Source: Aquisphaera giovannonii (GTDB lineage Bacteria; Planctomycetota; Planctomycetia; Isosphaerales; Isosphaeraceae). Taken from it: a stretch of 64,000 nt of DNA. Below are positions 1 through 64,000 of the stretch, piece after piece; the stretch's first letter is position 1; each line of letters begins with the position of its first letter. The notes under the pieces were generated by a model, which made no database searches, had not been told where the DNA came from, and saw only the letters and a list, made by a program, of their open reading frames with translations. A program made the translations under genes and the position numbers. The DNA lies in NCBI RefSeq assembly GCF_008087625.1, contig NZ_CP042997.1, positions 1,674,001 through 1,738,000 on the forward strand, in the 5' to 3' direction.

Positions 1-63
1 CGGCAGCTCGGCTTCCATGGCGGTCCCCTCATGTCCCTCGTCGGGAAAGGCTCGTTCGCTCAT
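1..63 (-). CDS. N-terminal fragment of an unknown protein, running off the window
   Basis: An ATG at 63 on the minus strand opens 21 codons without a stop to the window edge. A GGAGGGG ribosome binding site lies about 8 bases upstream. It follows the decarboxylase gene on the same strand by 43 bases, so the two may form one transcript. The visible residues are acidic and match no family I know. A start at 18 (second Met) is also possible. Confidence 0.4.
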   Translation of the reverse strand, partial: MSERAFPDEGHEGTAMEAELP

Positions 64-106
64 CTACGGAGGCCCCTCCAGCCGTCGCCACGCCCTCCGC
101 GCCGGC

Positions 107-1366
107 TCAGCCTGCCACGGCTATCTTCGTCCCCATCCGCACCAGCGGGGGCTCCGGGTTGTCCGGCTGCGGCAGCGCCTCGGGGGCGAAGCCGGCGATT
201 GCCCCCGGGCGGAAGATCAGGCAATACGTCGATCCGCCGAACTGGAAGTAGCCGACCTCGTCCCCCTTCCTCAGCCGGGCGCCCGGCTTGACGGAGGGGT
301 GGAAGACGCACGAGGAGACCTCGACCATCCCGATCGGCATCAGGCAGACGAGGCCGAGCGACGGGGCGTCGGCCTCGATCAGGAGGATCGCGCGGGTCGC
401 CACGTGGGCGAGGTAACCCTGCGAGAGCACCGGGCCGTCGGGATCCTCGCCCTCGGACTCGGCCTCCGAGTAATACGTCCCCTCGACCACGAAGGCCTTC
501 CGGACCGTCCCGGAGACCGGGCTGTGCCATCGGTGGTAGTTGTGGGCGTCCAGGAAAGCCTGGTACACCGTCCCCCCGACGAACTCGTCGACCGAGCCGT
601 CGCCCGCCAGCATGTCGTTCAGCGAGTACGGCTGGCCCTTGATCCAGAAGCGGTCGTACCGCCGGACGTTCGTCTTCAGGGCGTACGGCGTGGACTCGCA
701 GGCATTCACGATGACCCGGTCGTCGTCGGGCGCGGCGATCGGCCGCATGCCGGGCTCGAACTTGCGGGTGAAGTAGTCGTTCCAGGAGGAGAAGCCCCAG
801 TGGGGGTCGCCCGGATCGATCTGGAACTCGTCGATCCGCGTGGACTTCCTGGCCGATTCGCATTTCCAACCGCGGGGCGTGTCGTTCAGGACGTGGAGCG
901 AATCGCGGCTGCACAGGAAGTCGCACCAGGCCTTCAGGATCTTCCGGAACATGGCGTTGACCGGCTCGTGGCGGAAGGCCGCGAAGCCGGCCGGCGTGCC
1001 CATGCACCAGTCGAGGATCGCGTTCAGCGGCACGCCCACCAGCCCGGTCTCGTTGTATTCCGGGGCGCGGCCGATGACCTCGTCGATCAGCCAGAGGAGC
1101 TGGTCGACGTCCTCGATGTGCCGCTTGCGGTACGGCTTGGCATGCGGCACCTGCTCGATCATCTGCGTGAAGTACATCCGGACGATCGGGTCGCGGTCGA
1201 TGAGGTCCTTCAACTCCTGCACGACGGGCTGCAGCCGCGTCGCCGGGTCGGCCGCCTTCTCGGACGCTCGGCCGCAGGACCCTTCGAGCCAGTCCTCCAG
1301 CGCGTCCTGATGAGGCAGCCAGCGGCCGTGACGATGACGCCTGTGGCCGGCCTTCCGATGACTCAT
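107..1366 (-). CDS. Phosphatidylserine decarboxylase family protein, PsiD-like (pyruvoyl enzyme)
   Basis: A 419-residue member of the pyruvoyl-dependent phosphatidylserine decarboxylase family. The self-cleavage motif FGGST sits near residue 379, and its Ser should become the pyruvoyl group. The N-terminal half (HPV/DPIVRMYF-like helical region, then WGFSSWNDYFTRKF) matches the long fungal and bacterial branch that includes the tryptophan decarboxylase PsiD, rather than short membrane Psd enzymes. I see no signal peptide or membrane segment, so it is probably cytoplasmic. The ATG at 1366 has a GGGAGGATCTC site; a further 35 upstream codons lack one. The substrate could be an amino acid such as tryptophan or a phospholipid; the sequence alone does not decide. 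Confidence 0.88.
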   Translation of the reverse strand: MSHRKAGHRRHRHGRWLPHQDALEDWLEGSCGRASEKAADPATRLQPVVQELKDLIDRDPIVRMYFTQMIEQVPHAKPYRKRHIEDVDQLLWLIDEVIGRAPEYNETGLVGVPLNAILDWCMGTPAGFAAFRHEPVNAMFRKILKAWCDFLCSRDSLHVLNDTPRGWKCESARKSTRIDEFQIDPGDPHWGFSSWNDYFTRKFEPGMRPIAAPDDDRVIVNACESTPYALKTNVRRYDRFWIKGQPYSLNDMLAGDGSVDEFVGGTVYQAFLDAHNYHRWHSPVSGTVRKAFVVEGTYYSEAESEGEDPDGPVLSQGYLAHVATRAILLIEADAPSLGLVCLMPIGMVEVSSCVFHPSVKPGARLRKGDEVGYFQFGGSTYCLIFRPGAIAGFAPEALPQPDNPEPPLVRMGTKIAVAG

Positions 1367-1650
1367 GAGATCCTCCCGGCTCGCCGCTACGCCCGACCGG
1401 CCCGTGAAGGGTGATTGTCCCGACACGCGGCGCGGGCCGTCAAGCACGCGGGGCGTGAGGGCGGGTCGCAATCCGGGGGCCGAAGCTGCCGACTATGCGG
1501 AGGGAGGGCAGGATGCGGGCGTTGATTGCGGCGATTCGTGGCACGCGCCTTGCCTCATGAGGCCAGCCGTTGGGAATGGCGACAACGACAGCGACTTCCC
1601 CCCAATCCGAGACCACACTTCAACACCGGCCCCGCCGGATGGAGCCCTCC

Positions 1651-2157
1651 ATGAAGCGTCTTCTGCCCGCATTCGTCGTCGCGACGGCCCTCGTCGGCAC
1701 GCCCGCACTGGCCCAGGACGGCCCGCTCAATCGCGTGGGTCGCGCCCTCGACAACGCCGGGAGGAATGTCCGCAATCGCGTCGAGACGGAGGTCGCGCGG
1801 GGGCAGGCCTACGCCGAGGAGCGCGACCTGCTCTACCGCGTCACCCGCCGGCTGGATTGGGACAAGCCGCTAGTCGGATCGACGATCCGGATCGAGATCC
1901 GCCCGGATAGCTCGGTGGTCCTCCGCGGCTCGGTCCTCACCGAGGACGGCAAGAAGCGCGCCGTGGACCTCGTGGCCAACACGGTGGGCGTCGGCACGGT
2001 CGTGGACGAGCTGGCCGTCGTCAAGGGGGTGAAGGTGATCGAGTCCACGCCGGCCGTCGTGGTCCCGCCCCCGGGGGACGTCAAGGTCGTGACGCCGAAG
2101 ACCAGGACCACCGTCGTCACCCCGCCGGTCGAGGTCAAGGTCGAGGAGAAGCCCTGA
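1651..2157 (+). CDS. Secreted BON-domain protein
   Basis: 168 residues with a cleavable signal peptide (hydrophobic stretch to PALAQ, about residue 20). A BON domain follows at about 60-115, with VTRRLDWDKPLVGSTIRIEI and a conserved Gly-rich turn ending in VVDELAVVKG. BON domains bind lipid or other envelope components in periplasmic proteins such as OsmY. The tail is a Val/Pro/Lys-rich linker. The start at 1651 is chosen for its signal peptide and the GGAG seven bases upstream. The gene is divergent from the decarboxylase across 284 bases that must hold both promoters. It is convergent with the GH97 gene, 22 bases away. Confidence 0.78.
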   Translation: MKRLLPAFVVATALVGTPALAQDGPLNRVGRALDNAGRNVRNRVETEVARGQAYAEERDLLYRVTRRLDWDKPLVGSTIRIEIRPDSSVVLRGSVLTEDGKKRAVDLVANTVGVGTVVDELAVVKGVKVIESTPAVVVPPPGDVKVVTPKTRTTVVTPPVEVKVEEKP

Positions 2158-2179
2158 CCTCCGCACCGAGGAAGGCCGA

Positions 2180-4204
2180 TCATTTCGATTCCGGCCGCGC
2201 CGGCGTCAGGCGGACCAGCAGTCCGCCGGCCGGCGCGAGGCTGCCCTTCACGATCGAGGCGGCCGTGACGTCCTCCCGGGCGGTCGCCAGCCGCCCCTTG
2301 GCCTCCATCGCGTCGCGATGCACCTCGGCGTGAAAGCGTCCCGGGCCGAGGAAGGAGAGGGGGATCTCCACCTCCCGCACCTCGCGCCCGCCCATCGCGC
2401 CGACCCACCACTCCTCGCCATGCCGGCGGGCGATGACGGCGAGCTCCCCGACCCTGGCCGCCAGGCAGCGGGTGTCGTCCCACGCGGCCGGGATCGCGGC
2501 CAGGACCGGCAGCCCGGGATGCCCGCGGTAGGCCGACGGATAATCGGCCACCATGGGCAGGTGGTTCTGGAAGACGACGTAGGACGCCAGCATCCGGCAG
2601 GGCGTGCCCATGACGAGCGGAGCGGCGTTGCGGGCCCGGAACTGCTCCACCGGCACGCCGCGGAGCGAGCCCTGGTGGAAGTCGAGCGGCCCGGCGAGCA
2701 TCCTCGTGAAGGGTATCGTCAGGTCGTGCTCGGGCGGGATGCCATCCTTGTCCCACTTGTCGTACTCGAGGTTCATGACGGCCTCGTGCGTCAAGAGGTT
2801 GGGATAGGTGCGCTCCAGCCCCGTGGGGGCGGACACCCCGTGCAGCGTGATCGTCAGGCGATTCTCGGCCGCCTTCGCGACGGCCCGGCGGAGGAAATCC
2901 ACCATCTCCTGGTCGTCGCGGTCCATGAAGTCGAGCATGATCCCCTCGACGCCCCACTCGCGATAGAGCGGGAACGCGCGGTCCATGTGCTTACGAGCCG
3001 CCTCCCAGTGCATCCAGAGGCGGATCTTGACCCCCTTCGACCCCGCGTATCGGATGACCTCGCGGAGGTCCAGGCCTTCGATGCCCCGCGTGATGTCGGC
3101 TCCCTCGTAGGGGACGATCGTCCCGCCGTACCAGGCGATGTTGTCCAGGCCGTCGAGCGAGTGGTAGGGGATGCCCGCCTCGGCGCAGAAGTCGATGTAA
3201 TACTTCGCGGTCTCCGTGTTCAGCCCCATCCGGAACGGGACGTTCTCCTCGTAGAATCCGTTCCACCAGGGGAAGGTGGTCTTCCCGGGGCGGATCCACG
3301 AGGTATCCGCGATCGCGCAGGGCTCGTTCAGGTTCAGCACGAGGTCGGACTCGACGAGCCCCTCGAGCCGGTCGCCCAGCAGGAAGACCCGCCAGGGGGA
3401 CTCGTGCGGGAGCGCCGCGCGGACGGCCACGCCGGGCTCGCCGGGGCGAGGGGCGAGGCGGCAGCCGAAGGTCACGCCCCCGCCGTCGCCCTGCTCTTTC
3501 GCCAGGTACATCCCCGCGAAATCGGTGAGGTTCGCTTCCAGGACGGCCAGCCAGCCGGTCCCGGGCAGCTCGTTGAGCATGGGGAGGCCGAGCCGCCACT
3601 CCCCGGGGGTCTCGATCTCCGCCGCCGGCTTCCGCAGGTATCGGTTCTCGTGGGTCGAGTTGTAACCCTTGAGGGGGAGGGCGACGGCCCGCGCGTCCTC
3701 GGGCAGTCGGACGGCGGTCCGCTCGTCCGCAATCTCGAGGGTCTTCCAGCCTTCCTGCGCCGGGAACCGATAGCGGATCGCGGCGCCGTCGTCGTAGGCC
3801 CGGAGGATGACCTGCCATCGCCTCGCGGGGGCGGCCTTCTCCCGGAGCGAGACCACGACCTCCTCGCAGCGGTTGACCACCCGGCTCCGCTTGCCGGGCC
3901 GCTGGTTGTACGCCTCGTCGATGCGGCGGGTCACAACCCTCTCGATCGCGGCCTCGCGCCCGAGGCTCCCGCCCCCGGCCAGGTCCAGGCCCAGCCGCGA
4001 CCGGAGCACCGCGGGGCGGCCGCGGAACGTCACGGCGTACGTCGGGTAAGCCGTGCCGTCCGAGGCGCCTGCGACCTCCACGCGGACCCGGCCGTCGGGC
4101 GAGGTCGCCGCGGCGCTCTGCGGGGGATCCTGGGCCGCGTCGGCGGTCGCGGTCGCGAGGACCAGGCCCATGGCAAAACTCGTGAGGTGCAGTCGGATCT
4201 TCAT
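2180..4204 (-). CDS. Glycoside hydrolase family 97 protein
   Basis: 674 residues with a signal peptide (MKIRLHL to ADAAQ), so secreted or periplasmic. The whole length follows the GH97 layout: N-terminal beta-sandwich, a barrel with WMHWEAARKHMDRAF, and a C-terminal beta domain. GH97 contains inverting alpha-glucosidases (SusB) and retaining alpha-galactosidases. Here the barrel carries GIMLDFMDR with Asp near residue 425 and THEAV with Glu near 474, as in the retaining branch (nucleophile Asp, acid/base Glu). An alpha-galactosidase-like retaining activity is therefore the better guess. The start at 4204 keeps the signal peptide. The following SDR gene is also on the minus strand but 120 bases upstream. 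Confidence 0.9.
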   Translation of the reverse strand: MKIRLHLTSFAMGLVLATATADAAQDPPQSAAATSPDGRVRVEVAGASDGTAYPTYAVTFRGRPAVLRSRLGLDLAGGGSLGREAAIERVVTRRIDEAYNQRPGKRSRVVNRCEEVVVSLREKAAPARRWQVILRAYDDGAAIRYRFPAQEGWKTLEIADERTAVRLPEDARAVALPLKGYNSTHENRYLRKPAAEIETPGEWRLGLPMLNELPGTGWLAVLEANLTDFAGMYLAKEQGDGGGVTFGCRLAPRPGEPGVAVRAALPHESPWRVFLLGDRLEGLVESDLVLNLNEPCAIADTSWIRPGKTTFPWWNGFYEENVPFRMGLNTETAKYYIDFCAEAGIPYHSLDGLDNIAWYGGTIVPYEGADITRGIEGLDLREVIRYAGSKGVKIRLWMHWEAARKHMDRAFPLYREWGVEGIMLDFMDRDDQEMVDFLRRAVAKAAENRLTITLHGVSAPTGLERTYPNLLTHEAVMNLEYDKWDKDGIPPEHDLTIPFTRMLAGPLDFHQGSLRGVPVEQFRARNAAPLVMGTPCRMLASYVVFQNHLPMVADYPSAYRGHPGLPVLAAIPAAWDDTRCLAARVGELAVIARRHGEEWWVGAMGGREVREVEIPLSFLGPGRFHAEVHRDAMEAKGRLATAREDVTAASIVKGSLAPAGGLLVRLTPARPESK

Positions 4205-4323
4205 CGGAGCGGCTCCCGGGGTCTCGACGGCCGGCCCGGGGCCCAGGAGGGGCGACCGGGGCGTGCCATGATACTCCCGCGGTCCGCCGCGCAACATCGG
4301 CAGGCGTCCGTCCGCTCGGAACG

Positions 4324-5112
4324 TCAGACGATGTTACGGACGAGTCCGCCATCCACGCGTAGGGTCGCCCCGTTGACGGCCGAGGCCAGCGGGCTGGCGA
4401 GGAACGTCACGGCGGCGGCGATCTCCTCCGGGCGGATGAGCCGCTGGATGAGGGAGGTGGGGCGGTTTTCGGACATGAACCGCGCCTCGGCCTCCGGCGG
4501 GGAAGTGCCGGGGAAGAGGTCGGCGAGGAAGGCCTGGACGCCCTCGGTCAGCGTGGAGCCCGGGAGGACCGTGTTGACGGTCACGGCCGTGCCCTTCGTC
4601 AGCTCGGCCAGGCTCCGCGAGATCGAGAGCTGCATGGTCTTGGTGGCGCTGTAGTGGGCCATCTCGGGCGCGGGGCTGATGCCGGACTCGCTGGAGATGA
4701 AGAGGATCCGCCCCCGCTTCCGCTCGAGCATGCCGGCCAGGTAGTGGCGGGCCAGGCGGACGCCGCTGAGGATGTTGACCTCAAACAGGCGCCGCCAGGC
4801 CTCGTCCGTCTCGTCGAAGAAGCCGACGGCCTCGTAGATGCCCAGGTTGTTCACGAGGATGTCTACCGAAGGATGGGCCGCGATGGTCGTGGCGCAACCC
4901 TCCGCCGTCCCTTGATCGGCCGCGAGCGGGACGAGGTCCGCCGCCGGCAGGCGATCGCGGATGGCCCGGATCGCCCGTCCGACGCCGGTCTCGCCGCGGC
5001 CGCACACGACGACCCGCGCCCCTTCGGCGGCGAGGCCCTCCGCGATCGCCTGCCCGATGCCGCCCGTCGATCCCGTCACCAACGCCGTCTGCCCGCTCAA
5101 TTTCAGGTCCAT
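4324..5112 (-). CDS. Short-chain dehydrogenase/reductase (SDR)
   Basis: 262 residues of a classical SDR. The cofactor motif TGSTGGIG is near residue 13, VVVCGRGE suggests NADP preference, and NNLG stands in for NNAG. The Ser of SSESG and the Y-S-A-T-K active site follow. The C-terminal substrate loop and [11 protein letters not shown] end are typical. The substrate cannot be read from the sequence. The start at 5112 gives the usual short lead into the first beta strand; ORF extension upstream has no similarity to SDRs. It is divergent from the O-methyltransferase gene across about 210 bases. Confidence 0.9.
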
Positions 5113-5320
5113 GATCCCGTCCCACTCCGGGGGGCGCCGCCCCGTCGCCGCCGGACACCCGGCATGACGCGACCGCACGCGGCGCGGGATTCTAGGACGC
5201 CCGGCCAGGCCGGGACAGGAGCTGCCGGGATTCCGACCCGCCCGCCCGGGCGGCTAAGATGAGCGATGCGCACGTCAAGCCGGATCGAGCCGGGCGGTCA
5301 CCCCCGAGGCGAGTCACCCG

Positions 5321-6010
5321 ATGGGCCCTGAAATCTGGACGGTCGTCGACGAGTATCTCGACGGGTTGCTGCTACCGAGGGACGAGGCGCTCGATGCCGC
5401 GCTGGAAGCGAGCGCCGCGGCAGGCCTGCCCGCGATCCACGTCTCGCCGTCCCAGGGCAGGTTCCTCCAACTGCTCGCCCGGATCCACGGCGCCCGCCGA
5501 ATCCTGGAGATCGGGACGCTCGGCGGATACAGCACCATCTGGCTGGCGAGGGCGATGCCGGAGGGCGGCCGCCTCGTCACCCTGGAGGCCGACCCGAGGC
5601 ACGCGGAGGTCGCCCGCACGAACCTCGCGCGGGCGGGCCTGTCCGGGGTGGTCGAGCTGAGGCAGGGCCCGGCCCTCGACACGCTGCCGGCCCTGCGGGC
5701 CGAGGGCGGCACACCGTTCGACCTCGTGTTCATCGACGCCGACAAGCCGAGCACCGCCGACTATTTCTCCTGGGCGATGAAGCTCACCCGGCCCGGCAGC
5801 GTCATCGTCGTGGACAACGTCGTCCGCAAGGGAGCGGTCGCCGATGCCGAGAGCACCGCCGAGGACGTCCTGGGCGTGCGTCGGTTCCTCGAGATGGTGG
5901 CGGCCGACCCCCGCGTCCGCGCCTCGGCCCTCCAGACCGTGGGCAACAAGGGGTACGACGGGTTCGCCCTTGCGCTCGTCGAGGCGGGTGGAACGGGGAA
6001 TCCGAGATGA
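5321..6010 (+). CDS. Class I SAM-dependent O-methyltransferase (caffeoyl-CoA OMT-like)
   Basis: 229 residues. The SAM-binding motif ILEIGTLGGYSTIWLAR is near residue 65. The metal and catalytic region is VFIDADKPSTADYF, and VIVVDNVVRKG follows. These are hallmarks of the metal-dependent catechol/caffeoyl-CoA methyltransferase family, common in bacteria with unknown acceptors. A GAGGCGAG site precedes the start. The stop overlaps the next start (ATGA at 6007-6010), so the SUKH-LRR gene is probably translated by coupling. Confidence 0.9.
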   Translation: MGPEIWTVVDEYLDGLLLPRDEALDAALEASAAAGLPAIHVSPSQGRFLQLLARIHGARRILEIGTLGGYSTIWLARAMPEGGRLVTLEADPRHAEVARTNLARAGLSGVVELRQGPALDTLPALRAEGGTPFDLVFIDADKPSTADYFSWAMKLTRPGSVIVVDNVVRKGAVADAESTAEDVLGVRRFLEMVAADPRVRASALQTVGNKGYDGFALALVEAGGTGNPR

Positions 6011-7677
6011 CGCTCGTATATCACCAGGCGACGTTCGACCTGATCGGCAAGACCCCTCGCACCACCAAGAAGGCCGTCGCGGCCCTAGAGAAGCGGGAGC
6101 GGCTCCTCGGCATCCGCCTGCCGGCGTCGATGCGGGAGTTCTACTCGCTGACGGGCGCCTGCGAGATCCTGACGGGCCACAGCAACGAGGACCCGGCGGT
6201 CCCGCTGGAGGAACTCGGCGACGCCCAGGACCTCGCCCATGGCGTCCTCCGCATCCAGGACGAGAATCAGGGCGTCGCCGCCTGGTACGTCCGGCTCGAC
6301 GGATCCGACGACCCGCCGGTGGAGGTCGAGAGCGAAGCCGATCGAGCCGACCCGCCCGAGGGGCTGGACCCGGACGCGGATTCCTTCTGGGTGACCGCCC
6401 GCTTCCGTCCCGTCTCGCCCACGTTCTCCGCCTACGTTCTCGATCGCGTCCGCGTGTACGGCGGCGACGCGACGGACCACAGGATCGCCTCCCGACTTAA
6501 GCCGATGGGCTTCTACATCGAATTCGACGCGAACGGGCGAGCCACCCGGGCCACCCTGGATCCGAACTTCGCCCCCCCGAAGCCCAATGCGAAGCCGTTC
6601 GACGCGCGAGTCGCGATGGGGCTCGTCCGCGCCCTGGATCAGTTGGAGCGGCTCGAGATCAGCTCGAAAGCGATCGACGAGCGGGGCTGGGCGGCCCTCC
6701 GCGATCACCCCTCGATCCTCGACCTGGAAGACCACGGATCGCTGACCGACGCAGCGGTCGACCACATAGCCGCGATGCCGGCGCTCCGCGGGTTGTCCAT
6801 CTCCGGAGTTCGACTCACGGACCGGGGGTTCGCCCGGCTGCTCGGCGCCCGCGACTTCTCCGCCCTGTCAGTGGGCATGGGGGGCCGCCTCACGCCCGGC
6901 GGGCTCGCGGCGCTCGCCTCGCAAACGCGGCTGGAGCGGCTGTCCCTGACGGACTTCGATGGCGCTCTGACTGATGAGGGCCTAGCGGGGCTCGCGGGGC
7001 TCACCTCGATGCGATACCTCGAGATCGTGTCCCCGGAGGTCTCGGACGACGGGCTCCGCCACCTGACCGGCCTGGTCCACCTCGAAGACGCCCGGCTCTA
7101 TCTCGACCGGGTCACCGACGCCGGGCTCGCCTCATTGGCAGGATGGAGGAAGCTGGTTCGCCTTCGGCTCGGGCGGTCGACTCGCGTGCTCGGCCCCGGC
7201 CTGCGGCATCTGGCGGGGCTCCGGTGCCTCCGTGAGCTGGACCTCATGCGGCTCCCGGTCGACGACGACTCGCTCGTCCATCTCGCCGGGTTGGTGGAAC
7301 TGGAGGACCTGAATCTCCGGGAGACGAGGGCGATCGGGCCGGGCTTCGCCGCCCTCTCCGGCCTGGCGAACCTTCGCCGGCTGGATTGCCGATGGAGCGG
7401 CGTGACCGACCAGGCGATGCCCCACATCGCCGGACTGCCCGCGCTCGAGAAGCTGGACATCGCGGGCGCCAAGGTTAGCGACGCGGGCCTGCTGACCCTC
7501 TCCCCACTCCGCTCGCTCCGCGTGCTCGACCTGACCGGGGTGACGATCGGCGCGGACGCAATCCGGGGGCTCAAGGCGGCCATCCCGTCCCTCGATACGG
7601 TCTTCTGGACCCGCCCCGGCGGGCGGCCCGACACCGGCAATCCATTCGATTTCCGAGCCGGGCCGGGCCTCGGCTGA
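6007..7677 (+). CDS. SUKH (SMI1/KNR4)-like N-terminus fused to leucine-rich repeats
   Basis: 556 residues, no signal peptide. The first 80 residues look like an SMI1/KNR4 (SUKH) domain: paired helices, then IRLPASMREFYSLTGAC. From about residue 200 to 540 there are many leucine-rich repeats of the cysteine-less ribonuclease-inhibitor type, recognisable by recurring L-T-D-x-G-L-x-x-L-A-G-L. SUKH domains are known from toxin immunity proteins and scaffolds; bacterial LRRs of this type are protein-binding surfaces common in planctomycetes. It is coupled by a 4-base overlap to the O-methyltransferase. Its function is not known. The stop lies 12 bases from the convergent esterase gene. Confidence 0.75.
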   Translation: MTLVYHQATFDLIGKTPRTTKKAVAALEKRERLLGIRLPASMREFYSLTGACEILTGHSNEDPAVPLEELGDAQDLAHGVLRIQDENQGVAAWYVRLDGSDDPPVEVESEADRADPPEGLDPDADSFWVTARFRPVSPTFSAYVLDRVRVYGGDATDHRIASRLKPMGFYIEFDANGRATRATLDPNFAPPKPNAKPFDARVAMGLVRALDQLERLEISSKAIDERGWAALRDHPSILDLEDHGSLTDAAVDHIAAMPALRGLSISGVRLTDRGFARLLGARDFSALSVGMGGRLTPGGLAALASQTRLERLSLTDFDGALTDEGLAGLAGLTSMRYLEIVSPEVSDDGLRHLTGLVHLEDARLYLDRVTDAGLASLAGWRKLVRLRLGRSTRVLGPGLRHLAGLRCLRELDLMRLPVDDDSLVHLAGLVELEDLNLRETRAIGPGFAALSGLANLRRLDCRWSGVTDQAMPHIAGLPALEKLDIAGAKVSDAGLLTLSPLRSLRVLDLTGVTIGADAIRGLKAAIPSLDTVFWTRPGGRPDTGNPFDFRAGPGLG

Positions 7678-7689
7678 GGCCGGGAGGCG

Positions 7690-8886
7690 TCACTTCTCCT
7701 GGAAGAGCTGCGGGGCGAACTCGCTGAGGTAGAGCCGCCAGTTGGTCCAGGTGTGGCCGCCCTCGCTCTCGCGGGACGTCACCGCGAATCCGTGACGCTT
7801 CAGCATCTCCACAGTCGCCTCCGAGGTCTTGACCAGGAAGTCGTCCTTGCCGCAGCCGAACCAGACGAGCTTCAGGCCCTTCTTCAGCTCGGCGTCGTCC
7901 AGGATGGACTTGTGCGACTCCTCCCACTTCGTGTCCGGCGGCGCGCCGTTGAAGCCGCCGGTGATGCCGAAGATGCCCGAGCTGAAGACGCCGACGTAGC
8001 CGAACTCGCCGAGGTGGCCCCCCGCGATGTTCAGCGTCTGCGCCCCGCCCATGGACAGGCCCGCGATCGCCCGGTTGGCGCGGTCGCCCAGGACCCGGTA
8101 GCGGGACTCGACCAGGGGCTTCACGTCCTTGACGAAGTCGTCCTCGAACTCCTGCATCTGCCTCTCGAACGAGTTGTCGCCCCCGGCGCCGAAGCGGAAC
8201 GGGCCGGTGTGCCCGGCCGGCATGACGACGACCATCGGCTTCGCCTTCCCTGCGGCGATCAGGTTGTCCAGGATGAACTCGGCCCGGCCGACGGTGCTCC
8301 ACGAATCGTCGCAGTCGAACGCGCCGTGGAGGAGGTAGAAGACCGGGTACTTGCCCTCGCCCTTCTCGTAGCCGGGCGGCGTGTAGACGTGCATCCGCCG
8401 GGGCCGGCCGAGCGTCTTCGAGGAGTAGGTGACCTCCGCGACCGCGCCGTGGGGCACGTCCTTCGTGTCCGAGGCATCGGAGCCCGGGACGTAGACGAGG
8501 CTCCAGCAGTCGCTGTTCGTCTCGCTCGTCGCCGTGTTTCTCGGGTCGACGACGGCGACGCCGTCCACGTCGAACCGGTATCGATACGCGCCGGGCTGGA
8601 CCGGCCCGACGACCGCCTCCCAGACCCCGTCGTCCCGCTTCTTCATCGCCCCGCCGTTCTCCATGCCCGGGGCCGCGTCCGGCCCGTTGCCGGGGATGTC
8701 GCTGCTGGCGAGCTTCACCGCGGCGGCCTTCGGCGCGAAGACCCGGAACGTCACCTTCTTCTCGGCGGAGACCTCCGGCGAGGCGAAGTCGGGCGGCCGG
8801 GGCCCGCCGGGCTGGGCCTGCGCGGGCGGTTGCGACGCCAGGCCCGCCAGGATGGCGAGCCCGGCCAGGGGCAGACGCTGTCTCAT
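7690..8886 (-). CDS. Secreted esterase with N-terminal CBM48-like domain
   Basis: 398 residues. A signal peptide (to AQAQ) is followed by an immunoglobulin-like E-set/CBM48-type domain (KKVTFRVFAPKAAAVKLA, about 35-125). The alpha/beta-hydrolase esterase of the Esterase D/feruloyl esterase type (PF00756) comes next, with YLLHGAFD and the nucleophile elbow GLSMGG (Ser near 278); the C-terminal GGHTW supplies the His. Such proteins deacylate plant or algal polysaccharides. The AGGTGAGAG site before 8886 fixes the start. The epimerase gene on the same strand ends 114 bases upstream. Confidence 0.87.
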   Translation of the reverse strand: MRQRLPLAGLAILAGLASQPPAQAQPGGPRPPDFASPEVSAEKKVTFRVFAPKAAAVKLASSDIPGNGPDAAPGMENGGAMKKRDDGVWEAVVGPVQPGAYRYRFDVDGVAVVDPRNTATSETNSDCWSLVYVPGSDASDTKDVPHGAVAEVTYSSKTLGRPRRMHVYTPPGYEKGEGKYPVFYLLHGAFDCDDSWSTVGRAEFILDNLIAAGKAKPMVVVMPAGHTGPFRFGAGGDNSFERQMQEFEDDFVKDVKPLVESRYRVLGDRANRAIAGLSMGGAQTLNIAGGHLGEFGYVGVFSSGIFGITGGFNGAPPDTKWEESHKSILDDAELKKGLKLVWFGCGKDDFLVKTSEATVEMLKRHGFAVTSRESEGGHTWTNWRLYLSEFAPQLFQEK

Positions 8887-9000
8887 CTCTCTCACCTCGA
8901 TGCCGTGGGACCTGGGATTTCCCGCTTGCCGCGGGGGACCAGGAACGTCATACCCGCGGGGCATCGGCCGCGGAAGGGGTTGCCGGCATGGCGTGCCCAT

Positions 9001-9996
9001 CTACTCGACCGGGAACGGGCCTTCCGCGAACGTCTGCCAGTGATACCCCTTCGAGCCGACCACCCGGGCGAGCGGGCTGCGCGGATCCTCGCCGGCCTCG
9101 ATCCGCTGGAGGACGGAGGCGAAGTCGTGCCGCGGCCGCCAGCCGAGCTCCTCGCGGGCCCGGGCGTTGACGTACACCCGGCCGATTAACGGGAACATCC
9201 GCCAGCCCCTGCGGGCATAGACCGCCTCGTAGCCCGGGACGCGGCGGGCGACCACGCTCGGCGCGTCGCGGCGGAGCTCCGCCAGGTCCCCGGGCAGGAA
9301 CGGCGTCGTCGCGCTGATGATGTACTTGCGGAATCCGACCTGCGCCGCCCGCTGGGCAGCCGCGAGGTGGGCCGAGACGACGTCCTCGAGGTCCACGCGG
9401 CGGAAGAGGAGCTCGTTGGCCTTCAGGTTGGCGTCGTCGTAGGACTGGCGGACGGCCCGGTCGTCGTCCTCCTCCGGGAAGAAGCGCGAGGTCCTCAGCA
9501 CGACGCAGGGGAGCTTCCGGTTGCGGTGGAAGAGCTGGCAGAGGTCCTCCGCCGCGGCCTTGGTGACGCCGTAGATGTTCTTCGGGACCGGGGCGACGTC
9601 CTCGGTCACCCAGGCCGCCGGCGCGCCGGGGGGCGGCGTGAGGGCGTCGCCGAAGACGCTGGTCGTGCTCGTGAAGACGAACGCCGAGACGCCCGCCGCC
9701 GCGGATTCCTCCAGGAGGTTGAGCGTGCCGCTGACGTTGGTGTCGACGAACGCCTGCCGCGCGTGCGTCGCGACGTGCGGCTTGTGCAGGGTGGCCGCGT
9801 GGAAGACCGTCCGCACGCCCCGGATCGCCTGCCGCACGAGGTCCCGATCGACGATCGAGCCGACGACGTCCGTGAACGGCGAGGGCACGAGATCCAGCCC
9901 GACGGCGTCGTGCCCGGCCGCGCGGAGCGTGCGGACGAGCGCCTCGCCGAGGTGGCCCGCGCTCCCGGTCACGAGGCACCTGGCATCAAGCGTCAT
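9001..9996 (-). CDS. NAD-dependent epimerase/dehydratase (extended SDR)
   Basis: 331 residues. TGSAGHLGEALVRTLRAAGH near residue 8 is the NAD(P)-binding motif. A Thr/Ser of FTSTTSVFG and the catalytic Y-G-V-T-K (IYGVTKAAAEDL) follow. The family converts nucleotide sugars or related carbonyl compounds; the substrate is not evident. The start at 9996 is chosen because upstream codons are Arg/Pro-rich and non-homologous. It is divergent from the molybdenum hydroxylase operon across 306 bases. Confidence 0.87.
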   Translation of the reverse strand: MTLDARCLVTGSAGHLGEALVRTLRAAGHDAVGLDLVPSPFTDVVGSIVDRDLVRQAIRGVRTVFHAATLHKPHVATHARQAFVDTNVSGTLNLLEESAAAGVSAFVFTSTTSVFGDALTPPPGAPAAWVTEDVAPVPKNIYGVTKAAAEDLCQLFHRNRKLPCVVLRTSRFFPEEDDDRAVRQSYDDANLKANELLFRRVDLEDVVSAHLAAAQRAAQVGFRKYIISATTPFLPGDLAELRRDAPSVVARRVPGYEAVYARRGWRMFPLIGRVYVNARAREELGWRPRHDFASVLQRIEAGEDPRSPLARVVGSKGYHWQTFAEGPFPVE

Positions 9997-10253
9997 GGAT
10001 TCTCGCCTGCCATCGGAGACCTCCGGGATGCGCGACCGCGGCGACGTGCCGCGTACGTCCCCGGGGACGGCGGCAGGACACGCCGCGGCAAGCCCGGGTT
10101 CGCGAATGCCCCCGGGCGGACGCGGATGCACCCGCGGCCGCCGCGTTTCTGCCCCTTGCCGGTCCCGCGGCCAGAACTTATGGTGATACCTCATCCGCGG
10201 ATCCGTCCGCGGCTGGTCGTACACATCGGACGGCCGGCATCACGCATGCCGCC

Positions 10254-10280
10254 GGGGAGGCAAGACGCCCGTGCCTCCCC
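10254..10280 (+). promoter_or_regulatory. Perfect 9-bp hairpin in the leader of the molybdenum hydroxylase operon
   Basis: GGGGAGGCA and TGCCTCCCC pair perfectly around a 9-base loop, ending 22 bases before the first start codon. The ribosome site AGGGAG at 10289 lies just after the stem. No U-run follows, so it is not a plain terminator. It could stabilise the message or control translation. The rest of the 306-base gap (9997-10302) must hold divergent promoters, but I cannot name convincing -35/-10 boxes. Confidence 0.4.
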
Positions 10281-10302
10281 GTCCTAACAGGGAGAATCCG
10301 CG

Positions 10303-10935
10303 ATGCGAGAACACGATCCGAGCCGCGGCGGGCCGCCGGGCCACAGCCGCCGCGACTTCCTCCGCGGCTCCGGCGTGGCCGCCGCGACGGCCGCCCTGGC
10401 CGGGCAGGTCGCCACGGTCGAGGAGGCCGAGGCCGCCGCCCAGGAGGCCGGGCCGCAGGTCGTCTCGGGCACGGTCGAGGTCACCCTCAAGGTCAACGGC
10501 CAGGACCGCAAGGTCGCGATCGAGCCGCGGACGACCCTGCTCGACGCCCTCCGGAACCGCCTCGACGTCACCGGGCCCAAGCGCGTCTGCGACCGGGCGA
10601 GCTGCGGCGCCTGCACGGCGATCGTGGACGGCTCGACCGTCTACTCCTGCACGACGCTCGCGATCAGCTGCCAGGGCAAGACGATCGAGACCCTGGAGGG
10701 CTTCGACACCGGCGAGCGCGGCGTCCCCCACGCGTTCGTCAAGAACGACGCCCAGATGTGCGGCTACTGCACCCCCGGGTTCGTCACCGCCTGCAAGGCC
10801 ATGCTCGACAAGAACCCCAACCCGACCCTCGAGGAGGTGCGGAAGGGGCTGGACGGGAATATCTGCCGCTGCGGGACGTACATCGGCGTCCTCCAGGCGG
10901 CCCTCGACGCGGCCAAGGCGATGAAAGGAGCCTGA
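10303..10935 (+). CDS. Molybdenum hydroxylase 2Fe-2S subunit, Tat-exported (YagT/PaoA-like)
   Basis: 210 residues. A twin-arginine signal (SRRDFLRGSG, then a hydrophobic stretch) leads it. The plant-ferredoxin-like 2Fe-2S domain has CDRASCGAC with a fourth Cys in VYSCTTLA. The second 2Fe-2S domain has CGYCTPGF and CRCGTY. It passes electrons from the molybdenum centre to FAD in a periplasmic aldehyde/xanthine-type dehydrogenase. The large subunit starts 3 bases after its stop; the three subunits and a small fourth gene form one operon. Confidence 0.94.
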   Translation: MREHDPSRGGPPGHSRRDFLRGSGVAAATAALAGQVATVEEAEAAAQEAGPQVVSGTVEVTLKVNGQDRKVAIEPRTTLLDALRNRLDVTGPKRVCDRASCGACTAIVDGSTVYSCTTLAISCQGKTIETLEGFDTGERGVPHAFVKNDAQMCGYCTPGFVTACKAMLDKNPNPTLEEVRKGLDGNICRCGTYIGVLQAALDAAKAMKGA

Positions 10936-10938
10936 CCC

Positions 10939-13086
10939 ATGCCAGCGACCTGGCCCGAGAATCCGCGCCTGATCGGCACCCGGATCCCCCGCGTCGACGG
11001 CCTGGCGAAGGCCTCCGGGCGCGCCAAGTACCCGAGCGACGTCCGCCCCGAGGGGATGCTCTTCGCCGTCCTGCTGCACAGCCCGCACGCCCACGCCAAG
11101 ATCAAGTCGATCGACACCTCGGCCGCCGAGAAGCTCCCCGGCGTGAAGGCCGTCTCGATCCTCAACGGCGAGGGCAAGACCGTGCGATTCCACGGCGACG
11201 ACATCGCCGCGGTCGCCGCCGAGACCGAGGAGCAGGCGCGGGACGCCGTCCGCGCCATCAAGGTCGAGTACGAGGTCCTTCCCCACGTCGTCACCGAGCC
11301 CCAGGCCATGGCCCCCGGGGCGCCCGAGGCGTTCAAGGGGGGCAACGTCCGCAAGGGCCGGGCCCAGGTCAAGGGCAAGCCCGAGGACGCCCTGGCGAAG
11401 GCCGACGTGGTGGTCGAGGGGACCTACTCCCTCCCGGTCATCACCCACGTCTGCCTGGAGCCGCACGGCCTGACGGCGAAGTGGGACGCCGACGACAAGC
11501 TGACCGTCTGGGCCAGCACCCAGGCCGTCCAGGTGACCGCCGGCGAACTGGCCGACGCCTTCAGCATCCCGGTGACGAACGTCACCGTGCTCACCGACTA
11601 CATGGGCGGCGGCTTCGGCTCCAAGTTCGGGGCCGAGACCTGGGGCCGCACGGCCGCGGAGCTCGCCAAGAAGGCCGGCCGGCCGGTCCGGCTCTTCCTC
11701 GACCGCGAGCAGGAGCACCTGGCGGGCGGCAACCGCCCCAGCGCCTCCGGCAAGGTCCGGATCGGCGCCACGAAGGACGGGAAGATCGTCGGCCTGATCG
11801 CCGAGACCCACGGCACCGGCGGCGGCCGGGGCGGGTCGAACTTCCCGTTCCCCTACGTCTACAGCGTCCCCGACGTCTCCCGCTCCCACAGCGAGGTCTT
11901 CGTCAACGGCGGGGCCGCCCGGGCCATGCGGGCCCCCGGCCACCCGCAGGGCTGCGCGATCATGGAAGCGGCGATGGACGACCTCGCCGACAAGCTCGGC
12001 ATCGACCCCATCGAGTTCCGCCTCCGCAACCTCGACCCGAATGACTTCCGCACCGCGATGTACCAGGCGGAGGTGAAGATCGGGGCCGAGCTGATCGGCT
12101 GGAAGGAACGGCGCAAGCCCCGCGGCCAGGACGGCGGCGGAGGCCCCATCAAGCACGGCCTGGGCATGGGCCTGCACCAGTGGGGCGGCGGCGGGACCAT
12201 GGACAAGAAGGTCAGCTGCACGATCAACCCGGACGGCTCGGTCGAGATGAAGGCCGGGACCCAGGACATCGGCACCGGCATCCGGACGCTCCTGGCCATC
12301 ATCGCCGCCGAGGTGCTCGGGCTGGAGCCCAAGGACGTCATCTCCAGCGTCGGGAACTCCAGCTTCCCCCCCGGGCAGCCCTCCGGCGGCTCGACGACCA
12401 CCCCGTCGATGGCCCCTCCCGCGCTCGACGCGGCGACGAAGGCCCGCGACGCGCTGCTCAAGAAGATCGCCGGGGCCGTGAAGGCGGCGCCGGAGGAGCT
12501 CACGCTCAAGGACGGCCAGCTCTTCGTCCGGGGCGAGCCCCAGATGGGCTGGAAGGACGCCTGCCGCAAGCTCGGCGGGGCCTCGATCTCCGAGACCGGG
12601 AGCGCCGCGGAGGGCCTGGCCAGCACGGGCGTCGCCGGCTGCCAGTTCGCCGAGGTCGCGGTCGACATCGAGACCGGCGTCGTCCGCGTCAAGAAGATCG
12701 TCGCCGTCCAGGACTCCGGCCTGATCCTCGACCGCCTGACCTGGGACAGCCAGGTCTACGGCGGCGTCATCATGGGCCTGAACTACGGGCTCTTCGAGGA
12801 GCGGATCATGGACCCGGCGACGGGCGTCATGCTCAACCCGGACATGGAGATGTACAAGCTCGCGGGCGCCTCCGACATCCCCGAGATCGTCATCCACGCC
12901 TACGACCCCGACGACCAGAAGGCCCGCGGCGTGATCGGCATCGGCGAGCCGCCGACGATCGCGACCGCCGCCGCCATCGCCAACGCGGTCACCAACGCCA
13001 TCGGCGTGCGGGTCCCGGAATGGCCGATGTCCCCCCGGAACGTCCTCAACGCCCTGGCCACGGCATCCAAAGAAGGGAAGGCGTGA
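10939..13086 (+). CDS. Molybdenum hydroxylase molybdopterin-binding subunit (YagR/PaoC-like)
   Basis: 715 residues with the xanthine dehydrogenase a/b hammerhead domain (first 130 residues) and the molybdopterin domains. Visible motifs are DYMGGGFGSKFG, the RAMRAPGHPQG loop, and GIGEPPTIATAAAIANAV near the end, whose Glu is the catalytic base. It oxidises aldehydes or N-heterocycles by hydroxylation at the Mo centre. It carries no signal peptide; export should ride on the Tat signal of the small subunit. The FAD subunit follows after 3 bases. Substrate specificity is unknown. Confidence 0.94.
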   Translation: MPATWPENPRLIGTRIPRVDGLAKASGRAKYPSDVRPEGMLFAVLLHSPHAHAKIKSIDTSAAEKLPGVKAVSILNGEGKTVRFHGDDIAAVAAETEEQARDAVRAIKVEYEVLPHVVTEPQAMAPGAPEAFKGGNVRKGRAQVKGKPEDALAKADVVVEGTYSLPVITHVCLEPHGLTAKWDADDKLTVWASTQAVQVTAGELADAFSIPVTNVTVLTDYMGGGFGSKFGAETWGRTAAELAKKAGRPVRLFLDREQEHLAGGNRPSASGKVRIGATKDGKIVGLIAETHGTGGGRGGSNFPFPYVYSVPDVSRSHSEVFVNGGAARAMRAPGHPQGCAIMEAAMDDLADKLGIDPIEFRLRNLDPNDFRTAMYQAEVKIGAELIGWKERRKPRGQDGGGGPIKHGLGMGLHQWGGGGTMDKKVSCTINPDGSVEMKAGTQDIGTGIRTLLAIIAAEVLGLEPKDVISSVGNSSFPPGQPSGGSTTTPSMAPPALDAATKARDALLKKIAGAVKAAPEELTLKDGQLFVRGEPQMGWKDACRKLGGASISETGSAAEGLASTGVAGCQFAEVAVDIETGVVRVKKIVAVQDSGLILDRLTWDSQVYGGVIMGLNYGLFEERIMDPATGVMLNPDMEMYKLAGASDIPEIVIHAYDPDDQKARGVIGIGEPPTIATAAAIANAVTNAIGVRVPEWPMSPRNVLNALATASKEGKA

Positions 13087-13089
13087 TTC

Positions 13090-14076
13090 ATGAATGCCTT
13101 TGATTATGCCGCCCCCACCCGGATCGAGGACGCGGTCAAGCTCCTGGGCGAGCCCGAATCCGCGGCCCTCTCCGGCGGGACGGACCTCCTCGGCCGCCTG
13201 AAGGACGAGGTCTCGGCGCCGAAGCGGGTCGTCTACCTCAAGGACATCAAGCCGCTCGCCGGGATCTCCGGCGACGCCTCCTCCGGCCTGACCCTCGGGG
13301 CCGGGACGCCCCTGGCGCAGGTGCTCGAGAGCAAGGCCGTGAAGGAGGGATACCCGGCCCTCTGGCAGTCCACCCTGGAGGTGGGCACGCCGCAGATCCG
13401 CAACATGGCGACCGTCGGCGGCAACCTGCTCCAGCGGCCCCGCTGCTGGTACTTCCACGCCGGCAACGGGCTGCTCGGGATGAAGGACGGGAAGAGCCTC
13501 GTCCGCGAGGGGGACAACCGCTACCACGCGATCTTCATGACCTCCGGCGACGCCCTGTTCGTCAACCCGTCCAGCCTGGCCGTGCCGCTGATCGCCCTCG
13601 AGGCGAAGGCGGTCGTCGCCGGCCCGAAGGGCGAGCGCACGGTGCCGGTGGAGGAACTCTACCAGGTGCCGAAGTCCGACAAGGACAGCGAGCTGACCGT
13701 CGGGCCGGGCGAGCTGCTGACGAAGATCATGATCCCGCCGGCCCGGGGCAAGAACGCCTCGTACGAGGTCCGGCAGAAGCAGGCCCACGACTGGCCGCTC
13801 GTCATGGCGTCGGTCAACCTCCGGATGGACGGCGACAACGTCGCCAGCTCGCGGGTCGTCCTCTACGGCGTCGCCCCGGTCCCCTACCGTTGCGAGGCGG
13901 CCGAGGCCGCCATCGCCGGGAAGGCCGTCACCACCGAGACCGCGAGCGCGGCCGGCGAGGCCGCCACCACCGGCGCCGCCCCGCTGTCGATGAACGGCTA
14001 CAAGGTCGCCCTGACGAAGACCTCCGTGAAGCGGGCGTTGCTCGCGGCGATCGGCAAGCCCTACTGGGAGTTCTGA
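13090..14076 (+). CDS. Molybdenum hydroxylase FAD-binding subunit (YagS/PaoB-like)
   Basis: 328 residues with a PCMH-type FAD fold: ALSGGTDLLGRLKD near residue 28 and TVGGNLLQRPRCWYF near 107-122. It accepts electrons from the FeS subunit and passes them to an external acceptor. In E. coli PaoB the segment after RCWYF carries Cys ligands for an extra 4Fe-4S cluster; here only Cys119 is present and the following 40 residues have none. This subunit thus appears to lack that cluster. It is third in the operon; the next gene starts 4 bases later. Confidence 0.92.
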   Translation: MNAFDYAAPTRIEDAVKLLGEPESAALSGGTDLLGRLKDEVSAPKRVVYLKDIKPLAGISGDASSGLTLGAGTPLAQVLESKAVKEGYPALWQSTLEVGTPQIRNMATVGGNLLQRPRCWYFHAGNGLLGMKDGKSLVREGDNRYHAIFMTSGDALFVNPSSLAVPLIALEAKAVVAGPKGERTVPVEELYQVPKSDKDSELTVGPGELLTKIMIPPARGKNASYEVRQKQAHDWPLVMASVNLRMDGDNVASSRVVLYGVAPVPYRCEAAEAAIAGKAVTTETASAAGEAATTGAAPLSMNGYKVALTKTSVKRALLAAIGKPYWEF

Positions 14077-14080
14077 GGCC

Positions 14081-14314
14081 ATGTCCGAGCCCGAGCGGAG
14101 CGACCGGATCGAATCCCCCGCGCCCCGGTGCCGCCACCTGCGCAGCCCGGGGCTGTACGTCTTCACCGACGGCCGCCCCCGCGAGCGCCCGGACGACGCC
14201 AACAACACCATCTACTGGTGCGTCAAGACCCTGAAGGGCTACGGCCCCGACGACGAGAACGTCGCCTGGGACGACTGCTCCGACCCGGCCCGCTCCTGTT
14301 ACGAACCGTTCTGA
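14081..14314 (+). CDS. Small conserved-looking protein at the end of the molybdenum hydroxylase operon
   Basis: 77 residues, four bases after the FAD subunit and before a strong terminator, so clearly the last gene of this operon. The sequence is acidic with three Cys (one in RCRH, one in YWCVK, one in DDCSD, plus RSCYEPF near the end), which could bind a metal or form disulfides. I do not recognise a family. Its place suggests a role in assembly or electron transfer of the enzyme, but that is only context. Confidence 0.7.
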   Translation: MSEPERSDRIESPAPRCRHLRSPGLYVFTDGRPRERPDDANNTIYWCVKTLKGYGPDDENVAWDDCSDPARSCYEPF

Positions 14315-14340
14315 ACGGGCGGCAAAGGCCGGCCACCTGC

Positions 14341-14388
14341 GACGCCCCGGCGAGGAGCCCAGCTCCCGACGGGGCGTCCTTCCTTTCG
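14341..14388 (+). terminator. Rho-independent terminator of the molybdenum hydroxylase operon
   Basis: GACGCCCCG pairs with CGGGGCGTC around an inner stem GGAGC/GCTCC, followed by a T/C-rich tract (CTTCCTTTC). It starts 26 bases after the 77-residue gene. Confidence 0.82.
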
Positions 14389-15255
14389 AAGGCCGACTCC
14401 GGGCGGCCGCCCGTACCGAACCTCAGCCCGGCAGGCGCCGACCGGCCCGCCTTTCTTCCGAAGACGTGTTGAAGACGCGGCCTCAAGGGCGAGCCCGGTC
14501 CGGGGCTCCTCGTCACCCGAGCGTCTCATCATCGGGGGCCCCCCCCGGAAGGAGGCCGTGCTCACGCCGGTAGGACTTCGGGGGCGAGGCCCCGAACCGC
14601 GAGGCGTGACGGGGTACGAGCTCTCCTCGCCTGCTACGGGTGGCCGCGGCAGAGCCGCAGGCGATGCCGCGGGACCGCCCCGGCCGGCGGGCAGAGCCCG
14701 CGCCGCTCGCGCCGGCGGCGGCGATCCCGTGGCGTCGCTGCGCTTCCGCCACAGCCACCCGGGAGAGGATCGCCGGGCGCTACTCCGGGTGGATGTGGCA
14801 GGGCCGCGGGCGATGCCGCGGGACCGCCCCGGCCCGAGTGCCATTGTCCCCGACGTCGCGCCGACTCGAGGCCACGGCGTCGCGGGAGGGCCCGCACGGC
14901 GAGCCTCGACCGGATTTGCTCCGCGTCCTCACTCCCCCGCCGGTCGGTCAGCCCCGGGCGATCGAGGGAGATCTCGCGCCGCGCGGCCCTCGGAGGTGGA
15001 GGCCTCGACGGCTCCGTGCGGAGGGTCGCCCTCCGGCCCGGCATTCGCCCGCGATAGAGGGCCGAGCCCCGCATATCCCCCCCGACCAGACTTCAGCGCA
15101 TGACGATTCCACGGACAATCGAATTTCTTCACGATTCCGTCTTGATCGACTTTCGACAAAACGCCATTCTCAGATACGTCGTTACTCTGGCTGGAGATGA
15201 CGACTCATTTCCATCTGGACATTTCCTGACCCGACCCAGGAAGGAGTGCGAGACC
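14389..15255. other. Non-coding gap of about 870 bases carrying a dispersed repeat
   Basis: No open frame here has coding character; those present are GC-rich artefacts. The middle holds a repeat shared in inverted orientation with 50250-50459. The last 150 bases (15100-15255) are clearly more AT-rich than the surroundings and probably hold the promoter of the Lys/Ala-rich peptide gene. Confidence 0.6.
14637..14833 (-). repeat. Dispersed palindromic repeat: full unit plus half unit, second copy at 50.3 kb
   Basis: Positions 14637-14762 are the reverse complement of 50333-50459 at roughly 85% by eye. The unit is itself an imperfect palindrome whose outer arms contain GTGGCNGNAGCCGCAG-like blocks. 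Positions 14763-14833 hold a second, half unit (GGGTGGATGTGGCAGGGCC and following), matching a decayed half copy at 50250-50332. The order half unit - spacer - full unit is kept at both loci. Confidence 0.8.
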
Positions 15256-15411
15256 ATGGGCGACGCGCGCGACACCGCCAAGAAGAAGAAGGCCGACGAG
15301 AAGAAGACCGCCAAGCCGGCCGCCAAGGCCGCCGCCAAGCCGGCCGCCAAGGCCGAGGCCCCCGCCGCCAAGGCCGCCGCCAAGCCGGCCGCCAAGGCCG
15401 GGAAGAAGTGA
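15256..15411 (+). CDS. Short Lys/Ala/Pro-rich basic protein (histone H1-like tail)
   Basis: 51 residues made almost only of Lys, Ala and Pro in a repeating K-P-A-A-K-A pattern, starting MGDARDTAKKKKADEKK. A good site (GGAAGGAG) lies 10 bases upstream of the ATG at 15256. Such tails occur in bacterial H1-like and HU-linked nucleoid proteins and bind DNA through charge. Standing alone, this may be a small nucleoid-associated protein, or a relic of one. Strong codon bias (AAG, GCC) supports translation. Repeats make recombination between codons likely. Confidence 0.7.
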   Translation: MGDARDTAKKKKADEKKTAKPAAKAAAKPAAKAEAPAAKAAAKPAAKAGKK

Positions 15412-15469
15412 TCAGCCCCCCTCGATCAACCCCGAGAATGGGCCGGTGCCCGCCCGCCCGCCCGGCTCA

Positions 15470-16675
15470 TCACGAGCCGAAGGGGTCCCGGCCCATTCTC
15501 CCCCCCTCGAGCTCCTGCCGCGCCGACGGCCCCGCCCCGCGGCCCAACGACCGCGCGATCGCCGCGTCGAGGCTGCGGCTCGAGAGCACCACGACGAACG
15601 GGTGAGCCGGGACCGCGTTCTGCTCGTCCGCGAGCTCCAGGGCGAGGATCTCCGCCGACCGGGCCAGCTCCGCCTCGCCCGCGCATGCCCAGTATCGGGC
15701 CATCCAGGAGAGCATCCCGCGGTACCCCTCCATGCGGCGGAGGAGGACGTGTTCGAACAGGTACCGATACGCCCCCGAGTCGCGCACCGGGTCGGCCGCG
15801 GGCCGGCCCTCGCGCAGGGCGATCTCCTCGGCGAGCTCCTCGGTCAGGCGGGAGCGGTCGAGCCAGCCGGGGCAGGCGTCGAGGACCTCGCCCGCCCGGC
15901 GGAGCAGCTCGGCGGGATCGAGCGGTCCGAGGGCGGCCGGCCCCGAGGCATCGGGATCGAGCGGCGGGCGGGCCGCGAACGCCGGACCGACCAGGCGTGA
16001 CAGCCAGGAACTCACCGACGCCGATGGGCCCCCCGGGGTCCGGAGCAGCCCCCCGGCCAGGAGCCCGATCGCGAGCTCGGGGACGTCCTCGAGCGCCTCG
16101 CCCACCGCCCCCTCGACGGCCTCGAGGAGCAGCGCCCCGGCCCCCGGCGATTCGTCTTCCTCCACCCCGTAGGCGTCGACGAGGCCGCTCGAGACGTCGC
16201 AGAGGAACAGCGCCGTGGCGCGACGGCCGTCGCGGGTCGCCGAGAGGCCGACCGTCCCGCGGCCTTCCCCATCGACCGCCGTCACGACCGCCCCGACGAG
16301 GGTTGGCCGATCCCGGTCACCTGTCCGGAGGATCGCCCGGCCCGCTTCGTCGACGCGCAAGGCCAGGCCGGTCGGGTCCGGGTCGGCTCCCAGGGCCAGG
16401 CGAGCCCGTTCGCCGGTGACCTGGTCCCGGGACGATTCGAGGAGCCGGAGCAGCGAGCGGACCCCCGGGGCATCGGCCAGCCCGGCCAGGCCGTCGACGA
16501 TCGCCAGGCGGGTCTCCTCGTCGAGCGTCTCCAGGCCCTCGAAGGCGCGGGCGCACTCGTCGGGGTCGGCCTCCAGGCGGGCGACGAGGTCCTCCAGGGG
16601 TGAGGCCTCCGGCTCCACCTTCGGGCCGGCCTCGGGCTCGGTGTCGGGGTTCGGTTCGTCGCCGCCTCCGGGCAT
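15470..16675 (-). CDS. Unknown protein, helical repeat-like
   Basis: 401 residues, acidic, no signal peptide. The N-terminal 110 residues form short helices (LEDLVARLEADPDECARAF and following) that resemble HEAT-like repeats. A beta-rich middle (VGAVVTAVDGEGRGTVGL) and a long helical C-terminus with WMARYWACAGEAELARSA follow. I do not recognise the family. The start at 16675 (MPGGGDEP) has GGAG upstream; the 75 codons above it are the tail-side shadow of the next gene. It lies 19 bases downstream of the secreted propeller gene on the same strand. Confidence 0.72.
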   Translation of the reverse strand: MPGGGDEPNPDTEPEAGPKVEPEASPLEDLVARLEADPDECARAFEGLETLDEETRLAIVDGLAGLADAPGVRSLLRLLESSRDQVTGERARLALGADPDPTGLALRVDEAGRAILRTGDRDRPTLVGAVVTAVDGEGRGTVGLSATRDGRRATALFLCDVSSGLVDAYGVEEDESPGAGALLLEAVEGAVGEALEDVPELAIGLLAGGLLRTPGGPSASVSSWLSRLVGPAFAARPPLDPDASGPAALGPLDPAELLRRAGEVLDACPGWLDRSRLTEELAEEIALREGRPAADPVRDSGAYRYLFEHVLLRRMEGYRGMLSWMARYWACAGEAELARSAEILALELADEQNAVPAHPFVVVLSSRSLDAAIARSLGRGAGPSARQELEGGRMGRDPFGS

Positions 16676-16694
16676 GGTCGGACGCTCCGTTGCC

Positions 16695-18680
16695 TCACCG
16701 ATTCGGCCGGGGCCGGCCGGGGTTCTCCCAGACGCGGCCGAGCGGCCGCGGCTCCCGGCGATATCCCGCCCGGGGAGTCTCCTCGATCGAATAGTAGCGG
16801 CCTGCACCCGCCCGCTCGCGGAACTCGTAGAGCGGCCTCGTCCCGGCCGGCGGCTTCTCGGCCTCGGCGGAGATGGCGTAGAAGAGCGGCGGCCCGCCAT
16901 CCCCCGGTCCGGCGGTCAGCGTCTGCCCCCCTCGCTCGTCCTTGCCCTCGCGGATCGGCACCGTCGCCACCCCCGGCCGGTCGGGCGCGAAGAACGCCAC
17001 CCCCCTCAGCGCCCGCGCGGGATCTTCGTCGATCCCGGCCCGCGGGGCAAGCCGAACCGGCGAGCCGCCCTCGCCGATCGCCACCGGGAGGGCGAGCCGG
17101 CCGTCGGCCAGGTCGAGCTGGTACATCACCTGGTTGTACTCGTACCGCGGGGTCATCCGGTCGTTCCCCGAGAAGCTCGCCGTGTAGGTCCCCTCGAAGT
17201 AGACGATCCGCCCCCCTTCCTGGTCGAATACGGGGTGCTGCTTCGGATTGTAGAAGCTGTACTTCTCGTGCGTCACGATCCGCCTCGCGTAGACGAACGG
17301 CCCCGGCGGCGAGTCGGCCTCGGCGAACCAGACCTCGCCGAGCATGGACCGGCCGAACGTCTCGACCGCGATCAGGATCCATCGCTTGCGGTAATCGTTC
17401 CAGTAGACCGTCCCGCCGTGGGCCAGCACCCGCTTGCCGGTCTCGACGTCGCGGAGCTGGAACAGCCCCTCCTCGGCCTTCAGCTTGCCCGCCGAGACGA
17501 GCTTGTCCTGCTCGACATGGTTGAGGACGGGCGTCCGTCGCTTCCACCCGTATCGGAGCGACCCGTCGGGCCCGCGATCGAGGGCCTTCTCCGAGGCCCG
17601 GCTGCCCGGGGCGAGGCAGGTGTACGCCTCCCAGGCCTCCGGGTCGCCGAGCGCCTCGACCGTCGCGGGAGACCGCACGATCGGGTAGGGGCTGCAGAAG
17701 TACACGTATTCCTTGCCGTCGTCCTTCCGGAGGAAGGTGTGGCCGCCCGGGTGCTCGCCCGCGAAGGCGGCGAGCTCGCCCGAGAACTCGGCCACCTTCT
17801 CGAACCGGTTCGACGCGGGATTCCACTCGACGAACCCGCGCTGGTACGCCTCCATCGGGGGCCTGATCTTCACGTAGTAGGCGAGCATCCGCTCCTTGCC
17901 GGAACCGTCCTTCAGCACGGTCAGGCCGGTGGCCCAGGTCGGCCCCGGCCCGGGCATCTCGCAGGTCGGCCGGGCGAAGCCGTCGGGGCCGGTGAAGTAG
18001 CTGAGGTTCACGCCCTTCGACGGGTCGAGCCCCCCCTGCCCCGGCAGGTCCGAGACGGCGCCGGGCATGTGGAAGTTGCCGAGCGGATAGCTCGGCCGGG
18101 CCGTGTCGCCCCAGAACCAGTGGATCTTGCCGCCGTAGACCGCCTCCAGGACGCTGTCCTGGCCCATGACCTGGGCGTCCAGCAGGGGGTCGGAGATGGG
18201 GACGGGCGCCCCGGTCAGGACGCTGTCCCGGTAGATCCCCGCGCCGGTCAGCCGGTAGAGGCGGCGGGCGATGTTGATGCGGTGGACCTTGATCGTGGCC
18301 GAGCCCCCGGGCCGCGTGTCCAGGGCCACGCCCCGGATGCCGAAGCCGTCCTTCGGGTACTCGTAGCCGTGCCCCTCGACCTCGAAGTGCACCTTGCGGC
18401 CGAGGAGACCCGGCTCGTCGAACGCGACGATGCCGTTGCTGTCGGTGACGTAGCGGAGCTGGTTCGTCGTCTTCAGCTCGATCAGCGGCACCCCGCGCCC
18501 GGTCTCGTCGTCCACGACCTCGATCCGGAACGGCCTCGCGCCCGCGGCGATTTGGGCGGGCTCATCCGCGAAGGCATTCGCGGCGACGAGGGAAAGCCAC
18601 GCCGCGATGAGGGACGCGATCCGAGGGCACCACGGCCGATTCGAGGCCGTCGGTGGACTCTCCAGCTCCCGGACGATCAT
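16695..18680 (-). CDS. Secreted unknown protein, probable five-bladed propeller
   Basis: 661 residues. The signal peptide ends near AFADEP (residue 40). The next 90 residues look like a carboxypeptidase-regulatory-like beta sandwich (VPLIELKTTNQLRYVTDSNG). A long beta-rich region follows with IHWFWGDTARPSYPLGNFHM, HTFLRKDDGKEYVYFCSPYP and NDYRKRWILIAVETFG, in the style of GH43/GH32-like propellers. The last 50 residues (LYEFRERAGAGRYYSIEET) resemble a repeat found at the end of secreted planctomycete proteins. Carbohydrate binding or cleavage is plausible, not shown. GGGAG precedes the start by 7 bases. Confidence 0.75.
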   Translation of the reverse strand: MIVRELESPPTASNRPWCPRIASLIAAWLSLVAANAFADEPAQIAAGARPFRIEVVDDETGRGVPLIELKTTNQLRYVTDSNGIVAFDEPGLLGRKVHFEVEGHGYEYPKDGFGIRGVALDTRPGGSATIKVHRINIARRLYRLTGAGIYRDSVLTGAPVPISDPLLDAQVMGQDSVLEAVYGGKIHWFWGDTARPSYPLGNFHMPGAVSDLPGQGGLDPSKGVNLSYFTGPDGFARPTCEMPGPGPTWATGLTVLKDGSGKERMLAYYVKIRPPMEAYQRGFVEWNPASNRFEKVAEFSGELAAFAGEHPGGHTFLRKDDGKEYVYFCSPYPIVRSPATVEALGDPEAWEAYTCLAPGSRASEKALDRGPDGSLRYGWKRRTPVLNHVEQDKLVSAGKLKAEEGLFQLRDVETGKRVLAHGGTVYWNDYRKRWILIAVETFGRSMLGEVWFAEADSPPGPFVYARRIVTHEKYSFYNPKQHPVFDQEGGRIVYFEGTYTASFSGNDRMTPRYEYNQVMYQLDLADGRLALPVAIGEGGSPVRLAPRAGIDEDPARALRGVAFFAPDRPGVATVPIREGKDERGGQTLTAGPGDGGPPLFYAISAEAEKPPAGTRPLYEFRERAGAGRYYSIEETPRAGYRREPRPLGRVWENPGRPRPNR

Positions 18681-18710
18681 GATGGCGGCTCCCTGGCTTC
18701 AAGCTCGGTC

Positions 18711-20738
18711 TCAACGGCCCCCCCGCGGCCGGTCGTCCTCCAGCGGCAGGAACTCGCGATCGAGCTCCGCCCGCTCGTAGAGCGTCGGCTCCAGCTCCGT
18801 GAGGAAGCGGCTGGGCGTCGCGAAGGTCATCGGCCCGTAGCCGCCGCGGGTGATCGTGGACGGGTACGTCAGCGTCAGCTCGTTCTTGGCCCGGCTCACG
18901 GCGACGTAGAAGATCCGACGCTCCTCCTCGTCGCCGCCCGGCTCGTTGACGGCACGGAGGTGGGGGAAGCTGTCCTCCACGAGGCGGATCACGAAGACGT
19001 GCGACCACTCCAGGCCCTTGGCCTGGTGGACCGTCGTGAGCACGAGCACGTCCTTCGGGTCGGACGACGCGACGGTGTCCATGCCGTAGACGTCGCCGGC
19101 CAGCAGCAGCTCGGCGAGGAGCCGCTCCAGGCTGTCGTAACGGGCGGCCAGGACGGCGAACTGCTCCAGGTCGGCCAGCCGGTTCTCCGGCCGCTCGTAT
19201 TTCTGGCGGACGACCGCCGGGTACCCCCCCTTGAGGATGGCGTTGATGGCCTCCGCCGGATGCCGCTCCGGGTCGGTCGCCAGGAGCTTCCGCATGTCGC
19301 CCACGAAGGCGGCGTAGAGGCCCCGGGTCTTGGCCGGCACGGCGTCCATGGCCTCCTTCGTGGCCATCGCGGCGATGGGGTCGGGCGAGTCGCCGATCTT
19401 GCCGAAGAGCGCCGCGGCCTTCGCCGGCCCGATCCCCGGCAGCATCAGGAGGAGCCTCCGCCACGACGCCTCGTCCCGCGGGTTGACCGCGACCCGGAGG
19501 TGGGCCAGCACGTCCTTGATGTGGGCCTGCTCGAAGAACCGCAGCCCGCTCCGGACCGAATACGGGATCCCCCGCGTCACGAGCTCGCCCTGGAGGACGA
19601 CGCTGTCGTAGTGGTTGCGGTAGAGGACGGCCACCTCGCCGAGCGGCACGTCGTTGTCCCGGGCCTCCAGGACCTGCTGGCAGACGAGGTCCGCCTCCTC
19701 GTAGACGTCCGCCGTCGCGACCACCGCCGGCAGCAGGCCGTCGCCCCGGGCCGAGGTGAGCGCCTTGGGGAATCCCGACCGGTTGTGCCGGATGGAGTCC
19801 GCCGTCAGCGCGACGATCTGGGGCGTCGAGCGGTAATTCACGTCGAGCATGAACGTCCGCGAGCCCGGGTGCCGCTTGGGGAACTCCAGGATGTTGTCGT
19901 AGTTCGCACCCCGGAACCGGTAGATCGACTGGGCGTCGTCGCCCACGGCCGTGAGGTTGCCGGCCCCCGCGGCGGCGATCGTCTCCACGGTCTCGACCTG
20001 GAGCGCATTGGTGTCCTGCATCTCGTCGATGAGGATGTGCCGGAACAGATCGGCCTGCTCCCGGAGCTGGTCGGGGAACTCCCGGATCAGCTTCAGCCAG
20101 AGGCCCAGCAGGTCGTCGTAGTCCATGCAGTTGGCCGCACGCTTGCGGGCCGCGTACGCCTCGGCGACCTTCTCGATCTGCGGCAGCCAGTCCGCCAGGT
20201 GCGGGTGCGGGCCGGCCACGAGGTCCGCCAGGGTCTGCCTCGTGTTCAGGCCCAGGCTGATCAGGCGCATGATCTCGTCGGGTTTCGGCGCGAGCTTGGC
20301 CTGGCCGGACAGCCCCGCGTCCTGCCAGGCGAGCTTCACGAGGTCGAGCTGGTCCTCGCCGTCGAGGATCGTGAAGTTCGGCTCGTAGCCCAGCAGGTGC
20401 GCCGGCCGCCGCAGGATCCGATTGCCGACCGCGTGGAAGGTGCCGGCCCACACCTTCTGGGCCCCGGGGCCGACGAGGGTCTCCAGCCGGTGGACCATCT
20501 CCCGGGCGGCCCGGCGGGTGAAGGTCACGAGCAGGATCGACTGCGCGGGGATCCCCCGGGCGATCAGGAAGGCCACGCGGTAGGTGATCACCCGCGTCTT
20601 GCCGGACCCCGGCCCGGCCAGGATGAGGTTGTAGCCGTCCGGCGCGGTGACCGCCGCCCGCTGCGACTCGTTCAGGTCCTCGTCGAGGTGCCTGGCGAGC
20701 TTCGCGGGCATGGTATGCTTGAGCGTGATCTTCCGCAT
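18711..20738 (-). CDS. UvrD/Rep-family ATP-dependent DNA helicase
   Basis: 675 residues of a superfamily 1A helicase. It shows LNESQRAAV (Q motif), AGPGSGKTR (Walker A, about 41-49), LVTFTRRAAREM (motif Ia), LIDEMQDTN (motif II, about 237), DDAQSIYRFRGA (motif III), and the VAVSRAKNELTLTY motif VI. It should unwind DNA 3' to 5' in repair or replication restart. It lacks the long C-terminal extension of E. coli UvrD and is close in size to PcrA/Rep. It is divergent from the DNA adenine methylase gene across 94 bases. Confidence 0.93.
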   Translation of the reverse strand: MRKITLKHTMPAKLARHLDEDLNESQRAAVTAPDGYNLILAGPGSGKTRVITYRVAFLIARGIPAQSILLVTFTRRAAREMVHRLETLVGPGAQKVWAGTFHAVGNRILRRPAHLLGYEPNFTILDGEDQLDLVKLAWQDAGLSGQAKLAPKPDEIMRLISLGLNTRQTLADLVAGPHPHLADWLPQIEKVAEAYAARKRAANCMDYDDLLGLWLKLIREFPDQLREQADLFRHILIDEMQDTNALQVETVETIAAAGAGNLTAVGDDAQSIYRFRGANYDNILEFPKRHPGSRTFMLDVNYRSTPQIVALTADSIRHNRSGFPKALTSARGDGLLPAVVATADVYEEADLVCQQVLEARDNDVPLGEVAVLYRNHYDSVVLQGELVTRGIPYSVRSGLRFFEQAHIKDVLAHLRVAVNPRDEASWRRLLLMLPGIGPAKAAALFGKIGDSPDPIAAMATKEAMDAVPAKTRGLYAAFVGDMRKLLATDPERHPAEAINAILKGGYPAVVRQKYERPENRLADLEQFAVLAARYDSLERLLAELLLAGDVYGMDTVASSDPKDVLVLTTVHQAKGLEWSHVFVIRLVEDSFPHLRAVNEPGGDEEERRIFYVAVSRAKNELTLTYPSTITRGGYGPMTFATPSRFLTELEPTLYERAELDREFLPLEDDRPRGGR

Positions 20739-20832
20739 GGTCCGCCCGCAAAGGCCGCGGAGTGAGAGTCCATCCCGGGTGAGGCACGATTATACCCGGT
20801 CCGTCCCCGTCGCCGACAGCCGGAGTGGACAC

Positions 20833-21897
20833 ATGGCCAACGCCGGGCCGGGGTCGCCCCAGGCCGAGGAATTGCCGCCCCGCGCGGCGTCGTACCCCCT
20901 GCTCCGCTACATGGGCTCGAAGCATCGCCTCCTGCCGTGGATCCACGGCGTCCTCCGGACGCTCGACTTCGAGACCGCCGCGGACCCGTTCGTCGGCGGC
21001 GGCTGCGTGGCGTACCTGCTGAAGGCGATGGGCAAGTCCGTCGTCGCCTCCGACTTCCTGAACTTCCCGACCGTCCTGGCGGCCGCGACGGTCGCCAACA
21101 GCCACGCCCGGATCGACGGCGCCACCCTGGAGAAGCTCCTCTCGGCGCGTCCAAGCGGCCCTCGCTTCATCGAGGAGACGTTCGCCGGCATCTTCTTCGC
21201 TCCGGACGACCTCCGGTTCCTGGACCGCGTGGCGGCGAACCTCGAGGACCTGGACGATGCCCATCTCCAGGCCCTGGCCCGCTCGGCCCTCATCCGATCG
21301 TGCCTGAAGAAGCAGCCCCGCGGCGTCTTCACGATCTCCGGCGACCTCTCACGCCACGACGACGGCCGCCGCGACCTGCGGCTCTCGCTGGAAGAGCATT
21401 TCGTCGAGCAGGTGGCCATCTTCAACCGGCTCGTCTTCGACAACGGCAGGCCTCAGGTTGTGCAGCACGCGGACGTCTTCGACCTGGAGCCCGCCGGCCT
21501 CGACCTCGTCTACCTCGATCCGCCCTACGTCCCGCGCTCCGACGACAACTGCTACATGAAGCGATATCATTTCCTCGAAGGACTGTCCTGCTACTGGCGA
21601 GGGATGACCGTCATGCACGGGAGCCGGGTGAAGAAGCTCCCGAAGCCGTACACGCCGTTCAGCTACCGGAAGACGGCCGCGGACGCCTTCGATCGGCTAT
21701 TCGCCCACTTCCGAGGCTCGACGATCGTCCTTTCATACAGCTCGAACGGCTTCCCCGATCTGTCCGAATTGGAGCGGCTCCTCGCCCGGTACAAGGGACG
21801 GATCACGGTCCACGAGAAGCTCCATCGTTACCATTTCGGCACCCACGGCGGCGTCGCCCGGGCGGTCGTCTCCGAGTACCTTTTGGTCGGTCGCTGA
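20833..21897 (+). CDS. DNA adenine methylase (N6-adenine, D12 class)
   Basis: 354 residues. The SAM motif DPFVGGG is at 51-57 and the catalytic LDPPY at 228-232, in the Dam/M.EcoRV order (FxGxG first, DPPY later). RYMGSKHRLLPWI near residue 25 is the usual lead-in. It methylates adenine in DNA; no restriction nuclease lies next to it, so it may be a solitary regulatory or repair-guiding enzyme. GGAG stands 7 bases before the ATG. A 105-residue unknown gene follows after 22 bases. Confidence 0.9.
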   Translation: MANAGPGSPQAEELPPRAASYPLLRYMGSKHRLLPWIHGVLRTLDFETAADPFVGGGCVAYLLKAMGKSVVASDFLNFPTVLAAATVANSHARIDGATLEKLLSARPSGPRFIEETFAGIFFAPDDLRFLDRVAANLEDLDDAHLQALARSALIRSCLKKQPRGVFTISGDLSRHDDGRRDLRLSLEEHFVEQVAIFNRLVFDNGRPQVVQHADVFDLEPAGLDLVYLDPPYVPRSDDNCYMKRYHFLEGLSCYWRGMTVMHGSRVKKLPKPYTPFSYRKTAADAFDRLFAHFRGSTIVLSYSSNGFPDLSELERLLARYKGRITVHEKLHRYHFGTHGGVARAVVSEYLLVGR

Positions 21898-21919
21898 AAC
21901 GGGCTGGGAGGTCGGCATC

Positions 21920-22237
21920 ATGGGCATGCTGGACTTGATGAAGCGAGGTCGGGACGCCTGGCGCGACCTCGCCGGGAAGGTCGTCGTCATCTACGAGCGC
22001 GAAGGGAAGGGATGCGTCCTCTCGGACGTCAAGGTCGTCGACCTGGGGTTCAACTGCTTCCTCGTCGGCAGGATGCAGGACCTCGACCCCTCCGACGGTC
22101 GCTACTCCGGCGTGACCGCGTGGGTCGCGGCGAGCAGCATCGAGCGGATGCTGTGCTTCGGCGACATCGACGCGGCTCGCCGATCCTTCGCGGACGCGAC
22201 AAAGGAGACGGCCCCGAAGTCGCCGACGGCGTCCTAG
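21920..22237 (+). CDS. Small unknown protein
   Basis: 105 residues, with GGGAGG upstream and close linkage to the methylase. There is a short N-terminal helix (DLMKRGRDAWRDLAGKVV) and then beta strands (VVVIYEREGKGCVLSDVKVVDLG). No signal peptide or membrane segment, and no family recognised. A compact beta-barrel-like fold is possible. It probably shares the methylase transcript. Confidence 0.68.
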   Translation: MGMLDLMKRGRDAWRDLAGKVVVIYEREGKGCVLSDVKVVDLGFNCFLVGRMQDLDPSDGRYSGVTAWVAASSIERMLCFGDIDAARRSFADATKETAPKSPTAS

Positions 22238-22271
22238 ACCATTCGTCCGTTCATCCCCGCGGTGGTTTCGA

Positions 22272-22356
22272 CCACGGATGACACGGATACCACGGATGGA
22301 ATTCGGACGGGCCGAACTTGATCCCCCATCCGTGGTATCCGTGCCATCCGTGGTGG
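22272..22356. repeat. Large inverted repeat between convergent genes
   Basis: The left arm (22272-22299) and right arm (22326-22356) pair at 27 of 28 positions around a 26-base loop. Each arm is built from tandem CACGGAT blocks. Such CCACGGAT...ATCCGTGG units occur as dispersed repeats in many planctomycete genomes. It sits between two convergent genes and could act as a two-way terminator. The remaining bases between 22238 and 22529 hold nothing I can name. Confidence 0.8.
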
Positions 22357-22529
22357 CCAAGAAACTGCCGGTGTAAGACCGCCGCGTGATGGAGCGGGTG
22401 CCGGGACGTGGGGAGACGGGCCCTGCGCGAGGACGAGCCGGTCCGGTGCGTCCGCGCCCCGCTTGACGCACCCTACGATTGCAGAAATCGGTACCTGAAC
22501 GTGTCGAGGGACGCAGAGCGGACGACGAA

Positions 22530-22826
22530 TCAGCCCCCGGCGATCGCCCCGACGATCAGGAACGGCTCGACGCCCGCCGCGACGGGCTCGGGAAGAGGGG
22601 TCTCCGGCGGGTCGAGCGAGTAGTCCTTCGCGCAGGCGAAGAAGCGGAGGAACGGCCGGCGGCGGAGGGTGTCGTGGTCGCGGATCGTGCCGCGGAGGAC
22701 GGGGAAGCGGTCCTCGAGCGCGTCGAGGACCGAACGCAGGGTCGGCGGGGAGTCGACGTCGAGCGTCACGTCCCCCTCGACCATCGCCATGTTCCGCAGG
22801 TGGTAGGGGAGGACGACGCGGATCAT
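22530..22826 (-). CDS. MoaD/ThiS-family ubiquitin-like sulfur carrier
   Basis: 98 residues. The beta-grasp pattern [14 protein letters not shown]...[13 protein letters not shown] and the exact C-terminal end AIAGG mark a MoaD/ThiS protein whose terminal Gly is adenylated and loaded with sulfur. It overlaps the BNR-repeat gene by four bases (ATGA at 22823-22826), so it is translated after it by coupling. No MoaE, MoeB or ThiF lies in the window; its activating enzyme must be elsewhere. The partner could be molybdopterin, thiamine, or a cysteine/hydroxamate-type pathway. Confidence 0.85.
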
Positions 22827-24001
22827 GGCAGCTCCTGCACCTCGACGGAGAGGACCGGCGGGAGGTCCCGGACGATGGGCGTCCAGTGGTCGCCGCCGTC
22901 GCGCGAGCCGTAGACCTGGCCGCCGGTCGTGCCGAAGTAGACGCCGCAGGGGTCCAGCGCGTCCACGCACATGGCGTCGCGGAGGACGTTGACGTAGCAG
23001 TCGCGCTGGGGGAGGCCCTCCGTCAGCGGCTCCCACTCCCCGCCGCCGGTCTTGCTGCGGTAGACGCGGAGCTTGCCCTCGGGCGGGTAGTGCTCGGAGT
23101 CGCTCTTGATCGGGACGACGTAGACGGTCTCCGGCTCGTGGGCGTGGACGTCGATCGGGAAGCCGAAGTCGGACGGCAGGTTGCCGCTGACCTCCCGCCA
23201 GTTGCCGCCGGCGTCGTCCGTCCGCATCACGTCCCAGTGCTTCTGCATGTAGAGCGTGTCCGGCCGCGACGGGTGCAGGGCGATCCGGTGGACGCAGTGG
23301 CCGACCTCGGCGTTGGGGTCCGGCATGAACTGGGAATTGAGCCCGCGGTTGGCCGGCGTCCAGGTCTGGCCCCCGTCGTCGGTCCGGAAGACGCCGGCCG
23401 CGGAGATGGCGACGAAGATCCGATTCGGCCGGGTCGGGTCCAGGAGGATCGTGTGCAGACCCATGCCGCCGGCCCCCGGCTGCCAGCTCGGGCCCGATTC
23501 GTGCCCGCGCAGGCCGGAGAGCTCATGCCAGGTGTGGCCGCCGTCGGTCGAGCGGAAGAGGGCCGCGTCCTCCACCCCGGCGTAGACCGTGTCCGGGTCG
23601 TGGAGGGAGGGCTCCAGGTGCCAGACCCGCTTGAATTCCCACGGGTGCTGGGTGCCGTCGTACCACATGTGGGTCGTCAGCGGCTTTCCGGTCTCCGGCG
23701 ACGTGTCGTAGACGAAGCGATTGCTCTCGCCCATCGGGAAACCCTCGGGCGACTTCGTCACCCCGCCGCCGGGCGGCGTCCACGTCTTCCCGCCGTCGTC
23801 GGACCGCTGGAGGACCTGGCCGAACCAGCCGCTCGACTGGGAGGCGTAGATCCGATTTGGATCCGACGCGCACCCCTTGAGGTGATAGATCTCCCAGCCC
23901 GCGAAGTGGGGGCCGCTGACCTCCCACCGATCCCGCGTGCCGTCGGCCGTCAGCGTGAAGGCGCCCTTGCGCGTCCCGACGAGGACCCGTACTCCGCTCA
24001 T
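22823..24001 (-). CDS. BNR-repeat (sortilin/sialidase-like) propeller protein
   Basis: 392 residues with repeated S-x-D-x-G-x-T-W Asp-boxes ([51 protein letters not shown]). These form a beta-propeller of the sialidase/VPS10/HCF136 type. There is no signal peptide from the ATG at 24001, so it is probably cytosolic. No sialidase catalytic set (RIP Arg triad, Tyr/Glu) is evident; the role is more likely structural or binding. It is coupled to a MoaD-like gene downstream. Confidence 0.85.
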
Positions 24002-24089
24002 CGTCACCCCCTTCGGCGTCCAACCGGAGTCACCCGGGCGGACGCTCCGCCCGGGACGTGATCGAGGCGTGGAAAGCCCCTCGGGAAGC

Positions 24090-24530
24090 TCAGGACGCGC
24101 CGCCGGCACGGGCCGCGGCCTCGTCGCGGAGCCGCCGCTCCTGCTCGCGGACCTCGCCCGTCGGGTCGCTCGGCGCGAAATCGTCCGGCTCATACATGGG
24201 CCGGATCTCCAGGTCGGACTCGACGTCGAACGGGTTCGGGCACCGCCTCGCCCAGTCGATCGCCTCCTGCAGCGAGGCCACCTTCCAGATCCAGAAGCCG
24301 GCGATCAGCTCCTTCGTCTCCGCGAACGGGCCGTCGATGACGGTGCGGTCCTTCCCGGAGAACCGGACGCGGACGCCCTGGGAGCTGGGCTTGAGCCCCT
24401 CGCCGGCGAGGAGCACGCCGGCCTTGGCGAGCTGCTCGTTGAACTCGCCCATTTCCCTCAGGATCCGCTCGCCGGGCAGGGCCCCGGACTCGGAATCGGC
24501 CGTCGCCCTCACGATCACCATCACCTTCAT
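24090..24530 (-). CDS. YCII/DGPF-domain protein, first copy
   Basis: 146 residues: [18 protein letters not shown], then the signature [19 protein letters not shown], and an acidic/basic C-terminal tail of about 30 residues. DGPF proteins are ferredoxin-like dimers of the YCII superfamily and typical genomic partners of ECF42 sigma factors. Enzyme activity, if any, is not established. GGAGGG stands just before the start. Confidence 0.88.
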
Positions 24531-24658
24531 CGCTCGCCCTCCGGGTTCCCATCTCTTCGGATCGCCGAGCCCCGCGGGCTCGCCGCCCTCGCCTCGCCTC
24601 GTTGTCGAACGGGGGGCCGCGGAATCGACGAGCGATCGATTGGACTCCGGATTTTTCG

Positions 24659-25042
24659 TCAGGCCCGTTCGGCGAAGGCGGGCGGCGGGCCGAGCGGCAA
24701 GCCCGGCAGCTCGACGATGGGCCGGACCTCGACGGTCCCCCACCGGGCGCCGGGGATCCGCGACGCGATCGCGACGGCCTCGTCCTTGTCGCGGGCGTCG
24801 ACGAGGAAATATCCGCCCAGTTGCTCGCGGGTCTCGGCAAAGGGCCCGTCCGTGACGACCGGCTTGCCTTGCCGCACGCGGACGCTCGCGGCCGTGGCGA
24901 TGGGCTGGAGCGGCGAGGCGCCCACGAACCGGCCCTGCGCGTGCAGCTCGCGGCAGACCGCGGTCGATTCCTCGTAGCAGAGCTGCCGCTCCTGCTCGTC
25001 GATGGCGTTCTCTTCCATGTAGATCAGCAGCATGAACTTCAT
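24659..25042 (-). CDS. YCII/DGPF-domain protein, second copy
   Basis: 127 residues: MKFMLLIYMEENAIDEQERQ, then VTDGPFAETREQLGGYFLV. It is the shorter canonical DGPF form. Its start overlaps the DoxX stop by four bases (ATGA at 25039-25042), so the two are coupled. The first copy lies 128 bases downstream. Both are probably controlled by the ECF42 factor encoded 0.9 kb upstream. Confidence 0.9.
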   Translation of the reverse strand: MKFMLLIYMEENAIDEQERQLCYEESTAVCRELHAQGRFVGASPLQPIATAASVRVRQGKPVVTDGPFAETREQLGGYFLVDARDKDEAVAIASRIPGARWGTVEVRPIVELPGLPLGPPPAFAERA

Positions 25043-25488
25043 CGTCGGACCTCATCCATCTTGCGGTTCGGGCCTCGCCGCAGGGGCATCAGCTCGCGCA
25101 GCCGGGGCTCGCGGAGATAGAGCCCCAGCCAGACGATCCCGCCGAGGAGGACCGGGAAGGCCACGGGGAAGGCCGGGCCCCCCATCCGCAGGTGCGTCCA
25201 CACCGCGCCCCCCAGGTAGCCCGTCAGCAGGACGGCCCCCAGCACGGACGTCGCCGGGATGGCGTACAGGACGGTGGCCCCGACGAGGACGCCGCCGAGC
25301 CAGGGGATGACCCATGCCGGCACGTCGAGCTGGGCGCAGGCCTCCAGCACGGGCCCGACCTTCGCGATCTTCGCGGCGCCGTCGAAGAGCAGGAACAGGA
25401 CCGCCAGCCCCGTCAGCACCCGACCGGTCCACATCCCCACCCGCGACGCAGGGGATACCCGAGACTCCGATTCCAGGCAAGTGCTCAT
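25039..25488 (-). CDS. DoxX-family membrane protein
   Basis: 149 residues with four hydrophobic segments: VLTGLAVLFLLFDGAAKI, WVIPWLGGVLVGATVLYAIP, VLGAVLLTGYLGGAVWTHL and FPVLLGGIVWLGLYL. The A-K-I-x-K-V pattern after the first and the G-x-x-x-T-H-L-R loop are typical of DoxX-like proteins. They are linked to redox and thiol stress in other bacteria. It heads a leftward operon with the DGPF genes and has a candidate ECF42 promoter about 100 bases upstream. Confidence 0.87.
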   Translation of the reverse strand: MSTCLESESRVSPASRVGMWTGRVLTGLAVLFLLFDGAAKIAKVGPVLEACAQLDVPAWVIPWLGGVLVGATVLYAIPATSVLGAVLLTGYLGGAVWTHLRMGGPAFPVAFPVLLGGIVWLGLYLREPRLRELMPLRRGPNRKMDEVRR

Positions 25489-25586
25489 CGGTCACATTCC
25501 TTCTTCATGAGCCATCCCGCCCCCGGGCGCGGCCGATTCGGACGCCGTGCGAGGCCGAAGATGGTCCGCTTCCTCTTCCTCCCGTG

Positions 25587-25613
25587 GTCGATCGGCCGGG
25601 ACCGAATTCGACA
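25587..25613 (-). promoter_or_regulatory. Candidate ECF42 promoter for DoxX-DGPF genes
   Basis: On the minus strand TGTCGA (25613-25608) is followed after exactly 17 bases by CGAC (25590-25587). From memory, published work on ECF42 in Streptomyces gives TGTCGA at -35 and CG(A/T)C at -10. The site lies about 100 bases before the DoxX start. I found no equal match before the sigma gene itself. Confidence 0.5.
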
Positions 25614-25643
25614 TGGATCGGCAGATTTGTCGATTTTCTTCTG

Positions 25644-25919
25644 AAGGTCCGATTCAAGGCGCCCGACGGGGACAGGAGCCGGCTCGTGAAGGGAGGCGTC
25701 GTGGACGACGGCACGCCCGCGGAGTCGGCGTCGCGCGACCTCCGATTCGCCGCCGCGGTCGCCGGCTTCGGGATGCTCCTCCGCGATTCGCCGCACAAGG
25801 GGGACATGACGTTCGCCCGCGTCGAGGACCTCGCCGCCCCGGCCGTCGGCGACGACCCCGGCGGCTATCGCGGGGAGTTCCTGGACCTGGTGCGGTCGGC
25901 CCGGGCGTTGGCCCGCTGA
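25644..25919 (+). pseudogene. C-terminal remnant of a YfbK-like (vWA plus DUF3520) protein
   Basis: 91 codons in one frame end in a stop and match only the C-terminal DUF3520 part of YfbK-type von Willebrand factor A proteins: VRFKAPDG, then FAAAVAGFGMLLRDSPHKGD and YRGEFLDLVRSARAL. The vWA domain, a start codon with ribosome site, and all upstream sequence are missing. The text before 25644 in the same frame is non-homologous. It lies between the ECF42 gene and the DoxX operon on the opposite strand, as if a rearrangement had cut the gene. Confidence 0.78.
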
Positions 25920-25942
25920 TGTCGACGGGGCGTGAGGGGCTT

Positions 25943-27193
25943 TCAGCCCAGCTCGCGGAGCCGTCGCCGGAGGAACCGGCGCTCCGGCTCCTGCCTCGCG
26001 AGCTCGAGGGCGCGACGATACGAGGCGCGAGCGTCGTCGACGCGTCCGAGCCGCCGGCAGAGGTCGGCCCTCGCCGCGTGGGCCAAATGATAGGCGTCCA
26101 GCTCGCCGCGGTCGACGAGGGCGTCCACGCGCTCCAGGCCGGCCGCGGGCCCGTCGCGCATGGCGATCGCGACGGCTCGGTTGAGCTCCACGACCGGCGA
26201 GGGCGAGGCCCGGAAGAGCAGGTCGTAGAGGGCGACGATCTGCGGCCAGTCCGTCTCAGCCGCCGTCGGCGCAGACGAATGCACGGCGGCGATGCCCGCC
26301 TGGAGCGTGTACGCCCCGAGCTCCCCCGAGCGGAAGGCCCGCTCCACGAGGGCCTGCCCCTCGGCGATGAGCGCGCGGTCCCAGCGGCGGCGGTCCTGCT
26401 CCTCGAGGAGGATGATGTCGCCCGCCGCCGAGGTGCGAGCGGGGCGCCTGGATTCGTGCAGGATCATCAGGGCGAGCAGCCCGATGGCCTCCGGGTCCGG
26501 CAGCAGCTCGACGAGCAGGCGGCCGAGGCGGATCGCCTCTCCGGACAGGTCGGGCCGCGTGAGCGACTCCCCGGAGCTCGCGGCGTACCCCTCGTTGAAG
26601 ACGAGGTAGATGACCGAGAGGACGGCCTCCAGCCGCGAGGGGAGCTCGGCGAGCGGGGGGACCTCGTACGGGATGTTCGCGTCGCGGATCCGGGCCTTGC
26701 CGCGGACGATGCGCTGGGCGATCGTCGGCGGGGCGGCGAGGAACGCGGCCGCGATCTGCTCGGTCGAGAGCTCGCAGACCTCGCGGAGCGTGAGCGCCAC
26801 CTGCGTGTTCGCCGGGAGCACGGGGTGGCAGCAGGTGAAGACCAGCCGCAGCCGATCGTCCTCGACGTCCTCGCCGGGACGGCCCGGGGACATCGCTTCG
26901 GCACGCTCCAGACGCTGGCCGAGTTCCGGGAGGGCCGCCTCGAACCGGGCCCTGCGTCGGATCGAGTCGATCGCCTTGAAACGGCCGGTGGAGACCAGCC
27001 AGGCGCGCGGGCTGGCCGGGATGCCCTCGCGCGGCCAGGCTTCGAGGGCGGCCGCGAAGGCCTCGTGGAGCGCCTCCTCGGCGGCGTCGAAGTCGCCGAG
27101 CAGCCGGACGAGCGTCGCGAAGACCCTCCGCGATTCGGCCCGGTAGACCTCCTCCACCTCCTCGCGAACGCTCATCGTCCCGCAACCATCCAT
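25943..27193 (-). CDS. ECF42-type RNA polymerase sigma factor with C-terminal helical domain
   Basis: 416 residues. Sigma region 2 ([22 protein letters not shown]) and region 4 ([20 protein letters not shown]) occupy the first 180 residues. A long C-terminal helical, TPR-like domain follows with [10 protein letters not shown], the LMILHESRR segment and [12 protein letters not shown], all signatures of ECF42 (DUF6596). No anti-sigma gene is nearby, as is usual for this group; control may lie in the C-terminal domain. The start at 27193 has AGGGGGAG upstream; ATG at 27175 lacks a site. It should direct transcription of the DGPF genes beside it. Confidence 0.9.
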
Positions 27194-27591
27194 GACGACT
27201 CCCCCTTGACGCCTGGACAGGTCCCTCGGATCGCCGGGAGGATAGTAGCCAGATGTGCGCCTGTGGTCCAGCCAAATCTCGATGGGTCTCGCGACGCCGC
27301 CTCCCCCCGGCATTGCGACCCCTCCCGTCGCGTCCACCTGATCCCAATCGGGCCGATTCGGCGGGGCATTGGAACAAATAGGCGGACTTCTCCAGATTCC
27401 GCGCGCGCCGGGAGAGCAATCTTCCGATAATGTCCAAGGCCCCTCTGCTCGAGACTCCCGGGACCGCCGCGTCCCTCCTCTCGCAACGGTTTTCGCCATG
27501 CGTCGCGATTCGGCCCGGGGCATGGAGGCCTTGCCGAATTGCGTGATTCGCGTTAGGAGAGGGCCGGACCCGGGTGGGAAAGGTGGACGAC
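27194..27591. other. Divergent intergenic region between sigma factor and sulfatase genes
   Basis: 398 bases with no supported gene. It must hold divergent promoters; I see no convincing -35/-10 pair or hairpin. The half toward the sulfatase has several AT-rich patches (27280-27300 and 27340-27420). Confidence 0.4.
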
Positions 27592-29454
27592 ATGGACGTT
27601 GTCTTGGATCAGGATGAGCGCGCGCGGCCCCGCGATCGGATCGCCTCGCCGCTTTCGGTGGCCCGGTTGGCCCTCCTGTTCGGGCTGGTGACCGGGACGC
27701 TGGAGGCGGCGCAGTGGATCATCCGGAATGCCATCTCCGGCGGCGTCTCGCTCGGCGCCTCGCAGATGAGCCGGCATTTCGTCTGGATGATCCCGGCCTC
27801 CAACGTCCTCATCTTCGGCCTCTCGGGCGTGGTGCTCGGGCTCCTGGCGTGGCTCCTGCCGCGATGGATCGGGCGGATCGCCCTCGGCTCGATGGGCTTC
27901 CTCTGCGGCCTGGCGCTCCTGCTCACGGTCCCCGGCCTCTACGCCTTCGCGTGCCTCGCGGTGGCGACGGCCGCCGGGGTCCTGCTGGCGAGGCACGGGG
28001 CGCTGGGATCCGGGAGGCTGGGACGCGTCCTGGTCCTGGTCTCCGCCGTGTCGGCCGCGATCGCCGTCGGACTGCACGACTGGGATCGCGTCCTGGGCGC
28101 CCTGCGAGATGCCCGTCCGAGCCCGACGGCGGCCCATCGAGGCCGGCCCAACGTCCTGCTCCTGGTGATGGATACCGTCCGGGCCGAGAGCCTGAGCCTC
28201 TACGGCTACGACCGGGACACCACCCCCAACCTGAACCGGCTCGCGTCGCGGGCCGTCCGGTTCGACCAGGCCCGCTCGACCGCGCCCTGGACGCTCCCCT
28301 CGCACGCGAGCATGTTCACCGGCCGCTGGCACCACGACCTGGACGTCGGCGAGCGGAAGCCGCTGGGCAAGACGTATCCCACGCTGGCGGAGGTGCTCGG
28401 GTCGCACGGGTACGCGACGGCCGGCTTCATCGCCAACACCTTCTTCTGCAACCACTGGTTCGGCCTGGCCCGCGGCTTCGACCACTACGACGACTACTAC
28501 GAGGAGCAGACGGCGATCTCCCTGGAGGAGACCCTGCGCTGCTCGTCCCTGGGCAAGCTGGCGGTCCAGGCGATGTCCGGCGCCTTCAGCGGGGTCGAGC
28601 GGCGGCGGAAGGATGCCAGCCGGATCAACGCGGCGTTCCTCTCCTGGCTCGACAGGCGGGATGACACGGACCGGCCCTTCTTCGCCTTCCTCAATTACTT
28701 CGACGCCCACGGGCCGTTCATCCCGCCCGACGGCGCGAGGCGTCCGTTCGGCCGCCCGCCGGCGAACGCGGAAGAGGCCGCCGCGATCGTCGAGTGGGAC
28801 AACCGCTCCCACTCGAGCCTGAAGCCGGATCAGATCGCGCTCGCCAGGGATTCGTACGACGACTGCCTGGCCTACCTGGACGAGCAGATCGGCCTCCTCT
28901 TCGCCGAGCTGGCGGATCGCGGGGAGCTCGACGACACCCTGATCATCCTGACGGCGGACCACGGCGAGGCGATCGGCGACCACAACCTGACCGGACACGG
29001 CCGGAGCCTCTACGACAGCGAAGTGCACGTGCCGTTGCTGATCTTCCTCCCGGATCGTGCCCGCGGCGGCGAGGTGGTGGCGGAGCCGGTCAGCCTCCGC
29101 GACATCCCGGCCACGGTCCTCGAGGTGATCGGGCTCCGGGGGACCTTCTTCCCCGGCTCCTCGCTCGCCGGCCAGTCCCCCGGCGCGGCCCCCGCGCTGA
29201 CCGAGGTCCGCATCAAGGAAGGGACGTCGCACAACCCCGCCCGCCCCCCCGCGTGGCGAGGCCCCATGTCGGCCCTCGTCGCCGGCGGCCACTCCTACAT
29301 CCGCAACGCCGACGGCCGCGAGGAGCTCTACGACGTCGCGGCCGACGCCGCCCAGCTCCACGACCTGGCCCCGTCCCCGGATTCCAGGCCGATCCTGGAG
29401 CGGATGCGCGAGCGGCTCAGCGAGATGACGGCCTCGGAAGATGAGGACGACTGA
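27592..29454 (+). CDS. Membrane-anchored sulfatase-fold phosphatase/transferase
   Basis: 620 residues. Five hydrophobic segments in the first 165 residues anchor the enzyme. The alkaline-phosphatase-superfamily domain begins at [20 protein letters not shown] and contains [25 protein letters not shown] and [10 protein letters not shown]. The position of the usual Cys/Ser of sulfatases is Thr (about residue 234), as in phosphoethanolamine and phosphoglycerol transferases, so formylglycine formation is not expected. The catalytic domain probably faces the periplasm. ATG at 27592 (AGGTGG upstream) is preferred over GTG at 27574. Confidence 0.85.
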
Positions 29455-30618
29455 GCGCGGGCTACCCGACCCTCCGGGCCTTCCGACGACCGACCGTCAC
29501 CCGACATCATGGCCGGGCGGCCCCGACGCCTCGAGCAAGGGGGGCCGGCCGTGTCTCGGAAAGGGTGCACCGCGCAGCACTCGCCGGGGGTTCTCCCCTC
29601 CTCGTCGCTCGCGGCGACCCTCCTCACGACAGGACCGTGATCTGAGTGACCGTCCCACAAGTCCTGCACCCCGGGCAGCGACTCGTCGCGACCACTCTCC
29701 GCCAAGAGGAAGGTCCGCATCCGCTTCCCCCTTACGAAGGGGGGATACAGGGGGGTGATTTCGATCGCCTTGGCCTGGATCAACACACCCGCTCTAGCTC
29801 CCTCTCCGTAGGCCATGCCTTACCCACAAGTCGCAAGTTCTTTCCGGCCAGGCCCTTGCGGGGTCGCATCGGGGTAGGGTGGGTCAGCCGACGGAGTCGG
29901 CGCAACCCACCGAAATGCGGAGGGTTGCGCCTCGCAAGCTCGGCTGACCCACCCCACCCGGCAGCTCTCCGGCAAGAGGAAGGTCCGGATCCGCTTCCCC
30001 CCTTACGAAGGGGGGATACAGGGGGGTGATTTCGATGGCCTCGGCCTGGATCCATACACCCCCTCTAGCTCCCCCTTCGTAAGGGGGAGAACCGGGATTG
30101 GCTCGCTTTCTTCAGACGGTTTGCAGCAAGCGCCTCTTATGAGACAGACTCTGAGTCCGCACCAGGTGCCCCATCTTGCCAGTCCCCATCCGCTCCGTCC
30201 TCGCCCCGCCGGCGAGCGACCGAGCCACTTCGCGTCGATCGTGTCCCGCCGGTTGTCTCTCGCCTCGATGACAAACCAGCTCGGGCCGCCGCCGGCCTCC
30301 GATCGCGAGCCGCAGAGGTCCGCTTCGAAGGAGTTGCCCGCGGGGAACTCCGCCGGTGCCCCGATCCTGCGCCACGGCCATCGAGGCCGACCTGCTCGCG
30401 GCGCCCGCGCGGATCAGGTTCGCCATCGTCCGAGCCCGCGGAACGCATCAGCGCCCCGGCCTGACGCCCTTTCGAGGACGCAAAAGTTCACTGCGGGGTG
30501 CAACAACGGTTCGGATCCCCGGCGAGACAGACGGTTTCACCGAAGAGACCGACTTTTCGGGCCGATACGATTGGAGGCTCCTGAACGATATTGTCGGCTT
30601 CGAGGGAGAATGCCGGTC
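29455..30618. other. 1.1-kb non-coding, repeat-rich region
   Basis: No gene is supported. It contains a 111-base direct duplication and a large hairpin (listed separately). Between 30100 and 30600 there is a minus-strand frame with protein-like composition (around 30230-30360) but no start or end I can trust; it may be a decayed gene. The last 100 bases must include the promoter of the porin gene. Confidence 0.55.
29695..30076. repeat. 111-base direct repeats flanking a long hairpin
   Basis: Copy 1 (29695-29805) and copy 2 (29965-30076) are about 93% identical. They include CCCCTTACGAAGGGGGGATACAG-type palindromic text, a kind of dispersed repeat seen in many bacterial genomes. Copy 2 continues into TAGCTCCCCCTTCGTAAGGGGGA, which can pair with its own start. 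Between the copies, 29873-29909 and 29922-29959 form near-perfect inverted arms (GGGTGGGTCAGCCGA with TCGGCTGACCCACCC). The cluster is probably a nest of small non-coding mobile repeats. Confidence 0.8.
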
Positions 30619-31971
30619 ATGCGAGTTTTCGCGATGGGGACGGCTCCGGTGCTCGCAGCCGTCGCGATGCTGTCTGCGGGCGCGAGCGGCCAGGGCATCG
30701 TCGCCCCGGGGGCGGGGCCGATCAATCGTTCCATGGCCGGCGCCTCGACGGCCGCCGCGGTCGATTTCGGATCGAGCTACTGGAACCCCGCCACGCTGAG
30801 CTTCCTGGAGCGGGATGAGATGCTGCTCGGCTCGGAGCTGATCATCCCCAGCATCCACTACTCGGCGGCGCTCCGGGCCGATTCCATCGGCGGGGTCTTC
30901 CCGCCCGAGAACCGCTTCGGTACCTCCCGGAGCGACAGCGGCGTCCCCACCAACCTCGCCGTGGGCGCCTCGTGGCGATTCCGGCCCGACTCGCCGCTCA
31001 CCATGGGGCTCCTGATCAGCGGCGTGGTCGGCGGAAACGTCAACTTCGCGGGCAGCCCCGCGATCCCCACGCTGGCCCCCCGCCAGCCGCCGAACACCTT
31101 CGGCCTGGGGCCGGTCTACGCCAACACGTCGCTGCTCGCGATCAAGCCGATGGCGTCGTACCAGGTCGGGGAGCAACTCTCGATCGCCTTCGCGCCGGTC
31201 GTGAGCACGGGCACCGTCCAGTTCAACCCGGCATTCTTCGCGCCGGGGCCCGCGGACCAGTACGGCATCGCGACCTTCCCGGCCGCGACGAACGCGAGGC
31301 CCTTCTGGGGCGGCGGCTTCGAGGTCGGCCTGCTCTACGCCGTCAACGACGACTGGAACGTCGGCTTCTCGTACAAGAGCCCGATCTGGCAGGAGCGGTG
31401 GTCCTACAACAGCGACAACCCCAACCTGTCCCCGCGACGGATCGGGCTCCAGGCGGACATCCCGGCGATCTACTCCTGGGGCGTCGCCTACAAGGGGATC
31501 GACCGGCTGCTGGTGGACGTGGACCTGCGCTACTTCGACTACAGCAACGCGGCACTGTGGGGCGACTCGATCCAGAGCGGCGGCCTGGCCTGGAGCAGCA
31601 TCCTCGCCGTCGCCGTCGGTGCCCAGTACAACGCGACCGACCGCCTGACGCTCCGCGGCGGCTACCTGTTCAACCAGAACCCCATCAACGGGGTCAACAC
31701 CCTCTTCAACATCCAGGCACCCGGCTTCATCCAGCACACGCTCTCCCTCGGCCTCTCGTACCGGGTGACGGACGACCTCCAGTTCAACGCCGGCTGGGTC
31801 CACGGCTTCCGGAACTCGATCGAGGGCCCGATCGTCCAGGTCCCCGGCACCGCCGCGCGCATGGACGCCCAGGTCGACTCCATCCTGGCCGGCCTGACCA
31901 TCCAGTACGGCGCCAAGCGAAACCGGGGCCCGTCGGCCGACGGCCAGGCCGCCGCGACGCAGGCGGAGTGA
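30619..31971 (+). CDS. OmpP1/FadL/TodX-family outer membrane transport protein
   Basis: 450 residues with a signal peptide ending near ASGQG. The mature N-terminus carries NRSMAGASTAAAVDFGSSYWNPA, the FadL hatch-like lead with the conserved N-P-A. Long amphipathic beta strands ending in a LAGLTIQYGAK barrel strand follow. The family takes up hydrophobic compounds such as fatty acids or aromatics across the outer membrane. ATG at 30619 has GGGAG ten bases upstream; ATG at 30610 is too close to it. It is a single gene between repeats and the islet. Confidence 0.88.
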   Translation: MRVFAMGTAPVLAAVAMLSAGASGQGIVAPGAGPINRSMAGASTAAAVDFGSSYWNPATLSFLERDEMLLGSELIIPSIHYSAALRADSIGGVFPPENRFGTSRSDSGVPTNLAVGASWRFRPDSPLTMGLLISGVVGGNVNFAGSPAIPTLAPRQPPNTFGLGPVYANTSLLAIKPMASYQVGEQLSIAFAPVVSTGTVQFNPAFFAPGPADQYGIATFPAATNARPFWGGGFEVGLLYAVNDDWNVGFSYKSPIWQERWSYNSDNPNLSPRRIGLQADIPAIYSWGVAYKGIDRLLVDVDLRYFDYSNAALWGDSIQSGGLAWSSILAVAVGAQYNATDRLTLRGGYLFNQNPINGVNTLFNIQAPGFIQHTLSLGLSYRVTDDLQFNAGWVHGFRNSIEGPIVQVPGTAARMDAQVDSILAGLTIQYGAKRNRGPSADGQAAATQAE

Positions 31972-32343
31972 GCCGATCGAAGCAGGCGGTCACAAGCCAA
32001 GGCAACGTCTCATCGAGGAGCCCGAGCCGGCGCCCCCGGGGCCGCCCATCCCGTCGCGGCTCGCGCGGAGCGTTCCGAATGCGTCAACGACGGCCCGGCA
32101 GGGTGTCGGTCGAGCCTCGATGAGCCCGGTCCCGTGGAATCTGCCTCGCCGGGTCCAGCTCTCTCGTCCGCCACCGAATCGGTCGCGCGGCGCCTATGAT
32201 CGCACGCACCTCGTGCGCAGGCCGCCTTGCCGTGCGAAGGGCCATGCCCGTCCTGTGTTCGCCCCCCGAAAGGCGATGCCGCAAGCTTCCGAAGGGCCGG
32301 GACCGGTCGAGAACGTCCCTACTGACCAAGCGGGCTCTCGAAA
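31972..32343. other. Intergenic region before the tRNA-Pro islet
   Basis: About 370 bases without a supported gene or clear signal. It is the chromosomal flank of the islet; before insertion it would have lain downstream of tRNA-Pro. Confidence 0.5.
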
Positions 32344-32375
32344 CAGAAAAGGCCCTGCCGCGGAGGCGAGGGCCT
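32344..32375 (-). terminator. Probable ancestral terminator of tRNA-Pro
   Basis: On the minus strand AGGCCCT and AGGGCCT pair with an inner GCC/GGC and end in TTTTCTGTTT. It starts 18 bases beyond the left 42-bp repeat, at the same distance that the new terminator keeps from the intact tRNA. Confidence 0.75.
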
Positions 32376-32392
32376 GAGTGTCTCTTAGACAA

Positions 32393-32434
<42 letters not shown>

Positions 32435-32812
32435 TCGAGCGTGCGTTACGGCCTTAAAGCTTAACTATATATAGGCTTCCGTCTCGCCGGAGCGCGCTAC
32501 GCGGTTTGCAGCCATCTCCGATTCTTCCGGGGTTTTCGCACGGCTTGACGGGCTATCTCTGCCATCTCTGCCACCGGCTCCGATCGGCGCGTCGTGGGGA
32601 TTCTGCTACCATGCCCCTGTGCGCATGCGGTGACCTTGCGTATACTATTCAGGCGTCCGTGTACAGTGGGTGGCATCACAATCCCTGCAATGTACAATGA
32701 TAGCGTTTACTCTCCGCCCCCCACGACTGGCCCGCGGATATGGTGACGACGGCCGTGGATGCGGCCGCGCCGGGGCCAATCGGTCGAGCGGTCTCCGCGC
32801 CGGAGCGCTGCC
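32435..32812. other. Non-coding left end of the islet
   Basis: 378 bases between the left repeat and tcmP. It is AT-rich near the repeat (CTTAACTATATATAGG) and contains the candidate promoter/operator at 32660-32698. A minus-strand frame at 32497-32583 encodes a basic tail but has no recognisable domain. Confidence 0.55.
32660..32698 (+). promoter_or_regulatory. Candidate promoter/operator of the islet operon
   Basis: Two palindromic TGTACA sites (32660-32665 and 32691-32696) stand 31 bases apart, three helical turns. The second overlaps TACAAT (32693-32698), a fair -10 box; a weak -35 (TGGCAT) lies 16 bases before it. Repression by a dimer bound to both sites is possible. TATACT at 32641 is another -10-like hexamer. 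Confidence 0.4.
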
Positions 32813-33952
32813 GTGGCCGAGCATTTCTTCGAAGAGCAGAAAGAGCAGTCGCAGGTCAAGACGGCGATCGTGTCCAAGTATTTCTGGGCGTGGGCCAAGG
32901 TGATCACATCGGTGCTGGCACGCAACCGGGGCGACATGCGGATCGCCTACGTGGACCTGTTCGCCGGCCCCGGCCGCTACGAGGACGGTGCGAAGTCGAC
33001 GCCACTGCTGATCCTGGAGCAGGCGATCGCCGAGCCGGCTTTCCGCGACAACCTGGTCGCCTGGTTCAACGACAAGGACGCGGCCAACACCAGCACCTTG
33101 CTCAAGGAGATTAAGCAGTTGCCCGGCATCGACACGATGGAGCGCCAGCCGAAGGTGTACACGAACGAAGTGGGCACCGAAATCGTCAAGATGTTCGAGC
33201 AGCTGGACCTGGTGCCCACACTGTTCTTCGTCGATCCCTGGGGCTACAAGGGCCTATCGCTGCGGCTGATCAACTCCGTGCTCAAGGACTGGGCGTGCGA
33301 GTGCATCTTCTTCTTCAATTACACGCGTATCAATATGGGCCTGCCGAACGAGCGAGTTGATGCACACATGGATGCGCTGTTCGGCGCCGAACGGGCGGCG
33401 GCGCTCCGGCAAAAGATCAAGTCGCTCTCGCCTGACGACCGCGAGCTGGCGATCACTGAGGAGATCTGCGAGGCGCTGGTGGAGATGGGTGGCAAGTACG
33501 TGCTGCCGTTCCGCTTCAAGAACGAGAAGGGCACGCGCACCAAGCACCAACTGATCTTCGTCAGCAAGCACCCGCTCGGCTACAAGATCATGAAGGACGT
33601 GATGGCGAAGGAGAGCTCGTCGCACGAGCAGGGCGTGCCCACCTTTGAATACAACCCCGCCACGACCGACCAGCCGCTGCTGTTCGAGTTCGCGAGGCCG
33701 CTGGACGACCTGGAGGGTATGCTGCTCGACGAGTTCGCCGGGCGCACGATGACGATGGCGGAGATCTGCGAGGAGCACCACTACGGCCGGCGCTATATCG
33801 CCAAGAATTATAAAGATGTTTTGACTAAAATGGAGCAGGCGGGCAAGATCACGGGCGATCCACCGCACACCAAGCGCCGCAAGATCAAGGGCGAAGTCAC
33901 CTGCGCGGATGCGACGAAGTTCACCTTCCCACCCAAGCAGGCAGTCACATGA
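32813..33952 (+). CDS. tcmP: Three-Cys-motif partner protein TcmP
   Basis: 379 residues from GTG at 32813 (GGAG seven bases upstream; 18 earlier codons have no support). It has the family marks YVDLFAGPGRY (46-56) and FFVDPWGYKG (about 139-147), which resemble a Rossmann methyltransferase-like core. A winged-helix-like C-terminus (MAEICEEHHYGRRYIAKNYKDVL) follows. TcmP proteins are named for their constant neighbour, a three-Cys-motif protein of the Gp37/Gp68 family, which overlaps here by 4 bases. The biochemical function of the pair is unknown. A role in modifying DNA, RNA or a protein is a guess. Confidence 0.88.
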   Translation: MAEHFFEEQKEQSQVKTAIVSKYFWAWAKVITSVLARNRGDMRIAYVDLFAGPGRYEDGAKSTPLLILEQAIAEPAFRDNLVAWFNDKDAANTSTLLKEIKQLPGIDTMERQPKVYTNEVGTEIVKMFEQLDLVPTLFFVDPWGYKGLSLRLINSVLKDWACECIFFFNYTRINMGLPNERVDAHMDALFGAERAAALRQKIKSLSPDDRELAITEEICEALVEMGGKYVLPFRFKNEKGTRTKHQLIFVSKHPLGYKIMKDVMAKESSSHEQGVPTFEYNPATTDQPLLFEFARPLDDLEGMLLDEFAGRTMTMAEICEEHHYGRRYIAKNYKDVLTKMEQAGKITGDPPHTKRRKIKGEVTCADATKFTFPPKQAVT

Positions 33953-34803
33953 GCGAAAAATCAACTATCGAATGGACCGACGCCACCTGGAATCCCGTCC
34001 GGGGCTGCACGAAGATCAGCCCCGGCTGCAAGCATTGCTACGCCGAGACGTTCGCCGAGCGGTTCCGCGGCGTGCCGGGCCATCCTTACGAGCAGGGATT
34101 CGACCTGCGGCTGGTGCCGGCCAAGCTGTCGGAGCCGCTCAAATGGGCGGCTCCGAAAACGATCTTCGTCAACTCGATGAGCGACCTGTTCCACAAGGAC
34201 GTGCCCGACGCCTACATCGAGCGCGTGGTGCAGGTGATGGAGTTGGCCGACTGGCACACCTATCAGGTGTTGACGAAGCGCGCCGATCGCCTGCGAGACC
34301 TGCTGCGGACGAAACTGGCCTTCGCCGCCCGGCTGGAACACATCTGGTGGGGCGTCAGCGTGGAGGATAGGAAGTACGGGCTGCCGCGGATCGACGCGTT
34401 GCGAGAAGCGCCGGCGGCGTTGCGGTTCCTGTCCGTGGAGCCGCTGCTGGAGGATCTGGGTGAGATCGACCTTGGCGGAATCGATTGGGTGATCGTCGGC
34501 GGTGAGAGCGGCGCGGGCTCGCGGCCGCTGGACGCGGCTTGGGTGGTCTCGATCCGCGAGCAGTGCCGGGGCGCCAAGGTGCCGTTCTTCTTCAAACAGT
34601 GGGGCGGCGTGCGCAAATCGGAGGCGGGGCGGATGTTGGAGGGGGTGACCTTCGACGAGATGCCCGAGCGCCGCAGCCGCAGCGTTGCCGCCCACCAGTC
34701 GCGGCAGGGCATGATCCGCGATGTGCGGCAGTGGGAGGCGGCATTCCGACAGGCGGTGCCGACGGGGGACGAGGCGCAGGGCCTTCTCTTGCAAGTGGAT
34801 TGA
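33949..34803 (+). CDS. Phage Gp37/Gp68-family (DUF5131) three-Cys-motif protein
   Basis: 284 residues. C20, C27 and C30 form C-x6-C-x2-C in VRGCTKISPGCKHCYAE, like an iron-sulfur radical-SAM motif but with longer first spacing. IFVNSMSDLFHKDVPDAYIE, VLTKRADRL, WWGVSVED, FLSVEPLLE and VIVGGESGAGSRP are all standard for the family first named in phages. It starts inside the tcmP stop (ATGA), so the two are coupled. A radical-type modifying enzyme is likely by fold; its substrate is unknown. Confidence 0.92.
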   Translation: MSEKSTIEWTDATWNPVRGCTKISPGCKHCYAETFAERFRGVPGHPYEQGFDLRLVPAKLSEPLKWAAPKTIFVNSMSDLFHKDVPDAYIERVVQVMELADWHTYQVLTKRADRLRDLLRTKLAFAARLEHIWWGVSVEDRKYGLPRIDALREAPAALRFLSVEPLLEDLGEIDLGGIDWVIVGGESGAGSRPLDAAWVVSIREQCRGAKVPFFFKQWGGVRKSEAGRMLEGVTFDEMPERRSRSVAAHQSRQGMIRDVRQWEAAFRQAVPTGDEAQGLLLQVD

Positions 34804-34896
34804 CCGCATCGCCCTTCCGGCACGGACGCCCGGAACGCTAGAATGCATCAAGAATTCTGGTCATAGGAAGGGCCGCATGGTCTGCGGGAGACAGGC

Positions 34897-35865
34897 ATGA
34901 GCAACGCGCGGCCGAGCCTGGGAGACGTTTTCGAATACGGTCAGATGGTGGCTGCCGGGGCAATCAAGGAGCCGCCCCCGACCCGCCGCGCCTTCATCTC
35001 CGCGCCGGCCTCGGTCGACACCGGCGTCATCCGCCAGGCCCTGGAGAGCCGGGGGATCGCGCCCTACGAGATCGACGATCTGGCGAATGCCGGCGTCAGC
35101 ATGCCGGAAATTATCGACGACTGCATCCAGCGCGCGGACCTGGTCGTCGCAGTCATCGGCGGCGGGAAGGCAAAGGGGAATGTCCTGTTCGAGTTGGGCT
35201 TCGCCACCGCCCTGAAGAAGCGCATTCTGGCGCTTGTGCCGCCGGACGAAGATCTGCCGGTGTCGGAGATCCCCTACCTACGCATCTCTCCTGACAACCG
35301 CGAGGCGATTGATTTCGGGCTGGATCAGATCCTTCGCGTGCCCTGGCCTGGATGGCAGGCACCGGGGGAGCCCGCCCGCAAGACCGAACCGATCGGCGCC
35401 GCGGCCGACGCGCTGTTGGCGAGGCTCGCGGCGGCGGTGGGGCACCTGGACGAGCAGGAATTGACGGAAATCGTCACGGACGCCCTCGCCGCCAGCAAGA
35501 TTTCGTCGCTGAGCTACTCCTCGGAGATCGTGGTGGAAGACAGCCGGGCCGATTTCGCCATTTGGTCGGACGATTTCGAGCCGTGGGTTGGGAATCCGCT
35601 GCTGATCGAGGTGCGCAGCCGGCTATCAAACCGTGGCGATTTGAGTCGGACACTCGATCAGATCACCCGCATGCTCGACAAGACGCACACTGCTTGGGGG
35701 CTCCTACTTTACGGCGTGGCCGATTTCGCCCTCGGCGATGAGTCGGCCCGCCATCCTCGTGTGTTTGTGATGTCGATCGAGGAATTCGTGCGTTCGCTCC
35801 GCGAGACGGGGTTGGGCGAATTCCTGAGAGGACGGCGCAACCTCCGGGTGCACGGGAGGGGCTAG
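34897..35865 (+). CDS. TIR-like/nucleotide-binding domain fused to a nuclease-like domain
   Basis: 322 residues. Residues 30-120 form a TIR-like or nucleoside-deoxyribosyltransferase-like Rossmann fold: RRAFISAPASVDTGVIRQAL, then ADLVVAVIGGG, then GNVLFELGFATALKKRILAL, where Glu99 sits at the TIR catalytic position. Residues 205-275 look like a PD-(D/E)XK nuclease core, with Asp219 and IEVR (238-241) where E-x-K is expected. The Lys is replaced by Arg, so cleavage may be weak or lost. GGGAG precedes the start. The next gene starts one base after its stop. A sensor-effector in defence is plausible; the family as a whole I do not recognise. Confidence 0.75.
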   Translation: MSNARPSLGDVFEYGQMVAAGAIKEPPPTRRAFISAPASVDTGVIRQALESRGIAPYEIDDLANAGVSMPEIIDDCIQRADLVVAVIGGGKAKGNVLFELGFATALKKRILALVPPDEDLPVSEIPYLRISPDNREAIDFGLDQILRVPWPGWQAPGEPARKTEPIGAAADALLARLAAAVGHLDEQELTEIVTDALAASKISSLSYSSEIVVEDSRADFAIWSDDFEPWVGNPLLIEVRSRLSNRGDLSRTLDQITRMLDKTHTAWGLLLYGVADFALGDESARHPRVFVMSIEEFVRSLRETGLGEFLRGRRNLRVHGRG

Positions 35866-35866
35866 G

Positions 35867-36403
35867 ATGGCGGCCTACTCGCAGGCTGCCATCCAGGGCT
35901 TCCTCAAGGCAGCCGATCAGGCGACGACGCGCGCGGCGAAGGGGAAGGCGTTTGAGGACCTGATCTGCTACCTGTTCGAGAAGGTGGCGGGTATCGCCAT
36001 CACGCAGCGAAACGTCCTCAACCGGATGGAGTCGGAAGAGATCGACGTGGCGCTTTGGAACGACGGGCACCCGCGCGGCCTGAAGTCGCTGACCAACATG
36101 CTGCTGGTGGAGTGCAAGAACTGGTCGGCAACCGTCGGAAGCGCCGAGGTCATCACGTTCATCAGCAAGCTCGAACGCCGAGGCGTGGAGTACGGCTTCC
36201 TGTTCGCGGCCAACGGGATCACCGGCAACGCCCAGGACGGCAAGGCCGCCCATTACTCGGTGTCGAACGCGCTTGCGAAGAAGATCCGCATCGTGGTGAT
36301 TACGCGGGCCGAGGTGGAGAAGCTGCAGTCGAGCGAGGACCTGGTGCTGCTCATCAAGCAGAAGCTCTGCCACCTGGTCGCCAGCGAAACGGCATGGCCA
36401 TAA
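35867..36403 (+). CDS. Mrr-like restriction endonuclease
   Basis: 178 residues with a complete PD-(D/E)XK core: Glu30 in KGKAFEDLICYLF, Asp60 in EEIDVALW, and the E-C-K motif at 82-84 in LLVECKNW. A C-terminal helix-rich part follows. Mrr-like nucleases cut DNA, often modified DNA, or serve as effectors in defence systems. The ribosome site GGAGGGG lies in the end of the preceding gene, so translation is coupled. It is the last gene of the islet operon. Confidence 0.88.
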   Translation: MAAYSQAAIQGFLKAADQATTRAAKGKAFEDLICYLFEKVAGIAITQRNVLNRMESEEIDVALWNDGHPRGLKSLTNMLLVECKNWSATVGSAEVITFISKLERRGVEYGFLFAANGITGNAQDGKAAHYSVSNALAKKIRIVVITRAEVEKLQSSEDLVLLIKQKLCHLVASETAWP

Positions 36404-36704
36404 GGCGAGTCACTTCGCCGTCGGCTTGCGGCCCGGCTTCGCGTCCTTGATCGCCTGCTCGGCGTCCTTGTAGCCGGCAATCCAGTTGGCGGGATCTTCC
36501 GACCAGTGGCGGTCGGTTTCGGGGGGGCTAAAAGGAAAGGGAGCGAAAAAGGGGACATTCCGTAAGCGAAAAATGGGACATTCCGAATAATAAGCGAAAA
36601 AGGGGACATTCCGAATAATGTCATTTGTCCCAGCGAGAGAGAGGCTCACGCGTGACGGGCCATCGGCGGAAGCTGACGGCAAGAACGTTATTGAACGGAT
36701 TGCT
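36404..36704. other. Right non-coding part of the islet with a gene scrap
   Basis: About 300 bases. On the minus strand 36525-36410 encodes about 35 codons ending in a stop (WSEDPANWIAGYKDAEQAIK and a Lys-rich end). This looks like the genuine C-terminus of a protein whose upstream part is gone; I do not recognise it. Next to it stand three 21-base repeats. Confidence 0.45.
36542..36613 (+). repeat. Three copies of a 21-base motif AGCGAAAAAGGGGACATTCCG
   Basis: Copies at 36542-36562, 36565-36585 (one change) and 36593-36613, with short AATAA spacers. Similar AAAAAGGGGACATTC motifs flank REP-associated tyrosine transposase genes in other bacteria, from memory. Here no transposase remains. Confidence 0.85.
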
Positions 36705-36740
36705 AACGAAAAAAGCCCCCGCCATTCAGGCGGGGGCTTT
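36705..36740 (-). terminator. Islet-borne terminator of tRNA-Pro
   Basis: AAAGCCCCCGCC and GGCGGGGGCTTT form a perfect 12-bp stem with a 5-base loop. On the minus strand it ends in TTTTTT. It stands 18 bases beyond the tRNA 3' end and lies inside the islet, so it came with the insertion. Confidence 0.93.
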
Positions 36741-36755
36741 GGGATACATCAGAAT

Positions 36756-36832
<77 letters not shown>

Positions 36833-36918
36833 TCGTTGCGTAGGATGAATCTTAGCGATTGGCGGTGGCGTGTCAACCGCAGCCGGGCGGGATGCGGCCG
36901 GAATGACGGGATGCCCGG

Positions 36919-38439
36919 TCAGCGGGCCCGGGGCGGGGGACTCGCCGGGGCGGGATCGGTCGGGGGGGCGTGGTGCTCCAGGGGGGTCTGGGCGGTGGCG
37001 AGGAAGGCGTGCCAGTCGCGCTCCACCGAGGCCAGGTCGTCGCCGAGCACCCGGCGGAAGGCGGCGACGGTGCGGTCGCCGGGCGGGAGGTCCGCGAGGG
37101 AGGCGTCGGGGCTCCGCAGGAGATCCAGGAAGCGGAGGTAGGCGTCGGAACGCTCCAGCCGCAAGAAGTAGACGAGGGCCCAGGCCTCGGCGTACGGGTC
37201 GCGCTGGTAGCCCCGGCCGAAGCCGCGGCCCCGGAGGAGCGGCTCCAGGGCCGGCGTCGGCTGGATCTTCCGCCAGTCGGGGAGGCGAAGGTCGTGGGCC
37301 CGCGAGATCCCCGCCCATCGGCCGCCGCGGACGACCTCGTACTGGGCGGCGAGGCCCTCCTGGAACCAGATCGGGAAGTCGTCGTGGCGCGACTGGAGCC
37401 CGCTGTTCGCGGCCAGGAGGTGGACCATCTCGTGGGCCGCGGTCCCCTCGTCCATCGCCAGGCGGTCGAGGTCCAGCAGCGTCTCGCCCCGGAGGGTCTC
37501 CCGCTCCAGCCGGCCCAGGAGGGACCGGGCTTCGTCGCGGCCGAGAGTCCGCGGCGCCTCGCCGCCGACCGCCACGCGCAGCCTGCCCCGCGCGGGCATC
37601 CGCTCGACGGCCGCCCGCAGCCGATCGAGCTCCCCCCGGCGGGTCTCGGACGCCTGCTTGCCGCGCTCGTGCCGCTCCAGGCAGCGGGAGTCGTAGGCGA
37701 CGACGGCGTTCCAGGTGGGATGGAAGTAGCCCTTCGTGGTCGCGAAGGCGCCGGCGTTCTGCGAGCGGAGGAACGCCAGGTAGTCGGACTGCTCGGAGAA
37801 CCAGGCGAAGATCAGCTTCCGATCGGGGACCTTCAGCTCGATCCCCCGGCCGGCGAAATCCAGATAGAAGCTGGTGATCACCCGTTCGAGCAACGCCAGG
37901 CGGCGAGCGGCCTCGGCGTCGGCCTGCCGGTGCAGGAGGAGGACGTGGGGGCCCTCCGAGGCCTCCATCGACACGCCCAGCGCCTTCCGGAACGCCGAGG
38001 CGTCCGGGGCCCGGCGCGGCTCGTCCAGGCGGTCGAGGGCGGCCGCCATCCGGGCCGTCGGCGCATGCCCCGGGTCGGCCTCGCGGAGGGAACGGATCTC
38101 GGGGGCCGCCTCGATCGCCAGGCCGTTCTCGATGGCCCACCAGATGGCCGCATAGCGGTCCTGCGTCCCTCCCGGCCGGGCCAGGTCCCTGCGCCGGGGC
38201 CATTCGTCCTCGGGCGAGTAGCCGGGCACGATCTTCTTGAAGTCGGCCCGCGCGAACTCGCGGATGCCGTCCGGGAGCGTGATCTCCACGCGATCGCCCT
38301 CGACCTTCGCCGACGCCTGGATCTCCCCCCCCTTCTCGAAGTAGAGGAGGTCCGCTCGCGCCCCGGCCGAGCCCAGGATGGCCGCCGTCGCCATCAGCCG
38401 GCGGAGGACTCGCCCCCTCAACGCTGCCATCCGGACCAT
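36919..38439 (-). CDS. DUF1570-type secreted protein with gluzincin (HExxH) motif
   Basis: 506 residues with a basic signal peptide (to GARADLL). HEMVH is at 336-340, followed by a W-F-Q-E-G-L about 24 residues later whose Glu could be the third zinc ligand. This matches the DUF1570/peptidase MA-like families abundant in planctomycetes. The middle region (SFYLDFAGRGIELKVPDRK) is the usual lead domain. Peptidase activity is inferred from the motif only. ATG at 38439 has GAAGGAG eight bases upstream; the GTG three codons earlier overlaps that site. It ends 86 bases upstream of the tRNA on the same strand. Confidence 0.83.
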   Translation of the reverse strand: MVRMAALRGRVLRRLMATAAILGSAGARADLLYFEKGGEIQASAKVEGDRVEITLPDGIREFARADFKKIVPGYSPEDEWPRRRDLARPGGTQDRYAAIWWAIENGLAIEAAPEIRSLREADPGHAPTARMAAALDRLDEPRRAPDASAFRKALGVSMEASEGPHVLLLHRQADAEAARRLALLERVITSFYLDFAGRGIELKVPDRKLIFAWFSEQSDYLAFLRSQNAGAFATTKGYFHPTWNAVVAYDSRCLERHERGKQASETRRGELDRLRAAVERMPARGRLRVAVGGEAPRTLGRDEARSLLGRLERETLRGETLLDLDRLAMDEGTAAHEMVHLLAANSGLQSRHDDFPIWFQEGLAAQYEVVRGGRWAGISRAHDLRLPDWRKIQPTPALEPLLRGRGFGRGYQRDPYAEAWALVYFLRLERSDAYLRFLDLLRSPDASLADLPPGDRTVAAFRRVLGDDLASVERDWHAFLATAQTPLEHHAPPTDPAPASPPPRAR

Positions 38440-38685
38440 GCGCGTCACTCCTTCGACAGGTCGAACCCCCGCGGAGAGTATCGGAGGGCGGGCGCCGGAA
38501 GTCGAACGGAAGGGGCGAAAAAATGGCGGCCGGGGTACGGGAAATGCTCAAGAAACGGGATCAATTCGACGACGCGGGCGCACGGTCGTGTCGCCGGACC
38601 GCGTTGGAATCCGACAGGAAGTTTATGCAGGACCGAGTTGTCAATCGGTGATCCGCAACGATACCGGGATGTCAGGGAGGTCAGG

Positions 38686-38910
38686 ATGCTCGTTCTCAGC
38701 CGGAAGCCCTTGCAGACGATCATGATCGGTAACGACATCAAGATCACGATCGTGAAGGTCGAGCGGAACCAGGTGCGGATCGGGATCGAGGCCCCGCGGA
38801 ATGTCTCGATCCTCCGCAGCGAGCTGGCCGAGGATGCCACGCAGGCCCTCCACCGGCTCGGCCTCGAGGTCGGCTCGCACGAGGACGTCGAGGTCGAAGT
38901 CCTGGCCTGA
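38686..38910 (+). CDS. csrA: Carbon storage regulator CsrA/RsmA
   Basis: 74 residues with the full CsrA pattern: MLVLSRKPLQTIMIGNDIKI, VRIGIEAPRNVSILRSEL. The conserved Leu4 and the Arg of the A-P-R loop that grip GGA in RNA are present. It represses translation by covering ribosome sites. GGGAGG stands 7 bases upstream of the start. The 246-base gap before it holds no gene; its promoter is not obvious. Confidence 0.96.
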   Translation: MLVLSRKPLQTIMIGNDIKITIVKVERNQVRIGIEAPRNVSILRSELAEDATQALHRLGLEVGSHEDVEVEVLA

Positions 38911-38960
38911 GGCCCCCCGGACAACGGCCCGCGGCGCGACCGGCGGGCCGTCGGGGGCTC
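38911..38960. terminator. GC-rich two-way terminator between csrA and a lipoprotein gene
   Basis: Nested arms GGCCCCC...GGGGGC and CGGCCCGC...GCGGGCCG form a long stem starting one base after the csrA stop. There is no U-run, so strength is uncertain. Confidence 0.55.
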
Positions 38961-38988
38961 ACGGCCCCCCGATGGCCGCACGGGCGGA

Positions 38989-39720
38989 TCAGAAGGCGAC
39001 GGGCGCGGCCCCTTCCTCGGACGATTCCCCGCCCTCCTCCTCGGTCTCGCCGCCGGCGAAGAGCCGCTTCGCCTTGTCGCCCACCGCGAAGGATTCCAGG
39101 CAGAGGACGATCCTGGGCTTGATCGTCGGGCCGTCGGCCTTCAGGTATTCGAAGATCAAGGCCACCTCATAGGGACTGGTCTTGCCGTCGCCGTAGAAGT
39201 TGACCTGGATCTCCTTGCCGTTGCCGGGGTCCAGCGTCGCGGTCCGGAAGACATTGCCCTTCCGCGAGTCCTCCTTGAGCTTGGTGGCCTCGACGTCGGC
39301 CCCGTAGGCGGCCTTCACGAGCTCCAGGACCTCCGCCCTGAAGTCCCCGCGAGGCGCCGATTCGGGCGGGGGCGCGGCCCCCTTCTTGGCCGGGGCCTTG
39401 GGCTGCTTGACGCGGCCGAGGATGTGGAGGCTCTGCTTCTCGGCCTCGATGAAGCTGGATTCCACGTCGAACCGGCCCGGCTCGACGACCGTCATCTGGA
39501 AGGCCTGCGTCGGCCCCGTCATGTCCTTGGGCGGGCGGACGTAGATGTGCAGCTCCTGGAGCTTCCCCTTCGTCGGCGCGGCGATCAGGTTGCTGTCGAG
39601 CTGCTTCTGGTACTTCATCTCCTGGATCGTCAGATCGAGCCGGCGCTCGTAGTTCTGCGTGCCGCAGCCGACCGCCACGACCAGCCCCGTCCCAAGCAAG
39701 ACCGCGACCGACCGCCTCAT
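38989..39720 (-). CDS. Unknown lipoprotein
   Basis: 243 residues. The N-terminus is a lipoprotein signal with lipobox VAVGC (Cys19). A helical stretch and two mixed alpha/beta regions follow, separated by a Pro/Ala/Lys linker at about 105-125, with an acidic Glu/Gly tail. It appears to be an envelope-anchored protein; no enzyme motif is seen. AGGAGAG precedes the ATG. It is convergent with csrA and divergent from the P-II gene. Confidence 0.75.
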   Translation of the reverse strand: MRRSVAVLLGTGLVVAVGCGTQNYERRLDLTIQEMKYQKQLDSNLIAAPTKGKLQELHIYVRPPKDMTGPTQAFQMTVVEPGRFDVESSFIEAEKQSLHILGRVKQPKAPAKKGAAPPPESAPRGDFRAEVLELVKAAYGADVEATKLKEDSRKGNVFRTATLDPGNGKEIQVNFYGDGKTSPYEVALIFEYLKADGPTIKPRIVLCLESFAVGDKAKRLFAGGETEEEGGESSEEGAAPVAF

Positions 39721-39894
39721 GTCTCTCTCCTTGTCCGCGGGAACAGGCCCGCCCCGAGGATCGTCGCCGCGGCCCGATCGCCGGGCGCCGACCCGCTTCG
39801 CCCTTCCCGATCTCGCCCGGGACCTGGTAGGTTCCTGATTCTATTCTCCCGCCGCGCCTGAAACCAGTTGGGAGAGGATCGCGAGGGACGCGCC

Positions 39895-40278
39895 ATGGGC
39901 AAGGCGGAGCGCACGCATCGCGGGGAGCCGGACGGCCCCTCGCGTGACGAGGGATGCCGCCCCGGCGTCGTGAAGATCATCGCCATGGTGAAGCCCTTCC
40001 GCGCGCAGGAGGTCCTCTCGGCCCTCGGCTCGGTGGAAGTCGTCGCGGCGACCGTCCGGGAGGCCATGGGCTACGGCCGGCAGAAGAACCGCCTGAACCA
40101 GTACCTCGGGAGCGAGTACAACGCCTCGTTCCTCCCGAAGGTGGAGATCACCGTCTTCGTGGAGGAGGAGAACCTCGAGGACGCGATCCGGGCGATCGAG
40201 GGCCAGGCGAGGACCGGGAGGATCGGCGACGGCAAGATCCTCGTGCTGCGATGCCCATTCGGGGCGATCGGGTGGTGA
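39895..40278 (+). CDS. P-II-like signalling protein, C-terminally short
   Basis: 127 residues from ATG at 39895 (GAGGGA upstream). The P-II fold begins at VKIIAMVKPFRAQEVLSAL, near residue 26. The T-loop is GRQKNRLNQYLGSEYNASFLPKVEI, with Tyr at the position uridylylated in GlnB, and ARTGRIGDGKILVL binds ATP. The protein ends about 15 residues sooner than GlnB, and the 25-residue lead is not typical; a GTG at 39970 would remove it. No amtB or glnA is next to it. It should sense 2-oxoglutarate/ATP, but the partner is unknown. Confidence 0.82.
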   Translation: MGKAERTHRGEPDGPSRDEGCRPGVVKIIAMVKPFRAQEVLSALGSVEVVAATVREAMGYGRQKNRLNQYLGSEYNASFLPKVEITVFVEEENLEDAIRAIEGQARTGRIGDGKILVLRCPFGAIGW

Positions 40279-40312
40279 TCCGCCGCGGACGTCGGCGTCG
40301 CGGCGCGGACGC

Positions 40313-41059
40313 TCAATGGGGCGTGTCGATCCAGAAGACGCGACGGATCCGAGGGGCGTCGGCGCCCGGCCGCAGGTCCACGAGCTGCTGGCGGGGCGTG
40401 GTGTCCGGGTTCTCCGCCCGGAGCAGCCCGTATTGCCCGCAATCCTGGAACCAGCGGACGATGGGCTGCTCGTCGATCCAGGCGACCACGATCTTGCCGT
40501 CGAGGTGCGCAGCCGGCTCGGGCTGCCTGGAGTAGGCGATGGCCGCGCCGTCGGCGACGACCGGGGCCATGGCGTCGCCCTGGACCCGGATGCAGCGATT
40601 CTCCTGCTGCGCCTCGAGCAGCTCCTTGCGGGCCGGCGACGACTGGGGTAGCTCGAATTGCGTGGCCGGGACCTCGCCCGCCTTGGGCTGCCCGGGCTCG
40701 GCGACGTCCCCGTTCTCGAGGAGCTGGAGCGCCGTGCGCAGCAGGTCGCCGACCTTCACGACCGGGGACTTCTCGCTCACGTCGAAGTCGCGGAACGGCG
40801 ACTGCCGGAATTTCGGCCCCTTGCCGGTCAGCAGCCATTGGGGCTCGGCCGAGGTCAGGTCGATGATCCTGAGCACGACCTCGGCGGGGACGGTCACGCC
40901 CCCCTCGTAGTTATACCAGGTGCGCACCGGGATGCCGAGACGCCGAGCCATCTCGGGGCCGCCACGCTCCCCGAAGAGTTCCAGCCTCAGGCTTGCCAGT
41001 CGCTCGGCGAGGGCGTGCTTGGCACGGAGGGATTCCGGGAGGGTTTTGCGACGTGCCAT
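40313..41059 (-). CDS. XRE-type repressor with S24 (LexA-like) domain lacking the catalytic Ser
   Basis: 248 residues. A helix-turn-helix is at about 35-65 (GGPEMARRLGIPVRTWYNYE). The C-terminal S24 peptidase-like domain is at 140-245. Its nucleophile motif reads GDAMAPV, with Ala163 in place of the Ser of GDSM. The Lys189 region (DGKIVVAWID) is kept. Auto-cleavage after DNA damage is therefore unlikely; the domain may serve for dimerisation. A candidate operator lies just upstream. It is convergent with the P-II gene, 34 bases away. Confidence 0.85.
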   Translation of the reverse strand: MARRKTLPESLRAKHALAERLASLRLELFGERGGPEMARRLGIPVRTWYNYEGGVTVPAEVVLRIIDLTSAEPQWLLTGKGPKFRQSPFRDFDVSEKSPVVKVGDLLRTALQLLENGDVAEPGQPKAGEVPATQFELPQSSPARKELLEAQQENRCIRVQGDAMAPVVADGAAIAYSRQPEPAAHLDGKIVVAWIDEQPIVRWFQDCGQYGLLRAENPDTTPRQQLVDLRPGADAPRIRRVFWIDTPH

Positions 41060-41120
41060 TGGAAGTCCTCCGCGAGCCCGGAGGCCGGACAGAGAGGTCC
41101 ATGCCTGGCGTCACGTGGTC

Positions 41121-41152
41121 ATTGTATGAACGTTGCGGGAAGTTCCGCCAAA
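41121..41152 (-). promoter_or_regulatory. Candidate promoter and operator of the S24-type repressor gene
   Basis: On the minus strand TTGGCG and TACAAT form a -35/-10 pair with a 19-base spacer. An imperfect palindrome TTGGCGGAA-TTCCCGCAA overlaps the -35, fitting self-repression. The rest of 41060-41330 has no gene. Confidence 0.4.
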
Positions 41153-41330
41153 GCTATTTAAGGCCATGCAACGGAGAAATCAACCAGGAATTCGCCGGGA
41201 TTCAAAACTTCCTCCATCGAAGCAATCCTTGCAGGCTCAAGGTTGTCCTCCGGCGGCAACACGTGCGTCTCGGAAAGACGGGCGGCTGGCGTCTGCGGCG
41301 GGTCGCCCGCCGCCCGGGGGCGGGCCGGCG

Positions 41331-42020
41331 TCATTCCTCGTCGAGCTTGAGGTCCATGAGGAACTGGGCGACGGCGTCCTCCTCCTCCTTGGTCGGCTTG
41401 CCTCCCGGCTCGACGGCGGGCTCCTCGGCCTCCTTCTTCTCCGGGGCACGCGTCGCGGCCTCGTTCTTCGGAGGGGCTGCGGCCTCCTTCGGGGGGGCCG
41501 CGGCCGGCTTCTTCGGGGGAGGCGCCGGCTCGTCGTCGAGGGGGATGATGTCCATGTGCTCCGGGGCTTCCTCGACGTCCTCGATCGCGACGACGAAGTC
41601 CTCGTCGTCATCCAGGGCGAACTCGACGTCCTCGCCATCCGCGGCGGGGATGGCCTCGACCTCGGACGTATCGGAGGCCGCCCCCTCGCCCGCGACGGGG
41701 GAGGGCCGGCTCGGCGAAACGGCCGTCCCCAACTGGCCGACGCGCAACGTGACGCCGCCGATGGTCACCTCGTCGCCCGGCTTCAGGGCCTGCTGGCCGA
41801 GCACGCGCTTGCCGTTGACGTAGGTTCCGTTGGAGCTCCCCAGGTCGCGGACCACGAGCTTGTCGTCGGCGACGATCACCTCGCAGTGCTTGCGGCTCAC
41901 CTGCGCGGATCGGATGCGGATCAGGCATTCATCGTGGCGGCCGATGCTGTTCACCCCGGGGGCCAGCTTCAGGTTCGTCGTGTCGCTGCGGCCACGGACA
42001 ATCTGGAGAAGATAGTTCAT
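41331..42020 (-). CDS. FHA-domain protein
   Basis: 229 residues. The forkhead-associated domain fills residues 1-95 with SIGRHDECLIRI, VSRKHCEV and LGSSNGTYVNG, the phosphothreonine-binding set. The C-terminal 130 residues are acidic and then Pro/Ala/Lys-rich, likely disordered, ending in a helix. It should bind Thr-phosphorylated partners made by Ser/Thr kinases, which planctomycetes have in number. No such kinase lies beside it. Confidence 0.9.
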   Translation of the reverse strand: MNYLLQIVRGRSDTTNLKLAPGVNSIGRHDECLIRIRSAQVSRKHCEVIVADDKLVVRDLGSSNGTYVNGKRVLGQQALKPGDEVTIGGVTLRVGQLGTAVSPSRPSPVAGEGAASDTSEVEAIPAADGEDVEFALDDDEDFVVAIEDVEEAPEHMDIIPLDDEPAPPPKKPAAAPPKEAAAPPKNEAATRAPEKKEAEEPAVEPGGKPTKEEEDAVAQFLMDLKLDEE

Positions 42021-42178
42021 CTCTGGGCAACCCCGGCTGGGTGGTCGGCTGTAGGGACGCTGTTTGGTGGAGTGCGGGAGAATGCGTGAGAATGGCGAAC
42101 GTGTGCTGCAATTCCAGGCTACACCGTCATTCTCCGAGACGCAAACGGAAAGCCTTGCATGCGTTGCATGCCCGCCGC

Positions 42179-42212
42179 CCGGGGCGCCGGGGGGCCCCTC
42201 CCGGCGCCCCGG
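42179..42212. other. Perfect 13-bp GC hairpin
   Basis: CCGGGGCGCCGGG and CCCGGCGCCCCGG pair perfectly around an 8-base loop. It lies in the 346-base gap between the FHA gene start and tRNA-Gly. No U-run follows. It may insulate the two divergent transcripts. Confidence 0.6.
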
Positions 42213-42270
42213 GTGCGGCCCGGTCCGGGGCCGAGGCGGGATGCCGAGATCGGGTTTCGGTGGAAGTGTC

Positions 42271-42298
42271 TTGCAATCCCGGTGGCCGATCCTATACT
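42271..42298 (+). promoter_or_regulatory. Sigma-70-type promoter for tRNA-Gly
   Basis: TTGCAA (42271-42276) and TATACT (42293-42298) are separated by 16 bases. The tRNA starts about 60 bases after the expected start site. The same transcript may read into tig. Confidence 0.75.
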
Positions 42299-42366
42299 GA
42301 GAACGTCGTCGATGCGAGAGGCCATCCCGGGCACCAACCCGCGGGGAGGGGGTCGCATCGAGAATT

Positions 42367-42438
42367 GCGGGAGTAGCTCAGGGGTAGAGCACCACGTTGC
42401 CAACGTGGTTGTCGTGGGTTCAAATCCCATCTCCCGCT
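42367..42438 (+). tRNA. tRNA-Gly (anticodon GCC)
   Basis: 72 bases. The acceptor stem is GCGGGAG/CTCCCGC. The anticodon stem CCACG/CGTGG holds TTGCCAA, so the anticodon is GCC. The T arm has GGTTCAAATCC. CCA is not encoded. The trigger factor gene starts about 100 bases downstream. Confidence 0.95.
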
Positions 42439-42540
42439 CTGACGTATAGCCTCCTGGGTTGGCCGTTCTCGCTCGAGCACGCGGGTCGCGTGGTGGCGGA
42501 TCTAGCCGTCCCAGCCTGTCGTGAACCGAGGATGCGCGAG

Positions 42541-44031
42541 ATGAGCAGCGGCGAAGAGCACGAGACGTCCGTGTCGGTCACCGACCAGGCAGGCGATGAG
42601 CCGGCCGCTCAGGGGCAGGAAGAGAAGAGGAAGCTCGAGCTCGACGTCCACATCGAGGACGTCGGCCCCTGCAAGAAGCACCTCAAGGTCACCGTCCCCC
42701 GCTCCGAGATCGAGCACCAGTTCCAGGAGTCGCTCGGGACGTTCCAGAAGGATGCGCACGTGCCGGGCTTCCGCCCCGGCCACGCGCCCCGGCAGCTCGT
42801 CATCAAGCGCTTCAAGAAGGAAGTCTCCGGCCAGGTGAAGTCGTCGATCCTGATGGCGACCCTGGAGCAGATCGACCGGGACTACCAGCTCAACCCGATC
42901 ACCCAGCCCAAGCTGGACGTGGACGCGATCGAGCTGCCCGATGACGGGCCGATGTCCTTCGAGATGGAGGTCGAGGTCCGCCCCGACTTCCCGCTGCCGA
43001 ACTACAAGGACCTGAAGGTCAAGCGGCCGGTGAAGGCGATCAAGGACCAGGACGTCGAGTCGGCGCTGAGCCGCTTCCTGGAGCGTTACGCCCAGGTCGT
43101 CCCCAAGCTGGACGGCGCGGCCCAGATCGGCGACTACCTCACGGCCGACCTGAAGTTCCACAAGCCCGACGGGTCGCCGCTGAGCGAGGTGAAGGAGAGC
43201 CAGTTCCGGCTCCAGCCCGAGCTCCGCTTCCAGGATGGCCACATCCCGGGCATCGGCAAGGCGCTCGAGGGGGCGAAGCCGGGCGAGACGCGCGAGGTCC
43301 AGGCCCAGCTGGGCACCTCGGTGGCCGATCCGGAGCTCCGGGGCCAGTCCGTCAAGGTGGACGTCGTGGTCCACGACCTGAAGCAGCTCCGCCTGCCCGA
43401 GACGAACGCGACGTTCCTCGCCTCCATCGGCTTCGACAGCCTAGACGAGCTGCGTGAGGCGGTCCGGGCGTCGCTCGAGCGACGCTACGACTCGCAGCAG
43501 CGGCAGGCGGTGCGGACCCAGGTCATGGACGCCCTGATCGCGGCCACGCCGTTCGACCTCCCCTCCGACCTCGTCTCCCGGCAGGAGCGTTCCACGGCGG
43601 CCCGCCTGGTCTCCGAGCTCCGCCAGGGGGGCTTCTCCGACGCCGACATCCGGGCCCGCGAGGCCGAGATCCGCGCCAACGCCCACGAGACGACGCTGCG
43701 ATCGCTCAAGGAGTTCTTCATCCTGGCGAAGATCGCGGAGGCCGAGTCCATCCAGGTGGAGGACGAGGACGTCGAGATGGAGATCGAGGCCCTCGCGGCG
43801 CGGACCGACGAGAGCCCCCGCCGGGTCCGGGCCCGGCTCGAGAAGGACGGCCTCGGCGACTCGCTGGCCACCCAGATCCTCGAGCGCAAGGCCCTCGACC
43901 ACATCCTCCGGTCCGTGGAGATCACGGACGAGGCCGTCGACGCGCCGGAGACGGACGTCGAGACCCTGGACCAGACCGCGACCCCGGCCGCCGAGGGAGG
44001 CGAGCCCGCGGAGCAACCGGCCGGGCAGTGA
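42541..44031 (+). CDS. tig: Trigger factor, ribosome-associated chaperone and prolyl isomerase
   Basis: 496 residues. The ribosome-binding domain has the signature GFRPGHAP (compare GFRxGxxP). The PPIase (FKBP-like) domain at about 175-265 and the long helical C-terminal arms follow. A 30-residue acidic lead and a 40-residue acidic tail are extra to the E. coli protein. It catches nascent chains at the ribosome exit. ATG at 42541 is chosen; ATG at 42532 leaves no room for a ribosome site. It is followed by two clpP genes, the usual order. Confidence 0.95.
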   Translation: MSSGEEHETSVSVTDQAGDEPAAQGQEEKRKLELDVHIEDVGPCKKHLKVTVPRSEIEHQFQESLGTFQKDAHVPGFRPGHAPRQLVIKRFKKEVSGQVKSSILMATLEQIDRDYQLNPITQPKLDVDAIELPDDGPMSFEMEVEVRPDFPLPNYKDLKVKRPVKAIKDQDVESALSRFLERYAQVVPKLDGAAQIGDYLTADLKFHKPDGSPLSEVKESQFRLQPELRFQDGHIPGIGKALEGAKPGETREVQAQLGTSVADPELRGQSVKVDVVVHDLKQLRLPETNATFLASIGFDSLDELREAVRASLERRYDSQQRQAVRTQVMDALIAATPFDLPSDLVSRQERSTAARLVSELRQGGFSDADIRAREAEIRANAHETTLRSLKEFFILAKIAEAESIQVEDEDVEMEIEALAARTDESPRRVRARLEKDGLGDSLATQILERKALDHILRSVEITDEAVDAPETDVETLDQTATPAAEGGEPAEQPAGQ

Positions 44032-44059
44032 CGCCCGTCGAGCCCTCGCGAGGGGCCGG

Positions 44060-44091
44060 CCGGGCGGCACGACGCGTCGCCCGGTCCCTTG
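44060..44091 (+). terminator. Possible terminator after tig
   Basis: CCGGGCG and CGCCCGG pair around an 11-base loop, followed by TCCCTTGTC. The U-rich part is short, so read-through into clpP is likely. Confidence 0.45.
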
Positions 44092-44211
44092 TCGAGCCGC
44101 ACCCGCACTCCTATCGTTAAACGGATTGTCATGCGCCCCCGCCCCTGATCCCGGCCCCCTCCGCTTGAACGAGCCGCGGGCGGTCGGGGTGGTGATCCAC
44201 AGGACCGTTCC

Positions 44212-44892
44212 ATGCCGTTCGATCATCCGCTCGCGGACCCACAGCTTGCCGGCTATCGGGACTACGCCCGGCAGCGGCAGATGACCCTGGGCGACCTGCT
44301 GCTCGAGAACCGCATCGTCTTCCTCGAGGGGGTCATCAACGACGCCGTCGCCAACATGGCGGTGATGAAGTTCCTGTACCTCCAGTACGAGAACCGCACG
44401 CAGGGCATCAGCTTCTACATCAACAGCCCCGGCGGCAGCGTCAGCAGCACCCTGGCGATCTACGACACGATGCAGTTCATCGAGTGCCCCGTCGCCACCT
44501 ACTGCATCGGGCTCGCCGCCTCCGGCGCGGCGGTCCTGCTCGCCGGCGGCACGAAGGGCCGGCGGTACTCGCTGCCCCACTCCAAGATCATGATCCACCA
44601 GCCGTATGGGCAGGTGGGCGGCCAGGTCTCGGACATCGAGATCCAGGCCGAGGAGATCGTGAAGAGCCGCCAGGTCATCAACGAGATCCTGGCCCGCCAC
44701 ACCAACCAGCCGATCGAGCGGATCGCCCGCGACACCGAGCGGGACCGCTACCTGAGCGCGATGCAGGCCAAGGAATACGGGCTCGTGGACGAGGTCGTGG
44801 GTCGGATCCCCGGCGGCGTCGGCGGCGAGAAGGGGCCGGGCTCCAGCGTCGTCTCCGCGTCGCCCTCCTCGCCCACGCCGGAAGCCCGGTAA
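44212..44892 (+). CDS. clpP: ATP-dependent Clp protease proteolytic subunit, first copy
   Basis: 226 residues. [20 protein letters not shown], the nucleophile Ser104 in GLAASGAA, His in KIMIHQPYG and the Asp region IERIARDTERDRYLS give a full triad. The residue after the nucleophile is Gly rather than Met of AASMG. It forms the barrel that degrades proteins fed by a Clp ATPase. A second, more standard clpP follows 96 bases later; mixed barrels are possible. No clpX or clpA is in the window. Confidence 0.94.
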   Translation: MPFDHPLADPQLAGYRDYARQRQMTLGDLLLENRIVFLEGVINDAVANMAVMKFLYLQYENRTQGISFYINSPGGSVSSTLAIYDTMQFIECPVATYCIGLAASGAAVLLAGGTKGRRYSLPHSKIMIHQPYGQVGGQVSDIEIQAEEIVKSRQVINEILARHTNQPIERIARDTERDRYLSAMQAKEYGLVDEVVGRIPGGVGGEKGPGSSVVSASPSSPTPEAR

Positions 44893-44988
44893 GTAGGCCG
44901 GACGGGCCCCGCCCCGGGGCCCCGTCGCCGTCGCAAACGCCGCCACCGGTCGCCGCCATCATCCCCGATCCCGAAGGGCTTTCCACCC

Positions 44989-45600
44989 ATGCCACTGGTC
45001 CCGATCGTCATCGAACGGAGCGGCCGCGAAGAGCGGGCGATGGATATCTATTCCCGCCTGCTCCAGGACCGCATCATCATCCTGGGGACCGCGATCGACG
45101 ACAACGTCGCGAACCTGATCGTCGCCCAGATGCTCGTCCTGGCCCACCAGGACGCCAAGGCCGATATCCACCTCTACATCAACAGCCCCGGCGGCAGCGT
45201 CACCGCGGGCATGGCCATCTACGACACGATGCAGTGGGTCCCCTGCGACGTGGCCACCTACTGCATCGGCCAGTGCGCCAGCATGGGCTCGCTCCTGCTG
45301 ACGGCCGGCGCCAAGGGGAAGCGGAACGCCCTGCCCCACAGCCGGATCATGATCCACCAGCCGCTCGCCGGCATGGAAGGCACGGCCACCGAGATCCTCA
45401 TCCATGCGGAGGAGTTCATCCGCATGAAGAAGCAGCTCAACGGGATCTACAACAAGCACACCGGCCAGACCCTGGAGAAGCTCCAGGAGGACACCGACCG
45501 CGACCGCTTCATGGGCCCGGACGAGGCCAAGGAATACGGCCTGATCGACAACGTCGTCGATCGCGCCCCGATGTTCCCGGCCAACCCCGAGCGCGTCTGA
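44989..45600 (+). CDS. clpP: ATP-dependent Clp protease proteolytic subunit, second copy
   Basis: 203 residues with the standard [20 protein letters not shown] propeptide region, Ser98 in GQCASMGS, His in [10 protein letters not shown] and the Asp region [15 protein letters not shown]. It is closer to typical ClpP than the first copy. It ends at a convergent NUDIX gene across a shared hairpin. Confidence 0.95.
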
Positions 45601-45644
45601 TCGGTCCCGAGAGGCCGCCCGCCACAGATCGCGACGAATCCCGG

Positions 45645-45673
45645 AGCCCGACCGTCATCCCGCCGGTCGGGCT
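45645..45673. terminator. Two-way terminator between clpP and the NUDIX gene
   Basis: AGCCCGACCG and CGGTCGGGCT form a perfect 10-bp stem with a 9-base loop. It overlaps the stop codon of the convergent NUDIX gene. Confidence 0.65.
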
Positions 45674-46095
45674 TCGTCCTGCGCGGACCCGGCCAGCTCG
45701 CGGAGGACGGGCTCATTGGCCTCCGGGAAGCGGAGCGTCTCCAGCTCGTCGGGTCGGACCCAGCGGTATTCATGGCCCGGGCCCGGCTCCGCCGACGGGT
45801 CGACCGGCTCGCAGTCGAACACATGGAGCCGGACGAGGCCGTGCGGGTAGCGGTGCTCGATGACGTGGCGGAGCCGGCCGACGACGACGGCCAGGCCGGT
45901 CTCCTCCAGGCATTCGCGGGCGACGGCCGCCTCGGGGGCCTCGCCGGGCTCGCACTTGCCGCCCGGGAATTCCCAGTAGCCCGCGTAGACGGCCCCCCGC
46001 GGACGCCTCTGCACGTAGAAGCGGCCCCCGCGGCGGATGAGCCCGATCCCGACCAGGGTCGGCGCCTCGGGGCGACCGGCTCCCGCGTCGCTCAC
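45655..46095 (-). CDS. NUDIX hydrolase (MutT-like)
   Basis: 146 residues. The NUDIX box [24 protein letters not shown]-type sequence has all metal-binding Glu residues, preceded by [18 protein letters not shown] as in MutT. It hydrolyses nucleoside diphosphate-linked compounds, possibly 8-oxo-dGTP. The start is GTG at 46095, inside the fabI stop (GTGA overlap), so the gene is coupled to fabI. Confidence 0.88.
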
Positions 46096-46901
46096 AGCTT
46101 GCCGGCCTTGCTCGCCTCGATGGCCCGGCCGGGGGAGCCCATGACGTTGTAGCCGCAGTCGACGTGGAGGATCTCGCCGGTGATGCCGCTGGCCAGGTCG
46201 GAGAGCAGGAACATGCCGGCCGAGCCGACCTCGGCGCGGTCGATGTTCCGCTGCATCGGCGAGACGGCCTCGTACAGCCCGGCCAGGGCGTCGGCGTCGC
46301 CGACGGCGGAGGCGGCCAGCGTCTTCACCGGGCCGGCCGAGACGGCGTTGACCCGGATCTTCTTGGGCCCGAGGTCGTAGGCCAGGTACTTCACCGACGC
46401 GTCGAGCGCCGCCTTGCAGACGCCCATCATGTTGTACCCAGACACCACGCGCTCGCCGCCGAGGTAGGTGAGCGTGAGGATGGAGCCGCCCTCGGGCATG
46501 AACCGGGCGGCGTTCCGCGAGACGGCCACCAGCGAGTAGACGCTGATGTCCATCGCGGTCTTGAACCCGTCCCGGCTGGACTCCACGAACGGGCACTTGA
46601 TGTCGGCGATCGGGGCGAAGGCGATCGAGTGGAGCACGAAGTCGAGCGAGCCGAACGCCTCGGCGGTCTTGTCGAACGCCGACGCCACGTCCTCGTCCTT
46701 CTGGACGTCGCAGGGGACCAGGACCTTGGCGCCGATCGGGTCGGTCAGCTTGCGGACGCGCCGCTCCATCTTCTCGCCGGGGAGGTGGGTGAAGCCGACT
46801 TCCGCCCCCTCCTCGATGAGCTTCTGGGAGATCGCCCAGGCGATGCTGTAGTCGTTGGCTACGCCCAGGACGAGCCCCTTTTTCCCCGAGAAGATCCCCA
46901 T
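46092..46901 (-). CDS. fabI: Enoyl-[acyl-carrier-protein] reductase FabI
   Basis: 269 residues of the FabI branch of SDRs. [16 protein letters not shown] is the diverged cofactor motif, LHSIAFAP follows, and Y-N-M-M-G-V-C-K gives the Y-x6-K active site. [10 protein letters not shown] and [12 protein letters not shown] are typical. It reduces enoyl-ACP with NADH in the last step of each fatty acid elongation round. The active-site Tyr region suggests the triclosan-binding type. The start at 46901 ([13 protein letters not shown]) gives the normal length. Confidence 0.95.
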
Positions 46902-47030
46902 CCCCGACCCCTTTCCCTCGCGGGCCCGACCGGCCCGTCGGCGCTGCCTCGATCCCGGATCACGAAGTTGTAAAATACCCGGACGCATGGGCCCGCTCAA
47001 CATCGAGTTTCGCCGCGGGGGGGCATCGAC

Positions 47031-48371
47031 TTGCCGGGAAGGACGCGCGGATTCGTGGCATGGCTGACGAGGCCCAGGGGCCCGCTCCTCTCCGCGGGCA
47101 ACCTCGCCCTGGCGGCGGTCGCCGTCGGGGCCGTCCTGAGGGTCTCCGAGTTCCTCGGGTTCCGCCAGCTCTACCTGGACGAGCGGCTCCTCCTGGAGAA
47201 CATCGTCGGCCGGGCCCCGTTCGACTTCCATCACGTCCTCGAGAACGACCAGATGGCCCCGCCGGGGTTCCTGGTGATCGAGCGCCTGCTCGTGCACCTG
47301 CCGTTCCACGTCCTGGCGACGGCCCGCCTGTTCCCCCTGCTCTGCGGCCTCGCCTCCCTCCTCCTGATGGCCCCCGCGGCGCGTCGGTACCTCGACCCGC
47401 GCGCCGTGCCGATCGCCGTCGCGACGCTGGCGCTGGGGGATCACCTGCTCTACTACTCGGCCGAGATCAAGCAGTATTCCTGCGACCTGATGATCGCCCT
47501 GCTGGCCTTGATCCTCGCGGCCCCTTCGCCCGGGGCCGCGGCCCCCGGCCAACCGGCAGACACCCTTTCATCTCGGCGACTCCGGGCCCTGGCCGCCTTC
47601 GGCGTGATCGCCCCGTGGTTCTCCTTCACGGTCCTCTTCCTGCTCGCCGGGATCGGCCTGCGGCTCCTCGCCGTCTCGATCGGGACGCGAGACCGGCGAA
47701 AGGTCCTGTCTGTGGTCGGCGTCGGCGCCGCCTGGGTGCTGAGCCTCGGCGGCTGCGTCCTGCTCTCGCGGTCGATCCTGAGCAGCCGGGATTTCATCTG
47801 GATCTGGTGGAACTTCGCCTTCCTGCCGATCCCTCCGCATTCCCTCGCCGACGCCCAGCTCGTGGCGGAGTCGGTGGCGAACGTGTTCATCAACCCCGGC
47901 AGCATCCTCTCCCCGCTGGACTTCACCGGCACGGCGACGGCCGCGTCCCTGCTGGCCGTCATCGGCTGCGCCTCGGTGGGGAGGCGGTGGCCCGGGGGGC
48001 TCTGGCTGCTGATTGCCCCCCTGCTCTTCGGCCTCGCGGCCTCGGCCGCGCGGCAGTACCCCTTCCACGGCCGGCTGGCGTTCTACCTCGTGCCGACCTT
48101 CCACATGCTCCTCGCCGAGGGGATCGCGGCGGTCGGCCGGCGCTCGCAGTGGATCCTCACCGTCGCGCTGGCGGGCTTCTTCCTCTACGGGGAGGCCGCG
48201 GAGATCGCCTGGCACCACATCATCCAGGGCCGCTTCCGCACGTACGACTCGCACGGCGACCTGAAGAACGACCTCCTGGACGAGCTGGAATTCCGCCGCC
48301 ACCCGCGGAGGCCGCCCCCGCCCCCGCCCTTGCCCGCGCCCGAGTCGGCCCCGGCCGAGCCGGCACCCTGA
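47031..48371 (+). CDS. Polytopic membrane glycosyltransferase, GT39/PMT-like
   Basis: 446 residues with about nine hydrophobic segments. The first loop has [13 protein letters not shown] with the Asp-Glu pair expected for GT-C enzymes, and [12 protein letters not shown] is a typical PMT-family motif. It should use a lipid-linked sugar at the membrane. The C-terminus is a Pro-rich tail. The start is unsure: TTG at 47031 (GGGG seven bases upstream) or GTG at 47055. It is divergent from fabI across 129 bases. Confidence 0.82.
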
Positions 48372-48395
48372 CGGATGGGGCCGGCCCCGCGCCGC

Positions 48396-48932
48396 TCACA
48401 GCCGGCCGATCCACTCCGAGGCCGGGATCACCTCGCTGAGGAACTGGGCCTGGGCGGCCAGGATGGACCGTTGCATCTCCTCGGCCGTGACCTCGCCGCC
48501 GGGATTGGAGAGCGAGAGCGTCCCCGTCGCGTCGCGGAGGAACTCCGACTTGAAACCTCGGTGGACCGCCTGGCGGGCCGTGGTGTCGCAGCACATGTGC
48601 GTCATGTATCCGGCGATGGCGACCGTGTCGATGCCCTGCTCGCGGAGCCAGCCTTCCAGCGGCGTCCCCGTGAAGCTGCCCGGGAGCGACTTCTCGATGA
48701 GCAGGTCGCGAGGCCGCCCGGCGACCTCGGGATGGAGCTGCCAGGTTTCGCTCCCCTTGCGGAAGATCGGCCCGTCTTCCGTGTGATGCTGGATGACGAC
48801 GATGGGGACTTTCCCCGCCGCGGCGTCCATGACCTCGAGGATTCTGTCGAGGTGCCCGGCGGGATGGGTGATCGGCAGGGCGCCGGTGAAGTACTCATTC
48901 TGCACGTCGATGACCAGCAGCGCGCGTCGCAT
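48396..48932 (-). CDS. Isochorismatase-like cysteine hydrolase
   Basis: 178 residues. The triad is visible: Asp in LLVIDVQNEY, Lys in EKSLPGSFTGT, and Cys in YMTHMCCDTTARQA. Members include nicotinamidase-like and N-carbamoyl amidase enzymes; the substrate here is not evident. The start at 48932 has GGAG upstream and gives the standard N-terminus. It is convergent with the glycosyltransferase gene, 25 bases away. Confidence 0.9.
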   Translation of the reverse strand: MRRALLVIDVQNEYFTGALPITHPAGHLDRILEVMDAAAGKVPIVVIQHHTEDGPIFRKGSETWQLHPEVAGRPRDLLIEKSLPGSFTGTPLEGWLREQGIDTVAIAGYMTHMCCDTTARQAVHRGFKSEFLRDATGTLSLSNPGGEVTAEEMQRSILAAQAQFLSEVIPASEWIGRL

Positions 48933-49180
48933 GATGACTCCGAGGCGAAAGTGGGTCATCCAGCAATATGCCACGCCTCAATTGTCCGCCCTCGGTCGAG
49001 CCCGAGGAAGCCGGCCCGTATTCGGGCCGTGCGATTTCCTTGCTTCTCATCCTGATTGTTGGGCTCGCAACGCGTCCGCTTCTGGCCCGAGCAGGGGCCC
49101 GCGGCTATCATGAGGTCGCGTTGCGTTGATCGCTGTGTTCCGTTTTGTGGTGAACTCATCCCAGGCTCGAAAAGGTGCCG

Positions 49181-50152
49181 ATGGACGCGACATTTCGCCT
49201 CGCCAGAAAAAATCGGAACGTGGGGCTGGGCGGTATTCTCGGGTTCACCGCGGCGCTCGCATTGACGCTCTATGTGGCGTGGACCGACCCGAAGATCCGC
49301 GACCCGCGCCTCCTTGTCGTCTTGGCCGGCGGCTTCTACATGTTCATGACAGGCCTATCGGCATTGCTGCTCGCGAGCTACTATTGTCAGCGATTGATGC
49401 TCCGGGGAGAGCGAGTCCAACTCTTGGGGCTATTCCAGAGTATCGAAGTCGACCTGTGCAGCGTGACCCGGGCCCGGTGGCGGCCCGGAGAACTGACCTT
49501 GTGGGATAACTCGACGAGGCTGACGATCGACTTCCGGGTCTATCAGTGGAGTCGCGAGGAGCGGGACGAGTTGATCCGAGTTGTGCGTTCCGCGCTCGAC
49601 CCGGAGATTCAGACGGGCTGGGACCTCTTCGCCTACAAGATGGGCTACGGCCTGCCGCGAAGACCTCCCGGGGAACCCGGTCCGGCCGAGGTCCTCCTGA
49701 CTCGAAGCCTCTGGACGCGCTACTTCCTGCCGCTCGTCATCCTGGCAGTCGTCGGCGGCGTGACTGCCTGGAGGCTCACGGGGAATCCTCGCTTTCTGAC
49801 CGCCCCGTCTGCACCCCTGCTCCTCTGGGGAGTTCTGCGATATACGACCCCGGCCGAGGGGATCGTCTCGTCGAAGATACATGCCCGTTCTGTGAAGGAC
49901 GCCGGACGATTCCTGGTCTTCCTCCTGGTCTGGGGAACCGTCGGAATCGCGGCCATCATATGGGCATCTTGGCCTGGCTGGGAGAACCAGCCTATCCCGT
50001 TTATCGTGACCTTGGTCATCTGGATGTCGGTCCTCCTCTACGAGGCCGCCCGGGAGGACCGCCGCACCGCTCGCCGCGACCGCGAGGCCGCGGAACTTGC
50101 CGCCAAGGCCCGCGGCGAGCGAGGGAGGCAGGAGGTTGGGGTCCTGGAATGA
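49181..50152 (+). CDS. Unknown membrane protein
   Basis: 323 residues with about four hydrophobic segments: two near the N-terminus (LGGILGFTAALALTLYVAW and LVVLAGGFYMFMTGLSALLL), then around 185-215, and 240-285. Between them a beta-rich domain (LTLWDNSTRLTIDFRVYQW) could be PH-like. No family recognised. It is less GC-rich than its neighbours. Its stop codon TGA is part of the target duplication of the MITE-like element that follows, so the insertion has just spared the gene. Confidence 0.75.
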   Translation: MDATFRLARKNRNVGLGGILGFTAALALTLYVAWTDPKIRDPRLLVVLAGGFYMFMTGLSALLLASYYCQRLMLRGERVQLLGLFQSIEVDLCSVTRARWRPGELTLWDNSTRLTIDFRVYQWSREERDELIRVVRSALDPEIQTGWDLFAYKMGYGLPRRPPGEPGPAEVLLTRSLWTRYFLPLVILAVVGGVTAWRLTGNPRFLTAPSAPLLLWGVLRYTTPAEGIVSSKIHARSVKDAGRFLVFLLVWGTVGIAAIIWASWPGWENQPIPFIVTLVIWMSVLLYEAAREDRRTARRDREAAELAAKARGERGRQEVGVLE

Positions 50153-50156
50153 ATAC

Positions 50157-50525
50157 GGCTCATCCGGCGGAAGCGCGCGCCGTCCGGGCCCTGCCGCGAC
50201 GCCACGGCCGGTCGGGCCGGCGCGACGGCCAAGGCATGGGTCGCGCCACTGGGCGGTCCCGCGGGGCCGCCTCCGACTCTGCCGCGACCACCCGGGGCGA
50301 CGCCCGGCGTAGCACCCTTCGGGCGAGGCCGTCCGGGTGGCTGTGGCGGAAGCGCAGCGACGCCACGGGATCGGCGCCGACGGCGCGAACGGCGCGGGCC
50401 CGCCCGGAAGGCCCGGGCGATCCCGTGGCATCGCCTGCGGCTCTGCCACAGCCACCCGGAGGGTCGGTGATCTCGACTCCGATCGTCCCCTCCCACGCCG
50501 GGCGCGCGCTTCAGCCGGATGAACC
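50157..50525. mobile_element. MITE-like non-coding element with terminal inverted repeats
   Basis: 369 bases. The outer 25 bases (50157-50181) and the reverse complement of 50501-50525 agree at 23 of 25 positions (GGCTCATCCGGCGGAAGCGC start). ATGAATAC stands directly outside both ends (50149-50156 and 50526-50533), an 8-bp target duplication. No transposase is encoded. The inside holds the palindromic unit shared with 14.6 kb. The remaining bases to 50552 hold no gene. Confidence 0.8.
50250..50459 (+). repeat. Dispersed palindromic repeat, second locus
   Basis: The unit 50333-50459 is an imperfect palindrome: arms 50333-50373 and 50418-50459 pair at about 80%. It is the inverted copy of 14637-14762. 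A decayed half unit is at 50250-50332. Confidence 0.8.
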
Positions 50526-50552
50526 ATGAATACGTCCAGTCTGCGGGCCGGC

Positions 50553-52616
50553 TCACCCGTCCGCGGTGGTGTCGGGATAGATCCTGGAGCCGGGGAGCTT
50601 CATGATCCGGGCGGCCAGCCTGCGGAATCCGCCGTTTCGCGAAATGACGAGGACCTGGCCCGGCAGCTCCATACGGCGGCTGAGCTGCTGGACCAGGACG
50701 CGGCCAGGCTCGTCCCCGAGGCCCCAGCGAAAGGCCTTGCCGCCGAGGCAGAGGACGAAGAGGGGCCGGCGGGGGAGGGATCGCAGCCGCTTGCGGGCGA
50801 GCCAGGCCCCGGCGCAGGTGGGCTGGGCCGCGAGCAGGGCGAGCAGCGGGGCCAGGGCGTCGTCATCGAGGCCGTGGGGGAGGAAGTCATCGGACGGCCC
50901 GACCGAGGCGCGCTCGAGGCGGTCGCCCTCGACGGCGGCCTCGTGCGCGTCCAGGCGGGCGCGGACCTCGCGGAGGCGATCCGCCCGGCCCGTCTCCCGG
51001 TAGTGGGCGGCGAGGAGCTCGCAGGCCGTCTTCATCCAGTTCTCGTCGGCGTCGTCGACGACCCGCAGGAGCAATCGCTCGCCCCCCGCGTCGCCCAGGC
51101 GGAGGCGGCAGTGGCCCAGCATGACGGTCCCGCCGACGTGGTCCGGGGCATGCCGGAGCAGCTCCTCGAGGATGGGGACGGCGGCGTCCGGCCCGCGATG
51201 GTCGGCCGACTCGCGGGCGCGGTCCCACAGGGCGGCGATCGCGGCCGCGGAAAGGGGCGAGGGGCCGGGATCGCCGGCGTCCGCCCCCGGAGTCTCCTCG
51301 GGCTCCGCCCTCGCGGCGGGATCGTCGGCCGGCGGGATCGCCGCCGGGGCCCCTGCCGCCGAGGAGGCCGCCGGAGTCGCCGCCGCGATGGGACTCGCCT
51401 CCGGCCTCGACGCCCTCCTGGCCTCGGCGGCGGCCCAGCGGTGGCGATCGCGCCAGGAGGCCCGGGCGGACCGTCGCCATTCCTCCGCGAGCTCGCGCTC
51501 GATCGCCGGCAGCGTCGCGCCGATCAGGGACGCGGCCGAGGGCTCCGCCGCGGCGGGGAAGCCCGCCTCCCGGAGCCGCTCCCGATCCTGCCCGAGGGCC
51601 CGGAGCCGCTCGGGGAGGGCCGGGTGGCTGCTGTCGATGGCGGTCAACTGGGCGAGCGCACGCCCGATCCAGCGGGCCGCGTCGGCGGGCGACGGGGCGA
51701 CCGGGATGGCGAGCCGCAGCCGATCGAAGAGGTCATCGGGCGGCTCGGGCATCTCGCCGGCGAGCCCGTGGAGGTCGGGCCAGAACCGCTCGGAGATCCA
51801 CTCGCCGCGGCACTCGGTCCGCCAGAGGGCCCCGGCCATGACCCCCGCGCCGGCGACCTCCGCCCCGACCCGGTCGGCGTGGAACTCGTGGAGCCGGGAC
51901 AGGACGACGGCCCTCGCGTGGAGCCGCGGCCAGTACCAGCCCAGGAACCGCATCACGGCGCCGCGGACCGTGCCGTCCAGGGCCCCCGTGATCGGCGACT
52001 GCATGCGCCCGACCGCGTGGCACCACGCGCGGTGGAGGCGATAGATCCGGCCGTTCCTCATCCCGTGCCGGGCCGAGAGGTGGGCGAACTCGTGCGCGAA
52101 GATCGACCGCAGCTCGTCGGGCGAGAGGACCATGGCCAGGGGCAGGCCGATCTCGAGCGTCGAGCGGCCGAGCCCCAGGAAGCCCAGGCGGGGCACGTCG
52201 AGGACGCTCGCGTTGTAGGCGAGGGAGACGCGGATCTCGTCGAAGGGGCGGCAGTCGAGCCGCCGTCGCAGCTCGTCCAGCATGGCCCGCAGCTCGGGCG
52301 CCTCGCCCGGGCCCAGGAGGTGGCCCTGCCGGGGGGTCGGCTCGGCGAGGAGCAGGAAGCCGGCCTGGGAGAAGCAGTAGGCGAGCAGCCCCGCCCCCAG
52401 GGCCAGCAGCACGATCGCCGCGCCGGCCTCCGCCGCGACGACCACCCCCAGCACGCAGAGCGCGACGCCGCCGCCGAGCAGCCCCGCGATCCAGGACAGG
52501 AGCGCCCCCCGCCCGATCCGCACCCAGCGCACGACGGCCCGCTCCAGCGCCCGCGGACGGCCGGCGTAGCGGGCCTCCACCCATCTCACCAGGTCGTCGA
52601 AGGCCTCTCGCTTCAT
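50553..52616 (-). CDS. M48-type membrane zinc metallopeptidase with C-terminal TPR-like region
   Basis: 687 residues. Two hydrophobic segments at about 38-62 and 66-92 are followed by a peptidase M48 (HtpX/Ste24-like) domain: HEFAH at 175-179 and EFHAD at 244-248 as third zinc ligand. A long Ala/Pro-rich linker (about 415-470) leads to a helical region with WDRARESADHRGPDAAVPIL and a C-terminal beta-rich end. It probably degrades membrane or periplasmic proteins. Its start overlaps the stop of the upstream TPR gene (ATGA at 52613-52616), so both are made together. Confidence 0.85.
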   Translation of the reverse strand: MKREAFDDLVRWVEARYAGRPRALERAVVRWVRIGRGALLSWIAGLLGGGVALCVLGVVVAAEAGAAIVLLALGAGLLAYCFSQAGFLLLAEPTPRQGHLLGPGEAPELRAMLDELRRRLDCRPFDEIRVSLAYNASVLDVPRLGFLGLGRSTLEIGLPLAMVLSPDELRSIFAHEFAHLSARHGMRNGRIYRLHRAWCHAVGRMQSPITGALDGTVRGAVMRFLGWYWPRLHARAVVLSRLHEFHADRVGAEVAGAGVMAGALWRTECRGEWISERFWPDLHGLAGEMPEPPDDLFDRLRLAIPVAPSPADAARWIGRALAQLTAIDSSHPALPERLRALGQDRERLREAGFPAAAEPSAASLIGATLPAIERELAEEWRRSARASWRDRHRWAAAEARRASRPEASPIAAATPAASSAAGAPAAIPPADDPAARAEPEETPGADAGDPGPSPLSAAAIAALWDRARESADHRGPDAAVPILEELLRHAPDHVGGTVMLGHCRLRLGDAGGERLLLRVVDDADENWMKTACELLAAHYRETGRADRLREVRARLDAHEAAVEGDRLERASVGPSDDFLPHGLDDDALAPLLALLAAQPTCAGAWLARKRLRSLPRRPLFVLCLGGKAFRWGLGDEPGRVLVQQLSRRMELPGQVLVISRNGGFRRLAARIMKLPGSRIYPDTTADG

Positions 52617-55192
52617 GGCCTCTCCGCGACGCCCCCCCGCTCGACGGCCCGCTTCACCAGCAGGTACGGCGGCCTGCGGAGCACGTTGAACCGCGCGGCC
52701 GCCCCGAGATACTCGGCCCGCTTCGCGGGGAAACGCGTGGCGAGGTCGCACAGGAGCAGGGCCTTGTTGTCCACGTCGGTGCTGTTCCGCAGGACGTCGG
52801 CGATCGCCGGCGGGGCGGTCGCGTCCAGGATCCGCGCTTCGTTCTCCTGCAGCGTCCCCAGGGAGCCCATCGCCTTGAGGGCGCGCCCGCGCATCTCCGC
52901 GGCCTCCTTCCCGGCCCCCTCGAGTCCCAGCTCGACGCAGGCGGCCATCGCCAGCCAGGGATTCTGCCAGAGCCTCTGGAACGAGGGGTTCGAGGCCGCC
53001 TCCCTGCCCTTGCCGGCGGCCAGGGACGCCTGCAGGCCGATGGGGCTGGCGGCCACCTCCGGGGAGCGGCCCGCCGCCTCCAGGGCCTTCTCGGGATGGC
53101 CCGCCTGGTACTCCGCGAGCGCCCGGACCGTCGGGACGAGGCCCGCCTGCGACACGGCCTGGGCGGGAAGGCGCGCGATCCACGCCTGCAGCTCCGGGCC
53201 GATCCGATCCGCCTCGCCGGAGGCGGCCAGGGCGTCGAAGAGCCGGGACAGGATGGCGAAGTTCATCGGCTCGGCCGCCAGGGCGGAGCGATACTCGGCG
53301 ACGAGCGCCTTGGCCTCGCCGCGGCCCAGGCGGGCGACGTGGAAGGCGTCGCGGAAGGTGTCCTCCGGGATCCCGAGCTCCCTGGCCTTGCGGATGCCGT
53401 CCAGGCCCTCGTCCCATCGGCCCTCGGAGACGGCCTGCATCCCGAGGGCGAACCAGGACCAGGGGAACTTCGGGTCGGCCTTCAAGGCTCGCCTGAAATG
53501 CGCCTCCCGGCGTGCGATGTCCGGGTCGATCCGGCCTCGCAGGTAGATCAGGCCGGCGTCCTCGGGATCCGCGGCCAGGGCCGCGTCGTAGCGGGCGATC
53601 AGCTCCTTGCCGCGGCCCGACGCCTCGGCCGCCGCCTGGTACGCGCGGTGCCAGAAGACGTCGACGGGCCGGCGGTCGAGCCCGGACTCCAGGAACGCAT
53701 CCACCCGCGCCACCTCGCCGGCGGCCGCCTGCTGGACGTACTCCTGGAGCAGCTCATGGTCCTCGGGATGGGCGCGGAGCTGGGCCTCGGCGTAGCTCAT
53801 GGCGTCGGCCCGGTCCCCCCGGGCCAGGAGGGTGGCGAAGAGCTGCGAGGCCGGATCCCGGAGCCAGGTCAGGACCTGCCGGGTCGCGACCGCGGACCGG
53901 CTGCCGACCTCCACCGACTGCGGGGGGGCCTCGAAGGGGTGGTCCACGTGCGGGATGACGAGCACGGGCTTGCCGGCGACCAGCCGGTGGTCGCTCGGGC
54001 GTGGGTCGCTCGCGTAGTACACGGTCGCCTCGTCCAGGACCGCCGCGCCCCCCGCGTTGACCACCCAGGCGGGCTTCTTGAACCAGCGGTCGAGGAACCC
54101 CGAGGTCATGTCCAGCTCGACCGTCTCCCGGATCGGGCCGGTGATCTCGACCCGGTGGCGGCCCTCCCGGGTTGTGAGCTTGCCCAGCCCGTCCACGGTG
54201 GCCGGCGGCCCGCCGTCGATGCTCACCCGGATCGGCGCGCCGATCGCGTCCACGACGTAGAGGGTGCGGTTGCGGCGGATGTACTCGTTGCTGGCGAGGA
54301 GCCCGGCCAGGAGGAGCCCGCCGACGAGCCCCGCCCAGAAGACCCGGCGGACCCAGGCCGGGTGCGGGGAGTCCGCCCCCTTGAAGAGCCCGCGGACGGA
54401 TCCCTCGACGGGGGGCAGGATCGAGGCCGCCGCGCCGAGCGCCTTCTCCGACTTCTTCACGAAGGCCCGGAAGGTGTGCTGCTGCCCGGCGGCCGGGATC
54501 TCCCGGAGCAGGTGCGCGGCGATCTCCAGCGCCTCGGCGTGCCGGCCGGCGTTCTGATAGTAGGAAGAGAGGACGTCGATGGGCCCGAGCGGGTGCTGCT
54601 GGCCGGCGCCGGGGACCTCGAGGAAGTCCAGCAGCGTGCGGGCCCCGTCCAGGTCGCCCTGCGCCATCATCCTTCGCGCGACCCCGACGCGGGCGGCGGG
54701 CAGGTCGGGGTCGATCTCCAGGGCCCTCTCGAAGAGCGGCGTCGCGCCGTGGAAATTCGAGAACTGCTCGAGCTGCTCCCCGAGCCCCGCGTGCAGGCCG
54801 GCGTGCTCGGGGAACTGCTCGATGGCGGCCCGGCGGAATGCGTCGGCCTCCTCGAACTCGCGGAAGCCCATGAGGCTGGCGTGCGCGAGCAGGGCATTCT
54901 CGGGCGACGGGGACCGGCGGTATTCGTCCATGCTCCCGGAGACCTGGAGCTGCTTGTTCGCCTCGTACTTGTCGGCGTCCGCCACGAAGTGCCGCCGGCA
55001 CCGCGGGCATTCGTCCATGATCCGCTTCCGGCCGAGCGGGATGACCGGGATGAAGACGATCACGAACCAGAGCCTCGTGTAGTACGAGGCGAGGGTCCCG
55101 TACTGCTTGCAGGACTGGCAGACCGCGTCCCGCCGGGACACGTTCCGCTTGCCGTAATAGTGCGTGCCGATCCCGTTGACCGTCGTGGGCAT
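52613..55192 (-). CDS. Zn-ribbon, single-pass membrane TPR protein
   Basis: 859 residues. An N-terminal zinc ribbon has CQSCKQYG and CPRCRRHF (about 24-67), with a hydrophobic hairpin WFVIVFIPVIPLG between. TPR repeats occupy about 90-270. A membrane helix follows near 300 (VFWAGLVGGLLLAGLLAS), then a PEGA-like beta part (VVDAIGAPIRVSIDGGPPA), then more TPRs to the end. The protein looks like a scaffold. Its coupling to an M48 peptidase suggests it delivers substrates to or regulates that enzyme. ATG at 55192 (MPTTVNGIG) has GGGGGGA upstream. Confidence 0.8.
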   Translation of the reverse strand: MPTTVNGIGTHYYGKRNVSRRDAVCQSCKQYGTLASYYTRLWFVIVFIPVIPLGRKRIMDECPRCRRHFVADADKYEANKQLQVSGSMDEYRRSPSPENALLAHASLMGFREFEEADAFRRAAIEQFPEHAGLHAGLGEQLEQFSNFHGATPLFERALEIDPDLPAARVGVARRMMAQGDLDGARTLLDFLEVPGAGQQHPLGPIDVLSSYYQNAGRHAEALEIAAHLLREIPAAGQQHTFRAFVKKSEKALGAAASILPPVEGSVRGLFKGADSPHPAWVRRVFWAGLVGGLLLAGLLASNEYIRRNRTLYVVDAIGAPIRVSIDGGPPATVDGLGKLTTREGRHRVEITGPIRETVELDMTSGFLDRWFKKPAWVVNAGGAAVLDEATVYYASDPRPSDHRLVAGKPVLVIPHVDHPFEAPPQSVEVGSRSAVATRQVLTWLRDPASQLFATLLARGDRADAMSYAEAQLRAHPEDHELLQEYVQQAAAGEVARVDAFLESGLDRRPVDVFWHRAYQAAAEASGRGKELIARYDAALAADPEDAGLIYLRGRIDPDIARREAHFRRALKADPKFPWSWFALGMQAVSEGRWDEGLDGIRKARELGIPEDTFRDAFHVARLGRGEAKALVAEYRSALAAEPMNFAILSRLFDALAASGEADRIGPELQAWIARLPAQAVSQAGLVPTVRALAEYQAGHPEKALEAAGRSPEVAASPIGLQASLAAGKGREAASNPSFQRLWQNPWLAMAACVELGLEGAGKEAAEMRGRALKAMGSLGTLQENEARILDATAPPAIADVLRNSTDVDNKALLLCDLATRFPAKRAEYLGAAARFNVLRRPPYLLVKRAVERGGVAERP

Positions 55193-55787
55193 CGAGCTGT
55201 CCCCCCGGCCTCGTCGCTGCTGGTCTCGGATTGTGGCGAGCCGCTTCGGTCGGCCGCGCGGTCGAGCCCCGGCCGGGGCTCGGCACGACTCGGAATATAG
55301 CATCAACGGATGGTGGCGGTCGATTCCCCAACGAGGGGCGGGACACCCCGATCCCGGGCCGATGGTCGCGGCCTCAACGGTCCTGGAGCGGGCGGGGCCG
55401 GCGAGCGGGGATGCGTCGGATTCCCCGGCCCGGTATGGGCGAGGCCGGAGGGCGGGACGCGGCTCCCCGCCTCGGGGGGCCGGCCCGACCGGCAACCTAC
55501 GGACCTTCGGCGGTACGTCAAGAAGGTGATCGGCGGCAACGGTACCCGGCCTGGCTCGGAAGGCGACGTAGCCCGGAGAAAGGAGTTGCTTTAAGGTGAA
55601 ATAGCGGGCCGATGCGTCGGGGAACCGACGATTTCCGACGATTCGTGCAATGCTTCGGGGCCCCGACTCCCATCATCCTGCGGAAGGCGGCGCCAGCCTC
55701 GGGATGCGAGACCGGGGCTCCGATCGGGATCGGGCTGCCCGGGTGGCGGACCGCGGGGTCGAGTCGGGGGACACGCGAGGAGCGGCC
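55193..55787. other. Divergent intergenic region upstream of the ECF sigma gene
   Basis: 595 bases with no supported gene. AT-rich patches at 55295-55310 and 55560-55640 are the likeliest promoter sites. I see no repeat or strong hairpin. Confidence 0.5.
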
Positions 55788-56339
55788 ATGAGCGAAGTTA
55801 CCGAGATCCTGGCAGCCATCGATGGCGGCGACGCCTGCGCCGCCGATCGGCTCCTGCCCCTGGTCTACGACCAGCTCCGCGAGCTCGCCGCCCGTCGCCT
55901 GTCGCAGGAGGGCCCCGGGCAGACGTTGCAGGCGACCGCGCTGGTCCACGAGGCGTACCTGCGGATGGTCCAGCCGGGCGAGGGCCGCATTTACAAGGAC
56001 AAAGGCCATTTCCTCGCCGCGGCGGCCGTCGCCATGCGGCGAATCCTGGTCGACAGGGCCCGGCGGAAGAGGACCCGCAAGCACGGCGGAGGCCTGGACC
56101 GGCAGCCTCTCGACCTCGTCGCGGCCCCGGAGCCGGACGAGGAGTTGCTCGCGCTCGACGAGGCCCTGCGGCGGCTGGCCGAGAAGGATCCGCAGAAGGC
56201 CCGGCTGGTCGAGCTTCGGTACTTCGCCGGGCTGACCGGGGAACAGGCCGCCGAGGCCCTGGGCATCTCGCCGACCACCGCCGACCGCCACTGGGCGTAC
56301 GCCCGCGCCTGGCTCCAGGCCGAGGTCCGCGGCCGCTGA
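55788..56339 (+). CDS. ECF sigma factor, planctomycete kinase-associated type
   Basis: 183 residues. Region 2 (ADRLLPLVYDQLRELAARRL, then TALVHEAYLRM) and region 4 (LRYFAGLTGEQAAEALGISPTTADRHWAYARAWL) fit the TIGR02999-like branch that lies beside Ser/Thr kinase genes. GAGGAG precedes the start. The kinase gene begins 101 bases later, so the sigma factor probably answers to, or drives, the kinase operon. Confidence 0.93.
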   Translation: MSEVTEILAAIDGGDACAADRLLPLVYDQLRELAARRLSQEGPGQTLQATALVHEAYLRMVQPGEGRIYKDKGHFLAAAAVAMRRILVDRARRKRTRKHGGGLDRQPLDLVAAPEPDEELLALDEALRRLAEKDPQKARLVELRYFAGLTGEQAAEALGISPTTADRHWAYARAWLQAEVRGR

Positions 56340-56440
56340 GGCGTGTGCCCCGGGGAATTTTCCGACTCGCGGCGGTGCTCCCCCGCCTCGATTCTCGCTT
56401 AGGAGGCGGAGGCCGTTGCGGCGCGGCCCGGAGGGACCCC

Positions 56441-59400
56441 ATGACCGAATCGACGCTCTTCGAACTCGCCCTGCGGAAGCCGGCCCGTGAGCGGGCCGCC
56501 TTCCTCGACGAGGCCTGCGCAGGCGACGCCGAGCTCCGCCGGCGCCTGGACGTCCTGTTGCAGGCCCACGACAACCCGGGGGGCTTCCTGGAGGGCCCGG
56601 CCGCGGGCCTCGGGGAGACGGCCGAGGCGTCCGCGGCGGCAGGCGTCGCGGAGGCACGCGCGCTGCCCCCGGCGGAGGAAGTCGGCGGCCGGATCGGGCC
56701 CTACCGCCTGCTCCAGGCGATCGGCGAGGGGGGCATGGGGTCGGTCTTCATGGCCGAGCAGACCGCCCCGGTGAAGCGGCTCGTGGCGTTGAAGGTCATC
56801 AAGGCGGGCATGGACAGCCGCCAGGTGCTCGCCCGCTTCGAGGCCGAGCGCCAGGCCCTGGCACTCATGGATCACCCCAACATCGCCCGGGTCCTCGACG
56901 CCGGGGCCACCGAGCACGGCCGGCCCTACTTCGTCATGGAGTTGGTCCGGGGCGTCCCGATCACGAGCTTCTGCGACGACCGGCGTCTCACCCCTCGCGA
57001 GCGGCTGGAGCTGTTCATCCCCGTCTGCCAGGCGGTGCAGCACGCCCACCAGAAGGGCGTGATCCACCGCGACATCAAGCCGTCCAACGTGCTGGTCGCC
57101 CTGTACGACGACCGGCCGGTCCCCAAGGTGATCGACTTCGGCGTGGCGAAGGCGGCCGGCGTCAGGCTGTCCGACCAGACGCTCTACACCGAGTTCGGGG
57201 CCATCATCGGCACGCTCCAGTACATGAGCCCCGAGCAGGCGCAGCTCAACCAACTCGACATCGACACCCGGTCGGACGTCTACAGCCTGGGCGTCCTGCT
57301 CTACGAGCTCTTGACCGGGACCACGCCGCTGGAGCGCGGTACACTCGGCCAGGCGGCCCTCCTGGACGTCCTGCGGCTGATCCGTGAGGCCGATACGCCC
57401 CGGCCCAGCGCGCGGCTCTCGACGGCCGCCGGCCTGCCGTCTATCGCCGCCGCGAGGGGCGTCGAGCCGAGGAGGCTGAGCGGGCTCGTCCGCGGCGACC
57501 TCGACTGGGTCGTGATGAGGGCCCTGGAGAAGGACCGCTCGCGGCGTTACGAGACGGCCAACGCCCTGGCGCGCGACCTCCAGCGCCACCTGGAGGGGGC
57601 CGTCGTGGAGGCCTGCCCCCCCACCCCGGCCTACCGCCTGCGACGATTCGCCCGCCGCCACCGCGCCGGGCTTGCCGTCGGCGCCGCCATCGCCGCCACC
57701 CTGATCGTCGCCACCGCGGTGAGCGTCTGGCAGGCCCTCCGCGCCACCCGGGCCGAGCGGGATGCGCTTCAGGCGGCCAGGATCCAGGCCCTGACCAACG
57801 AGTTCTTCCTGGGCGACCTCCTGGACCGGGCCGGCGCCCAGGGGCAGTCGCTGGCGGGCCTGAAGCCGGACCCGGACATCAAGGTGCGAACCCTGGTGGA
57901 CCGCGCCGCGGCCCGGATCGACGGCCGGTTCGAAGGCCAGCCGCTGCTCGAGGCCGAGGTCCGCCGCACGATCGGCAACGCGTACCGGGCCATCGGGATG
58001 CCCGAGCGCGGCCGGGAGCAGCTCGAGAAGGCGTACGAGCTCGGCCGCATCCGCCTGGGCGAGGATGCCCCCTCGATCGTCCATATGTCCATCGACCTTG
58101 CCGTCGCGGAGGTGGGCTGCGGGCTCCGCGATCGGGCGGCCGAGCGGCTCCGGCGGGCGATCGACGGCCTCGCCCGGGACGACGACCCGCGGTGCCATCA
58201 CGCCGTCACGGCGCTGGACCAACTGGGGGTCGCCCTCGACGGCCTCGGCCGCCTGGACGAGGCCGACGTCGCGAGCCGTCGCGCCCTCGACCTGGCCGGG
58301 CGTTACCCCGGGCTCTCCCCGGGCGGGCGCCTCAGCCTGAGCAACAACCGGGCCATCGTCCTCATGCACCGGGGCTCCGAGGCCGAGGCCGAGGCCCTCC
58401 TCGAGGGCGCGGTCCGCGAGGCCGCCGCCGCGGTGGGCGAGGACCACCCGATGCTGCCCAACTTCCTGATCAACCTGGGAGTGCTCCGCAACGCGCGGGG
58501 CGATCACCGCGGGGCCGAGCGGGACCTCGCGAAGGCGGTGGAGGCCGGCCGCAGGATCCGCGGCGACCGTCACCCCATCACCCTGGCCGCCCGCCGCAAC
58601 CTGGGGCTCTGCCTCATGGGGCTGGGCCGACGCGGCGAGGCCGAGGCGACTCTCCGGTCGGCGCTCGAGGACTCCCGAGCATCCCTGGGGGCCGAGGACC
58701 CGGCGACGATCGCCGCGACCGTGGACCTGGCCGAGGCCCTCGCGAGGAACCCGGGTCGTGCGAAGGACGCCGAATCCCTCGCCCGCTCGGTGGTCGAGGC
58801 CTCCCGGCGGATCGGCCCCGAGCTCGAGGACCGGGTCCTCGCCACGCTCGGGGTCGCGCTCATCAAGCAGGGGCGATTCCCCGAGGCCGAGGCGACGCTC
58901 GCGCGCGCGGTCGCCTCCTACGAACGCGGCCCGTCGCCGGGCCGGCGCGTCGTGATCCGCCTGAAGCTCTTCCTGAGCGAGTCCATCGCCGGGCAGGGGC
59001 GCCACGCCGAGGCGATCGCGATCCAGCGGGGCCTGCTGCGGCAGTGCGAGGCAGCCTTCGGCCCGGGCGACGCCCTGACCTTCGACATCCTGCTCGACCT
59101 GATCGGCTACCTGCGGGTCGTCGGAGGCGAGGACGAGGCCCTCGCCCTCTCCCCTCGCGCCATCGCGATGGGCGAGGCCCTGGGCGGCGCGGAGGCGACG
59201 CGGACCCTGCCCTTCCGGCAGAACTACGGGGCCCTCCTCCACGTCCGCGGCCGGTTCGAGGAGGCCGAGGCGATCTACCGGGGGGTGCTCGACCAGGCGT
59301 CGCGCTTGCTCGGGCCCGACGACATCAACACCCTGCAGATCACGGCCAACCTCGGCGAGCTGTACCGCGACTGGGGCCGCCCCGGGCAGGCCGTGCCGCT

Positions 59401-59959
59401 GCTGACCAGGGCCCTGGAGGCGACCCTCCGCGTCTTCGGCCCGGACCACTGGCACGCGGCCTGGGTGACCTGGAAGCTCGCCGAGTTGGAGCGAGACCGC
59501 GGCCGCCCCGCCGAGGCCGAGCCGATGTTCCGGCGGGCCATCGACCGCTACGCGCAGATCCAGGGCCCCGACGGCCTCGAGCTGGCCGCGCTGCGGGCCG
59601 ACCTGGCCATGAACCACCTGCAGAAGGGGGAGCCGGCGGCGGCCGAGCCGCTGCTCCGCCAGGCGCTGGCGGTGTACGAGAAGAGCCTGCCGGACGACTG
59701 GAGGCGTTACGAGACCCTCGGCCTGCTCGGCCAGGCCCTCGCCCTGCAGGGCCGGTTCGCCCAGGCCGAGCCGCTGGTCCTGGCCGGCTACGAAGGCATG
59801 GAGGCCCGTCGTGACCGCGTGACGGTGGACGCCTGGCCTCGACGCCCCCAGGCCGGCCGGCGTGTCCGGGTGCTGTACGAGCGCTGGGGCAAGGCCGAGA
59901 AGGTCGATGAGTGGGATGCCCGATTGAATCTCGAACGGGAAACGAAGGAGGGCCGATGA
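56441..59959 (+). CDS. Transmembrane Ser/Thr protein kinase with TPR repeats
   Basis: 1172 residues. A short N-terminal helical lead (ERAAFLDEACAGDAELRRRL) recalls sequences near ECF-linked kinases. The kinase domain shows GEGGMG (95-100), VALK (Lys118), HRDIKPSN (209-216) and DFG (232-234). A membrane helix lies at about 408-430. From about 480 to 1150 many TPRs of the kinesin light-chain kind follow, probably outside the membrane. It should phosphorylate cytosolic targets, possibly the ECF factor. Its stop overlaps the next start (ATGA at 59956-59959). Confidence 0.94.
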   Translation: MTESTLFELALRKPARERAAFLDEACAGDAELRRRLDVLLQAHDNPGGFLEGPAAGLGETAEASAAAGVAEARALPPAEEVGGRIGPYRLLQAIGEGGMGSVFMAEQTAPVKRLVALKVIKAGMDSRQVLARFEAERQALALMDHPNIARVLDAGATEHGRPYFVMELVRGVPITSFCDDRRLTPRERLELFIPVCQAVQHAHQKGVIHRDIKPSNVLVALYDDRPVPKVIDFGVAKAAGVRLSDQTLYTEFGAIIGTLQYMSPEQAQLNQLDIDTRSDVYSLGVLLYELLTGTTPLERGTLGQAALLDVLRLIREADTPRPSARLSTAAGLPSIAAARGVEPRRLSGLVRGDLDWVVMRALEKDRSRRYETANALARDLQRHLEGAVVEACPPTPAYRLRRFARRHRAGLAVGAAIAATLIVATAVSVWQALRATRAERDALQAARIQALTNEFFLGDLLDRAGAQGQSLAGLKPDPDIKVRTLVDRAAARIDGRFEGQPLLEAEVRRTIGNAYRAIGMPERGREQLEKAYELGRIRLGEDAPSIVHMSIDLAVAEVGCGLRDRAAERLRRAIDGLARDDDPRCHHAVTALDQLGVALDGLGRLDEADVASRRALDLAGRYPGLSPGGRLSLSNNRAIVLMHRGSEAEAEALLEGAVREAAAAVGEDHPMLPNFLINLGVLRNARGDHRGAERDLAKAVEAGRRIRGDRHPITLAARRNLGLCLMGLGRRGEAEATLRSALEDSRASLGAEDPATIAATVDLAEALARNPGRAKDAESLARSVVEASRRIGPELEDRVLATLGVALIKQGRFPEAEATLARAVASYERGPSPGRRVVIRLKLFLSESIAGQGRHAEAIAIQRGLLRQCEAAFGPGDALTFDILLDLIGYLRVVGGEDEALALSPRAIAMGEALGGAEATRTLPFRQNYGALLHVRGRFEEAEAIYRGVLDQASRLLGPDDINTLQITANLGELYRDWGRPGQAVPLLTRALEATLRVFGPDHWHAAWVTWKLAELERDRGRPAEAEPMFRRAIDRYAQIQGPDGLELAALRADLAMNHLQKGEPAAAEPLLRQALAVYEKSLPDDWRRYETLGLLGQALALQGRFAQAEPLVLAGYEGMEARRDRVTVDAWPRRPQAGRRVRVLYERWGKAEKVDEWDARLNLERETKEGR

Positions 59960-60693
59960 ACGACGCTTCGAGGAAGAGATCCTGGCTGATCGCGACCGTC
60001 CTGCTCGCCGCACCGGCCGCCTGGCCGGCGACGGCGGTGGCCGGCTATGCGGTCGACATGAGTTATACCGCGGAGGTCACCGCGGTCGACGACCCCTTCG
60101 GGGTCTTCGGGGCCGTCGCCCCGGGCGACGCGATCGCGGGGATCCTACGGTACGCCGGCGACGCCATGCCGGGCTTCGCCCCCTCCCTCCACTACTTCCC
60201 GGTCACTGCCGGAGGCGGGACGCTCATGACGGTCGGCCTGGGTGGCATCGAGGTCGCCTCGCCCAGCCGCCTCAACGTGACGGCGTACGACCAGCCCGAG
60301 CCCGGCTACCAATTCCAGTTTGCCTCCCTGGACACCTCGATGCTGAACTCGCCCGGCCCCGGCTACGAGTTCGATTATCTGGAGGCTGCCATCCTCCTGC
60401 GGGGGACGAACCTCGCGCCGTACGGGTATCCGGATCCGCCGTCGGCCCTGCTCCCCCTGGCGGCGTACGATGTCGCCGCCGCGGGGTGGCTGAGCGTCGG
60501 CCTCTTCGACGAGGACTTCAATTTCTACGAGGCGCGGGTCGACTTCCGGCTGACGTCCCTGCAATCCGTCCCCGAGCCGTCGTCCGTGCTGCTCCTGGGG
60601 GCCTCGTGCTCGCCGATCCTGGCCTGGGCCCTTGGCAGGCGATCCCGACTCCGGCCCGCGTCGGCCTCGTCGAGCCGGCCGCGGCGAGGTTGA
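59956..60693 (+). CDS. PEP-CTERM exosortase-substrate protein
   Basis: 245 residues. A signal peptide (to AVAGY) and a beta-rich middle (VDMSYTAEVTAVDDPFGVFG) are followed by VPEPSSVLLLG, a hydrophobic stretch and an Arg-rich tail, the PEP-CTERM sorting signal. It should be processed by an exosortase and surface-displayed or released. It is coupled to the kinase gene by a 4-base overlap, so the two probably work in one response. Confidence 0.87.
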   Translation: MNDASRKRSWLIATVLLAAPAAWPATAVAGYAVDMSYTAEVTAVDDPFGVFGAVAPGDAIAGILRYAGDAMPGFAPSLHYFPVTAGGGTLMTVGLGGIEVASPSRLNVTAYDQPEPGYQFQFASLDTSMLNSPGPGYEFDYLEAAILLRGTNLAPYGYPDPPSALLPLAAYDVAAAGWLSVGLFDEDFNFYEARVDFRLTSLQSVPEPSSVLLLGASCSPILAWALGRRSRLRPASASSSRPRRG

Positions 60694-61007
60694 TTGCCGA
60701 AACCACGACGCATGAGCCCGGCTGGCGGCGGGACTCGAGGGGTCCTCCGGCGGTCGCACCGATTCGCGGCCTTGCGCCAGCTTCGACCCGAGGACGATCC
60801 CGCCGGGGTCGGAGCGAAGGGGGGTGATCCCGGGGACCCGAGCCGGGCTCCGCCGGATCGATGGCCGATGGAGCGATGGCCCGGGGGGCCCGGGGCCGGG
60901 TATGATCGACGCGGCCGGGCGCCGGCCCATCCACCTGGGCGCCAGGGCGCGTGGTGCGGCCCACGCCGCGGCCCGGCGACCGGGCCCACCTGGCACGGCA
61001 GTCCCTC
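60694..61007. other. Intergenic region before the glycosyltransferase
   Basis: 314 bases with no supported gene and no clear signal. Confidence 0.45.
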
Positions 61008-62555
61008 ATGAGTCGATCCCTCGACGATCCGATGGCCGGGACGATCCCCCCGGAGCTGCCCTTCGCACGCCATCGTGCCTGGTATGCGGCGCTCTCGCTG
61101 TCGCTGGTCGTCGGCGCACTCTTCCGCGGCTGGGACCTCGGCCTGCTCAGCTTCTGGTACGACGAGGTCGTGACGATGCGGCTGGCGAGGGCGCCGTCGC
61201 CCGGGGCTCTGCTCGACCTGCTCTCCCGGATCGACGCCACGAGGGCCCCGCTGCACCCGCTGCTCCTCCAGGGCTGGCTCCGGATCTTCGGCGACGGCGA
61301 GGCCGCCGGCCGGTCGCTGAGCGCGGCGTGCGGGGTCGCGACGATCGGGCTCGTCGGGCTGATCGGGCGGCGGGCGTTCGACGGGCCGACCGGCCTGCTC
61401 GCCGCCTGGTTCGCCGCGATCTCGCCGCCGCTCGTCGCGTACTCCCGCGAGGCGAGGATGTACGCCCTGCTGGTCCTCCTGACGACCGCCTGCTGGTGGC
61501 TCCTGTTCGAGCAGGCGGAGGGGGCCTGGCTGATCCCCCGGGGGCGACGGAAGGTCGCGAGGGCCGGCTACGCGATCGGGCTCGCCGCGATGGTCTACGC
61601 CCACCCGCTGGGGATGCTCATGGCGGCGACGCTCGGGCTGGGATCGCTGATGTTCGCGCGGGCGCTGTTCGGCTCGCCGCGATCCTGGCTGCTCGTGCAT
61701 CTCGCGGGGCTGGCACCCGCGCTGCCCTGGATCCCCCGGTACTTCGACCACCCGCCCGAGTTCCTGACCGGGCCCCTGCCCATCCGCTCGCTGCTGGGCA
61801 CGCCGATCGGCTTCCTCGGCGGGAACTTCGTCGTGCTGGGCGCGATCCTGGCCCTCATCGCGGCGGGGCTGTGGCGACGTCGCGACAGCCCTTTCGTCGG
61901 GGGCCTGGGCGCGGGGCGGTGGGCGTGGCCGGCCTGCCTCGGGCTCTGGCTGGTCGTGCCGCCCCTCCTGCTCTACGGCTATTCGAGGTTACGCAACCCG
62001 GTCTTCGGCCCGTCGCGGTACACCCTCTTCGTCGCGCCGGCGTACCTGGTCCTGGTGGCCCAGGGGCTCGCCGTCCTGCCCAGGGTCCCGCGCATCGCCG
62101 CGGCCCTCTGCGTCTGGTTCCTGGTGCGCCCGGCCCTCCTGCCGCTGCTCCTGGACCCGACCCTGAAGGCCGACTGGCGGGGCTTCGCCGCGACGGTGGC
62201 GGAGCGGCTCGATGAGCGGCCGGCGGGCCGGATCACGGTCGTGGTCACGTCGGCCGACCCGTCGCGGAACGTCGAGGTGGAGACGGCGCGCTATTACCTG
62301 CCGCCGGCCTGCCGGGTGCTGGCGTTCGAGGGGGACACACCGGAGATCCGGCGGGTAGGCGACGGAGGCGAGACGTTCCTCACGGTCGGCGTGAAGGGCG
62401 ACGCTAGCGGGCCCCCGCCGCCCGACCCGCCGGGCGGCCGCTGGGTGCCGGCGCGCGATTTCCCGGGGCTGCGGGTCTATCGGCTGGAGCCCGATCGGCC
62501 GGGCGATCGTCCGCCGGCCCCGGCGGGTCGAGGACCGGGAGCATCAGGTCGCTGA
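61008..62555 (+). CDS. GT39/PMT-like membrane glycosyltransferase
   Basis: 515 residues, about ten hydrophobic segments. SFWYDEVVTMRLAR has the Asp-Glu of GT-C enzymes and VAYSREARMYALL is the PMT signature. A soluble C-terminal part with RITVVVTSADPSRNVEVE and ARDFPGLRVYRLEP follows. It should transfer sugar from a lipid donor at the outer face of the membrane. The start at 61008 is the best of several; no strong ribosome site is present. Its last 152 bases overlap, in opposite direction, the end of the next gene. Confidence 0.83.
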   Translation: MSRSLDDPMAGTIPPELPFARHRAWYAALSLSLVVGALFRGWDLGLLSFWYDEVVTMRLARAPSPGALLDLLSRIDATRAPLHPLLLQGWLRIFGDGEAAGRSLSAACGVATIGLVGLIGRRAFDGPTGLLAAWFAAISPPLVAYSREARMYALLVLLTTACWWLLFEQAEGAWLIPRGRRKVARAGYAIGLAAMVYAHPLGMLMAATLGLGSLMFARALFGSPRSWLLVHLAGLAPALPWIPRYFDHPPEFLTGPLPIRSLLGTPIGFLGGNFVVLGAILALIAAGLWRRRDSPFVGGLGAGRWAWPACLGLWLVVPPLLLYGYSRLRNPVFGPSRYTLFVAPAYLVLVAQGLAVLPRVPRIAAALCVWFLVRPALLPLLLDPTLKADWRGFAATVAERLDERPAGRITVVVTSADPSRNVEVETARYYLPPACRVLAFEGDTPEIRRVGDGGETFLTVGVKGDASGPPPPDPPGGRWVPARDFPGLRVYRLEPDRPGDRPPAPAGRGPGASGR

Positions 62556-63732
62556 GGGCCCGGGCCATCTCGCCCCGGGCCGTCCCCAGCGCCTTCTCCG
62601 TGGCGGCCCCCATGCGCAGGGCTCGGTCCTTCAACTGCGGGGAGACCTGCCCGAGCCCCAGCGACTCGACGAGGGAGAACGCCCGCTTGACCTGCGGGTC
62701 GTCCGCGATCCGGTCCCCCTCCCCGGCCGCCACGTCCTCCGGGCGCATGGAGGTCGACTTGATCGCGAAGGGGATCCATCGCTCGGCCGCGACGCGGACC
62801 CAGAGGGTGATCTCGACGTTCGCCTGCGAGAGGTCGGGCGGGACTTCCAGGCGGGTGACCACCGCACCGACGCGGCCGCCGTCTCCGATCTTTCGGAAGA
62901 CGGCGACGAGGGGGTCGTCCCTCCCCTGCCCCGGATCCAGGTCCAGCAGCTTGGCGAGCGATCCGAGGGCCGAGGACAGGTCCGCCGCCCCCAGGGCCTG
63001 GCCGGCCCCCGCGCCGGCCGCCGTGTCGGGCACGACCATCTCGTGATACCGCACGAAGCGGAGGCCCTCGTCCACCGTCACCTCGGTGGCGGCGCGGCGG
63101 GCGAGCCAGGTGGCCTCGGGCTCGGGGACGAGGGGGAGCAGGCCGGCGATCGAGGGGACGTTCTCCCCGTCGGGGGCGAATCCCCGGGCCTCGACGAGGT
63201 CCTTCAGGTCGTCGACCTTCCTCGTCTCGGCGTCCGGGATCTTGCAGACCCAGCCGAGGACCAGGAGGCGGGTGTTCGCGGGAGTCTGGCGGCTGAACGA
63301 GCGGACGTCGGCCTTCGGCAGGGTCACCGGCATGAGGGCCGAGGGGGCCGCGGCCCGCGCCGGGTCCTCCAGCCGTCGCACCTCGCGATCGATCCAGGCG
63401 AGGATACGGTCATCCGCCGGGACCTTCGCCGACCGATCCCGACGCCACGCCCGCAGGCGTTCGAGGCGTTGCTTCGCGGCGGCCTTGGTCCCGGAGGCGA
63501 GGGCCCGGTCCCACCGGCCGTACCAGGCCCTGAGGTTCTTCTCGGCCCATTCCCGCCGGACGAGCATCTCGACGCCGCCGCGGGACCCGGGCTGGATGCC
63601 GGTGATCACCCCGCGCACCATGGAGCCATCCTGGAGGAGCACGCGCTCGGACGCATGGGGGTTGACCGGCGGCGGGGGCTGCTTCTGGAATGCGGCCAGC
63701 GACGCGGCCAGGAGGATCGTGCCGGGGAACAT
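62404..63732 (-). CDS. Secreted unknown protein
   Basis: 442 residues. The signal peptide is short (MFPGTILLAASLAAFQ). A small beta region (VLLQDGSMVRGVITGIQPG), a basic helical part and a long alpha/beta domain follow. The last 45 residues are Pro/Ala/Arg-rich and coincide with the overlap with the glycosyltransferase gene. I do not recognise the family. GGGAGGGG stands 7 bases before the ATG. The true conserved end may be near 62535, with the tail added by overlap. Confidence 0.75.
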   Translation of the reverse strand: MFPGTILLAASLAAFQKQPPPPVNPHASERVLLQDGSMVRGVITGIQPGSRGGVEMLVRREWAEKNLRAWYGRWDRALASGTKAAAKQRLERLRAWRRDRSAKVPADDRILAWIDREVRRLEDPARAAAPSALMPVTLPKADVRSFSRQTPANTRLLVLGWVCKIPDAETRKVDDLKDLVEARGFAPDGENVPSIAGLLPLVPEPEATWLARRAATEVTVDEGLRFVRYHEMVVPDTAAGAGAGQALGAADLSSALGSLAKLLDLDPGQGRDDPLVAVFRKIGDGGRVGAVVTRLEVPPDLSQANVEITLWVRVAAERWIPFAIKSTSMRPEDVAAGEGDRIADDPQVKRAFSLVESLGLGQVSPQLKDRALRMGAATEKALGTARGEMARALSDLMLPVLDPPGPADDRPADRAPADRPAAPGNRAPAPSGRPAGRAAGAR

Positions 63733-63888
63733 GATGGCCCCTCCCGAAGGTCCCAGAGAATCCGGGTCCGCCTGGATTCCGATGGTATGATTCTAGCAGC
63801 CCGGGGGCGCCAGGACAGGCCCGGGGCGCGACCCGAGGGCCCCGCGCCCGGATGCAACGGCCGGTTGGATTCGATCGGAGGCACGGCC

Positions 63889-64000
63889 ATGGTCGCGATC
63901 GAGCCGCTGGGGGACCGGGCCTTCCTGGTCCGGTTCGAGGACGAGCGCGGGGCGGCCCGATGGGCGTCGGCGATCCGGGCGGCCCGGCTGGACGGGGTCA
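63889..64000 (+). CDS. KipI/PxpB-like subunit (5-oxoprolinase or allophanate hydrolase type), partial
   Basis: 37 codons to the window edge: MVAIEPLGDRAFLVRFED matches the N-terminus of PxpB/KipI proteins (I-x-P-x-G-D-x-A-L-L-V-x-F). A GGAGG site lies 7 bases before the ATG. With PxpA and PxpC these proteins split 5-oxoproline in bacteria; the partners would lie beyond the window. It is divergent from the secreted unknown gene across 156 bases. Confidence 0.65.
   Translation, partial: MVAIEPLGDRAFLVRFEDERGAARWASAIRAARLDGV

Follow-up and report, generated by a model that had tools for sequence, protein, structure and literature searches.

Judged from its sequence, the 369-bp element at positions 50157-50525 of the window (the whole 64-kb stretch of Aquisphaera giovannonii DNA analysed here) is very likely a non-autonomous MITE of the ISL3 family that carries a REPIN-like repeat as its interior. 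A sequence-only reading had proposed a MITE-like element at these exact coordinates, and further copies in the genome, a full-length IS that shares its ends and is flanked by an 8-bp duplication, and related elements in a sister species all bear this out.

The element and its insertion site

The features of the locus are as follows.

49175-50152, forward strand: ORF of 325 aa, putative membrane protein (label from the sequence alone; no NCBIfam match)
50149-50156: left target-site duplication (TSD), ATGAATAC
50157-50525: MITE, without an ORF of recognised function (terminal inverted repeats and TSD; related matches in its own genome)
50157-50181, forward strand: left terminal inverted repeat (TIR)
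50193-50302: palindromic unit, a decayed copy (66% to the intact one, from BLAST of the MITE against itself)
50328-50465: intact palindromic unit of two hairpins, REPIN-like (120.6 bits and E 6.7e-17 with covariance model R1; this unit itself belonged to alignment A1, which underlies the model)
50501-50525, reverse strand: right TIR
50526-50533: right TSD, ATGAATAC
50553-52622, reverse strand: convergent gene (start provisional) with weak HtpX-like metalloprotease similarity, below the family cut-off

The two TIRs, of 25 nt each, are complementary at 23 of 25 positions (92%), just as had been read. The direct repeats of ATGAATAC that flank the MITE, also noticed earlier, match at 8/8 bases, and a G follows both copies as the next base. 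By chance, any one pair of ends would have an exact 8-bp repeat at its flanks in about 1 of 65,000 cases (4^8). Open reading frames crossing the element are short or are read-through frames of its neighbours, and the ORF list contains no transposase ORF. With TIRs, no transposase ORF, a length under ~500 bp, an 8-bp TSD and multiple copies in the genome, the element has the features by which a MITE is recognised.

The sequence-only reading had named a lack of further copies as evidence against itself; BLAST of the whole MITE gave 106 matches in its own 10.5-Mb genome, and many of the MITE-related matches are single-ended or decayed. It had also suggested a search for the 25-bp end and for a transposase gene bounded by it. 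Allowing ≤3 mismatches, this end pattern occurs 26 times in the genome and its reverse, used as a control, once; two of the 26 bound a transposase-bearing IS. Separately, an RNA family search of 49900-50800 gave a sole match, to mir-558, which fell below threshold (22.6 bits against 90) and was rejected.

The left copy of the duplication contains the TGA stop (50150-50152) of the membrane-protein ORF, as first noted. The MITE begins four bases past this codon, and because the duplication holds the stop the gene is left undamaged. By arithmetic on the unjoined flanks, removing the MITE and one duplication (377 bp) leaves ~23 bp between the convergent stops. Since the stop is kept, the insertion probably has little effect on either neighbouring gene. 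Near the MITE we found no promoter- or terminator-like site, and no T-run terminator, so that a role in transcription is unsupported. In G002, taken to be the sister species Aquisphaera insulae, the matches to the flanks of the locus fall on two contigs, C168 and C62: the left-flank match stops at the edge of C168 (alignment to base 2), and the right-flank match on C62 runs from base 311, the preceding ~300 bases having no MITE match. The A. insulae contigs therefore break at the locus, and a clean empty site is not readable there.

A full-length ISL3 element with the same ends

An ISL3-family IS of 1359 bp lies at C1:837097-838455, about 886 kb from the MITE on the same chromosome. Both of its ends show 0 mismatches to the 25-bp end pattern and are identical over 25 bp to the right end of the MITE (50501-50525). 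It is flanked on both sides by the exact 8-bp duplication TTCCGAAT; its intact ends and duplication suggest a recent jump. The IS encodes an intact 404-aa ISL3 transposase (P0001) with a full DDE_Tnp_ISL3 domain (E 1.5e-73), an ISL3 HTH and an ISL3 zinc ribbon, scoring 334.9 bits against the NCBIfam ISL3 transposase (cut-off 180). Eight-base duplications had been taken to point to a specific transposase family, which was right in effect, the IS with the same ends being of the ISL3 family. The accompanying claim that this transposase is absent holds for the window, which contains 0 of the 6 PF01610 matches in the genome, but not for the genome, where this is the only full-length IS of the MITE's end type. 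A further ISL3 transposase gene, more distantly related (30% identity; C1:839396-840454), lies beside the IS on the opposite strand, and the IS itself appears to interrupt an ORF (C1:836846-838456 onward).

The GG-starting inverted ends, the 8-bp duplication and, in its own IS, the transposase domains are those of the ISL3 family, whereas the window MITE lacks a transposase gene and has an interior that is not related to the IS. ISL3 MITEs are a known kind: in the part of the Microcystis aeruginosa report drawn on here, a 187-bp MITE has ISL3-type ends (GGCTCTTCG), 8-nt direct repeats and a stem-loop (PMC11448079). The Aquisphaera element is likewise non-coding, with ISL3-like ends, 8-nt direct repeats and a stem-loop; it differs in sequence, and that part of the report mentions no REPIN-like units (PMC11448079).

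P0001 has a match at E <= 1e-30 in 15/45 family genomes (its own, G000, counted), the best outside its own genome being in A. insulae, where a related IS encodes a protein 85% identical. The end pattern has 62 matches in A. insulae against 5 for the control, and is at control level in most other relatives. We scanned 20 stretches for paired ends, 17 from A. insulae and 1 each from G016, G050 and G057, allowing ≤2 mismatches in the duplication. Nine of the 20 were positive (4 exact duplications, 3 with one mismatch, 2 with two); in the other 11 no pair was found, some being cut by contig ends. Exact duplications flank two A. insulae MITEs of 316 and 315 bp (CCGAATTC, TAAAAACA), a 515-bp A. insulae MITE (GTTTTTGT) and an IS in G016 (GGAAATCT). 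Among 11 named relatives, exact duplications occur in 2, a Singulisphaera MAG, whose IS is probably the same as that of G016, and Aporhodopirellula (GGGCTTTT). Five of the 11 have both ends but no exact duplication, including A. insulae (IS duplication matching at 5/8) and Singulisphaera acidiphila (1/8), and in 4/11 examined there was no end pair.

The palindromic interior and its distribution

The inside of the element had been described as GC-rich palindromes. Its GC content (79%) and its strong folding (z -7.0 against shuffles; 0/100 shuffles as good) agree with this, but the palindromes are not mere filler: they belong to a separate repeat family, whose unit of ~135 bp consists of two hairpins facing each other. 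We compared two folds on an alignment of 52 units (A1; 45 from its own genome and 7 from A. insulae), one a long hairpin and the other a clover, in which an outer and a middle stem accompany two separate hairpins. The clover has 36 cells with compensated changes against 15.3 in shuffles, a value reached by 0/500 shuffles, and a covariation score above all shuffles, whereas the long hairpin has 11 compensated cells against 10.4 shuffled. Clover pairs showing any compensated change number 6, not above shuffles (6.5), and the double changes sit at A1 column pairs 20-35, 101-124 and 105-120. Changes on the same branch number 3, 4 and 3 at the three informative clover pairs, against 0.71, 0.41 and 0.34 expected, and 0, 0, 1 and 0 at four long-hairpin pairs; the tree for this test omitted the six clover columns tested, and as a short-repeat tree is rough and the expectation was equal for all branches, its p values are a guide only. 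The automatic RNAalifold consensus of the unit was a weak mixed structure (-12.5 kcal/mol) with no compensated pair, and both folds were written down from the sequence after it, so that the choice of the clover was not independent of the alignment. The compensatory changes support the two-hairpin clover, not the long hairpin.

Two inverted REP-like hairpins whose structure is kept by compensatory change are what characterises a REPIN, and the interior unit has both (we use the labels REP, REPIN and GTAG after the relevant parts of PMC3733652 and PMC3116915). As in REPINs and BIMEs, a spacer separates the hairpins; the Aquisphaera unit differs in being larger (~135 bp), in lacking a GTAG tag or a flanking RAYT, and in being nested in a DDE-type MITE, as far as the portion of that account used here goes (PMC3116915). 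No GTAG tag stands next to the unit stem, whose consensus in alignment A1 is CCGGGTGGCTGTGGCGG. In Anabaena variabilis and H. neapolitanus, REP dimers lie inside longer palindromes, so that there too a second palindrome encloses REP pairs; in the sections concerned, that outer palindrome has no tie to an insertion sequence, whereas the one in Aquisphaera consists of ISL3 ends (PMC3733652).

With the covariance model we obtained 136 matches in its own genome, which reduce to 105 places, in 81 clusters, once opposite-strand matches of one place are merged; there are at least this many places, because 150 of the 35,326 candidates from the first look were scored with the model. An ISL3 end in the correct orientation (≤4/22 mismatches, within 250 bp) is present at 35/162 cluster ends, and one in the wrong orientation at 0/162. 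At least one end is found in 26/81 clusters and both in 9/81; none is found in 55/81, some of which may be decayed MITEs. The best-scoring unit overall (C1:6306522) has no such end. Among the 9 two-ended clusters the duplication is exact in 1 (the window MITE), matches at 7/8 in 2 and is unmatched in 6. A second copy of the unit family lies in the window at 14630-14904 (C1:1688630-1688904), without recognisable ISL3 ends. Another palindromic repeat, with GGAGCCGGCTCC cores, occurs at C1:5102000-5102550 and 5532850-5533400.

Clusters without ends lie between divergent genes in 1/38 cases and end-bearing ones in 7/23 (classified intergenic clusters; Fisher p 0.003); the gene orientations come from a crude caller based on codon scores, which overlooked the metalloprotease gene next to the MITE. 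Among the end-bearing clusters no orientation is favoured (8 convergent, 8 tandem, 7 divergent, 3 unknown). The unit was found in 2/45 family genomes at E <= 1e-6 and, at E <= 1e-3, in 4/40 relatives, two of them by a single weak match. As far as the family genomes were searched, it appears confined to the genus Aquisphaera; given the matches to P0001 in 15/45 genomes, the IS is more widely spread than the unit.

Other repeats fill the same ends. In A. insulae, ISL3 ends enclose a pair of GTAG-tagged, REP-like GTAGGGTGYGTCAAGCG hairpins in the 315-316-bp MITEs and a palindrome with CCCCCTTACCAAGG in a 339-bp element, elements of 515-589 bp are fusions of these two kinds, and units of the window type lie between ISL3 ends in a 388-bp element and probably also in one of 364 bp. 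The GTAG repeat has 53 sites in the A. giovannonii genome (control 0), and at 0 of the 30 of these 53 examined is it bounded by ISL3 ends (best 6/22 mismatches); nesting of the GTAG pair in MITEs is thus seen only in A. insulae. One GTAG-tagged REP-like hairpin lies in the window on the reverse strand (22445-22476, C1:1696445-1696476; 2 mismatches to the pattern).

The genome has six Y1_Tnp genes. One of them, RAYT-like, at C1:510890-511731, has GTAGGGTGCGT GTAG hairpins on both sides and is likely a planctomycete RAYT with its REPs. A RAYT or Y1_Tnp gene flanked on both sides by the interior unit was found at 0/16 loci in its own genome and A. insulae; in A. insulae the distance between one unit and one RAYT is ~700 bp. 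No transposase for the unit was found. In A. insulae a dense irregular array of the short repeat CCCCTTATCGCCCT adjoins a Y1_Tnp gene (G002:C46:31999-32599).

Origin of the element and its meaning

We infer that the enzyme encoded by the IS, or by a relative since lost, moved the MITE: this ISL3 transposase would have recognised the 25-bp ends, and the 369-bp element would have inserted into ATGAATAC, duplicating 8 bases. The two-hairpin repeat, in its intact and decayed copies, would have been carried along as the MITE spread, an order of events for the interior unit and the ends that is pieced together from the letters. The effect on the protein would likely be none. The ~23-bp gap between the convergent stops would have become 400 bp that contain a highly stable hairpin and may keep the two convergent transcripts apart.

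The palindromic unit might instead be the main mobile thing, a REPIN-like sequence that entered a plain MITE or picks palindromic targets, with a RAYT-type HUH transposase acting in trans. We regard this as possible though clearly the less likely account, because it is the TIRs that the exact 8-bp duplication flanks, which makes the last jump at the window site one of the ISL3 type, and because neither a GTAG tag on the unit nor, at the 16 loci in its own genome and A. insulae, a RAYT gene with the unit on both sides was found. What speaks for it is that units without TIRs are common (55/81 clusters) and, on crude gene calls, scarce between divergent genes, that the units fold in a REPIN-like way with covariation favouring the clover, that Y1_Tnp genes are present, and that some stand-alone units seem, when read by eye, to sit inside other palindromic repeats such as that with GGAGCCGGCTCC cores.

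It is improbable that the element is a selected, domesticated terminator or mRNA-stabilising hairpin and not a selfish insertion: it does lie between convergent genes whose stops were originally ~23 bp apart, and 27/81 unit clusters have predicted convergent genes on either side, but the TIR-bearing copies have no orientation preference, no T-run terminator was found near the MITE, and comparison with A. insulae did not show the site to be conserved. High GC yields many short inverted repeats, 40 pairs being listed, yet a chance inverted repeat is hardly credible in view of the 26 end matches against 1 in the control, the identical ends on the IS and the folding control (0/100 shuffles). An ISL3-family MITE with a REPIN-like interior is thus the reading we prefer.

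An ISL3 MITE as such belongs to a described kind; less usual is that its body is a REPIN-like repeat and that one set of ends encloses several unrelated REP-type palindromes, namely the GGGTGGC unit, the GTAG-tagged pair and the CCCCCTTACCAAGG palindrome, all inside the same 25-bp ends. REP-type repeats are normally moved by single-strand HUH enzymes. We tentatively suggest that the ISL3-type MITEs of Aquisphaera could be carriers that give HUH-moved REPIN-like palindromes a second, double-strand route, or that the palindrome helps the ends meet. An orphan-looking MITE is here connected with its probable enzyme, encoded on the same chromosome, which makes a compact two-part system, and two classes of bacterial miniature DNA are nested in each other. 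Moreover, the compensatory changes speak, at the level of sequence, for a REPIN-like unit being maintained as two separate hairpins and not as a single long one, as hypothesised in the REPIN paper, where the legend of figure S11, in the part available, gives the clover as the form that a RAYT might use (PMC3116915).
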